Positions 1 through 39,296 of a DNA stretch of 39,296 nt are shown here, piece after piece. The stretch spans positions 1 to 39,296 of the forward strand of contig WHSP01000023.1 of NCBI GenBank assembly GCA_009380025.1, written 5' to 3'. This DNA comes from Gemmatimonas sp. GTDB lineage: Bacteria; Gemmatimonadota; Gemmatimonadetes; Longimicrobiales; Longimicrobiaceae. The notes under the pieces are model-generated. The model did not search any database, was not told the DNA's origin, and was given only the letters and a program-made list of their open reading frames with translations. The position numbers and the translations under genes were made by a program. Each line of letters begins with the position of its first letter. The stretch's first letter is position 1.

Positions 1-125
1 CTCGCGGCTCGTCGCGCGCCTAGACCTGCACGATTTCTCTTCGGCCTTCGCTCAGGCGTGTTTTATTCAGGGTCTTCACCTGTTTCCGTCCGTGAGACGG
101 TTCTGAAACGGAAGCCGCCGGAGTC

Positions 126-193
126 GAGTTTTCCACACGCTGCTGCGGGGAGCTGCACCTGGCGGTGCTCTCCTCGCGGCGCGTGGAAAACTC
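126..193. repeat. Long imperfect stem-loop in leader region
   Basis: A perfect 11-bp inverted repeat, GAGTTTTCCAC at 126-136 and GTGGAAAACTC at 183-193, encloses about 46 bases that can themselves pair in part (GAGC near 150-153 with GCTC near 167-170). It lies about 90 bases upstream of the leucine dehydrogenase start. It could be a structured leader, a transcription terminator of an unseen upstream gene, or a protein-binding site. The arm TTTTCCACA at 129-137 also fits the loose DnaA-box consensus TTWTNCACA. The rest of 1-280 contains short T-rich patches but no gene I can support. Confidence 0.5.
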
Positions 194-280
194 TCTCTCA
201 TAACGACGGGTACAGGCGCGGACGCAAACAGATGAAGAGGCTTTATTCAACAGCTTTCTAACGTTTAAGTTGGACATGAT

Positions 281-1336
281 ATGGAGATCTTTGATCTGAT
301 CAGTGATCGCGGCCACGAGCAGGTGGTCTTCTGCCACGAGCCTTCCTGTGGCTACAAGGGAATCATCGCCATCCACGACACCACGCTCGGGCCGGCGCTC
401 GGCGGGACTCGCTTCTGGAACTACGCCTCGGACGACGAAGCTATTATCGACGCACTCCGCCTCTCACGCGGTATGACCTATAAGGCCTCCGTTGCCGGCC
501 TGAACCTGGGCGGCGGGAAGTCGGTGATCATCGGTGATCCGAAGATGATGCGCCGGGAGCCGATCTTCCGAGCTCACGGACGCTTCGTCGAGAGCCTGGG
601 GGGCCGCTACATCACCGCAGAGGACGTTGGCACCTCCGTCACCGACATGGACTACGTCCACATGGAGACGAGTCACGTGACGGGTCTCCCCGGGACCTCG
701 GGCGACCCGTCGCCACTCACCGCTTATGGTACCTACCGGGGGATCAAGGCAGCCGCTTCTGCCACGTTCGGGTCCGATAGTCTTCGCGGCCTTACGGTTA
801 CGGTGCAGGGACTCGGCAACGTCGGGTACCATCTCTGCCGCCACCTGGCGGAGGAACGCGCCAATCTGATCGTCACCGATATCGACGCCGAGCGGGTCGG
901 CAGAGTGGTGGACGAGTTGGGCGCGGAAGAGGTCGCCCCGGAGCTGATCTACAGCGTCGATGCGGACATCTACGCTCCGTGTGCTCTCGGAGCGACGATC
1001 GATGACAGGACGATCCCACAGCTGCGCGTCCAGATCGTCGCCGGTGCAGCCAACAATGTCCTCGCCGAGCCTCGCCATGGGCAGGTCCTGCACGATCGCG
1101 GAATCCTATACGCGCCAGACTACGTAATCAATGCGGGCGGGCTGATCAGCGTCTACGGGGAGCTCAAGGGGTGGAGTGGAGAGCAGGCGATGCGGAAGGC
1201 CGGCGAGATCTACACGACCCTGTTGAGCCTCTTCGAGCTCGCGCACGACGAGGGAATCCCCACCTATCGCGCCGCCGATCGAATCGCCGAACGACGCATC
1301 ACCGAGGTCGGGAGAATCCAGAAGACCTGGGTCTGA
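281..1336 (+). CDS. Leucine (branched-chain amino acid) dehydrogenase
   Basis: This 351-residue protein belongs to the Glu/Leu/Phe/Val dehydrogenase family and has the length of leucine dehydrogenases. These enzymes reversibly deaminate L-leucine, valine or isoleucine to the 2-oxo acid, using NAD+, in the cytosol. The glycine-rich catalytic segment GGGKSVI places lysine at residue 80, with a second conserved lysine at 68 (TYK). These are the same positions as the substrate-binding and catalytic lysines known in Bacillus-type leucine dehydrogenase. The C-terminal Rossmann domain carries GLGNVG at 177-182 for NAD. The ATG at 281 matches the family N-terminus, although no strong Shine-Dalgarno sequence precedes it. 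The gene stands alone: the following receptor gene has its own promoter. Valine or phenylalanine preference cannot be excluded from sequence. Confidence 0.93.
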
Positions 1337-1364
1337 AGACAACCCGAACCTCGGTCCGGCCCTC

Positions 1365-1394
1365 TTGACCGCGTTTTTTGACGCTGAGTATACT
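1365..1394 (+). promoter_or_regulatory. Sigma-70-type promoter of TonB receptor gene
   Basis: A -35 element TTGACC at 1365-1370 and a -10 element TATACT at 1389-1394 are separated by 18 bp, placing the transcription start near 1401. This supports translation from 1485 rather than from upstream codons. The -35 is followed by a GTTTTTTG spacer segment that recurs in the promoter at 16030. Confidence 0.7.
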
Positions 1395-1472
1395 TGTCGC
1401 AGTGGCTGTGCCGTGCAGCCCCAGAGCTTCTTTGCGCCTTCCCCTCGAGACCGACCACGTTCACGTAGATCG

Positions 1473-1484
1473 AGGAGATCTCCT
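1473..1484 (+). promoter_or_regulatory. Perfect palindrome containing the RBS
   Basis: AGGAGATCTCCT at 1473-1484 is a perfect 12-bp palindrome that contains the Shine-Dalgarno AGGAG and ends on the base before the ATG at 1485. It fixes the start of the receptor gene. It could also act as a repressor site or a small RNA structure that limits ribosome access, but neither is shown. Confidence 0.55.
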
Positions 1485-4220
1485 ATGCCATTCAGACTCT
1501 TTCTGCACGGTTTGCTCGCGGTGCTGGCGGCCGCTGTGACCACGATCCCGGCCGCGGCTCAGTCCGGCACGGTCTCAGGCGTGGTTCGATCTGCGGAGAC
1601 CGGAGTGCCCTTGATTTCCGCTGTCGTGCAGCTGACGGGGCCCGACGGCGGGCGTTACGGTTCCACGCTCAGCAACCAGTCCGGGAGCTTCCGCATCTTC
1701 GACGTTCCCGTTGGCTCGTACGAGGTCACTGCGAGGACCACGGGCTACGAGGCCGGTCGTCTCGAGGTGACGGTGACGGCGGGCCAGGCTTCGGAAGCAG
1801 AATTCTCGCTCGTCCCGCGCGCAATCGATCTCGATCCGGTCGTCATATCGGCGTCTCGTCGGGAGGAGAGAGCGCTCGACGCGCCGGCCCGTGTCGAGGT
1901 CGTTGGTCCCGGACAGATTGCGGAACGACCGGCGGTTCAGCCGACGGACCACCTCCGGAGTCTAGCCGGCGTCGACATCGTGACGCAGGGGCTTCAATCG
2001 ACGAACGTCGTCGCACGTGGCTTCAACAACGCCTTCTCTGGAGCTCTCCTCACGCTCACCGACCACCGTATCGCCTCCGTTCCCTCGCTCCGGCTCAACG
2101 CGCTGCACCTCGTCCCGGCGACCAACGAGGACATCGAGCGGGTGGAAGTGGTTCTTGGGCCCGGGTCGGCGCTCTACGGCCCGAACACGGCCAATGGAGT
2201 GGCGCACATCTTCACGCGCTCCCCGCTGACCTATCAGGGGACGACGCTCGCCATGACCGGCGGCACGCGCGACGTTTTTCAGGGCTCGGGCCGCACCGCA
2301 TATCTGCTCAACGACAACTTCGGGTTCAAGCTCTCCGGGATGTACTTCCGAGGTGAGGAGTGGCCCTACACCGATCCTGCCGAGGTGAGTGCGCGTGAGG
2401 AAGCGGATCCCAGCGATCCATTCTACGACCGGATCGGAGTGCGGGACTTCGACGCGGAGCGGTGGTCCCTCGAGGGGCGCGCCGATTGGCGGATCACTCC
2501 GGACGCGACGGCGATCCTGTCGGCAGGGCGTAGCACGAATGTCCGCGGCCTCGAGCTCACTGGCCTGGGTACTTCGCAGGCGGACCAGTTCTCCTACACC
2601 TACGTTCAGGGGCGATTCAACAGCGGCGGCCTGTTCGCTCAAGCGTACGCCAACTTCTCCGACTCCGGCGACACCTTCCTCCTCAGGACCGGTGCGCCGA
2701 CGATCGACCACAGCAAGTTCTACGTCGGCCAGGTTCAGCACGCCGTCTCGCCGACCAACTGGCAGGACTTCACTTATGGGGTCGACTATCTGCACACTGT
2801 GCCGGAGACCGACGGCACGATCCACGGCCGATTCGAGGACGAGGACGACTACACGGAAATCGGCGCCTTCCTTCAGTCGGAAACTACCTTCAGCAATCGC
2901 TTCGACGTGATCCTCGCCGGCCGTGTCGACCGGCATTCCGTCATCGACAAAGCCGTCTTCTCCCCCCGCGCGGCGCTCGTTTTCCGGCCCGATGAGACCC
3001 AGTCTCTACGCTTCTCTTACAATCGTGCCTATTCCAATCCGGGATCCGTCCAGCTCTTCCTCGATCTCGAGGCAGGTCCGGCATCAGAAGCTCTCGGGCC
3101 GCTTGGCTACACGATTCGGGCCGAGGGGACAGGTCGAGACGGGATCAGCTTCCAGACGGATGACGGCCAGTTCGTGATGCGGTCGCCTTTCACCGCTGAC
3201 CGAACGGAGCTCCAGGCGATCAACGTCGAGAACCTCTGGGCGATGCAGCTCCTGGGCATCGCGGGAGCACTGGTGCAGCAGGGGGATTTCACCCGGGATC
3301 AGGCTGCCGCCTTTCTGCAGTTCATGACTCCGCAGGTGCCGACGGGTGCCGATATCTGGGGCATCAACCCCGTGACCGGCATGCCCGCTCCGTTCGTTCC
3401 TCCCCAGGACGTTCCGGGAATCCGGGAGTCGAATACCGCTACCTACGAGGTCGGCTACAACGGCATCCTGGGGGGTCGCCTCCAGCTTGCTGCCGACGTC
3501 TGGTACGCGCAGAAGAACGACTTCATCTCCCCGCTCATTCCGCAGGCGCCGCTGGTGCAGTTGAACCCGGCCGAGGTCATTGATCATTCGACTCCTTTGA
3601 TCGAGCAGGCGCTGATCGGAGGCGGCGTGCCGCCCGAAGCCGCGGGGCCTCTCGCGCAGGAGATCGCCGAGGGGCTTGCCTCGATTCCGGGCGGAGTCGT
3701 CTACCCGCCCGACATCCCTGGCGGCGCCGCCGACCTCGTCGTGAGTTATCGAAACTTCGGCGATATCAATCTCTGGGGCGGCGATATCTCGGCGACCGCT
3801 CTTCTCGGAGACTGGACGCTCGGGCTCTCCGGATCCCTCGTCAGCGACGACCACTTCACGACGGAAGGGCAGATCGTCACCCTGAACGCGCCCAAGCGGA
3901 AGGGGAGTGCTTGGTTGGGCTACAGGAACGAGGGGCTCGGATTCAATGGAGAGGCGCGGGTGAGACACCTCGGGGGGTTCCCCGTCAACTCCGGCGTCTA
4001 CATCGGGATCCTGTGCATCGAGCCAGAGGCCCAGAGCTCCGAAACATGTGTCGAGGCGAGCACTCTCGTCGACCTTACGCTCGGCTACCAGATCGGTCCG
4101 CTACCCGGTGCTTCACTTCAGTTGACGGTGCAGAACCTGTTCGACTCCGATTATCGAAGCTTCGTCGGGGTTCCCGACATCGGTCGTCTGGCGTTGTTGC
4201 GGCTGAAGTACGAATTCTGA
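1485..4220 (+). CDS. TonB-dependent outer-membrane receptor
   Basis: The 911-residue product begins with a classical signal peptide: a hydrophobic core, then an AAAQS-type cleavage site near residue 26. A CarboxypepD_reg-like beta-sandwich follows (about residues 28-115), then a plug domain (about 120-240, starting near DLDPVVISASRREE). The rest is a long beta-barrel ending in the aromatic C-terminal Phe (LKYEF) typical of outer-membrane barrels. Such receptors import siderophores, vitamins, glycans or peptides using TonB/ExbBD energy. The substrate cannot be read from sequence and no partner lipoprotein lies next to it. The start at 1485 is chosen because it has an AGGAG Shine-Dalgarno, a promoter at 1365-1394, and produces the signal peptide at the very N-terminus. 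Confidence 0.92.
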   Translation: MPFRLFLHGLLAVLAAAVTTIPAAAQSGTVSGVVRSAETGVPLISAVVQLTGPDGGRYGSTLSNQSGSFRIFDVPVGSYEVTARTTGYEAGRLEVTVTAGQASEAEFSLVPRAIDLDPVVISASRREERALDAPARVEVVGPGQIAERPAVQPTDHLRSLAGVDIVTQGLQSTNVVARGFNNAFSGALLTLTDHRIASVPSLRLNALHLVPATNEDIERVEVVLGPGSALYGPNTANGVAHIFTRSPLTYQGTTLAMTGGTRDVFQGSGRTAYLLNDNFGFKLSGMYFRGEEWPYTDPAEVSAREEADPSDPFYDRIGVRDFDAERWSLEGRADWRITPDATAILSAGRSTNVRGLELTGLGTSQADQFSYTYVQGRFNSGGLFAQAYANFSDSGDTFLLRTGAPTIDHSKFYVGQVQHAVSPTNWQDFTYGVDYLHTVPETDGTIHGRFEDEDDYTEIGAFLQSETTFSNRFDVILAGRVDRHSVIDKAVFSPRAALVFRPDETQSLRFSYNRAYSNPGSVQLFLDLEAGPASEALGPLGYTIRAEGTGRDGISFQTDDGQFVMRSPFTADRTELQAINVENLWAMQLLGIAGALVQQGDFTRDQAAAFLQFMTPQVPTGADIWGINPVTGMPAPFVPPQDVPGIRESNTATYEVGYNGILGGRLQLAADVWYAQKNDFISPLIPQAPLVQLNPAEVIDHSTPLIEQALIGGGVPPEAAGPLAQEIAEGLASIPGGVVYPPDIPGGAADLVVSYRNFGDINLWGGDISATALLGDWTLGLSGSLVSDDHFTTEGQIVTLNAPKRKGSAWLGYRNEGLGFNGEARVRHLGGFPVNSGVYIGILCIEPEAQSSETCVEASTLVDLTLGYQIGPLPGASLQLTVQNLFDSDYRSFVGVPDIGRLALLRLKYEF

Positions 4221-4309
4221 CAGGGCAGGTCACGCGGAGCCGCGAAGGGCGGGGGACGGACCGTCATTTACTCCGTGTCTTCGCGTCAGATTACGATGAT
4301 GGGTAGGCA

Positions 4310-4324
4310 CCCTCTCCGAGAGGG
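4310..4324 (+). repeat. Short hairpin between receptor gene and glyA
   Basis: CCCTCT at 4310-4315 and AGAGGG at 4319-4324 form a perfect 6-bp stem with a 3-base loop, about 90 bases after the receptor stop. No T-run follows, so it is a weak terminator at best. The rest of 4221-4452 shows nothing else I can support. Confidence 0.3.
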
Positions 4325-4452
4325 ATGTGCCGGGCGCCTTCAATTGTCGCCGCAGGGGCGCTAGCTTCGGACAGTCGACTCGACACCCGGTCCGCCTCGG
4401 GTTACCATTCGGCGCGTCACGGAACGATCGAGGTCTCCAGCTTTTGCGGATA

Positions 4453-5703
4453 ATGGAACCACTCAGCCGAACCGACCCCGAGATCCACCGTCTCCTCGCC
4501 GCGGAAGCCGAGCGGCAGGGGGACCAGTTGGAGATGATCGCCTCGGAGAACTTCGTTTCTTCCGCAGTGCTTCAGGCGATGGGCAGCGTGTTGACCAACA
4601 AGTACGCCGAAGGCTATCCGGGGCGCCGCTACTACGGCGGTTGCGAAGTCGTCGACGAGGTAGAGCGGCTGGCTCAGGATCGGCTGCTCCAGCTCTTCGG
4701 GGCGGACCATGCGAACGTTCAGCCACATTCCGGCGCTCAGGCCAACATGGCGACGTACTTTGCCCTGCTCGAGCCCGGCGACACGATCCTCGGAATGAAC
4801 CTGTCCGAGGGAGGCCACCTGACCCACGGCTCACCCGTCAACTTCAGCGGGCGTCTGTACAACGTCGTTCCGTACGGGGTGCGAGCGGAAGATCAGCGCA
4901 TCGACTACGAAGAGCTGGGGCGTCTAGCCCAGGAGCATCGTCCGAAGGTGATCATTGCCGGTGCGAGCGCCTACCCCCGGATGATCGACTTCGCAACCTT
5001 CCGCGAAATCGCCGATGGGGTCGGCGCGAGGCTCGTCGTCGACATGGCCCACATCGCCGGCCTCGTCGCGACCGGGCACCACCCGAGTCCGATTCCCTGG
5101 GCGCACGTCGTCACCTCGACCACCCACAAGACCCTTCGTGGGCCTCGCGGCGGCCTCATCCTCGCCACGGAAGAGTACGCCAAGCCTGTCGACAAGCAGA
5201 TCTTCCCTGGAATCCAGGGCGGGCCGCTCATGCACGTGATCGCGGGCAAGGCGGTCGCATTCCAGGAGGCGTTGCAACCGGAGTTCAAGGAGTACTCGGC
5301 CCAGGTGATCCGGAACGCTCAGGTCCTCGCGACGGGCCTGCTCGAACACGGGTTCGATCTGGTTTCGGGGGGGACCGACAATCACCTCCTGCTCGTTGAC
5401 CTTCGAAGCAAGGGCGTGACCGGGAAGGTCGCGGAGAAGGCACTCGAGAGGGCCGGGATCACGGTCAACAAGAATACGGTGCCCGGTGAGACCGAGTCGC
5501 CCTTCGTCACCTCCGGAATCCGGATCGGAACCCCGGCCCTTACGACCCGTGGGGTGGGGGAGGCGGAAATGTCCGAGATCGCTGGTCTGATCGATCGCGC
5601 GATCGTAGGACGGGAGGACGAATCGACCTTGGAGCGGATTCGGGGAGAGGTTGGCGAGATGTGCGGTCGCTTCCCTCTCTACCGCGAACTGGTCGGGGCC
5701 TGA
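4453..5703 (+). CDS. glyA: Serine hydroxymethyltransferase
   Basis: This 416-residue enzyme interconverts serine plus tetrahydrofolate with glycine plus 5,10-methylene-tetrahydrofolate, the main source of one-carbon units. It uses pyridoxal phosphate in the cytosol. Family landmarks include IASENF near residue 29, [16 protein letters not shown] near 48-63, the aspartate-histidine pair of VVDMAHIAG near 195-203, and the PLP lysine in TTHKTLRG at residue 226. The ATG at 4453 gives the usual bacterial N-terminus and length; in-frame codons further upstream would add unrelated residues. It heads a same-strand run with miaB, the LapA-like gene, comEC and fbp. Confidence 0.96.
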
Positions 5704-5807
5704 CACACTCTCCGCGGTTCGGCGAACCGCTCCGTTCGAATGGGGGTACCAGCGGACTCGCACGGGACATGCGCCAACTTCGCAGGTCCGAACCGGCGGG
5801 ACCGAAA

Positions 5808-7199
5808 ATGCAGAGTGCGGTGAGCAAGAAGGCCTTCATAGAAACCTACGGATGCCAGATGAACATCAGTGACACCGAGCTGATGCACGGCATCCTTGCG
5901 GAGGAGGGGTATACAGCGGCTGACCGCCCCGAGGACGCGGACGTGATCCTGGTGAATACCTGCGCGATCCGGGAACATGCGGAGCAGCGTGTCCGCGGAC
6001 GGGTGGGACAGCTTCAGCAGTACAGGAAAGGTCGACCTGATCTCGTGATCGGCATCACCGGATGCATGGCTCAACGACTCGGAGACGAGCTGCTGGGGCA
6101 GGTTGGAGGGATCGACCTGGTGATGGGTCCGGATTCCTATCGGAACGTTCCAAAGGCGCTGCGGAATCTTCGCGCACCAGCTCCGTCGGCCTTGCCGATC
6201 CTCGACTCGCGACCTTCCACGACCCCGTCCTCCCGCGGTCTCACGGTCCTTGATTTCGATCCGCACGAGAACTACGAGGGGATCGCTCCGCGGCGTACCT
6301 CCGATGTCTCCGCCTGGGTGCCGATCCAACGTGGGTGCAACTACCAATGCACCTACTGCATCGTACCCTACGTTCGCGGCGACGAGAAGAACCGTGATCC
6401 GGATCAGATTCTGGCGGAGGTTCGCAACCTCGCAGCTTCGGGTGTGCCCGAGGTGACCCTCCTGGGACAGACCGTCAACTCGTATCGGTCTGGGGACTGG
6501 GACTTCCCGACCCTGCTCCAGGCGGTCGCACGCGTTGACGGTATCCGACGCGTCCGCTTCACGTCCCCCCATCCGAACGACTTCACCCCCGACTTGGTGC
6601 GGGTGATGGGGGACGAGATAAACGTCTGCAAGCAGCTCCATCTCCCTGTTCAGTCGGGACACAATCGGACGCTGAGGCGAATGCTTCGCCGCTATACCGT
6701 CGAGGCGTATCTGGAGAAGATCGAAAGCGTTCGCGCTGCCATTCCCGAAATCGCGCTCTCGACCGACGTGATCGTCGCGTTCCCGGGAGAGACCGACGAG
6801 GAGTTCGAAGCGACCCTCGACCTCATGCGTCGGGTTCGCTTCGACGACGCCTTCCTCTACCGCTATTCGCTACGAGAGGGCACCCCGGCGACCCGACTCC
6901 CGGCCGATCAGTTCATCCCGGACGAAGTCGCCCAGGCTCGGCTCGAACGATTGATCGACCTACACCGGAAGATCCAGCTGGAGATCAATCGCGCTCAGGT
7001 CGGCGGCATCGCGGAGGTACTCGTCGAACGCAGTGCACGACGCGGCGGGCTGCAGGGTCGAACCGACGGGAACAAAGTCGTCGTGTTCGAAGGTCCGAGC
7101 GAACTAATTGGGACGTTCGTCGAGGTACGGCTCAGTTCGACTACCGGAGCCACGTTCACGGGCGAACTCCTGTCCGGTGCGGACCAGCGTGTCGCATGA
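5808..7199 (+). CDS. miaB: tRNA-2-methylthio-N6-dimethylallyladenosine synthase
   Basis: The 463-residue product is a methylthiotransferase of the radical-SAM family. It thiomethylates i6A at position 37 of tRNAs that read codons beginning with U. The N-terminal UPF0004 domain has three cysteines for an auxiliary Fe-S cluster, at residues 16 (YGCQMN), 52 (NTCAIRE) and 86 (GCMAQR). The radical-SAM triad is C177, C181 and C184 (CNYQCTYC). A TRAM-type RNA-binding domain forms the C-terminus. The sequence around the triad fits MiaB better than RimO or MtaB. An ATG at 5808 gives the expected N-terminus; GTG at 5820 is an alternative. It lies 104 bp after glyA on the same strand. Confidence 0.94.
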   Translation: MQSAVSKKAFIETYGCQMNISDTELMHGILAEEGYTAADRPEDADVILVNTCAIREHAEQRVRGRVGQLQQYRKGRPDLVIGITGCMAQRLGDELLGQVGGIDLVMGPDSYRNVPKALRNLRAPAPSALPILDSRPSTTPSSRGLTVLDFDPHENYEGIAPRRTSDVSAWVPIQRGCNYQCTYCIVPYVRGDEKNRDPDQILAEVRNLAASGVPEVTLLGQTVNSYRSGDWDFPTLLQAVARVDGIRRVRFTSPHPNDFTPDLVRVMGDEINVCKQLHLPVQSGHNRTLRRMLRRYTVEAYLEKIESVRAAIPEIALSTDVIVAFPGETDEEFEATLDLMRRVRFDDAFLYRYSLREGTPATRLPADQFIPDEVAQARLERLIDLHRKIQLEINRAQVGGIAEVLVERSARRGGLQGRTDGNKVVVFEGPSELIGTFVEVRLSSTTGATFTGELLSGADQRVA

Positions 7200-7218
7200 C
7201 GGGCTGGAGTCGGGTGGG

Positions 7219-7545
7219 GTGCGGCGAAGTCGGGTAGCGCGCCGGAAGCAGCCCGCCTGGGGTCGCTGGGTCGGTGTCGCGCTGCTGGTCATCGCCGCCG
7301 GATTCTTCTCGTTCCTCAATTCGGGAGAGCGGGTCACTCTGAACGTCGGAGTGGCAACGCTCTACCGGATCTCCCTCGTCGGTCTCGTCTTCATCGTCTT
7401 TCTCCTCGGTATGGTCGCGATGTTCCTCTTTGGAATACGACACGACCGGGAGATCAGGGACGTTCTCACGACGCGCGATCCATTGCCGCCCGACCGCCAC
7501 GCCCACTACGAGCCGTTCGATCTCCCACCCGATCCGCCTACGTGA
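7219..7545 (+). CDS. LapA-like (DUF1049) small membrane protein
   Basis: This protein of about 108 residues has a basic N-terminus and then two transmembrane helices. The first is about VALLVIAAGFFSFLNSG, the second is about LVGLVFIVFLLGMVAMFLFG. A charged cytoplasmic tail ends in a proline-rich stretch. The arrangement, with RVTLNVG between the helices, fits the lipopolysaccharide-assembly LapA/DUF1049 group. The start is uncertain: GTG at 7219 has GGAG 9 bases upstream, but in-frame GTGs at 7177 and 7189 are possible. Its stop overlaps the GTG of comEC by four bases (GTGA), so the two are translationally coupled. Confidence 0.7.
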   Translation: MRRSRVARRKQPAWGRWVGVALLVIAAGFFSFLNSGERVTLNVGVATLYRISLVGLVFIVFLLGMVAMFLFGIRHDREIRDVLTTRDPLPPDRHAHYEPFDLPPDPPT

Positions 7546-9884
7546 CTCATCTTCGGCGCCCTCTCGTGGCGGCCTTACTCTCCTACCTCGCCGGACTCCT
7601 CCCCACGCTCCGCTTTTCCCCGCCGCTCTCGGTCGCTCTCGGCGTTCTCCTGGCGGGCCTGGTCGCCGCCTTCCTGATCGGTCGAGCACCTCGCGGGGGA
7701 ACAGCCTCCTGGCCGATCCTACTGGCCTTCGGAGCCTGCGGGGCAAGCGTCGGCACCCTCGCGGCACGAGAGGTCGAACAGGATTGCCGCAGCCAATTCC
7801 GTGACGGTGAGCCGATCTCCGTGGTTGGCCTCCTCGGAGCGGCTCACCGAGCCTCGCAGGAGGGCGCGCCACCTCCCCTGCTCCCCTTGTTGCGGGCGCG
7901 CCATTCCGAGCGCCCGGGCTGTACCGGCGAGCTACGTATCCGTTTCCCCCCGGACCTGCCGCCGATTCCGGTCGGCGCCCGGATCGAGCTCGTCGGCGCC
8001 TGGCGAACGTTCGATATCGGTGCGGACCGGAGCCTTTGGCCGCGGGACCCACGCTTTCGCGGCTTCGTCCTCGTCGACTCTCTGACGGGGGGTGTACCTT
8101 CCGTATCGGCCGACAATCTGGCACTTCGTCTACGTGCGGGCGCCGATAGGCGATTGGAGCGTCTCTTTCCTCGACACGTCGACCTCGTCGAGGCGCTCGT
8201 CCTCGGCCGCCGCGAATACGTGGACCGAGAACTCCGTGACCGTTTCGCCCGGGCAGGTCTGTCGCATATCCTGGCCATCTCGGGGTTGCACGTCGGGCTC
8301 ATCGCCGCGACGATCCTGCTCATTGCCACTGTGCTCCGGCTCTCGCGGCGCCGGGCGATTACTGCCACACTCTGTGTCACCTGGGCCTACCTGTTGTTGA
8401 TCGGCGCCAGCGCATCTGCTCTGCGCGCCGGCGCCATGATCACCCTCGCCCTGGTCGCCGGTCTGCTACAGCGGCCCTCCGCAGCCGCCCCGATGGTCGC
8501 GGCCGCCGCCTTCCTCATCCTTGCGATTCGGCCCTTGGCCGTCCTGGACCCGGGCTTCCAACTGTCCTTCCTGGGCGTCCTCGGCATTCTCATGCTGCGG
8601 GCGCCTCTCCTCACCCTGGCTCCCGACCGGCTGACCCAGAGGGCGGCCGGCCGCGTGCTCCTCGACGCGTTGGCCGTAGGCCTCGCGGCCTTCCTCGTCA
8701 CGGCGCCGATCGTGGCTCACCACTTCGGTATTGTGGCTCCAATCTCCATTGTCGCTGGGATTCCAGCCGTGCCGTTGATGGGAATGGCGTTGATCGGTGC
8801 CCTCTCAGCCCTCGTCGTCGATCCCGTCGTGCCGCCGCTCGGCAACCTCCTCGCGGACGGGTCCGCGCTTTTCCTCGATCTCCTCGATTCGGTCGCCTCC
8901 CTTGCCGCGGCCGTTCCCTACGGGAACGCAACGGTCACGGGGCCGCCCTGGTGGAGCTGGTCCGTTGCTGCCGCGGTCGGTATCCTGGCCTGGCGACTTG
9001 CCCACTATGGGGGAGCCCGATTCCGTGCCGTCGTCGGAGGGGGGGCCGTCGCCCTCGTCCTCACGATTTGGCCGCTTGCCGTCCGAGCGGCGACGGACGG
9101 CTTTCAAATCCACTTCATCGACGTCGGCCAAGGCGACGCGATCGCCCTTCGGACACCCGGTGGTCGATGGGTGGTCTTCGATGCGGGGCCCGCTTCGAAC
9201 GGCTTCGACGCTGGCGAACGCACAGTCCTTCCGTTCCTACGCGAACGTGGGGCACGGAGGCTGGAGGCCCTCGTGCTCACCCACCCCGACCTCGACCACA
9301 TCGGCGGAGCCGCCGCGCTCCTCCGCTCCATCCCCATTCGTTTCGTATTCGAGCCCGGACTTCCGGTGGGGAAGGACGTCTACCTCGACGTCCTCCGGGG
9401 GATCGAGACGAGCGGGGCCCAGTGGAGGGCAGTCCGCTCTGGACGGGTGATGGAACTGGACGGAGTTCGTTTTGATTTCCTCTGGCCGGACTCACAAACA
9501 GTTGACGTTACAGAGGATGCGAACCAGATTAGCGCGGTAGCCCGCGTGACTTATGGGGAGTTCGCCATGCTCCTGACCGGAGATGCCGGTGTCGAGGTAG
9601 AGGAGATCCTGGTGCGGCGCCACGCTGATGCCCTGGATGTCGATGTGCTCAAGCTCGGCCACCACGGTAGTTCGACCTCTACCGCGGAATCGCTCCTCGC
9701 GGTGGCAACACCCGATCTGGCCGTCGTCTCCGCGGGTCGCCGGAATCGATACGGGCATCCGGCGCCGTCGGTCATCGAGCGCGTGAGCCGGAGCGGGATT
9801 GCGGTCGCGCGAACCGACCGCGAGGGTAGCGTTACCATTGACGTACGGCCGGGCGGCGTGGTGTGGTCGCGACCGCAGTGGTGA
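7542..9884 (+). CDS. comEC: ComEC/Rec2-type DNA uptake channel protein
   Basis: The 780-residue membrane protein has the three-part ComEC layout. There is an N-terminal DUF4131 region with two or three helices, a central Competence domain made of many transmembrane helices (about residues 220-500), and a C-terminal metallo-beta-lactamase-like domain (about 520-780). The last domain shows THPDLDHIGG, LTGDAG and LGHHGSS, the expected ligands of this fold. ComEC carries single-stranded DNA across the inner membrane during natural transformation, with the C-terminal domain as a presumed nuclease. The GTG start overlaps the previous stop. No other competence genes are nearby. Confidence 0.9.
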   Translation: MTHLRRPLVAALLSYLAGLLPTLRFSPPLSVALGVLLAGLVAAFLIGRAPRGGTASWPILLAFGACGASVGTLAAREVEQDCRSQFRDGEPISVVGLLGAAHRASQEGAPPPLLPLLRARHSERPGCTGELRIRFPPDLPPIPVGARIELVGAWRTFDIGADRSLWPRDPRFRGFVLVDSLTGGVPSVSADNLALRLRAGADRRLERLFPRHVDLVEALVLGRREYVDRELRDRFARAGLSHILAISGLHVGLIAATILLIATVLRLSRRRAITATLCVTWAYLLLIGASASALRAGAMITLALVAGLLQRPSAAAPMVAAAAFLILAIRPLAVLDPGFQLSFLGVLGILMLRAPLLTLAPDRLTQRAAGRVLLDALAVGLAAFLVTAPIVAHHFGIVAPISIVAGIPAVPLMGMALIGALSALVVDPVVPPLGNLLADGSALFLDLLDSVASLAAAVPYGNATVTGPPWWSWSVAAAVGILAWRLAHYGGARFRAVVGGGAVALVLTIWPLAVRAATDGFQIHFIDVGQGDAIALRTPGGRWVVFDAGPASNGFDAGERTVLPFLRERGARRLEALVLTHPDLDHIGGAAALLRSIPIRFVFEPGLPVGKDVYLDVLRGIETSGAQWRAVRSGRVMELDGVRFDFLWPDSQTVDVTEDANQISAVARVTYGEFAMLLTGDAGVEVEEILVRRHADALDVDVLKLGHHGSSTSTAESLLAVATPDLAVVSAGRRNRYGHPAPSVIERVSRSGIAVARTDREGSVTIDVRPGGVVWSRPQW

Positions 9885-9885
9885 G

Positions 9886-10290
9886 ATGATCGAGTGGATC
9901 CGTGGGGCGATCCTCGGCGCCCAGGTTGTGCCCTCGGCCACACCCGCGATCGATGCGTTGCCGAAGCGGGTCGTCCTCCGTCGGGGCCGCCTCGTTCCGT
10001 GGCTAGGTGGCCGCCTCTCGGGCATGGGCGCTCCGGCCGCAGCCGTGACGATTGGGCGGACGATCATCCTGCGGCCCGGCGTAGACCTGACTCCCGGCCT
10101 GCTCGCGCACGAGTTGGCGCACGTTCGACAGTGGGAGAGTGACCTGCTCTTTCCGATTCGATACTCGTGGGCGACCTTTCGCCACGGATATCGCGACAAC
10201 CCTTACGAGGTGGAGGCGCGCGAGGCGGAGGTCTCGGGTGCCACTGCCGACTCCGACCAGGAAGCGATCGAATGGAACGATCCGTCGTAA
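9886..10290 (+). CDS. Small HExxH putative zinc metallopeptidase-like protein
   Basis: The 134-residue protein is unnamed. It has the zinc-peptidase signature HELAH at residues 75-79, and glutamates in NPYEVEAREAE (residues 105-115) that could supply a third ligand. The pattern (LLAHELAHVRQWE, then a conserved NPxEVEA) is recognisable from small DUF4157-like or hypothetical bacterial proteins of unknown role. No signal peptide is evident. The ATG at 9886 directly follows the comEC stop, and the end overlaps the fbp start by 19 bases, so it is embedded in the operon. Peptidase activity is an inference from the motif only. Confidence 0.72.
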   Translation: MIEWIRGAILGAQVVPSATPAIDALPKRVVLRRGRLVPWLGGRLSGMGAPAAAVTIGRTIILRPGVDLTPGLLAHELAHVRQWESDLLFPIRYSWATFRHGYRDNPYEVEAREAEVSGATADSDQEAIEWNDPS

Positions 10291-11312
10291 CCATCGAGCG
10301 GCACATCCTCGAAGCCGAGCGACAATTTCCCGAAGCAACCGGGGCGCTCAGCAACATCCTCTACGACCTGGCGTTGGCAGCGAAGCTGATCACGAGGGAA
10401 GTTCGCCGTGCCGGGCTGGTCGACATCATCGGTAAGACCGGCGCGGTAAACGTTCACGGAGATCAGGTCAAGAAGCTCGACGAGTACGCTGACGAGGTGA
10501 TCTTCCGAGCTCTCGACCACTGCGGCCACCTCTGCGTCATGGCCTCGGAGGAGTCCGAGGGGCTACTCCACATTCCCGGGGAGTTCAGAACCGGGAACTA
10601 CTGCCTGCTCTACGATCCACTCGATGGTTCGTCCAACATCGACGCCAACATCTCGGTCGGGACGATCTTCTCCATCCATCGAAAGGTGAGTGCTGGGCCG
10701 GCCGGTACGCTGGAAGATTGCCTTCAGCCTGGATCGCGCCAGGTCGCCGCGGGCTACGTGCTCTATGGTTCCTCGACGATGCTCGTCTATACGACGGGCA
10801 ACGGCGTGCACGGCTTCACCCTCGATCCCTCGATTGGCGAGTTCATCCTCTCCCACCCCTGGATGCGCATCCCCTCGCCCGGGCAGAGGATCTTCAGCGC
10901 CAACGAAGGCAACTTCGTCAATTGGTCGTCCCGTCAGCAGAATCTGCTAAACCACCTCAAAGGCCTCGACGGGGTGAGCCAGAACCCGTTCTCCGCTCGC
11001 TACGTCGGGTCCATGGTTGCCGATGTCCACCGCACTCTCCTCTACGGCGGCCTCTTCATGTATCCTGGGGAAAAGCAGAACCCGAAGGGCAAACTTCGTC
11101 TGCTCTATGAGGCATCGCCGATGGCCATGCTGATCGAGCAGGCCGGCGGCCGCGCCACGGACGGAGAACGCCCGATCCTCGACGTCCAGCCTACCGACCT
11201 TCACGAGAAGACGCCGCTCTTCCTCGGGTCCCTCGAATACATGGACCTCGTCGACCGGTTCTTGCCTCCGTCCGACGAATCTCTCGAGGCGGTGCCGATG
11301 AGCGCCTCCTGA
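10272..11312 (+). CDS. fbp: Fructose-1,6-bisphosphatase class I
   Basis: The 346-residue enzyme hydrolyses fructose-1,6-bisphosphate to fructose-6-phosphate, the irreversible step of gluconeogenesis. The metal-binding elements are present: EESEG near residue 96-100 and the class I signature DPLDGSSNID near 116-125. The C-terminal half carries NPKGKLRLLYEASPMAMLIEQAGG, which holds the conserved substrate and metal residues. The ATG at 10272 gives a normal class I N-terminus (TIERHILE). It overlaps the preceding small gene by 19 bases. It faces ppdK across a shared terminator, and both genes serve sugar synthesis from C3/C4 acids. Confidence 0.95.
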   Translation: MERSVVTIERHILEAERQFPEATGALSNILYDLALAAKLITREVRRAGLVDIIGKTGAVNVHGDQVKKLDEYADEVIFRALDHCGHLCVMASEESEGLLHIPGEFRTGNYCLLYDPLDGSSNIDANISVGTIFSIHRKVSAGPAGTLEDCLQPGSRQVAAGYVLYGSSTMLVYTTGNGVHGFTLDPSIGEFILSHPWMRIPSPGQRIFSANEGNFVNWSSRQQNLLNHLKGLDGVSQNPFSARYVGSMVADVHRTLLYGGLFMYPGEKQNPKGKLRLLYEASPMAMLIEQAGGRATDGERPILDVQPTDLHEKTPLFLGSLEYMDLVDRFLPPSDESLEAVPMSAS

Positions 11313-11386
11313 GGGTTGCAGCGGGGCTGCAACGCAACGGTCCAGAAACCCGAGCGCAACCGGACTGGTTTCTTCGGAGACCAAAC

Positions 11387-11424
11387 GAAAGAGGGCCCCC
11401 GGGACGAAAAGGGAGCCCTCTTTC
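11387..11424. terminator. Bidirectional terminator between fbp and ppdK
   Basis: GAAAGAGGGC at 11387-11396 and GCCCTCTTTC at 11415-11424 make a perfect 10-bp stem whose A/T-rich base gives a U-rich 3' arm in either direction. It sits between the convergent stops of fbp (+) and ppdK (-), so it probably serves both. Confidence 0.8.
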
Positions 11425-11461
11425 AGACCGGGCAGTGAATCCTACTCGCTGCTGACAATGC

Positions 11462-14140
11462 TCATGCGCCGGCCATTGCGGCGGCAGACACCGTCGCCAT
11501 CGGCCCATTCGCCTGCGCCGTCTTGATGGCGACGTGCGCCGCGGCAAGCCGGGCCACTGGAACCCGATATGGCGAGCAAGACACGTAATCGAGGCCGGTC
11601 CGATGGAAGAAATCGATCGAGTTGGGATCCCCTCCGTGCTCGCCACAGACGCCGACCTTCAACTCTGGCCTCGCCTCTCGACCCAGCCTCGTTCCAAGTT
11701 CGACGAGCTTGCCAACCCCCTCGATATCCAGACTCTGGAACGGGTCATGGGGAAGAATCCCCTCCTCGATGTAGCGGGGCAGGAAGCTGCCGGCATCATC
11801 TCGTGAAAGTCCCAGGGTCGTCTGCGTCAAATCGTTGGTACCGAAGGAGAAGAAATCAGCCTCGGTGGCAATCTCGTCGGCGGTAAGCGCCGCACGAGGG
11901 AGCTCGATCATCGTACCGATCACATAGTCGACCTTAGCGTTGCATCTCGAAAGCACCTCCTGACCGACCTCCTCGATCAGTCGTCTCTGCCTGCGGAGCT
12001 CTTCGACGGTTCCGACGAGGGGAACCATGATCTCGGCTACTGGCGTCACCCCTTCCTTCTGAACGTTCACTGCCGCCTCGAAGATCGCGCGCGCCTGCAT
12101 CCGCGTGATCTCAGGGATCGTGATGCCCAGCCTCACCCCTCGGTGCCCCAGCATCGGATTTGCCTCACGATGCTGGTCCACGAGGCCTCTCAACTTCGCC
12201 GCATCGATGCCCATCTTCTTCGAAAGGCTCTTGATCTCGGCACCGCCCATCGGCAGGAACTCGTGCAGGGGCGGGTCGAGAAGCCGAATCGTCACGGGCA
12301 GGCCATCCATCGCCCGGAAGATCCCTTCGAAGTCTTCCCTCTGCATCGGCAGCAACTTCTCGAGCGCGCGGTGGCGGCCGGTTCCGTTCTCGGAGAGGAT
12401 CATCTCGCGAACCGCGTCGATGCGTCCCTCCTCGAAGAACATGTGCTCCGTCCGACACAAGCCGATCCCCGCCGCGCCAAACTTCCGGGCCCTCTCGGCA
12501 TCCTTCGGGGTGTCGGCGTTGGCCCGCACACTGAGACGACGTGCCTCGTCGGCCCAAATCATCAGCTTCTGGAAGTCCTCGCCGAGCTCGGCCTCGACCG
12601 TCGGTACCTTCCCCCGGATCACGCGACCCGTCGACCCGTCGAGGGTGATCCATTCATTGTGGCGGACTACGTCGTCACCTACCGAAAACCGCCCGTACGC
12701 CTCATCGATCTGGACCCCCGCCGCTCCGGCAACGCAGCACTTCCCCATTCCTCGGGCGACGACGGCCGCGTGAGACGTCATTCCGCCACGGCAAGTCAGA
12801 ATTGCCTTGGACGCTACCATTCCCTCGAAGTCCTCCGGCGACGTTTCGCGCCGAACGAGGATTACCGAATCGCCCGCCGCACCCCTCGTGGCCGCCTCCT
12901 CGGGGTTGAAGACCACCCGACCCGAGGCCGCACCCGGAGCCGCCGGCAGGCCGGCCGTCAGCACTTCCAACGATGCGTTCGGATCGATCGTCGGGTGCAG
13001 GAGCTGGTGTAGCTGGCTGGGCTCCACCCGAAGGACGGCCTCGTCCTTATCGATCAGGCCCTCCTCTTCCATCTCTACCGCGATCCGGACGGCCGCTGCG
13101 GCTGACCTCTTCCCGGTTCGCGTCTGGAGCATGTACAACGTCCCACGCTCGACGGTGAACTCCAGGTCCTGCATCTCGCGATAGTGCTGTTCGAGAGTCT
13201 TCCCCGCGGCCACGAGCTGTTCGTACGCCTCCGGGAACACCTTCATCATCTCCCGAATGGGGAGTGGATCACGAATGCCTGCGACCACGTCCTCACCCTG
13301 GGCATTGATCAGGAACTCACCGAAGAACTCCGCCTCACCCGTCGACGGATCGCGCGTGAACGCAACGCCCGTCCCCGAGTCCGGGCCGAGGTTGCCGAAA
13401 ACCATCGCCATCACGGTCACGCCGGTTCCCAGATCGTCCGGGATCCCGTTCACCTTTCGGTACGCGATTGCCCGCGGCGTCTTCCAGGAGTCGAAAACGG
13501 CTCGAATCGCCCCCCAAAGCTGCTCCGCCGGCTCCTCCGGGAACGGTTCGCCCGTCCCCTCCTGCGCCAGATCCTTGAACTGCTGCACCAGCACACGCAG
13601 ATCGTTCGCATTGAGCTCGGTGTCCTCCTTGACACCGCGCCCTCTCTTCCGCTCTTCGAGGAGGTGCTCGAAACGATCCGCCTTGATCCCCAGCACGACG
13701 TTGCCGTACATGTGCACGAAGCGACGATAGGAATCGTAGGCGAACCGGTCGTTCTGCGAGTCGCGGGCAAGTGCTTCCACCGTCTCGTCGTTTAATCCGA
13801 GGTTCAGGATGGTGTCCATCATCCCCGGCATCGAGACCGCCGCCCCCGATCGCACCGAGACCAGCAGCGGCGCACTGCTTCTTCCGAACGTCCGCTTCGT
13901 CGACTCCTCCATCCGCCGCAGGTTGCTCTCGACCTCCTGAACCAGTCCCGCGGGAAGATCACCCCGCCGCATATACTGCCGGCACGCCTCGGTGGTGATG
14001 GTGAACCCCGGCGGAACAGGAACCCCGATCCGGGTCATTTCGGCCAGATTCGCACCCTTCCCACCCAGCAAACCCATCTGCTCGCGGGTGCCATCCGCCC
14101 CCCCACCGCCAAAGAAGTACACCCACCGCTGCGACGACAT
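11462..14140 (-). CDS. ppdK: Pyruvate, phosphate dikinase
   Basis: The 892-residue protein interconverts pyruvate, ATP and phosphate with PEP, AMP and pyrophosphate. It has the normal length and order of domains. An N-terminal ATP-grasp domain begins FFGGGGADGT...GGKGANLAEM. A central swivelling domain carries the phospho-histidine signature GGMTSHAAVVARGMG. A C-terminal PEP/pyruvate TIM barrel ends with the cysteine motif VGVCGEHGGDP. The start at 14140 is chosen because AGGAG lies just upstream and the product begins like other PPDKs; upstream codons in frame run into the pruA end. Paired with fbp it points to gluconeogenesis. Confidence 0.97.
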   Translation of the reverse strand: MSSQRWVYFFGGGGADGTREQMGLLGGKGANLAEMTRIGVPVPPGFTITTEACRQYMRRGDLPAGLVQEVESNLRRMEESTKRTFGRSSAPLLVSVRSGAAVSMPGMMDTILNLGLNDETVEALARDSQNDRFAYDSYRRFVHMYGNVVLGIKADRFEHLLEERKRGRGVKEDTELNANDLRVLVQQFKDLAQEGTGEPFPEEPAEQLWGAIRAVFDSWKTPRAIAYRKVNGIPDDLGTGVTVMAMVFGNLGPDSGTGVAFTRDPSTGEAEFFGEFLINAQGEDVVAGIRDPLPIREMMKVFPEAYEQLVAAGKTLEQHYREMQDLEFTVERGTLYMLQTRTGKRSAAAAVRIAVEMEEEGLIDKDEAVLRVEPSQLHQLLHPTIDPNASLEVLTAGLPAAPGAASGRVVFNPEEAATRGAAGDSVILVRRETSPEDFEGMVASKAILTCRGGMTSHAAVVARGMGKCCVAGAAGVQIDEAYGRFSVGDDVVRHNEWITLDGSTGRVIRGKVPTVEAELGEDFQKLMIWADEARRLSVRANADTPKDAERARKFGAAGIGLCRTEHMFFEEGRIDAVREMILSENGTGRHRALEKLLPMQREDFEGIFRAMDGLPVTIRLLDPPLHEFLPMGGAEIKSLSKKMGIDAAKLRGLVDQHREANPMLGHRGVRLGITIPEITRMQARAIFEAAVNVQKEGVTPVAEIMVPLVGTVEELRRQRRLIEEVGQEVLSRCNAKVDYVIGTMIELPRAALTADEIATEADFFSFGTNDLTQTTLGLSRDDAGSFLPRYIEEGILPHDPFQSLDIEGVGKLVELGTRLGREARPELKVGVCGEHGGDPNSIDFFHRTGLDYVSCSPYRVPVARLAAAHVAIKTAQANGPMATVSAAAMAGA

Positions 14141-14271
14141 AGTCTCTCCTTGCAAAATGTATCGGACTCGCCTTCGAGCCCCGCGTCGACCGCTCGGTGC
14201 GGACCTTCGGCTATCAGCGAGCGGTTTCGCGAAGCTGAGGGACCGAACGGATCGGATAGCTGATCGCCCTT

Positions 14272-15900
14272 CTACGAATCCGCCATGAACGGATAGCCGA
14301 ACGCCTTCGCCGGCACGAAGGTCTCCTTCACGGTTCGCGGGCTCACCCATCGCTGCAGGTTGAAAATCGATCCCGCCTTGTCGTTCGTTCCGCTCGCGCG
14401 GCTCCCTCCGAAGGGCTGCTGACCGACCACGGCACCGGTCGGCTTATCGTTGATGTAGAAGTTCCCGGCGGCATTCCTCAGTGTCGTAGATGCCTCCCGG
14501 ATCGCCCGCCGGTCAGTCGCGAACACGGCACCGGTAAGCGCGTAGGGCGTAGACCGGTCGACGATCGATAGTGTCTGTGTCCACCGCTCGTCAGGATAGA
14601 CGTGAACGGCGACGACAGGCCCGAAGACCTCTTCGCACATCAGCCGATAGGAGGGATCCGAAACCTGCACGAGCGTGGGTTCTACGAAATAGCCCTCCCG
14701 GTCGTCCCACCCTCCCCCGGCCAGGATCTCGACGCTCGAAGCCGTTTTCGCGTGCTCGACGTACTCGGTGATCTTGTCGAACGCCGTTCGGTCGATGACC
14801 GCACCCATGAAGTTGCGGAAATCCCTTGGATCTCCCATGCGGATGTCATCGATCATCTCCAGCGTGCGCTCTCGCACCTCCGGCCAGAGCGACGCGGGAA
14901 TGAATACGCGGGACGCCGCGCTGCACTTCTGGCCCTGATACTCGTACCCACCGCGCACGATGCTCACCGCCACAGCCTCCGGATCGGCGCTCGCGTGCGC
15001 GAGGATGAAGTCCTTCCCACCTGTCTCGCCCACCAATCGCGGATAGCCGCGATAGCTCGAGATTCGCTCCCCGACCTGCTTCCAGATCGACTGGAAAACC
15101 TCGGTCGAGCCCGTATAGTGGATCCCCGCCAGCCCCGGGCTGCTGAGGACGACTTCCGTGATGCTGCGGGCGTGGCCTGGAACGAAATTGACGACCCCCG
15201 GTGGCAACCCCGCCGCCTCCAGCAACTTGACGATCTGATAGCCGCTGTAGATTGCCTTGTCCGAAGGCTTCCACACGGAGACGTTACCCATCAGCGCCGG
15301 CGCTCCCGGCAGGTTGCCCGCAATCGCCGTGAAATTGAACGGCGTGATCGCGTAGACGAACCCCTCCAGTGGCCGATACTCCATGCGGTTCCAGATGCCC
15401 GGCGCAGAGTTCGGCTGTTCGGTATACAGCCGCGCCGCGAAATGGGCGTTGAACCGCAGGAAGTCGATCAGCTCGCAAGCGCTGTCGATCTCCGCCTGCT
15501 GCGCCGTCTTGCTCTGTCCGAGCATAGTGGCCGCGTTGAGCCGGGCGCGCCAACTCGTCGACAGCAGCTCGGCCGCCTTGAGGAACACGGCGATCCGGTC
15601 CTCCCACGGCCATTCCGCCCACTCTCTCCCGGCTTCCAGGGCGCTTCGAATCGCCCTCTCGATCTCCGCTCGGCCAGCTCGATGCCATGTCGCCAGCACG
15701 TGCCCGTGGGCATGCGGCATCGTCGACTCCGCGATGTCACCGGTGCGGACCTCCTGCCCTCCGATGACGAGCGGAATCTCGATCCGCTCGTCCGCCATCC
15801 GCTTCAGAGTCGCCTTCAACTCCTGTCTTTCCGCGCTCCCCGGCTCGTAAGACAGAACTGACTCGTTCCGAGGCGTCGGGACGCTCGGGATACCACTCAT
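14272..15900 (-). CDS. pruA: L-glutamate gamma-semialdehyde dehydrogenase
   Basis: The 542-residue protein belongs to the aldehyde dehydrogenase family, delta-1-pyrroline-5-carboxylate dehydrogenase type. It oxidises glutamate semialdehyde to glutamate with NAD+, the second step of proline catabolism. Active-site landmarks are the glutamate in VGETGGKD and the nucleophile cysteine in YEYQGQKCSAASR. The C-terminal GQQPFGGSRASGTNDKAG is typical of the monofunctional P5C dehydrogenases. An AGGAGG lies six bases before the ATG at 15900. The first step enzyme, proline dehydrogenase, is not in the window. It is followed on the same strand, after 131 bp, by ppdK. Confidence 0.95.
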   Translation of the reverse strand: MSGIPSVPTPRNESVLSYEPGSAERQELKATLKRMADERIEIPLVIGGQEVRTGDIAESTMPHAHGHVLATWHRAGRAEIERAIRSALEAGREWAEWPWEDRIAVFLKAAELLSTSWRARLNAATMLGQSKTAQQAEIDSACELIDFLRFNAHFAARLYTEQPNSAPGIWNRMEYRPLEGFVYAITPFNFTAIAGNLPGAPALMGNVSVWKPSDKAIYSGYQIVKLLEAAGLPPGVVNFVPGHARSITEVVLSSPGLAGIHYTGSTEVFQSIWKQVGERISSYRGYPRLVGETGGKDFILAHASADPEAVAVSIVRGGYEYQGQKCSAASRVFIPASLWPEVRERTLEMIDDIRMGDPRDFRNFMGAVIDRTAFDKITEYVEHAKTASSVEILAGGGWDDREGYFVEPTLVQVSDPSYRLMCEEVFGPVVAVHVYPDERWTQTLSIVDRSTPYALTGAVFATDRRAIREASTTLRNAAGNFYINDKPTGAVVGQQPFGGSRASGTNDKAGSIFNLQRWVSPRTVKETFVPAKAFGYPFMADS

Positions 15901-16029
15901 CTTGCCTCCTTCCTGACGAACGGACTAAGGATTCTACTGCGCCCTTTATCCTCCCGCCACCTTTGCGGGCACAACCTGGGCCGATCCGGGGTAAACCCGA
16001 GAGCGCCAACGCCTTCCGTGGTGCCGCGC

Positions 16030-16058
16030 TTGACCCTGTTTTTTGCCCCGGATAGATT
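16030..16058 (+). promoter_or_regulatory. Sigma-70-type promoter of Nfu-like gene
   Basis: TTGACC at 16030-16035 and TAGATT at 16053-16058 are separated by 17 bp, placing the transcript start near 16065. The sequence CTTGACC-NN-GTTTTTTG here repeats the -35 region of the promoter at 1365. Confidence 0.6.
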
Positions 16059-16099
16059 GGCAGAGGATGATGCGAACGTCACTACCGACTCGGACCGAG

Positions 16100-16330
16100 A
16101 TGACGATACCGAAGCGGATCGAGAATGAGCTCGAGGCGATCCGCCCCGCTCTTCAGATCGATGGCGGGGACGTTGAGTTCGTTGGGTTCAGTGGCGACGA
16201 CGGAGTCGTACAGATTCGGCTGATCGGCGCCTGTGACGCATGTCCCATCTCATCGATGACGGTGAAGAACGGGATCGAACGCCGGATCAGGGCCGCTGTT
16301 CCGGAAGTGACCGAGGTAGCGGTCGTGTGA
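16100..16330 (+). CDS. NifU-like (Nfu) iron-sulfur scaffold protein
   Basis: This is a 76-residue protein consisting of a single NFU domain. It holds the IDGGDVEFV motif near residue 15 and the paired cysteines of GACDACPISS that bind a [4Fe-4S] cluster at the dimer interface. Nfu proteins deliver clusters to target enzymes. ATGs at 16067 and 16070 are in frame, but they sit at the predicted transcription start. The one at 16100 gives a short leader and the usual family N-terminus. A strong terminator follows, and the functionally related Mrp ATPase gene comes next, so Fe-S assembly is clustered here but probably transcribed separately. Confidence 0.88.
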   Translation: MTIPKRIENELEAIRPALQIDGGDVEFVGFSGDDGVVQIRLIGACDACPISSMTVKNGIERRIRAAVPEVTEVAVV

Positions 16331-16381
16331 GGCTGAGCGGAAGGGTCGCGGGGTCGCGTTTCCTGCCGGACCGTCGATCTG

Positions 16382-16417
16382 CCGGCGCTCGATCCGAGCG
16401 TCGGTTTCTTTTTTCTT
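16382..16417 (+). terminator. Rho-independent terminator after Nfu gene
   Basis: CCGGCGCTCG at 16382-16391 pairs with CGAGCGTCGG at 16395-16404 (10 bp with one G-T wobble, loop ATC). It is followed by TTTCTTTTTTCTT at 16405-16417. This is the clearest intrinsic terminator in the window. Confidence 0.88.
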
Positions 16418-16533
16418 GCCGGAAGAGGTCGTTGGGCGGATGGTAACCCGGGCCCAAGGAATCGTTCGTGCCTCGACGTCGGCCCTCGCGCCGCTGATCG
16501 CTGATAGACGTTAGCTGATAGCCCCAAAATCAT

Positions 16534-17682
16534 ATGAAGCCAGAGCAGCTACTCCGCCGCGTTGCCGCGGCGTTGACAGGAGTCCTCGACGCGAGCGGGC
16601 AAGACGTCGTTTCGTCCGGGCGTGTCCGCGACCTGAACGTCGATGAATCGGGGGTCGTTCGCTTTCGGTTCGTCCTCCAGCCCGATGACCCCGGTACCCT
16701 GGTTAGGCAGGCGCGCGGGGCCGCTGAAGGTATCGACGGCGTCGAGGGCGTGAAGATCGACGTCAACCTGCCTTCCGCGCGAGGTGCGCCCTCGTCCCGC
16801 ACGGCTCCTCGACGTGGTGGCGGTCCGCTGCGACCCGGGAGTGTTCCGGCGCCCAAGCCCAACCCTGAATTGTTGACCGACGTCGAGCGAATCGTCGCGG
16901 TGAGCTCGGGCAAGGGAGGTGTGGGGAAGAGCACGATCGCCGTCAATCTGGCGTCCGCGCTCGCCGGTGAAGGGCACCGCGTGGGTCTGCTCGATGCCGA
17001 CATCTACGGCCCGAACGTCCCGATGATGCTTGGCGAGAAGCGCAGGCCGACGGTTACCGGGGCAAAGGGATCGGAGAAGATCGAGCCACTGTTGGCGCAC
17101 GGTATTCGGGTGATGAGCCTCGGGCTTCTGCTCGAGGAGGCTCAACCCGCGATCATGCGCGGCCCGCTGATTTCCGGAATTCTCAAACAGTTCGTCGAGC
17201 AAGTCGAATGGGGTCCGTTGGACTTCCTGATCGTCGACATGCCCCCCGGCACAGGTGACGCACAGCTTTCGCTCGTTCAGACGGTCCGCGTCGATGGTGT
17301 GGTCATGGTCACGACGCCTCAGGACGTCTCCACCGGCGATGTAAGGCGTGCGATCAAAATGTTCGAACGGGTCGAAACCCGCGTGCTCGGCGTCGTCGAA
17401 AATATGAGTGGTTTCGTCTGCCCTTGCTGTGGAACCCACTATGACCTCTTCGGCAAGGGCGGCGGCGAGGAACTCGCGAAGCTCTGCGGACTCCCCTTGC
17501 TCGGTCAGGTCCCGCTCGAGCTGGAGGTCCGCGAAGCAGGCGATTCCGGCGTACCGACCGTCATCAGCGCTCCCGACTCCCCGGCCGGTTCCGCCCTCCT
17601 TGAAATCGTCCACAGGGTCATGGCCGAGGTCGCGGAAGGCAGCGACTCCCGGGTGGAGCCGATCGAAACGAACGTCGAATAG
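16534..17682 (+). CDS. mrp: Mrp/ApbC family Fe-S cluster carrier ATPase
   Basis: The 382-residue protein starts with a MIP18 (DUF59) domain (about residues 1-85), followed by a proline/arginine-rich linker. A P-loop ATPase domain of the Mrp/NBP35 type carries the deviant Walker A SSGKGGVGKST at residues 124-134. The downstream cysteine pair in FVCPCCGTHYDLFGKGGG is where Mrp dimers bind a bridging [4Fe-4S] cluster. It transfers clusters to apoproteins in the cytosol. The start at 16534 is an ATG at the MIP18 N-terminus. It follows the Nfu gene after a terminator, in line with a joint role in Fe-S maturation. Confidence 0.94.
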   Translation: MKPEQLLRRVAAALTGVLDASGQDVVSSGRVRDLNVDESGVVRFRFVLQPDDPGTLVRQARGAAEGIDGVEGVKIDVNLPSARGAPSSRTAPRRGGGPLRPGSVPAPKPNPELLTDVERIVAVSSGKGGVGKSTIAVNLASALAGEGHRVGLLDADIYGPNVPMMLGEKRRPTVTGAKGSEKIEPLLAHGIRVMSLGLLLEEAQPAIMRGPLISGILKQFVEQVEWGPLDFLIVDMPPGTGDAQLSLVQTVRVDGVVMVTTPQDVSTGDVRRAIKMFERVETRVLGVVENMSGFVCPCCGTHYDLFGKGGGEELAKLCGLPLLGQVPLELEVREAGDSGVPTVISAPDSPAGSALLEIVHRVMAEVAEGSDSRVEPIETNVE

Positions 17683-17807
17683 GACGGGGTGCCGAATTGT
17701 GGCGCGACACTCGAGTCGTTCACAATGACCCCCGGAAGGAGGGACTCGAATACGTCGCCATAGGTCGATCATTGTGTACAGGCCAGGCCGCCGAGAACGC
17801 AACGGAA

Positions 17808-17831
17808 ACGGCCCGCCGATCAGCGGGCCGT
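17808..17831 (-). terminator. Terminator of the sigma-factor gene cluster
   Basis: ACGGCCCGC at 17808-17816 and GCGGGCCGT at 17823-17831 form a perfect 9-bp stem with a six-base loop. On the minus strand the stem is followed by TTTCC. It lies 26 bases beyond the stop of the small membrane protein at 17858 and probably ends the minus-strand cluster that begins near 21583. Confidence 0.65.
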
Positions 17832-17857
17832 GTGGAGACGGTACTACGCAAGCGAAA

Positions 17858-18091
17858 TCAGCTGTCCAGCCACCGCTGGTCCGAAGCCGAGATCCGCCTG
17901 CCGCCGCGGGCGCGTTCGACTACCTTCAGCACGAGCCACCCGACAAAAAGCAGCGGCGCGACCTTGAAGAGCAGGAAGCCGACCACCCCGAACGTCACCG
18001 ACAGCAGCATCCCGATAATCGAAAGAACGATGCTGATCGCGACGAGGCCGAGAAACCCTACGAGCAAGAATGTAAGTAGCGTGCCGAGCAT
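17858..18091 (-). CDS. Small two-helix membrane protein
   Basis: The 77-residue hydrophobic protein is not assigned to a named family. Residues about 2-60 are almost entirely hydrophobic and can form two or three membrane helices (LLTFLLVGFLGLVAISIVLSIIG, then VVGFLLFKVAPLLFVGWLVLKVV). A basic ERARGGRR segment and a short polar tail follow. An AGGAGG Shine-Dalgarno seven bases upstream selects the start at 18091 over an ATG at 18106. It is the last gene of the minus-strand sigma-factor cluster, 96 bp after the DUF4097-like gene, and a membrane-stress role is plausible only by association. Confidence 0.72.
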   Translation of the reverse strand: MLGTLLTFLLVGFLGLVAISIVLSIIGMLLSVTFGVVGFLLFKVAPLLFVGWLVLKVVERARGGRRISASDQRWLDS

Positions 18092-18187
18092 GTCGCCCTC
18101 CTTCATTATGATGTGATCCGGCGCATTCGCCGGCGACTCATCCCACCTGCGCGGCCTGTGTCCAGGTAGCCACCCGCGGGAGGCCTC

Positions 18188-19066
18188 TCAATCGATCCAC
18201 TCGATCTCGATCGAACCGAGCGCAGCTCTGACATCGATGGTCAGCCGATCCGTGGTCCGGTCCCAGTTGGCGCTGTAGTAGCCGTCTCCTCGCTGCTCCA
18301 GGCCCGGTGCCGTGAAGCTGGTCAAGAACGAGCTCCGGTTGAGCCTGACCCCGTGGCTCCGGGGTAACCGCAGCACGACGGAACCGATACCCATCTCGAC
18401 GGACGCGGTGGACGCACCCTGCCACGCACCGCTGAAGTCCAGCACCGTCGCGCCAACGCCGCCCTGGAACTCAATCCGGCGGGCTCGTGTGTTGCCCAGG
18501 CCTGTCACGCGTAGGTCGGCAGCGCCCGCCTGGATCGATACCCGCTCCGCAACGATGGGGTTCGGTTCGTTGAACGAGACTCGCGTCTCACTTGCCCCCG
18601 TCTCCAGATCGAAACGCTGGAGCGATATCCCGCCCAGCTCGATGTCGGCTTCTCCCGCCCCGAATTTCAGGTCCATGTCGAAGGGGACATCCCGGCCGAG
18701 GCCGATTCTCGCCGTGGCCCCTTCCTGTATGTCCAGCCGCCGGCGCACCCGCCGGCGCACCCGCCGGCGGTCATGCTCGGAGTCGACCCCGAGCCGTAGC
18801 TCCCTTTCGTCTTCGTCGTACTCGGCCACCGGCCGGAACGCCTCCTCGTCGTAGCGAATCTCCATCTCGTACAGCATCGGGCTTTCGGCCGGGGCCATCG
18901 TGAGCTTGCCCGCTCCATAGTCGATGTCCACCTCGAGGGGAGCCGTATCCCAGACCTGGCGCGCCGAGGTCATCGTCCTCCACGTCTGCGCGGTGGCCTG
19001 GCTGGTGACGAAGGCTCCCACGAGGAGCGCTGGAGTGAGGAGCCTGAGGAGCGGGAACTTATGCAT
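18188..19066 (-). CDS. Secreted DUF4097/toastrack-like beta protein
   Basis: The 292-residue product has a signal peptide (LLTPALLVGAFVTSQATAQ). It then has repeating short beta-strand units (GAGKLTMAP, GAGEADIELGG, GAADLRVTGLG, GIGSVVLRLP) typical of the DUF4097/LiaF-C 'toastrack' fold of exported or membrane-associated proteins. A striking arginine run, RRRVRRRVRRR near residue 105, is encoded by a 12-bp unit repeated about three times (18732-18771). The start at 19066 has GGAGGG upstream and overlaps the preceding stop by eight bases. As part of the sigma/anti-sigma cluster it may sense or respond to envelope state, which is inference. Confidence 0.75.
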   Translation of the reverse strand: MHKFPLLRLLTPALLVGAFVTSQATAQTWRTMTSARQVWDTAPLEVDIDYGAGKLTMAPAESPMLYEMEIRYDEEAFRPVAEYDEDERELRLGVDSEHDRRRVRRRVRRRLDIQEGATARIGLGRDVPFDMDLKFGAGEADIELGGISLQRFDLETGASETRVSFNEPNPIVAERVSIQAGAADLRVTGLGNTRARRIEFQGGVGATVLDFSGAWQGASTASVEMGIGSVVLRLPRSHGVRLNRSSFLTSFTAPGLEQRGDGYYSANWDRTTDRLTIDVRAALGSIEIEWID

Positions 19067-20204
19067 GGTCCCTCCGGATCGGTTCGTCCACGAAGAGGTC
19101 ATCCGTATCCAGGACCGGCTCGGTGGGAGTCGAAGCGAAGGTCCGACGCGTTCCCGCCCGAGATAAGATGACGGCGCCAATGCCCACAGTGCTCGCAACC
19201 CAGATCGCCAACCACGTCGCGATCTGCAACAACGTTCCGATGAAGCCGAGGAAGCCAGTCATCGAGATGAGGTGCGCCGCGAGCAGCGGCGTGAGCATCA
19301 TCCCCAGGCCGGTGAAGAGGTAGGCGTACGAGTTCCTGTAGCGGAAGTCCAGGCCATCGCGGCTCTGCTCGGCCGTTCGCTCGCCGATCGCATGCGCGAC
19401 GCCCAAGAGCCCAAAGACTGCTCCTGCGAACAACGCCAGAGGATAGAGCGGAATCGCGATCAGGAGAAAGGGGATCCCAATGATCGATACGGCCAGCGCA
19501 ACGAGGAGCACCACGAAAGCGGGAAAGGCCAGGAAGCTGGCCGCAAGCCCTGTCGCTCCGGAGCGGATCCCGGAGATCCGGACCGTATCACTCACGGTCT
19601 CGAGATACGGCCGCCCGTAGAACACCAGCGTTGCGCCAATCCCCGCCAGTACCAGGCCCATTGCAACGGTCGATACGATCCCCGCGAAACCACGTCGGAC
19701 GGGACCGAAGCCGGAACCCTCTTCGCGAACTCTCGGGGGCCTCGGCGCAGTCGGAGGAGTTGGAGGTAGGGCGCTGCGTGCCTCTCCCACCGCGATATCC
19801 GCTTCACTCAGCGCTCGGTCGACCTCGCCCGCAATGTCCAGATCATTTCCCTCGATCGACCGCATTTCACCCCGCACGCGGCCCCCCTGATTCACCAGCT
19901 CTCCCCCCGTCACCGCCACGTCGCCGCCTACGAGCGCGCCTTCCTCCAGGATCAGATCGCCATCGATAACCACCGCATCGCCCCGCACTTCCCCGCGTAT
20001 TCGCAGGTCCCCACGGACCACCACGATCTCGTCGACGACTTCACCTTCCTCGATCGTGCGGTCGCCGGTGACGACTCTGCCTTGCGCCGCGCCGTCCCGG
20101 TCGCTGACGGCTTCGCTCTCCTGGGCCACCACGCCATGCGCAACCAGCCCAAGCAAGGCCAGTGGCAACAGCATCGCGGGGACCCGCCGATGGCTAGTTC
20201 GCAT
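19059..20204 (-). CDS. Exported polymer-forming (bactofilin-like) membrane protein
   Basis: The 381-residue protein begins with a signal peptide ending AHGVVAQ. A right-handed beta-helix-like region follows, with repeated short strands (VVRGDLRIRGEVRGDAVVIDGDLILEEG and onward, about residues 45-125), like the polymer-forming cytoskeletal domain. A proline-rich linker (LPPTPPTAPRPPR) leads to at least four membrane helices (about residues 170-360). Classic bactofilins are cytosolic and lack a signal peptide, so here the beta-helix would face the periplasm. It overlaps the anti-sigma gene by 11 bases and the DUF4097-like gene by eight, so it is transcribed and translated with them. Confidence 0.78.
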   Translation of the reverse strand: MRTSHRRVPAMLLPLALLGLVAHGVVAQESEAVSDRDGAAQGRVVTGDRTIEEGEVVDEIVVVRGDLRIRGEVRGDAVVIDGDLILEEGALVGGDVAVTGGELVNQGGRVRGEMRSIEGNDLDIAGEVDRALSEADIAVGEARSALPPTPPTAPRPPRVREEGSGFGPVRRGFAGIVSTVAMGLVLAGIGATLVFYGRPYLETVSDTVRISGIRSGATGLAASFLAFPAFVVLLVALAVSIIGIPFLLIAIPLYPLALFAGAVFGLLGVAHAIGERTAEQSRDGLDFRYRNSYAYLFTGLGMMLTPLLAAHLISMTGFLGFIGTLLQIATWLAIWVASTVGIGAVILSRAGTRRTFASTPTEPVLDTDDLFVDEPIRRDHA

Positions 20205-20850
20205 GGGAAACCCTCCCGACAGGGGTGCGGGTCAGACGAACCAGGCCCCACCCGGAAAGCGGGATCGCGATCGCCAGGAACGCGATCCCGCCGCCCAGGG
20301 CGCTGCTCGGAATCGTCTGAAGCGTTGTATATGATGTCGCCGCCCACCCGAAGAGGCCGGAGCCAAGGGCTCCATCGATGAGCCAGGCGAAAGCCGTCTG
20401 AGCGGCGGACTGTGTCTGGAGAAGGCCCCACTGGATCACCGCGGCGGGTGAGATGAGAGGCAGGGTGAGGAGCCAGAGGACCAGGGCGATGAGGGGCATT
20501 GCCGGCGCCGTGACCGCTACACTGATCATGGCCCATCCACGCCGCGTCGTCGGAAGGAGCCGTCTCAGCAGAGCCAGGACTCGGCTTTCCTGCGCGAGCT
20601 GTACTCGGGCCATGACCCCATCGCCAAAGCTGGCCGATGGTGCGAAGCGAGTCAGCTTTCCGAGCAGCGTGAACAAGCACTGAATCGCATCCAGCTCCGA
20701 TGCGCAGCAGCTGCACGCTTCCAGGTGCGTGTGGGCACCAGTAGCGGCCGCGGGAGGAAGGCTCCCCTCCGCGAGCTGCTCGAGCGTCTCCGCTGTCAGG
20801 TGCGCCGATGTTGCTGGCACGGGCTCTCTCCCAGTTGGGTGTTCTTTCAT
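20194..20850 (-). CDS. Zinc-finger anti-sigma factor
   Basis: The 218-residue protein has an N-terminal cytosolic domain with the anti-sigma zinc-finger pattern His42-x3-Cys46-x2-Cys49. A basic linker and hydrophobic segments follow (about residues 105-140 and 180-205), consistent with a membrane-anchored ZAS-type anti-sigma factor. It should hold the adjacent ECF sigma factor inactive until an envelope signal releases it. It begins 31 bp after the sigma gene on the same strand, the usual arrangement for such pairs. The signal is unknown. Confidence 0.85.
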   Translation of the reverse strand: MKEHPTGREPVPATSAHLTAETLEQLAEGSLPPAAATGAHTHLEACSCCASELDAIQCLFTLLGKLTRFAPSASFGDGVMARVQLAQESRVLALLRRLLPTTRRGWAMISVAVTAPAMPLIALVLWLLTLPLISPAAVIQWGLLQTQSAAQTAFAWLIDGALGSGLFGWAATSYTTLQTIPSSALGGGIAFLAIAIPLSGWGLVRLTRTPVGRVSHAN

Positions 20851-20881
20851 GACCGACTACGCGATCCGCGAAGTGAAAGTT

Positions 20882-21583
20882 TCATGTCTCGATCCGCAGA
20901 TGGGCGAGCTGTTCACGCAGCTCCCCTCGCGCTCGGTGAATGTAGGTCTTCACGGTGCCGAGAGGCACCTCCATGATCTCCGCAATCTCTTCGTATGGCC
21001 TTCCTTCCACGTGCCGTAGAAGGATCGCCGTCCGATACTCCGGCCGGAGCCGGGCGATCGCCGTCTCGATCTCCTCGCCGAGCTCCTTCGCCTCGAGCAA
21101 CTCCTCGGGGGATTCATCTCCCGAAGCGACGGCGATACGGGAAGATTCCACCTCTTCGGAGGTTCGCGCATTGCGCGAGCCGTCGAGGGATATTGTATCC
21201 AACCCCTTCTTCCGCAATGTGTCGATCGCAAGATTGCTCGCAATCTTGAAGATCCAGCTCGAGAACTTGTACTTCGGATTGTAGCTCTCCAAACGGTTGA
21301 ACACTTTGACGAAGGTCTCCTGGGCGAGATCCTCGGCGAGCTCGCGATCGCGGACCATTCGATAGACGAGCGAAAATACCGGCCGTTGGTAGCGATCCAA
21401 CAGCTCCCGGTAGGCCTTCTCGCTTCCGGACCGCGCGAAGGCTACCAGCTCGTGATCGGTCGAATGGAGCAGATCCAAAGCGTTCAACAGAAATCCCGGT
21501 GGGCGCCCGAGCGCACTACGCCGAGAGAGTTCGCGAGGTTTCAGAAGCATCCTGCGGGAGGGCTCGTCTTGCTCACCCCCCAC
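20882..21583 (-). CDS. ECF (sigma-70 group 4) RNA polymerase sigma factor
   Basis: The protein (up to 233 residues) has sigma region 2, with RYQRPVFSLVYRMV and the core-binding/-10 segment DLAQETFVKVFNRL, then KFSSWIFKIASNLAIDTLR. It also has region 4, with LRPEYRTAILLRHVEGRPYEEIAEIMEVPLGTVKTYIHRARGEL shape as helix-turn-helix for the -35. There is no region 1 or 3, which defines the ECF group. The first in-frame start is GTG at 21583, but no candidate start has a good Shine-Dalgarno, and the family-like part begins around residue 36. It is the first gene of the minus-strand cluster and faces menG across about 60 bp. Confidence 0.9.
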   Translation of the reverse strand: MGGEQDEPSRRMLLKPRELSRRSALGRPPGFLLNALDLLHSTDHELVAFARSGSEKAYRELLDRYQRPVFSLVYRMVRDRELAEDLAQETFVKVFNRLESYNPKYKFSSWIFKIASNLAIDTLRKKGLDTISLDGSRNARTSEEVESSRIAVASGDESPEELLEAKELGEEIETAIARLRPEYRTAILLRHVEGRPYEEIAEIMEVPLGTVKTYIHRARGELREQLAHLRIET

Positions 21584-21646
21584 GGCACGGATAGCTTCCG
21601 AGCCAATTCAGTGTTCGGCTCGTCCAGCCCGAAGGCGATCGTCGCG

Positions 21647-22375
21647 ATGACGCTCCGTTCCAGCGCCCTCCCGTCGGACGAGGAGAAGGCGGCACAGGTG
21701 CGCCGCATGTTCTCCTCGATCGCGCCGCGCTACGATCTGCTCAACCACCTGTTGTCGATGAACGTCGACCGTTGGTGGCGCCGCAAAGCGGTGGATCGCC
21801 TCGGCTGGGAACGGGAGCCCACGGGCACGTACCTGGACAACTGCGCGGGGACGCTCGACTTGTCGATCGAGCTCGCTCGCCGCCCGGGCTTCGCCGGCAC
21901 CGTCGTCGGGAGTGACTTCGCCTTCCCGATGCTTCGGATCGGGGAGGAGAAATCTTCGGGCCATCCCATCGAGGCGATCTGCGCAGACGCCCTTTCCCTC
22001 CCGTATCGTGCCGAAAGTTTCGACGGAGCCACGATCGGTTTTGGGATCCGCAATGTCGCAAATCTGGACACAGGACTCGGCGAGCTTCACCGCGTGCTCC
22101 GGCCGGGTGCCCGAATCGTCGTCCTCGAGTTCACCACGCCCGCCTGGAAACCGTTTCGGGCCATCTACTTCTATTACTTTCAACGGGTCCTCCCGTTCAT
22201 CGGCAAGCTGGTTTCGAAACATGGTTCAGCGTACAGCTACCTCCCGGAATCGGTTCTGCGCTTCCCGGAGCCACCCGAGTTGGCAGCGCGACTCGAGGGA
22301 GTAGGGTTCGTCGATGTCGGTTGGACCCGACTTTCGGGCGGTATCGTCGCCCTTCATTGGGGGAGACGGTCATGA
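21647..22375 (+). CDS. menG: Demethylmenaquinone methyltransferase
   Basis: The 242-residue SAM-dependent enzyme belongs to the UbiE/MenG family, which methylates the quinone ring in the last step of menaquinone synthesis. It starts with the usual VRRMFSSIAPRYDLLNHLLS signature. The SAM-binding motif I appears as DNCAGTLDLSIEL instead of the commoner D-x-x-x-G-T-G-D. GFGIRNVANL, LRPGARIVVLEFTTP and the C-terminal SYLPESVLRFP region all fit MenG. The ATG at 21647 gives the family N-terminus; upstream in-frame codons would overlap the sigma gene on the other strand. Its stop overlaps the next ATG (ATGA). Menaquinone rather than ubiquinone is favoured because no ubiquinone-specific hydroxylase genes are nearby. 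Confidence 0.9.
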   Translation: MTLRSSALPSDEEKAAQVRRMFSSIAPRYDLLNHLLSMNVDRWWRRKAVDRLGWEREPTGTYLDNCAGTLDLSIELARRPGFAGTVVGSDFAFPMLRIGEEKSSGHPIEAICADALSLPYRAESFDGATIGFGIRNVANLDTGLGELHRVLRPGARIVVLEFTTPAWKPFRAIYFYYFQRVLPFIGKLVSKHGSAYSYLPESVLRFPEPPELAARLEGVGFVDVGWTRLSGGIVALHWGRRS

Positions 22376-22641
22376 TCCTCAACCTGCTTTCGAGCGCCCT
22401 GGTCTATCTATTCGTCCTCTGTTGCATCGTGTCCGGTGGCCTTCAGGTCCTTGCCTGGTCGCGGCATGCGGTGGAAGGCGTTTCGGTATCGATCCGGGCC
22501 CTCTGGAGTCCCGAGGGGGTGTTCGATGAAATCGGTCTCCGACAGATACGGGTTGCAAGGGGTCTTTTGACCCTTGGAGGGATCGCATACCTCACGTACG
22601 GGACGTTGCTCGTGATTTCGCGGGCCGGTGGCGGCGGGTGA
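22372..22641 (+). CDS. Unknown small membrane protein in quinone operon
   Basis: The 89-residue protein is not recognised. It has two predicted membrane helices, LLSSALVYLFVLCCIVSGGLQVLAW near residues 4-28 and GLLTLGGIAYLTYGTLLVI near 64-83. They are joined by a polar segment with WSPEGVFDEIGLRQIRVARG. The ATG overlaps the menG stop by four bases and has GGGAG upstream, so coupling to menG is clear. ubiD follows 94 bp later. Its place suggests a membrane partner in quinone synthesis, but nothing in its sequence proves it. Confidence 0.75.
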   Translation: MILNLLSSALVYLFVLCCIVSGGLQVLAWSRHAVEGVSVSIRALWSPEGVFDEIGLRQIRVARGLLTLGGIAYLTYGTLLVISRAGGGG

Positions 22642-22735
22642 TCGCGCGACGAGGTTGCGGGGGCGCGATCTCGGCTCGGCGCCGCCGGAGGATCGACCCC
22701 CGCTCGCCGTTCGGGTTGGCGATCGGGGCAGCGGA

Positions 22736-24229
22736 ATGACGACGATGCCGCCGTTTCAGAACTTACGCGAGTTCCTGGAGCACCTCGAGCGTTCGGGCGA
22801 GCTCGTCCGGATTCGCCGGCCAGTGTCCGTCGATCTCGAGATGGCGGAGATCGCGGATCGGGCAATGAAGCGCCCGGGCGGCGGACCCGCACTCCTCTTC
22901 GAGCATGCGGTGCAAATGGATGGGTCGCGGAGCCCGATACCCGTCGCGATCAACGTCTTCGGTTCCTGGAGTCGGATCACGGCGGCGTTGGCGGTCGACG
23001 ACCTCCAGGAACACGCCGACCGGATTCGAGAACTTCTGAAACCGGACGTCCCCAAGGGTCTCTGGGCCAAAGTCCAGATGCTGCCGAAGCTGGCCGAGCT
23101 CGCGAAGGTCCCACCGAGGAAGTATCGCGGAACGCCTCCCTGCCAGGAGGTCGTGCTGGAGACGGGTAACTTCGACCTGACCCGTCTCCTTCCGGTTCTG
23201 AGAACCTGGCCGCAGGACGGCGGACCCTTCATCACAATGCCGATGGTGATGACGCGCGATCCGGACGGGGGCCCACAGAACGTCGGCATGTACAGGATGC
23301 AGGTCTTCGGGCCCGACACGACCGGCATGCACTGGCAGCAACACAAAGGAGGTGCCGCCCACTACCGTGCCTGGAAGCGGAGCGGTCAGGGTCGGATGCC
23401 GGTCGTCGTCGCTCTGGGGGGCGATCCGGTGACGATGTACACGCCGACGGCCCCGCTTCCACCCGGGATAAGCGAGTTCCTGTTCGGGGGTTTCCTTCGT
23501 CGGCAGCCGGTGTATACCGCTACCGCCCTTTCCGCGGATCTCGAGGTTCCGGCCGAGGCGGAGATCGTTCTCGAGGGGTACGTCGATCCCGCCGAGCCGA
23601 TGGGCGTCGAAGGGCCGTTCGGTGACCACACCGGCTTCTACACCCTCGAAGACGACTACCCCGTCTTCCATGTGACGACCGTGACGATGCGGAAGGAGCC
23701 GATCTATCCGGCCACTCTCGTCGGACGACCGCCGGTCGAAGACGTCTATCTCGGTGGCGCGACGGAGCGGATCTTCCTCCCGCTTGCCCAGCTGACGATG
23801 CCCGAGATCGTCGACTATCACATGCCGCCCGAAGGAGTCTTCCACAACCTTGTGTTCGTTTCGATCCGAAAGGAATTTCCCGGACAAGCGTACAAGGTGA
23901 TGAACGGTCTGTGGGGGATGGGTCTCATGTCCCTGGCGAAGGTGATCGTCGTCGTGGACGATTGCGTGGACGTCCAGAACACCCAGGAAGCCTGGTGGTA
24001 TGCGTTGGGGAACATCGATCCGGAGCGGGACGTTCGCTTCGCGCGCGGTCCGGTAGACGATCTCGATCACGCGTCTCAGCACGCCTCGTTCGGCAGCAAG
24101 ATGGGGGTTGACGGGACTCGGAAGTGGCCTGAGGAAGGATTCACTCGACGCTGGCCAGACCTCATCGAGATGTCCGACGAGATCAAGGATCGTGTCGATG
24201 GCTATTGGAGCGAGCTCGGCATCGAGTGA
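22736..24229 (+). CDS. UbiD-family prenyl-FMN-dependent decarboxylase
   Basis: The 497-residue protein has the length and signatures of the UbiD family: NLREFLEHLERSGELVRI at the N-terminus, the central ETGNFDLTRLLPVLRTWPQDGGPFITMP, and the MEGPFGDHTGFY-type segment (here VEGPFGDHTGFY) carrying catalytic Glu. Such enzymes remove an aromatic carboxylate using prenylated FMN made by UbiX. With MenG, a UbiA-type prenyltransferase and UbiX around it, its substrate is most likely a menaquinone precursor, as in the futalosine route, rather than 4-hydroxybenzoate. That choice is inference. The ATG at 22736 gives the family N-terminus with GGGGCAGCGGA upstream. Confidence 0.9.
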   Translation: MTTMPPFQNLREFLEHLERSGELVRIRRPVSVDLEMAEIADRAMKRPGGGPALLFEHAVQMDGSRSPIPVAINVFGSWSRITAALAVDDLQEHADRIRELLKPDVPKGLWAKVQMLPKLAELAKVPPRKYRGTPPCQEVVLETGNFDLTRLLPVLRTWPQDGGPFITMPMVMTRDPDGGPQNVGMYRMQVFGPDTTGMHWQQHKGGAAHYRAWKRSGQGRMPVVVALGGDPVTMYTPTAPLPPGISEFLFGGFLRRQPVYTATALSADLEVPAEAEIVLEGYVDPAEPMGVEGPFGDHTGFYTLEDDYPVFHVTTVTMRKEPIYPATLVGRPPVEDVYLGGATERIFLPLAQLTMPEIVDYHMPPEGVFHNLVFVSIRKEFPGQAYKVMNGLWGMGLMSLAKVIVVVDDCVDVQNTQEAWWYALGNIDPERDVRFARGPVDDLDHASQHASFGSKMGVDGTRKWPEEGFTRRWPDLIEMSDEIKDRVDGYWSELGIE

Positions 24230-24284
24230 GGTGGGAAGACAATTGGTGGGGCGGTGAAGTGTACCTACACGGAAGAAACGAAGA

Positions 24285-25193
24285 GTGACGGATCAACACA
24301 CGCTCGAAGGTCAGACACTGCGCGGCAGAGGACGTGTCGTCGACTATTCGAACTTCGTCAAGCTACCTCACACGGTCTTCGCCCTACCGTTCTGCCTCGT
24401 CGGGGCGATCCTGGCCTCGTATGACACGCCTGTTCGAGGGACGGATGTCGTTTGGATTCTGCTCGCGTTCACGAGCGCGCGTTTCTCCGCAATGGGCTTC
24501 AATCGCATCGTAGACCGGGTCTTCGACGCGCAGAACCCTCGCACCAGAGGACGCGAGATACCCAGCGGGAAGCTGACCCCTACCGAGGCGGCGGCTGCCG
24601 TTTCCATCTCCAGCGTGGTCTTCCTCGTCAGCGCAGGGGCCCTGAACCGTGTCTGCCTCCTCCTCGCCCCCTTCGCGCTTCTCTGGGTCTTCTTCTACTC
24701 GTACACGAAGCGGTTTACCAGCTGGAGTCATCTCGTCCTGGGCGTTGCCCTCGCCATCGCTCCGGTCGGCGCATACCTCGCCGTTGCCGGACGCTGGAGT
24801 GAACCGCGCACTGCGCTGCTCGCTCTTGCCGGCGCAGTGCTCTGCTGGGTCGCCGGCTTCGACATCCTTTACTCGCTCCAGGACGAGGAGTTCGATAGGG
24901 AGCAGCGTCTTCATTCGGTGCCCGCTGCCCTCGGAGCCCGAGGTGCGATCTTTGTCTCAAGGCTCCTGCACTTCGGTTCTCTGCTGTGCTTCATCGCCTC
25001 CGCCACGCTCTTCGGCGGGGCGGGACCCGTCTTCTACGTGGGCGTCGGAGTTATCGCGCTGATGCTCACCTATGAGCAGAGCCTCGTTCGAGCAGACGAC
25101 CTCTCGCGGATCGACGCGGCCTTCTTCACTATCAATGGTGCGATCTCCGTCCTCTTCTTCCTGATGGTTCTGGGGGAGCGCCTCCTGTCGTGA
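24285..25193 (+). CDS. UbiA-family polyprenyltransferase
   Basis: The 302-residue integral membrane protein attaches a polyprenyl chain to an aromatic acid. Both aspartate motifs are present: GFNRIVDRVFDAQNPRT (N-x3-D-x3-D) near residues 70-86 and SLQDEEFDREQRLHS near 200-215. About eight hydrophobic helices span the rest. The start is GTG at 24285. The stop overlaps the ubiX GTG by four bases. It fits the MqnP-like or 4-hydroxybenzoate type; the neighbourhood with menG favours menaquinone synthesis. Confidence 0.92.
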   Translation: MTDQHTLEGQTLRGRGRVVDYSNFVKLPHTVFALPFCLVGAILASYDTPVRGTDVVWILLAFTSARFSAMGFNRIVDRVFDAQNPRTRGREIPSGKLTPTEAAAAVSISSVVFLVSAGALNRVCLLLAPFALLWVFFYSYTKRFTSWSHLVLGVALAIAPVGAYLAVAGRWSEPRTALLALAGAVLCWVAGFDILYSLQDEEFDREQRLHSVPAALGARGAIFVSRLLHFGSLLCFIASATLFGGAGPVFYVGVGVIALMLTYEQSLVRADDLSRIDAAFFTINGAISVLFFLMVLGERLLS

Positions 25194-25789
25194 CCGCGTC
25201 GAATGAGGGGCCGATCACCCTGGGAATCACCGGGGCCTCCGGCGCTCCCTACGCCGTCCGCCTCCTCCGGGCCCTCAACGACAGTAGGACGCCGACGAGG
25301 TTGATCATCTCGAGTTATGGAATGCGACTCCTGGCGGAGGAGCTCGAGATCGGCGGAATCGACGAGCTTCGCGCGGCTACTGGCGATTGGAGCCGCGTCG
25401 AGCTCTACGAGCCGGGGGATCGCGGGGCCACTCCGGCCTCCGGTTCTGCCCCGTCGGCCGGGATGGTGATTTGCCCGTGCTCGATGGGAACCCTGGCGTC
25501 GATCGCGGCAGGAACTTCACGGAATCTCGTCGAGAGGGCCGCGGACGTTGCCTTGAAGGAGCAGCGTTCGCTTATTCTAGTCCCGCGCGAAACGCCGCTT
25601 TCGACGATCCACCTCGAGAACATGTCCAGGCTGGCGCGAGCCGGCGCCACCATCCTGCCGGCCTCGCCCGGTTTCTATCATCGCCCGTCCTCCGTCGACG
25701 ACCTGGTCGATTTCATTGTCGCCCGCATCATGGCCCACTTGGGGCTTCCCTTTTCGATGAATCGCTGGAAGAGCGGCGAGGTCAGCTGA
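25190..25789 (+). CDS. ubiX: UbiX-type flavin prenyltransferase
   Basis: The 199-residue protein makes prenyl-FMN, the cofactor required by UbiD. The FMN-binding GITGASGAPYA near residue 12-22, the CPCSMGTLASIAAG segment, and the C-terminal LVPRETPLSTIHLENMSRL and MPASPGFYHRP-like (LPASPGFYHRP) segments are all present. GTG at 25190 overlaps the ubiA stop. It supplies the cofactor for the UbiD protein two genes upstream. Confidence 0.94.
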   Translation: MTASNEGPITLGITGASGAPYAVRLLRALNDSRTPTRLIISSYGMRLLAEELEIGGIDELRAATGDWSRVELYEPGDRGATPASGSAPSAGMVICPCSMGTLASIAAGTSRNLVERAADVALKEQRSLILVPRETPLSTIHLENMSRLARAGATILPASPGFYHRPSSVDDLVDFIVARIMAHLGLPFSMNRWKSGEVS

Positions 25790-25819
25790 TCCGGTTTCAC
25801 CTCCGGCCCGGGAGGTTTT

Positions 25820-26338
25820 GTGACAGCGGCGTCGATGAACCCGTCGAATCCGATCAGGTTGGGGTTGATCTCCGACACCCATGGCCTGCTGCGGCCGGAA
25901 GTGATCGAGGCGTTCGACGGAGTCCAGCAGATCCTTCACGCCGGGGACGTGGGAGATCCGGATATCCTGACGGAATTGGAAGCCATTGCCCCCGTCACGG
26001 CCGTCTGGGGAAATACTGACGGGTGGAACCTGCGGAGTCAGTTGCCCGAGACCGCCGACCTGGAGCTCGGTGGGGTACGGGTACGGGTCCTACATGGTCA
26101 TGGATTCGGTCGCCCGGTGGCGGACGCGGTCGCAGAGGCCAATCGAGATGTGGGGATGGTGGTGTTCGGCCACTCCCATCGTCCGGAGGTGGAGCGGGTC
26201 GGGGCGGTCCTCGCAGTGAATCCCGGAAGCGCCGGACCCGTGCGGTTCTCGCTGCCGGTTACCGTGGCAATCGCGGAGATCGGGGCTGGGGCGTCGGTCA
26301 CGGCGCGCCTGGTAAAGCTTGTTCGACGGGAGGGCTGA
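25820..26338 (+). CDS. YfcE/MJ0936-type metallophosphodiesterase
   Basis: The 172-residue protein is a small calcineurin-like phosphoesterase with an intact metal site: ISDTHG (D-x-H), HAGDVGD, WGNTDG, LHGHGFG and FGHSHRP. Members of this group are Mn2+-dependent phosphodiesterases of poorly known natural substrate. GTG at 25820 has GGGAGG five bases upstream; ATG at 25835 is the alternative. It follows ubiX by 30 bp, so it may be in the quinone operon. Its 3' end overlaps the convergent lipoprotein gene by 41 bp. Confidence 0.9.
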   Translation: MTAASMNPSNPIRLGLISDTHGLLRPEVIEAFDGVQQILHAGDVGDPDILTELEAIAPVTAVWGNTDGWNLRSQLPETADLELGGVRVRVLHGHGFGRPVADAVAEANRDVGMVVFGHSHRPEVERVGAVLAVNPGSAGPVRFSLPVTVAIAEIGAGASVTARLVKLVRREG

Positions 26339-27380
26339 TCGTCGACGAAGCCGAGTCGCCGGCCTGTACTTCGGACTGCGTGAGGCTATCGGGCACCGCG
26401 GTGGTCGTGTCGACCGCGGCTTCGGTCGGCTCTCCCAAGCCAGCCAGGGTCACGATTGGAACCTCCGGCGGGGCTCCGAAACGCAGGGGGACAAAGCTGT
26501 AGCCGATGCCGCAGTTCACGACGAGTGTGCTGCCTTCCAACTGGAAGAGCCGCTCGACTCCCTCGACCGCAGCATCCGGGAACGTGGTCTCCCGGAGTCG
26601 GGCGAGGCTTCCGGACCCCGGAACAGGGACGTCGCCACAAAAGGTGTCGGAGACGAGCACGATCGGGTACCGATTGTTCGGCAGGCCCCTGGCCAGCCCG
26701 GGTGTGTGCATGAGAAGGAGCGGAGTTCGTCCCGGCACACCAAGCGTTGCCAGAATATAGGCTCGTTCGCCCGCGCCCATGTTGAGGAGCTCGGGGTCGG
26801 CCCCAGCAATCCAGGCGGTGTCACCGTTGATGACCAGAGGTGCGGCGGCGTTCCGAAGGACTCGCACTCCGACCGATTGCAGCGCCGCCGCGATGTTGGC
26901 AGCGATGGAGTCACTCCGGATGTCGCGTTCCCCCAGAACGGCATAGACGGGACGATCGCGAATCGGCGCGAAGACGCGCTGCAGGAGTCCGAAGTCCGTT
27001 CCTTCGACCAGGAAGTCGCCAAGCAACACGATCAGGTCCGGATTGGCTTCGAGCGCCATTTGCACGGCCGCCGTCGCGACTTCCTCGTTCCCGTTCCAGC
27101 CTCCCAGCCGAGGATCCGCGATGATCGCGATCTCGATCCCCTCCCATCCGTCCGGCAGGCCAGCCGCCTCGAGCTCCAGGCGCGGGCTCCAGACATTTTC
27201 GGCCGGGGACGCCCCGTAGAGCTCTTCCGGTGAGATGCTGTCGAACGGTGCGCTCGCTCCTTCCATGGCTCGGGCGGCCTCGCCCGCCTCCGCAGGCTCG
27301 ACGTCCCCGCGGCACCCGCCGAGGGTGGGTAGCGAGAGCGCGACGAGAACGCACATTCGAATCGGCTGTCGTGGCCGCAT
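26298..27380 (-). CDS. Metallophosphoesterase-like lipoprotein, degenerate active site
   Basis: The 360-residue product starts with a lipoprotein signal (LPTLGGC, lipid cysteine at residue 23), an alanine/glutamate-rich linker, and then a calcineurin-like phosphoesterase fold (about residues 80-290) in the YkuE style. The active-site motifs have been replaced. D-x-H is Asp89-Pro-Arg91, GNHD is Gly150-Glu-Arg-Asp153, and GHTHGGQ is SDTFCGD at 244-250. Only GD (121-122) and His225 remain. Catalysis therefore seems lost, while the fold and lipid anchor remain. A TTGACA/TATAGA promoter lies upstream. The start may be residue 9 (ATG at 27356). Confidence 0.82.
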   Translation of the reverse strand: MRPRQPIRMCVLVALSLPTLGGCRGDVEPAEAGEAARAMEGASAPFDSISPEELYGASPAENVWSPRLELEAAGLPDGWEGIEIAIIADPRLGGWNGNEEVATAAVQMALEANPDLIVLLGDFLVEGTDFGLLQRVFAPIRDRPVYAVLGERDIRSDSIAANIAAALQSVGVRVLRNAAAPLVINGDTAWIAGADPELLNMGAGERAYILATLGVPGRTPLLLMHTPGLARGLPNNRYPIVLVSDTFCGDVPVPGSGSLARLRETTFPDAAVEGVERLFQLEGSTLVVNCGIGYSFVPLRFGAPPEVPIVTLAGLGEPTEAAVDTTTAVPDSLTQSEVQAGDSASSTISPPVEQALPGAP

Positions 27381-27784
27381 TTCAAGCCGCTGGTAGGTCG
27401 ATCTCGACGAGCCGTTCGATGCGCCGTCGGGCGCAACCGTCGAGCGACTCGGGGCGCCCGGAAGGACCCGTGCAAGAGTCCTGCTACGGCTACGCCCGTT
27501 CCGGGAACTTCTATACTACGGCGAGTCGAGCTGTCAAATCCACACCCTGCCGTGCTGAATCACGCCCACTTGACCGCGGCTCCAGCCGATTCAGACGTAC
27601 ACCAAGGAGTTAGAGGGCTAGGTCGCTTCTCTTGACTTTCGACAGGTGAAGCCCTTCTACCGGCTCGGCGCGCCAGCCGGTTGGATCCGATCAAAATTCT
27701 ACGCGTCGACTGAGCGAATGCGAAGCGTAGCGGGTGTTACCTCCCAAATAAGGGGGGGCGGACGTGAGAACGAATCGAAGCCGT
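27381..27784. other. Intergenic region with promoter and hairpin
   Basis: Apart from the minus-strand promoter at 27510-27537 this region contains a hairpin, ACCGGCT at 27659-27665 with AGCCGGT at 27675-27681 around the palindrome GGCGCGCC. There is no gene I can support. Short open frames here are antisense or lack coding character. Confidence 0.5.
27510..27537 (-). promoter_or_regulatory. Sigma-70-type promoter of the lipoprotein gene
   Basis: Read on the minus strand, a consensus -35 TTGACA at 27537-27532 and a -10 TATAGA at 27515-27510 have 16 bp between them. Transcription would begin near 27503 and leave a leader of about 120-150 bases before the metallophosphoesterase-like lipoprotein gene. 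Confidence 0.68.
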
Positions 27785-28045
27785 TCAGCCCGCTTGATGG
27801 AGCGTAGCAAGCTTGCCGAGGGCCTCACTGATCTGTTCCGCATCGGCGCTGCCGGCAAGCTCGGCCTTTCGCGCCCGCCAATCGAGACTCTTCACCTGGT
27901 CCGAAAGAACCACGCCTCAATCGGTGCACCGGAGGAGAGCTTCACTTCGAACGGATATCCCTTTGCCTGGCTCGTGATCGGGCAGAGAAGCGTGAGGCCA
28001 AACAAGGGACGAGTGCGAAGGCCCCGGGTACGACGAGGCCGTGAC
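27785..28045 (-). pseudogene. mazF-type toxin remnant, frameshifted and N-truncated
   Basis: Read on the minus strand, one frame gives LLCPITSQAKGYPFEVKL then SSGAPIE, a hallmark of MazF/PemK toxins, before a premature stop at 27892-27894. One extra base near 27914-27917 restores the rest of the family in the neighbouring frame: VVLSDQVKSLDWRARKAE, then a helix ending LGKLATLHQAG at the stop 27785-27787. The first 30 or so residues are missing or scrambled, and the remnant begins where the PIN toxin gene ends. MazF is an mRNA-cleaving ribonuclease; this copy cannot make a full protein. No mazE partner is visible. Confidence 0.8.
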
Positions 28046-28054
28046 GCGAATCGA

Positions 28055-28504
28055 TCACGGCCTGGCGTCGTAGTCGCCCAGCTGGAGCACGGTGAGGTTG
28101 GGAAGGCTCGGGAGCCGGCGATCGTTGGTGAGGAGGGATCGGCAACCGCGCGCGAGCCCCGCAGCCATCTGGATCGAATCAGGCGTTCGAACGCCGTGGG
28201 TGGCGCGGATCTGCGCTGCTGCCCGTATCAGCGTCAGGTCGATCAAGACCAGGTCCAAGCCCCGACTCCGGCTGAGTACAGCCTCATACCGTGCTGCCAG
28301 CGCCGAATCCCCAGCCCGATAAGGCACGACAAGAACCTCGAGTAGGGTGATCACAGAAGTCACGAGCTGCAGCTTCCCCTCGTCCGCCGCTGCAAACAGG
28401 GGCCGGATCAGTGGCAGAAAGCGCTCGTGTCGCTCCACCAGGTAGATCACGATCGCGGTATCAATCGCGACCGGCCCCGGCGGAACCTTTTCGATCAATC
28501 CCAC
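28055..28504 (-). CDS. PIN-domain toxin (VapC-like ribonuclease)
   Basis: The 149-residue protein has the four acidic residues of PIN-domain nucleases: Asp15 (AIDTAI), Glu56 (LLEVLV), Asp109 (TPDSIQMA) and Asp128 (TNDRRL). VapC-type toxins cleave tRNA or rRNA with Mg2+. The gene begins at GTG 28504, overlapping the end of the upstream antitoxin gene by ten bases, the normal order for such pairs. Its C-terminus runs into the mazF remnant. All catalytic residues are kept, so it is probably functional. Confidence 0.87.
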   Translation of the reverse strand: MGLIEKVPPGPVAIDTAIVIYLVERHERFLPLIRPLFAAADEGKLQLVTSVITLLEVLVVPYRAGDSALAARYEAVLSRSRGLDLVLIDLTLIRAAAQIRATHGVRTPDSIQMAAGLARGCRSLLTNDRRLPSLPNLTVLQLGDYDARP

Positions 28505-28722
28505 GAGCCGCGCTCGCGCTCCACGTGTTCAGCTGCGTTGATGCCGGTCCAGAGCTCCTCTCCAAGACCTTCGAGCTCCAAAACCGAATGACGGCCGTCC
28601 TCCACCGCCCGCTCCAGAATGTGAATTACTTCCTGGGCAAGGGAACGCCGCTGGCCACGCGCTCTCTCCTGGAGTTTCCGATAAACTGCCGTTGGAAAGT
28701 TCTTGATGTTGAGCGTTGCCAT
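28495..28722 (-). CDS. Ribbon-helix-helix antitoxin (FitA/VapB-like)
   Basis: The 75-residue protein starts MATLNIKNFPTAVYRKL, followed by an amphipathic helix with RRSLAQEVIHILERAVE. This is the Arc/FitA-type ribbon-helix-helix DNA-binding fold found in antitoxins. The acidic, tryptophan-containing C-terminal tail (ELWTGINAAEHVERERG) would bind and block the PIN toxin. AGGAGG lies a few bases before the ATG at 28722, inside a small hairpin. It overlaps the toxin gene, so the two are co-expressed and probably autoregulated. Confidence 0.85.
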   Translation of the reverse strand: MATLNIKNFPTAVYRKLQERARGQRRSLAQEVIHILERAVEDGRHSVLELEGLGEELWTGINAAEHVERERGSWD

Positions 28723-28726
28723 AATG

Positions 28727-28741
28727 CCTCCTTTACGGAGG
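28727..28741 (-). promoter_or_regulatory. RBS-sequestering hairpin of antitoxin gene
   Basis: On the minus strand CCTCC and GGAGG (28741-28737 and 28731-28727) flank five bases, and GGAGG is the Shine-Dalgarno of the antitoxin. The upstream CCTCC could pair with it and limit ribosome access. Next to it, GGTGTACCACC (28758-28748) is a near-perfect palindrome that might be an operator. Confidence 0.5.
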
Positions 28742-28787
28742 TAAGATGGTGGTACACCGCCTTCCGTGCAAGGAGCTGGCTAAAGAC

Positions 28788-28814
28788 AGAGGGACCAGGT
28801 CGTCTGGTCCCTCT
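28788..28814 (-). terminator. Terminator after the quinoprotein gene
   Basis: AGAGGGACCAG at 28788-28798 and CTGGTCCCTCT at 28804-28814 form a perfect 11-bp stem with a five-base loop. On the minus strand it is followed by GTCTTTAG. It lies 50 bases beyond the stop of the PQQ-type dehydrogenase gene and upstream of the antitoxin gene, separating the two. Confidence 0.8.
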
Positions 28815-28864
28815 TTCCCCTAAGGCTACGGGCTGACCCGCAACCCGGTGCCTGCGTTCCCCGG

Positions 28865-30949
28865 TCAGTCGGGCAATGCCAGGGCTGCCAGTCCGTCGTT
28901 CAGCTGGAGAATGATGTACTGTTTTCCGTCGTGCACCCAGCTCGACATGCCGTAGCTGCCCGCGAGCGGGGCTTCGACGGTTCCGATCCGCTCGCCGCTC
29001 TGCTTGTCGATAGCGAAGAGGACCGGGGTGTCGTCGGCGAGGCGACCGGTGGCGAGCAGTAGGCTCGGCGTTACCGTCATCGCGGCATGGCCGCCCCGCC
29101 CGCGGTTGACGTCAACGCCGTCGACCCCCTGGAGTAGCGGGTGGTTCCGGATTTCGTCCTGCGCCTCCTGAGGCGCCTCGCCGTTCGGAATCGTCCAGAG
29201 ATGCTCGCCGGTATTCACGTCGATCGCGACGATGCGCCCGTCGGGACCCTTCCAGAGCGGCAGACCGTCGAGGGTGACGGGAGGGCCGGACCTGACCGAG
29301 GTGGCCACGGCAACCCAGTCGGCGACGGTCGACCCGGCCTGTTCCGGACCCTCGCGGCTGGACTCGACCCCGGGCATCACCTGGAGGCGGAAGCACATGC
29401 TCTGCGAGGTGACGAAGACAATGCCGTTGACCGGGTCGCCTGCTGCGGGACCGGTGATGTTCGCGCCGCCCGCGCCGCCGGGGCAATTCCACGCCGGTTC
29501 TTCGTCGTCGGTGGTCGGCGGGTTGAACAGCGGGTTGAAGAGGTTGTTCTCCTCCGCGAGTTGGAGTGCGCGCTCGTAGATCTCAGGCGTGTAATCGATC
29601 AGGTGCTCGGGCTGTCGGCCCTGCAGGTCGAACGGCGCAGGCTTTGTGGGGAATGGCTGGGTCGGTGACAGCTTCTCGCCGGGTATCGTCGATTGCGGCA
29701 CCGGCAGTTCCTCGACCGGCCAGATCGGTTCACCCGTCTCACGGTCGAGCGCGTAGAGGAATCCCTGCTTCGTGGCCTGGAAGATTCCCTTGATCTCCCG
29801 GCCGTCCACCGTCACGTCCATCAGGATAGGCGCGGTCGGCGTGTCATAGTTCCAGACGTCATGGTGGACCATCTGGAAATGCCACACCTTTTCGCCGGTC
29901 TCGGCGTTCAGGGCGATCAGGCTCGTGCCGTAGAGGTTGTCGCCGGGACGGTGGCCGCCGTAGTAGTCGATCGTCGCCGGGTTCGTCGGGATATAGACGA
30001 GGCCGAGCTCGGGATCGGCGGACATCGGCGCCCACGACGACACGTCGCCCGTCCACTCCCAGGCGTCGTCCTCCCAAGTTTCGTGGTCTTCCTCACCCGG
30101 CCTTGGGATGACGTTGAACTTCCACTTCAGCTGTCCGTTGCGCGCGTCGTAGGCGAGGATGTCGCCCGGCACGTTCTCGATGCGCGTCTGGAGGTACCCC
30201 TGCTCCGCGGAGTTACCGACGACCACGACATCGTTCACCACGATCGGCGGCGAGGAGGTCGTGACATAGCCTAGCTCCTGCGGGATGCCCTGGTTGGGGT
30301 CGTACGGACCGCCATGCTCGAGCCAGGGACCCCAGTCGGCGACCAGGTCGGGGATCATGTCCACCACGCCCGTCTCCGAAAAGCCGGGGAGCCCGACGGG
30401 CTTGCCCCAGTCCTCCAGTGGCTGGCCGGTCTCGGCGTCCAGCGCATGGAGGAAGAACGCGGGCGACGAGATGAAGACGACGTCGCGGCCGTCGACCTCT
30501 GCGTAGGCGACTCCCTTTCCGTAGCCGGCTCGCATCGAGTACTCCCAGCGGTGGGTCATCGGCTCCGTGTAACTCCACCGGATGCGTCCGTTCGACGGAT
30601 CCAGGCTCGCTACGCTACGCCGATCGCCGGCAACCGTAATCAACTTCCCATCCACGTAGCTCGGCGTCGCCCGTGCCGAGCTCGGGCCGAAGCTGCCCGC
30701 GTCCCACTCCCAGACGACTTCCAGGTCCTCGAAGTTCGACGCGTTGATCTGATCCGCCGGAGTGTAGCGGGTGTGCCAGGCGTCGCCGCCGAGGTACGTC
30801 CAGCTGCCGCCTTCGACCCCGGGGCCCTGGGCGGCGATGCTGCTCGGGAACGCGACCGCCACCGTGAACATCACGAGCAGAGCGACCAGGAACACCGGGG
30901 ATTGACCCGGGATCCGGTCGCTTACGAGCGCACGTCTCTTCATCGTCAT
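28865..30949 (-). CDS. PQQ-dependent quinoprotein dehydrogenase
   Basis: The 694-residue protein has an N-terminal signal or anchor helix (VFLVALLVMFTVAVAFPSS, then IAAQ) followed by an eight-bladed propeller of quinoprotein type. Repeated W-docking-like units include TGEKVWHFQMVHHDVWNYD and KQGFLYALDRETGEPIWPVEE. The first units (WTYLGGDAWHTRYTPADQIN) are typical of membrane glucose/alcohol dehydrogenase-like proteins. It would oxidise a sugar or alcohol in the periplasm and pass electrons to quinone or cytochrome; the substrate is unknown. No cytochrome c domain is attached. An AAGGAG before 30949 selects this start over GTG at 30967. Confidence 0.88.
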   Translation of the reverse strand: MTMKRRALVSDRIPGQSPVFLVALLVMFTVAVAFPSSIAAQGPGVEGGSWTYLGGDAWHTRYTPADQINASNFEDLEVVWEWDAGSFGPSSARATPSYVDGKLITVAGDRRSVASLDPSNGRIRWSYTEPMTHRWEYSMRAGYGKGVAYAEVDGRDVVFISSPAFFLHALDAETGQPLEDWGKPVGLPGFSETGVVDMIPDLVADWGPWLEHGGPYDPNQGIPQELGYVTTSSPPIVVNDVVVVGNSAEQGYLQTRIENVPGDILAYDARNGQLKWKFNVIPRPGEEDHETWEDDAWEWTGDVSSWAPMSADPELGLVYIPTNPATIDYYGGHRPGDNLYGTSLIALNAETGEKVWHFQMVHHDVWNYDTPTAPILMDVTVDGREIKGIFQATKQGFLYALDRETGEPIWPVEELPVPQSTIPGEKLSPTQPFPTKPAPFDLQGRQPEHLIDYTPEIYERALQLAEENNLFNPLFNPPTTDDEEPAWNCPGGAGGANITGPAAGDPVNGIVFVTSQSMCFRLQVMPGVESSREGPEQAGSTVADWVAVATSVRSGPPVTLDGLPLWKGPDGRIVAIDVNTGEHLWTIPNGEAPQEAQDEIRNHPLLQGVDGVDVNRGRGGHAAMTVTPSLLLATGRLADDTPVLFAIDKQSGERIGTVEAPLAGSYGMSSWVHDGKQYIILQLNDGLAALALPD

Positions 30950-31537
30950 CGAACTCCTTCGTTTCACGAAATCTCACGGAGCGGCTGGCGCGGGCGGGGA
31001 GTCCTCCGGCGGAGGTTGCGGGTCCGCGCGCGGCCGCGACGGCTGAAGACGGAACCATAAAAAATGGGGCGTAAAGTACGATTTCGCAAGGCATTCACTC
31101 CATTTTCCAGCCGGCTGACGGGTCGTCGGGCGACCCGCTACCGATGAAACCAGCTGCCAGCTTTTCGGCCGCTTCCAGACCCGGACGCCGGGTGTAAGGC
31201 GGCCAGCGACCGGGTCGAGGAGATCACCATGTCATCGAGATGGATCCGGTACGGTACCGATACGCGTCTGAAGTTCCTGCCGCGACTCCCCTCACCTAGA
31301 CTGCCCCTCGTTTCCCGATCGGCCCCAACCGCTCGCGTTCCGGGCGACTTGGCGGCGTGCGTCGATCCTGTTGCCGTTGGGCCCGTGCGCTCCGCGTGGT
31401 TGGCCACCGGCCCGATGCAACAGTCTTCACGTGTGGGATTCGTAACGGTGCGGAGTTCCGGTCGGGTCATCACTCGCTGTCGAGACGCAGCACGCGGACC
31501 GATACGGATCCACTACTTCTTTACTCGAAGGTTTTGC
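30950..31537. other. Divergent intergenic region, palindrome-rich
   Basis: This 588-bp gap lies between two divergent genes. It holds a perfect palindrome CAGCCGGCTG (31108-31117), a hairpin GGGTCG/CGACCC (31120-31136) and an AT-rich patch (31064-31090) that may carry the quinoprotein promoter, though I cannot fix its elements. A frame starting at 31229 with a good GAGGAG leads in phase into the SusC/PhoD chimera. Its arginine/proline-rich translation does not look like a protein. Confidence 0.45.
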
Positions 31538-32350
31538 ATGAAACGAATCAGGAAGGCAAAGGGATGGATAGTTGCGGCGAGCCTGATTGCTGTCCTCGCG
31601 GTACCGGGGATGACGTGGGCGCAGGAGACAGGTCGAATCACAGGTACGGTCACGACCGACAATGGCAGGCCGCTTTCGGGAGCCATCGTCAATCTTGCCG
31701 ACCTCAACATCGGCGCCCTCACCGATTCGGAGGGCGGCTACACCCTCGACGCTGTTGCGGTGGGACCGCAGACCATCACCGTGCGCATGATCGGTTACGG
31801 GGAGGCATCGACTTCGGTCACGGTCGTCAGCGGACAGGCCGTGCCTGCCGACCTGCAGCTATCGGCCGTGGCGGTCGAGATGGAAGGTGTGGTTGTCGTC
31901 GGGTATGGGACGCAGACGAGAGGGGCGGTGACGAGCGCGGTTGGCAGCGTCGATGGCCAGGAACTGGAGACCGTACCGACGACGAATTTGTCGAACGCAA
32001 TCGGCGGCAAACTCACCGGGGTGATGTCGGTCAATTCGAGCGGAGAGCCAGGAGGTGACGGGGCCACGCTCCACATCCGCGGCAGCCATACGCTCAACGA
32101 CAACAGTCCCCTGATCACCTCGGGTGGCGACGGTACCCCGATGAGGGAGGATGGCGAACTGATCCTGGAGCACAACCCTCATATCCCCTACTACAATTCG
32201 CAGCGCGGTTATGTCCGTGCGACGCTGACGCCCGAGCAGTGGACGAGTGACTTCCGGATCGTGCCCTCCGTAGCGAGCGAGGGGAGCCCGATCCATACTG
32301 ACGCCTCGTTCGTGGTCGAAAACGGACGGCCGGGTGTGCAGCGGGCCTGA
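31538..32350 (+). pseudogene. SusC-type receptor N-terminus fused to PhoD C-terminus
   Basis: This in-frame 270-residue chimera joins two unrelated genes. Residues 1-192 are the start of a SusC/RagA TonB receptor: signal peptide (AVPGMTWAQ), CarboxypepD_reg domain, the VVVVGYGTQTRGAVTSAV motif, and the first half of the plug (LHIRG). From about residue 193 (near 32114) the sequence switches to the last 78 residues of a PhoD-type alkaline phosphatase (SGGDG, NPHIPYYNSQRGYVRATLTP, then the FVVENGRPGVQRA end). No barrel and no phosphatase active site remain. The precise deletion left the frame open, so a product could still be made and exported, but it is best read as a gene-fusion relic. Confidence 0.78.
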
Positions 32351-32361
32351 ATTCCACGCCA

Positions 32362-32458
32362 GGGAGCTGGCCGGACAAATCGAGGCCGAGGATCAGAAGC
32401 GGTGCCGCTTTCACGGCGCTCTTCCGATACCTCGGCCTGTTTCTGCCCGGTAGCTCCC
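32362..32458. repeat. 97-base interrupted inverted repeat
   Basis: Three paired blocks share one axis: GGGAGCT (32362-32368) with AGCTCCC (32452-32458), CCGG (32371-32374) with CCGG (32447-32450), and AGGCCGAGG (32383-32391) with CCTCGGCCT (32430-32438). They can fold into one long cruciform or RNA hairpin just after the chimera and before the convergent hydrolase gene. It may have been the terminator of the lost phoD gene, or a mobile element scar. Confidence 0.6.
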
Positions 32459-32487
32459 CGTAGCTGCCCATCTTCTTGGTCGTCCCG

Positions 32488-33327
32488 TCAGGCGGCTTCG
32501 GCCTTCCGTTCGCCGATGAATGCCAGAAGGTCGGCGTTCACCCTTTCCTTCAACGTCGTGCACATGCCATGTGGCGCGCCTTTGTAGACCTCTAGACGCG
32601 CGTTTTTCACTAGCTTGGCGGACTGCCGCGCGGAAGCTTCTATCGGCACGATCTGGTCATCGTCGCCGTGAAGGATCAGTGTCGGCACGTCGAACTTCTT
32701 CAGATCCTCCGTGAAGTCCGTCTCGGAAAACGCCTCGACGCAGAAGTACGAAGCCGGGAAACCAGCCATCATCGCCTGATGCCAGAACGCGGAGCGCACC
32801 GCCTCCGATACCTCAGCGCCTGGCCGGTTGTAGCCGTAGAAGAGGAGGCTCAGGTCCTTCCAGAACTGGGAACGGTTCGCGAGTACCCCGGTCCGGATCT
32901 CGTCGAATGTCTCTTTCGGCTGGCCCTCCGGATTCTTCTGCGTTTTCAACATGAGAGGCGGCACTGCGCCGATCAGCACGACTTTCGCAACACGCTGCGT
33001 GCCGTGCCGGCCAACGTAGCGCGTGACTTCGCCACCTCCCGTCGAGTGTCCGGCGAGAACGGCATTGCTCAGGTCCAACGCCTCGATGAGGGTGGCGAGG
33101 TCGTCGGCGTAGGTATCCATGTCGTTGCCGGCCCACGGCTGGCTCGAACGGCCGTGGCCACGCCGGTCATGAGCGATGCACCGATATCCGTGAGAAGCGA
33201 GAAAGAACATCTGGTCCTCGAATGCATCGCCGTTGAGTGGCCAGCCGTGGCTGAAGACTACGGGTGGCCCTGAGCCCCAGTCCTTGTAATAGATCTCCGC
33301 CCCGTCCTGGGTCGTGATTCTGGGCAT
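32488..33327 (-). CDS. Alpha/beta hydrolase, cofactor-free haloperoxidase type
   Basis: The 279-residue protein matches the non-haem chloroperoxidase/arylesterase group in length and layout. It has the oxyanion HGWPLNG near residue 27, the nucleophile Ser95 in AGHSTGGG, the acid in [10 protein letters not shown] (about Asp224), and the histidine at 253 in GAPHGMC. Such enzymes hydrolyse esters and can make peracids that halogenate in the test tube; the natural substrate is unknown. ATG at 33327 has AGGAG upstream. It stands alone between the chimera relic and the epimerase stubs. Confidence 0.9.
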
Positions 33328-33541
33328 TGTGTGCTACTCCTGCCTGGGCATGGGCGGCGTCGGTGTGGCTGACGCCGAGCGGTACGGGCGGGTACCCGCC
33401 TACAGGTCCCATGGGGCAAGGAGTATGCCCTCCTACCGCCTCGAGTTCGGCAGCTCGGACGCGGTCGTAACTTGCGACGATTCCAACGTTTTCGTACCGC
33501 GCCAAGGTCAGATCAACGCCAATACGTCGCCTCGATTCGCC
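33328..33541. other. Intergenic segment with 14-bp palindrome
   Basis: No gene is recognisable here. GGCGGGTACCCGCC at 33387-33400 is a perfect 14-bp palindrome lying about 60 bases upstream of the minus-strand hydrolase start, and may be an operator for it. Confidence 0.4.
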
Positions 33542-33660
33542 CTATGAGATCGCCGCCCTGCGCCCGCCCACGACGGCTCTCGCCCATCCCACCGTGTCCG
33601 CAACCGTCTCCTCGAAGGGACGGAAATAAACGCCCAACTCTCGCCGCGCTACTGGTGGAG
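33542..33660 (-). pseudogene. NAD-epimerase C-terminal stub (minus strand)
   Basis: Read on the minus strand, one frame gives ARRELGVYFRPFEETVADTV and then GWARAVVGGRRAAIS before TAG at 33544-33542. This is the end of an extended short-chain dehydrogenase/NAD-dependent epimerase, where a variable RELG segment and F(R)PFEETVADTVxW are typical. An in-frame stop lies just upstream (near 33672) and no N-terminal part is present. It is a leftover of about 35 codons. Confidence 0.65.
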
Positions 33661-33748
33661 CGGGTCACTCGCGCCTAGATCAGAGGTCCGGGGGCGGATT
33701 GAGAGGATAGAATCGGATGAGGATCTTTGTGCAAAGTCGCCTCGCCGG

Positions 33749-33904
33749 GTGCCACGCTGGCTCGGACGCATCCTTGCCGGCGAAATGGTTGTGAACATGA
33801 TGACGGAGATCCGGGGCGCGTCGAACGCAAAGGCAAAGCGCGAGTTGGGCTGGACGCTGCGGTACCCGAGCTGGCGGGAGGGCTTCGCGACTGCGCTCGC
33901 TTGA
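33749..33904 (+). pseudogene. NAD-epimerase C-terminal stub (plus strand)
   Basis: This frame reads PRWLGRILAGEMVVNMMTEI, then RGASNAKAKRELGWTLRYPS and WREGFATALA before TGA at 33902-33904. The GASNAKAKRELGW...YPSWREGF pattern is the C-terminal end of NAD(P)-dependent epimerase/dehydratases. The coenzyme-binding half is missing and the upstream part of the frame has no start and no family likeness. It lies just before the gene for the Cys/Met PLP enzyme. Confidence 0.75.
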
Positions 33905-33937
33905 GAATTGTGCAACTATACGAATGAAGGGAGCGGG

Positions 33938-36183
<2,246 letters not shown>

Positions 36184-36201
36184 CGCTCTGGTGCCACGAC
36201 A

Positions 36202-36455
36202 ATGGTCGCTTCGGGCGAAGGGAGCGCAGGCGGCGCCACGGTGAACGCGGAGCTCGAGGCGTTCGTTCGTGCAGCCGGACGAGACCTGCTTCGCGGCCTG
36301 CGAATCAATGCCGTGTGCCCCGGCTGGGTCAAGAAGACTTTGCTCGATCTCGGAATGGACCCGCCGGCGCTACCCCGGCTCGCGAGGTCGCCCGCGCCTA
36401 TGTCGCAGCGGTCGACGGGGAGCTGCAGGGAGAGATCCTTCACACATCCCAATAA
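36202..36455 (+). pseudogene. Short-chain dehydrogenase remnant with frameshift
   Basis: The first frame shows GGATVNAELEAFVRAAGRDL, then RGLRINAVCPGWVKKTLLDL and GMDPPA, the middle-to-late part of a classical SDR. Here RINxVxPGWV follows the catalytic helix. The family likeness then continues only after a frame change near 36365: PAREVARAYVAAVDGELQGE and ILHTSQ to TAA at 36453-36455. The cofactor-binding N-terminus and catalytic Tyr/Lys are absent, so it is a dead fragment between the reductase and NmrA-like genes. Confidence 0.72.
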
Positions 36456-36479
36456 CCCGATCCCCACGAGGAGTATCCC

Positions 36480-37343
36480 ATGAATGTTCTCGTCACCGGA
36501 GCGACGGGAAAGCAGGGTGGCGCCACCGCGCGCGCGCTGCTCTCCAATGGCCAGCGCGTGCGCGCGATGACCCGCAACCGTGAGTCTCCAGCAGCCGTGG
36601 CTTTGGCCAGCGCGGGGGCCGAGGTCGTCGTCGGCGACTTCCGCGACCGCGACGCGCTGATCGCCGCGATGGAGGGCGTGGAGGCCCTCTTCGCGATGAC
36701 TACGTTCTTCGAGGAGGGGGTCGCCGCCGAGGTAGAGCAGGGCAAGACGTTGGTCGACGCCGCTCGCGCGGCGGGCCTAGCCCACGTGGTCCAGACGTCG
36801 GTCGCCAGCGCCGACCGACAGACCGGGATTCCCCATTTCGACAGCAAGTACGAGGTCGAGCAGTACCTCGCTGCGTCGGGCCTGCCGTACACCGTGATCG
36901 CCCCGGTGGCGTTCATGGAGAATATGCTCATCCCGCCGGTGCTCGACGGCGTGCGCCAGGGCGTCTACGCCGCGCCCTTGCCGGCGGATCGCAAGCTGCA
37001 GCAGATCGCCGTCGACGACCTCGGGCGCTTCGCAGTTCTCGTCATCGAGCGGCGCGAGAGCATGTTGGGCAAGCGGATCGAATTGGCTTCCGACGAGCTG
37101 AACGGCAGCGAGCAGGCGTCGATCCTGTCTGAGGTGCTGGGCCGCGAGATTCGCTACCAGGAGCTCCCCCTCGACGTCGTGCGCCAGCAGAGCGAAGAGG
37201 TTGCCGTCATGTACGAGTGGTTCGACCGCGTCGGCTACGACTCCGATATCGCTGAGCTGCGACAACTCTACCCTGACGTCGGCTGGCACACCTTTGCGGA
37301 CTGGGCACGGCAGCAGGACTGGAGCAGCCTCGACGCCAGGTGA
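36480..37343 (+). CDS. NmrA-like NAD(P)-binding protein
   Basis: The 287-residue protein begins with the dinucleotide motif GATGKQGG (residues 7-14) and has the GDFRD, TTFFEEG and SVASADRQTGIPHFDSKYEVE segments of the NmrA/HSCARG group. These atypical extended short-chain dehydrogenases sense NADP(H) or act as isoflavone-reductase-like enzymes. The catalytic Tyr-x3-Lys is not clear, which points to a sensor or regulatory role. ATG at 36480 has AGGAG upstream. It follows the SDR remnant by 24 bp. Confidence 0.88.
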   Translation: MNVLVTGATGKQGGATARALLSNGQRVRAMTRNRESPAAVALASAGAEVVVGDFRDRDALIAAMEGVEALFAMTTFFEEGVAAEVEQGKTLVDAARAAGLAHVVQTSVASADRQTGIPHFDSKYEVEQYLAASGLPYTVIAPVAFMENMLIPPVLDGVRQGVYAAPLPADRKLQQIAVDDLGRFAVLVIERRESMLGKRIELASDELNGSEQASILSEVLGREIRYQELPLDVVRQQSEEVAVMYEWFDRVGYDSDIAELRQLYPDVGWHTFADWARQQDWSSLDAR

Positions 37344-37628
37344 CGCCCGCCTGCGACCCGTCAACGAGTAGACGATCCTCGGGACCATGCGGGGTGCTTC
37401 GTTCGCTCGGAGCGGCACTTCAGGATCCGTGATCCTGCCTGTTCTCGCCCGCGGGTTGAGCGCGGTGACTCGATGGCATGGCGTGGCCCCGACGGGTCGA
37501 GACCGCGGATCCAAATCTCTTCCGCCGGCGCGCAGCGGCGGGTATGATGGTACTCAGCAACGCAGTCGAGGGACGGCAGCAACCCGAGTCCTGTTCCTGT
37601 AACAGAGATCACGATGCAAGGAGGCCGT

Positions 37629-38306
37629 ATGACAAAGTGCTGGAGGTTCCTGCCGGGGTTGGTCGCGACGCTGGTCGCGTTCCCGGCAACGATGGTGGCC
37701 CAGAGTGATCAGACCTGGGCCACCTACATCACCGAGGAGCAGTGGCAGACGGTCAACGAGCTGCCCGGAGTGGATCGGCAGATCGTCAGCCGGGACATCG
37801 GAGCCCTCAACCTGTCGGTCGGCATCATCCACCGCGGAGCGACCGGCCAGGCGCAGGAAGGTCGCGCCGGGGGAGGCGGTGGAGCCGGCGCCTTGCCCCC
37901 GGCGCAGAGCTGTGGCGTGACCGATTCCGACCGCGAAAGCGGGGCGTCGGGCATCATGCATCTGCATCAGACCGAAACGTATGTCGTCGTTTCCGGCTCC
38001 GGGACGCTCGTCACCGGTGGCGAGATCTTGAACGGTAGGGCCTCTGGACCGGAGAGCACCGTTACGACAACGCTCAACGGGCCCTCCTGCAGCGGACAGA
38101 TTGTCGGCGACTGGGTCTCGAAGCATGTCAAGGAGGGCGATATCATCATCATGCCGGCCGGGACGCCACACGGCTGGCTCGAGGTCCCCGTGCACGTCGA
38201 TTACCTGAGCGTGCGCCCCGATCCCGATCGGGTGCTTCCGGACGACTACATCAACCCGGCGCTCGGCGACGACTTCGAAATGCGAACTCCGCAGTCGCCT
38301 GAGTAG
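37629..38306 (+). CDS. Secreted cupin-domain protein
   Basis: The 225-residue product has a signal peptide (FLPGLVATLVAFPATMVAQ) and a single cupin domain with HLHQTETYVVVSGSGTLVTGGE and IIMPAGTPHGW. The paired histidines of the first motif and the last one would bind a metal. A glycine-rich GGGGGAG loop with two cysteines precedes it. Its function, enzyme or binding protein, is unknown. An AGGAGG seven bases upstream chooses ATG 37629 over ATG 37614. It is flanked by 285 bp and 250 bp without clear genes. Confidence 0.85.
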   Translation: MTKCWRFLPGLVATLVAFPATMVAQSDQTWATYITEEQWQTVNELPGVDRQIVSRDIGALNLSVGIIHRGATGQAQEGRAGGGGGAGALPPAQSCGVTDSDRESGASGIMHLHQTETYVVVSGSGTLVTGGEILNGRASGPESTVTTTLNGPSCSGQIVGDWVSKHVKEGDIIIMPAGTPHGWLEVPVHVDYLSVRPDPDRVLPDDYINPALGDDFEMRTPQSPE

Positions 38307-38556
38307 CGGCAGGACGAATCGAGCCCGCCCGTCGAGCCGTGCCCCCTGCGGGGGGCTCGATCCACCTGCTCCTTATAGCATTTTCCACCAACCCGAGCCC
38401 GGCCACCCCAGCCGAACCTGCCAAGGATGTAGCCCCGTTGGTGTGAGACTTTCCTTCACGGGGATGACACCTCTTCGTGACCTGAAATCCGTCGTCGTAA
38501 TTGTGAGAAGAGCTACCAAGCCAGAGAACGAAGACCTTCCCTCCCTGGCCGGCGGA

Positions 38557-39296
38557 TCACTGACTGCGTCGCCAGGAGGCGAGAGCGGCCTCGACGGCGG
38601 GCGACGCCTCGGCCGTATCGGCTCCCGGCCGCGCGCCCGCCTCCAGCAGGAGCTTCGCCACGGCCGCGTGATCGCGGCTGGCGTTGCCGAACCGGGAGCC
38701 GTGGCAGCACCAGCCAAGGGGTGTGCTGCCGTAGTTGACGTCCCGGATCGAGAGGAGCGAGCGCGCCTCGGGATGGCGCAGCAGGGCGCCGACTGTGGAT
38801 ATGGACCCTTCCCACGCGGCACAATGTAGAGCGGTTCCCGAGTCGTGGCCGGGTGTGCGCGGGTCAAACCCCAGCTCGACCATCAAAGCGACGGCGCGCC
38901 CGTTCCCATTCCAAGCCGCGTCTGCGATCGCCCGATGGTCGTCCGGCCTCATCGATTCCATGAGGCCGGGATGTTTGCGCAGGGCGGACCTGGCTTCCGC
39001 CTCATCCCCCAGCCGGCAGGCGGAGAGAAACCGCTGGAGCGGCGAGGCGAGCTTCGACATGACCTCCGACGTCTCCCGCTGATCGAACTGCGCCGCGACT
39101 TCGAGCGGGGACCGGCCATCACCGATCGTCCAGAAGTAGATGTGATAACTGCTCGGAGGTTGTTCGGCGTACTTGCCCCGTCCGGTCCGGAGACCGAGGA
39201 GTCCCGGATCGGCCTGTACCATCCCGAGGACCCTGTCGGTCAGTCCGAGCGCGGCGGCGAGAAAGATGTCTGCGGATGCCCCGCAATCGACGAGGT
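38557..39296 (-). CDS. Ankyrin-repeat protein, 5' end beyond window
   Basis: The visible part is 246 residues and remains open to the right edge, where it reads GASADIFLAAALGLTDRVLG before the internal Met at 39222. It has ankyrin-like units such as GDEAEARSALRKHPGLM, DHRAIADAAWNGNGRAVALM and GTALHCAAWEGSISTVGALL. Repeats of this kind bind protein partners; this gives no reaction. The start lies outside the window, so ATG at 39222 is not the true start. Confidence 0.85.
   Translation of the reverse strand, partial: LVDCGASADIFLAAALGLTDRVLGMVQADPGLLGLRTGRGKYAEQPPSSYHIYFWTIGDGRSPLEVAAQFDQRETSEVMSKLASPLQRFLSACRLGDEAEARSALRKHPGLMESMRPDDHRAIADAAWNGNGRAVALMVELGFDPRTPGHDSGTALHCAAWEGSISTVGALLRHPEARSLLSIRDVNYGSTPLGWCCHGSRFGNASRDHAAVAKLLLEAGARPGADTAEASPAVEAALASWRRSQ

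Follow-up and report, generated by a model that had tools for sequence, protein, structure and literature searches.

An intact lipoprotein gene at a conserved locus

The window analysed here, a 39,296-nucleotide stretch of contig WHSP01000023.1 (assembly GCA_009380025.1, Gemmatimonas sp., Longimicrobiaceae), carries on its minus strand, a strand that the initial annotation did not give, a gene (26298..27380) whose 360-aa product is a lipoprotein with a calcineurin-like phosphoesterase domain that has degenerated, as judged from the ORF and its translation, the orthologues and an AF2 model. Such a protein raises the question of whether it is an enzyme in decay, an enzyme with altered chemistry, or a fold kept by selection for another role. 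The reading frame was intact (360 codons, ATG at 27380) and its codon-position GC (0.72/0.52/0.76) was similar to that of the neighbouring genes; the frame is therefore in use as a gene. A consensus promoter claimed in the initial annotation did not hold up: the promoter search gave a single 9-of-12 match (27724-27696), which lies over 300 nt upstream and is at chance level (0.4 expected).

A convergent YfcE-type phosphodiesterase gene (25820..26338, plus strand; TIGR00040 match and synteny) overlaps the lipoprotein gene tail-to-tail by ~40 bases. It is the final gene of a conserved menaquinone cluster, whose UbiE, UbiD, UbiA and UbiX genes (21386..25789, plus strand; profile matches and synteny) mark the conserved locus. 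An operon-based function drawn from this cluster was rejected, because the lipoprotein gene is convergent and an M28-type peptidase gene can intervene in the relatives examined. Thus the cluster is a positional marker rather than an operon partner, and the lipoprotein gene forms no operon with its adjoining genes. The recurring order in Longimicrobiaceae (L112-L126) was menaquinone cluster, YfcE, M28-type peptidase, lipoprotein, UvrC-like GIY-YIG protein, Fpg glycosylase and PurD, of which the window genome lacks the part upstream of the lipoprotein gene, including the UvrC-like and Fpg genes. When ORFs of the neighbourhoods were clustered in six frames, antisense frames in the GC-rich DNA blurred the picture.

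Homology and predicted fold

The protein begins with a signal peptide and a lipobox, LGGC (27312..27323, minus strand), as initially annotated; the lipidated Cys23 was invariant in the 16 aligned orthologues, which identifies the family as bacterial lipoproteins. Among curated profiles, the best match was NCBIfam YaeI (NF008460; E = 1.3e-12), at a score (47.8 bits) well short of the equivalog cut-off of 188 bits. The Pfam Metallophos profile (PF00149) was missed narrowly (19.5 bits, against a gathering threshold of 21.5), while a typical orthologue, L006, passed it at 34.0 bits and another, L020, had no Pfam match of any kind. A weak match to LpxG (NF033458; 18.1 bits, E = 0.0014) was far below the cut-off of 350 bits.

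PDB searches by single sequence and by profile returned no useful homologue, and a comparison of folds was therefore adopted. The AF2 model, built on the alignment of 16 orthologues, had a core pLDDT over 90, and its phosphoesterase-fold domain (residues 60-318; 26427..27203, minus strand) was at about 90 or above over most of its length. The Foldseek PDB matches listed were phosphoesterases (Mre11, Rv0805, TT1561, PptH and LpxH; probability 1.00), consistent with the calcineurin-like beta-sandwich fold. Thus the window protein is truly homologous to calcineurin-like phosphoesterases of the YaeI/YkuE type, and the fold named in the initial annotation was borne out by the profile match, the model and the Foldseek search alike.

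Beyond the domain lies a low-complexity C-terminal tail (26301..26426, minus strand), which had low pLDDT and appears disordered. In the alignments it contains a short conserved DSL-type motif (D331, L333), part of an N-V-D-S-L-I-Q type motif kept in most orthologues, which is possibly a docking peptide.

The former metal site in the window copy

The ligand set of an active metallophosphoesterase comprises D-x-H, GD, GNHD, LxxH and GHxH, with the GNHD His (position 152 here) as the usual acid. Motifs read initially from the translation were found in place, namely ADPR (88-91), LLGDF (119-123), LGERD (149-153), LLLMH (221-225) and SDTFCGD (244-250). Motif I is D89-P90-R91 (27108..27116) where D-x-H is canonical; D89 is invariant, and position 91 is Q, H, N, R or Y in the orthologues. 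Motif II, G121-D122 (27015..27020), keeps the bridging Asp in the orthologue alignment, and the second-metal ligand H225 (26706..26708) is also kept. Motif III is G150-E151-R152-D153 (26922..26933) in place of G-N-H-D, and motif V is SDTFCGD (26631..26651) in place of GHTHGGQ, with F247 and C248 inside it (all on the minus strand). The site therefore reads D-R, D, E-R, H, D-F. Since three of the seven canonical metal ligands remain (D89, D122 and H225), the active site called erased in the initial annotation is partly rather than fully erased.

The initial annotation had further placed the changes exactly on the catalytic positions. Among the columns conserved in 105 canonical relatives, the window copy was changed at 5 of 8 catalytic columns and 11 of 42 others (Fisher one-sided p = 0.058), suggesting a marginal trend rather than exact clustering.

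A lineage-restricted family with graded ligand loss

A single-protein scan of named genomes returned no relatives; the profile scan did find them. By profile search, orthologues were present in 20 of 21 genomes of Longimicrobiaceae (Gemmatimonadota), the sole negative being a genome that is 72% complete. Their identity was 33-46%, and beyond them profile scores dropped from over 220 bits to under 160 bits, with no further match above 160 bits outside the group in the class sample. In a broad genome scan by profile, every high-scoring match came from a Longimicrobiaceae genome. The orthologues formed one group in the tree (branch support 100), and most adjoin the UbiE-UbiD-UbiA-UbiX-YfcE cluster where the examined stretch reaches it.

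Had the window copy alone been changed, its orthologues should carry the canonical site; this case fails because none of the 17 aligned orthologues has the full set of seven ligands plus catalytic His, so the loss is family-wide. H247 was lost in all 17, with Phe instead in 15 of them, Leu in L016 and Ala in L020. Only L003 retained the GNHD His; three orthologues had the GNHD Asn, four the DxH His and 12 H245, and D122 and H225 were each present in 16. The two former motif III positions had high entropy (2.3 bits at 151 and 2.1 bits at 152); they are free to vary rather than re-specialised. At one end of the range stand L013 and L014, which retain six of the seven ligands and miss H247 alone; at the other stands L020 (genome G004), the longest branch of the orthologue group, which has lost D122, N151, H152, H225 (now Ala), H245 and H247 and nevertheless retains the lipobox, D89, both conserved cysteines (see below), R277 and a confidently predicted phosphoesterase fold (both AF2 models, of the window protein and L020, were built from the 16 related orthologues, and the L020 model is thus not independent). 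That L020 persists is an argument for a retained function independent of metal, unless L020 itself has switched role.

The same distribution bears on a one-metal protein, in which the second-metal site would have survived or been rebuilt to serve a weak hydrolase of altered chemistry or a metal-dependent binder. Metal binding could persist because most orthologues keep D122, H225 and H245, with D, H, N or T at 151 (so that the four positions read D/N/H/H in some), L013 and L014 being close to complete; in the window copy D122, E151, H225 and D245 are all possible ligands. Moreover, an Arg at the GNHD His position, which the window protein has in common with LpxH, is functional in that enzyme (PMC6286764), so R152 alone is no proof of inactivity. 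However, L020 dispenses with D122, H225 and H245 while its other conserved features stay, Gly replaces H245 in L003 and L004, and variation is free at 151 and extends to 152, the place of the usual acid. We therefore consider a one-metal protein unlikely.

An invariant cysteine pair at the former metal site

Four replacements were both derived and conserved: F247 (15 of 17 orthologues), C248, R277 (26550..26552, minus strand; Gly in the outgroup) and C290 (26511..26513, minus strand), of which the last three were invariant. The expectation that replacement residues would be conserved across orthologues is thus borne out at these positions. It does not extend over the whole former site, because the former ligand positions 91, 151 and 152 vary.

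The cysteine pair, which was absent from the initial annotation, was present in all 27 orthologue rows (some genomes entered twice), and the only other cysteines in the orthologues were the lipobox Cys and an occasional one in the signal peptide. In the AF2 model C248 and C290 lie at or just past the C-terminal ends of two strands, 240-247 and 284-290, which formerly carried the GHTHGG and VNRG loops. In an exported protein a sole conserved cysteine pair usually marks a structural disulfide. The mature chain has no cysteine other than C248 and C290 in any orthologue checked, which suggests a putative disulfide at the former metal site, a reading drawn from the alignment and the model. Among the 105 canonical relatives C290 was found in L038 only, which has C248 as well, while C248 without C290 was found in four other outgroup sequences.

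Absolute conservation at the former metal pocket, placed there by sequence and secondary structure, would also fit a redox-active thiol-disulfide or a Cys2 metal-binding site, which would make this a new type of redox or metal protein of the envelope, built on the phosphoesterase fold. Yet the pair does not form a CxxC motif, and in L038 (6001-6765) both cysteines accompany a near-intact catalytic site (GNHD, GHTHCGQ). Such coexistence with an enzyme site suggests a structural bond, and we regard a redox or Cys2 site as very improbable.

Purifying selection and divergence of the window copy

In three close orthologue comparisons (93-96% identity), dN/dS was 0.10-0.14 by NG86, the only estimator used since YN00 gave implausible dS on two pairs. 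These few close pairs, for which dN/dS is reliable, do not include the window copy. In distant pairs dN/dS was 0.3-0.8 with unreliable dS, and the window copy against L003 and L004 gave 0.31-0.37 with dS near saturation. Loss of catalytic residues common to the orthologues, together with purifying selection in the close pairs, defines a pseudoenzyme family; this, and its presence in 20 of 21 genomes, supports the earlier proposal of a selected role over random decay. The family is real and lineage-restricted. It has no name in the Pfam and NCBIfam libraries searched, and is new in detail though of a kind already known.

With L020 set aside, 48 columns were invariant in the other orthologues, and the window copy departed at 9 of them; the corresponding figures were 3 of 42 for L003, whose branch length is similar, and 1 of 40 for L004. 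Because the window copy has changed at more such positions than its sisters have, its lineage may have undergone some relaxation or extra change. Taken further, the window copy might be in decay because its genome has ceased to need what the family does, a reading in line with these departures, with the additional ligand changes R91 and D245 and with the partly rearranged neighbourhood, from which the upstream genes of relatives are missing. On the other hand, the 360-codon frame, the lipobox, both cysteines, R277 and the codon usage are all intact, and the dN/dS values to L003 and L004 also speak against decay, though dS is near saturation. Decay of this copy is thus quite unlikely.

A putative lipid-anchored binding protein

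We favour as the probable explanation a lipid-anchored, exported pseudo-phosphoesterase specific to Longimicrobiaceae, with a disulfide-stiffened pocket and a role as partner-binding scaffold or receptor. The ancestor would have been a YkuE/YaeI-like metal-dependent phosphodiesterase. Its two-metal centre would have been dismantled: nearly all orthologues have Phe in place of H247, the first-metal His of GHxH, residues of the GNHD and DxH motifs were released to vary, and catalysis would have been lost. A C248-C290 bond would probably stiffen the emptied pocket, whose face most likely binds a partner, be it a protein or an envelope lipid or sugar that bears phosphate, while the lipid would hold the protein to the membrane. 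Of the membrane role first proposed, the non-catalytic part is supported by the ligand losses; a sensor or scaffold is what the protein may be.

A bolder form of this proposal, which we hold only tentatively, makes the family the bacterial counterpart of VPS29: an envelope phosphodiesterase turned into a lipoprotein receptor or scaffold that is locked by a disulfide and encoded by a core gene whose catalytic residues are drifting towards near-complete loss, as in L020. Annotating these core proteins as active metallophosphoesterases is probably wrong. Moreover the orthologues, mostly at one conserved locus, range from those that retain six of the seven ligands to one with hardly any left. Such graded loss, with the apparent disulfide replacement, makes a usable series for the transition from enzyme to binding protein.

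Comparison with known systems

To our knowledge, pseudoenzymes on the phosphoesterase fold are mainly eukaryotic (VPS29 and the DNA polymerase B-subunits), and we know of no cysteine pair in VPS29. A literature search for "metallophosphoesterase" together with "pseudoenzyme" found no paper. The retromer subunit VPS29 uses the retained fold to bind proteins; it binds metal weakly, and no activity has been found for it (PMC3101248, PMC7539009); unlike the window protein it is eukaryotic and cytosolic and still binds metals in the expected geometry, and it serves as an analogy of working only. The eukaryotic polymerase B-subunits keep a catalytically inactive calcineurin-like domain as a regulatory subunit (PMC4996933), but they are replication proteins from another branch of the superfamily. 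LpxG and LpxH, the UDP-diacylglucosamine hydrolases recovered by the weak profile match and by Foldseek respectively, take part in lipid A synthesis as active, metal-dependent enzymes, whereas the window protein is exported and lacks several ligands.

The YkuE/YaeI-type phosphodiesterases (NF008460; PF00149) have a homologous fold and motif scaffold. The window protein differs from them by i) the absence of several metal ligands and the catalytic His, in keeping with its low score on their profile; ii) its lipid anchor; iii) the extra cysteine pair; and iv) the disordered tail. Within the YkuE-like enzymes, a subclade whose first-motif His is replaced by Gln, here called DxQ-GMW (L022, L027, L038, L158, L181-L185 and L204), was found in Gemmatimonadota, on a Planococcus plasmid and in a Geodermatophilaceae MAG. 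It was the nearest clade to the orthologues in the tree (joint branch support 92) and has in common with them Trp at 95 and, for most orthologues, the first-motif Gln. Unlike the orthologues, it retains GNHD, LxxH and (G/A)HTH, and has the cysteine pair in L038 only; where read, its N-termini resemble membrane helices rather than lipoboxes. Because this clade keeps the rest of the site, its sequences suggest that the first motif may have been where ligand loss started, although His is present at that position in four orthologues.

Elsewhere in the window, the ORF at 31229-32350 (plus strand) has a SusC/RagA-type receptor N-terminus at residues 137-296 joined to the C-terminal part of a PhoD alkaline phosphatase at 296-372, and looks like a deletion-derived fusion or gene debris.

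Follow-up and report, generated by a model that had tools for sequence, protein, structure and literature searches.

The 270-residue open reading frame at positions 31538–32350 (+ strand) of a contig from Gemmatimonas sp. joins the start of a SusC/RagA receptor to the end of a PhoD phosphatase, and it is probably, at about 0.77, a scar left when a single in-frame deletion removed about 5.7 kb from a same-strand susC-susD-phoD operon. The window analysed is the entire contig C155 (39,296 nucleotides) of a 5.02 Mb draft genome, which is divided into 478 contigs and 97.2% complete. The frame is open from its start to its stop codon in the assembly, and the observation made in the first-pass annotation, an in-frame SusC/RagA-PhoD chimera, is confirmed: residues 1–192 belong to SusC and residues 193–270 to PhoD. 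In profile searches these two unrelated families together fill the frame end to end, and at such strength chance is ruled out for both matches.

The SusC half starts with a Sec-type signal peptide (residues 1–28, 31538–31621, +), recognised by inspection from KRIRK, a hydrophobic core and the TWA/QE boundary. It is followed by a carboxypeptidase-regulatory-like N-terminal extension domain (residues 34–120, 31637–31897, +; PF13715, CarbopepD_reg_2, E 3.6e-16) and by the first half of the SusC plug (residues 131–192, 31928–32113, +), which corresponds to positions 5–61 of 107 in PF07715 and is cut at NDNSPL. The Pfam Plug match itself extends over residues 131–194, that is, half of the domain. 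The SusC/RagA model TIGR04056 fits residues 34–193 at model positions 3–156 of 981 (E 2e-34), and a search of PDB sequences aligned this part to 8AA4 (E 2e-17). Like the SusC/RagA TonB-linked transporters (TIGR04056; solved examples are 8AA4, 5T3R, and 6SLI), the chimera harbors the signal peptide, the N-terminal extension domain, the Ton-box region (VVVVGYGTQ), and the first plug half; by contrast, it has neither the second plug half, nor the barrel, nor a SusD partner. With an incomplete plug, no barrel and 119 bits against the 368-bit cut-off of TIGR04056, it does not qualify as a SusC/RagA transporter. A second TonB-dependent receptor, with the same type of N-terminal domain, is encoded in the window at 1461–4220, and the genome contains 66 matches to the SusC model, with about 60 SusC hits on other contigs.

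The PhoD half (32114–32347, +) comprises the last 78 residues of the phosphatase down to its native end, VVENGRPGVQRA directly before the stop codon. NF058638 fits residues 193–269 at model positions 459–535 of 574 (E 3e-23), and among PDB sequences this part aligns to residues 409–486 only of 2YEQ, the PhoD alkaline phosphatase of Bacillus subtilis (E 9e-19). The separate look-up of the two halves thus bears out the assignment, the PDB sequences agreeing with the profiles on either side. Whereas the C-terminal 78 residues and the native stop are shared with PhoD, the whole segment preceding 2YEQ residue 409 is gone, active-site region included. Lost with it are the GDVH motif and the remaining conserved stretches of the metal site, which supply the metal ligands of PhoD. 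No catalytic metallophosphatase domain with metal ligands is left, and PF09423 reaches 14.6 bits where its cut-off is 27, so that the chimera is not a PhoD phosphatase either. The TIGR04056 match and the NF058638 match each cover only part of the model and score well short of the family cut-off, as expected of fragments.

The position of the junction follows from comparison with homologues of the two parents. PhoD homologues read EFVGTS-ITSGGDG at this point and homologues of the SusC subfamily NDNSPL-VVIDG, whereas the chimera reads NDNSPL-ITSGGDG; the join therefore lies between codons 192 and 193 (32113/32114), in agreement with the earlier placement near 32114 without loss of frame. The G at 32113 is shared by both parents, and the codon of Ile193 (ATC, 32114–32116, +) fits PhoD. 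Judged from homologues, the parents themselves being lost, microhomology at the join may amount to 1–4 bp, either this one G or at most GATC. With so few shared bases, both homologous recombination and assembler overlap explain the join poorly.

The arrangement expected of the parent is found in a relative. PhoD was searched for in 394 sampled genomes of the class, and 44 phoD neighbourhoods were read. The best PhoD match in this sample (G126:C1:3536442-3536675, 59% identity, E 5e-29) lies in G126, a genome from another family of the same class, and it ends in VVENGRPGAQKA before the stop codon where the chimera ends in VVENGRPGVQRA. At this locus (L074, G126:C1:3527000-3546999), susC (2873–6262), susD (6263–8071), and phoD (8072–9679) occupy one strand, and each stop codon is followed without a gap by the next open frame. 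The three genes suggested to be sought side by side are therefore present in the very genome that owns the closest PhoD. They are together there only: susC and susD adjoin phoD in 1 of the 44 neighbourhoods, and two others show a short match to the N-terminal domain and nothing more. In a tree of 68 PhoD C-termini, the PhoD half of the chimera is sister to the G126 PhoD (support 99/84), while beyond this pair the tree is poorly resolved because it rests on 78 columns. In a tree of SusC N-terminal halves, the SusC half groups with seven G126-like SusCs against 37 others (support 99/94, or 98/94 in a version with two long rows included), the group of eight comprising the chimera, the G126 SusC, and six others 57–64% identical to the chimera. 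Within this subfamily the chimera is basal and not sister to the G126 SusC, so that the G126 operon, the single one of its kind found, is related to the parent operon but is not identical with it.

Projected onto the G126 operon, the join skips positions 3755–9442 of the locus, 5688 bp (about 5.69 kb), a multiple of three. The multi-kilobase deletion claimed from the window alone is well supported by this geometry. By the same projection, the missing parts are the remaining 835 codons of SusC, the complete SusD, and 457 codons at the beginning of the PhoD frame. When these were assembled from G126 into a query of 1884 aa, the chimera's own genome returned SusC and SusD paralogues only, 22–51% identical, the value of 51% applying to 73 aa. 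Neither a PhoD start nor a barrel of the chimera's SusC subfamily was found in the 97.2%-complete draft by this query, and PF09423 has no match in the genome other than the chimera. The absence of both parents, first noted for the window, thus extends further: PhoD is missing from the whole assembly, as is the rest of the chimera's own SusC. The start of an upstream gene and the end of a downstream gene on one strand, an intact operon in a genome to which both halves are related, and a genome from which the deleted parts are missing are together what an operon remnant should present.

The parent would accordingly have been a same-strand susC-susD-phoD operon, a "Pus"-like phosphate-scavenging locus. 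The deletion would have taken SusC from the middle of its plug onwards, with the entire barrel, all of SusD, and the signal and catalytic domains of PhoD, fusing SusC codon 192 to the final 78 PhoD codons. In its sequence the remnant shows no visible decay. When a conserved position is defined as one shared by at least 80% of functional homologues, 18 of 19 are kept in the PhoD part and 28 of 30 in the SusC part, within the range of functional proteins, and the terminal branch of the chimera in the PhoD tree (0.38) is close to that of the functional G126 PhoD (0.36). The retention of nearly all conserved residues means either that the deletion is recent or that the product is still constrained; since the fusion occurs in no relative, a recent deletion is the simpler reading. 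A joint MAFFT alignment of the chimera with SusC and PhoD pieces was unusable, the plug being placed over the PhoD part.

Judged from the domains that are left, the product probably has the function of neither parent, that is, no transport and no phosphatase activity. The AlphaFold2 model has a mean pLDDT of 53.5 and is confident for residues 31–113 only, the N-terminal domain, with about 82–95 for residues 31–110. Residues 114–270 fall below 50, a value that is weak evidence for the PhoD part because the model was built on a SusC-only alignment and no alignment stood behind that part. If translated, the protein should be exported by its Sec signal peptide; it would consist of one small folded domain followed by a loose tail and would probably be degraded.

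Three other explanations of the frame have to be weighed against the deletion. That susC and phoD were unlinked and then joined by inversion, translocation, or transposition appears unlikely. It would fit the failure to see the undeleted site in relatives and the rarity of the linkage (1/44 neighbourhoods), yet the closest relative of the PhoD half is the very one that is linked, and the genome contains no reciprocal product, neither the front part of PhoD nor a barrel belonging to this SusC subfamily. An assembly artefact, in which assembly or binning of the metagenome brought together separate parts of an intact operon or of different genomes, is conceivable in a draft of 478 contigs but quite unlikely here. 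Both halves trace to one operon type with strand and frame kept at the join, the 1–4 bp at most that the parents share there fall far short of the overlap that an assembler works with, the interval that was lost does not turn up elsewhere in the 97.2%-complete assembly, and GC by codon position, close to that of neighbouring genes, is the same on either side. Loss by deletion is also the simplest account: a translocation calls for a second event, the loss of the reciprocal product, and after a misassembly the missing genes would be expected on some other contig. We therefore infer that the join was made by a deletion and, no decay being visible, that this deletion was recent.

A functional new gene, in which an exported N-terminal domain with the TonB-contact region and a PhoD tail would be under selection, for example as a TonB decoy or scaffold, is very unlikely. 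The intact frame, Shine-Dalgarno-like site, signal peptide, and N-terminal domain speak in its favour, as do the conserved residues and terminal branch length given above, which match those of functional homologues; a recent deletion, however, predicts the same signs, the chimera is found in none of the 99 relatives, and residues 114–270 are predicted without confidence (with no alignment for the PhoD part). More specifically, the deletion might have created an exported periplasmic SusC N-terminal domain with a Ton box and no pore, retained for an interaction with TonB or for a regulatory effect on one of the approximately 60 SusC systems of the genome, an idea that is hardly to be credited. 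The chimera is most probably a well-explained, ordinary deletion scar.

Its distribution was considered as well. A 270-residue architecture conserved widely enough to be a real family, an outcome allowed for at the start, was not encountered: no match spans both halves in the 99 relatives (0/99). Scanning GTDB r220 genome contigs and viral contigs with the chimera recovered no close relative, and among phage records the SusC-like matches were all weak and lay in faecal contigs without annotation. With no spanning match and no close relative among contigs, there is no sign of a conserved family. Upstream lies a divergent PQQ-dependent dehydrogenase gene (28865–30967, −), whose 38 matching places in the genome reveal a large paralogue expansion, and a 570-bp gap (30968–31537) separates it from the chimera; this gap probably preceded the susC operon before the deletion. 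Downstream, the next gene encodes a convergent alpha/beta hydrolase (32488–33327), so that no susD follows directly. Within the family, the dehydrogenase has a 61% match in G001 and the hydrolase a 65% match in G018, and the two genes are not adjacent in relatives; an undeleted or empty site was thus not found. Further upstream, the window carries a PIN-domain toxin and a FitA-like ribbon-helix-helix antitoxin of the FitAB/VapBC type in overlapping frames (28055–28722, −).

The start at 31538 is favoured over the in-frame upstream ATG at 31229 because a Shine-Dalgarno-like GAAGG (31527–31531, +) can be read directly 6 nt before the ATG. Initiation at 31229, which would give 373 aa, was dropped, as the signal peptide would then end up buried. 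A scan for sigma-70 promoters, including the 570-bp gap upstream of the chimera, and a search against Rfam yielded no match.

SusCD complexes tied to phosphatases are described from Flavobacterium, where they form the PusCD loci for phosphate utilisation (PMC8115612). The inferred parent operon, as seen in G126, likewise combines a phosphatase and a SusCD transporter, whereas the PusCD loci (PMC8115612) belong to Bacteroidetes and employ other enzymes, and the present window holds a remnant only. Titles and abstracts retrieved by a full-text search for SusC, SusD, and PhoD describe no susC-susD-phoD operon outside Bacteroidetes. From the scar it seems that this lineage formerly possessed a PusCD-like transporter-phosphatase operon and lost it. 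The scar also leads to G126, a member of a different family of the class, in which susC-susD-phoD is intact; this operon has the look of a Pus-like system for scavenging phosphate, and it stands outside the Bacteroidetes, the setting of the PusCD loci. As a gene the chimera is ordinary. Partial matches would label it "SusC" or "PhoD" when it can be neither.

Two further phoD loci were observed in the sampled class. In two genomes of the genus of G126 (L182 in G358 and L184 in G396), a stretch with a SusC-type N-terminal domain, itself a match of only 27–31%, is followed after about 2.6 kb by another phoD on the same strand; this is perhaps a second receptor-phosphatase pairing. At L026/L050 (G074:C4:202188-202412), the phoD match falls in an open frame of 182 aa away from the contig end, possibly another broken phoD.
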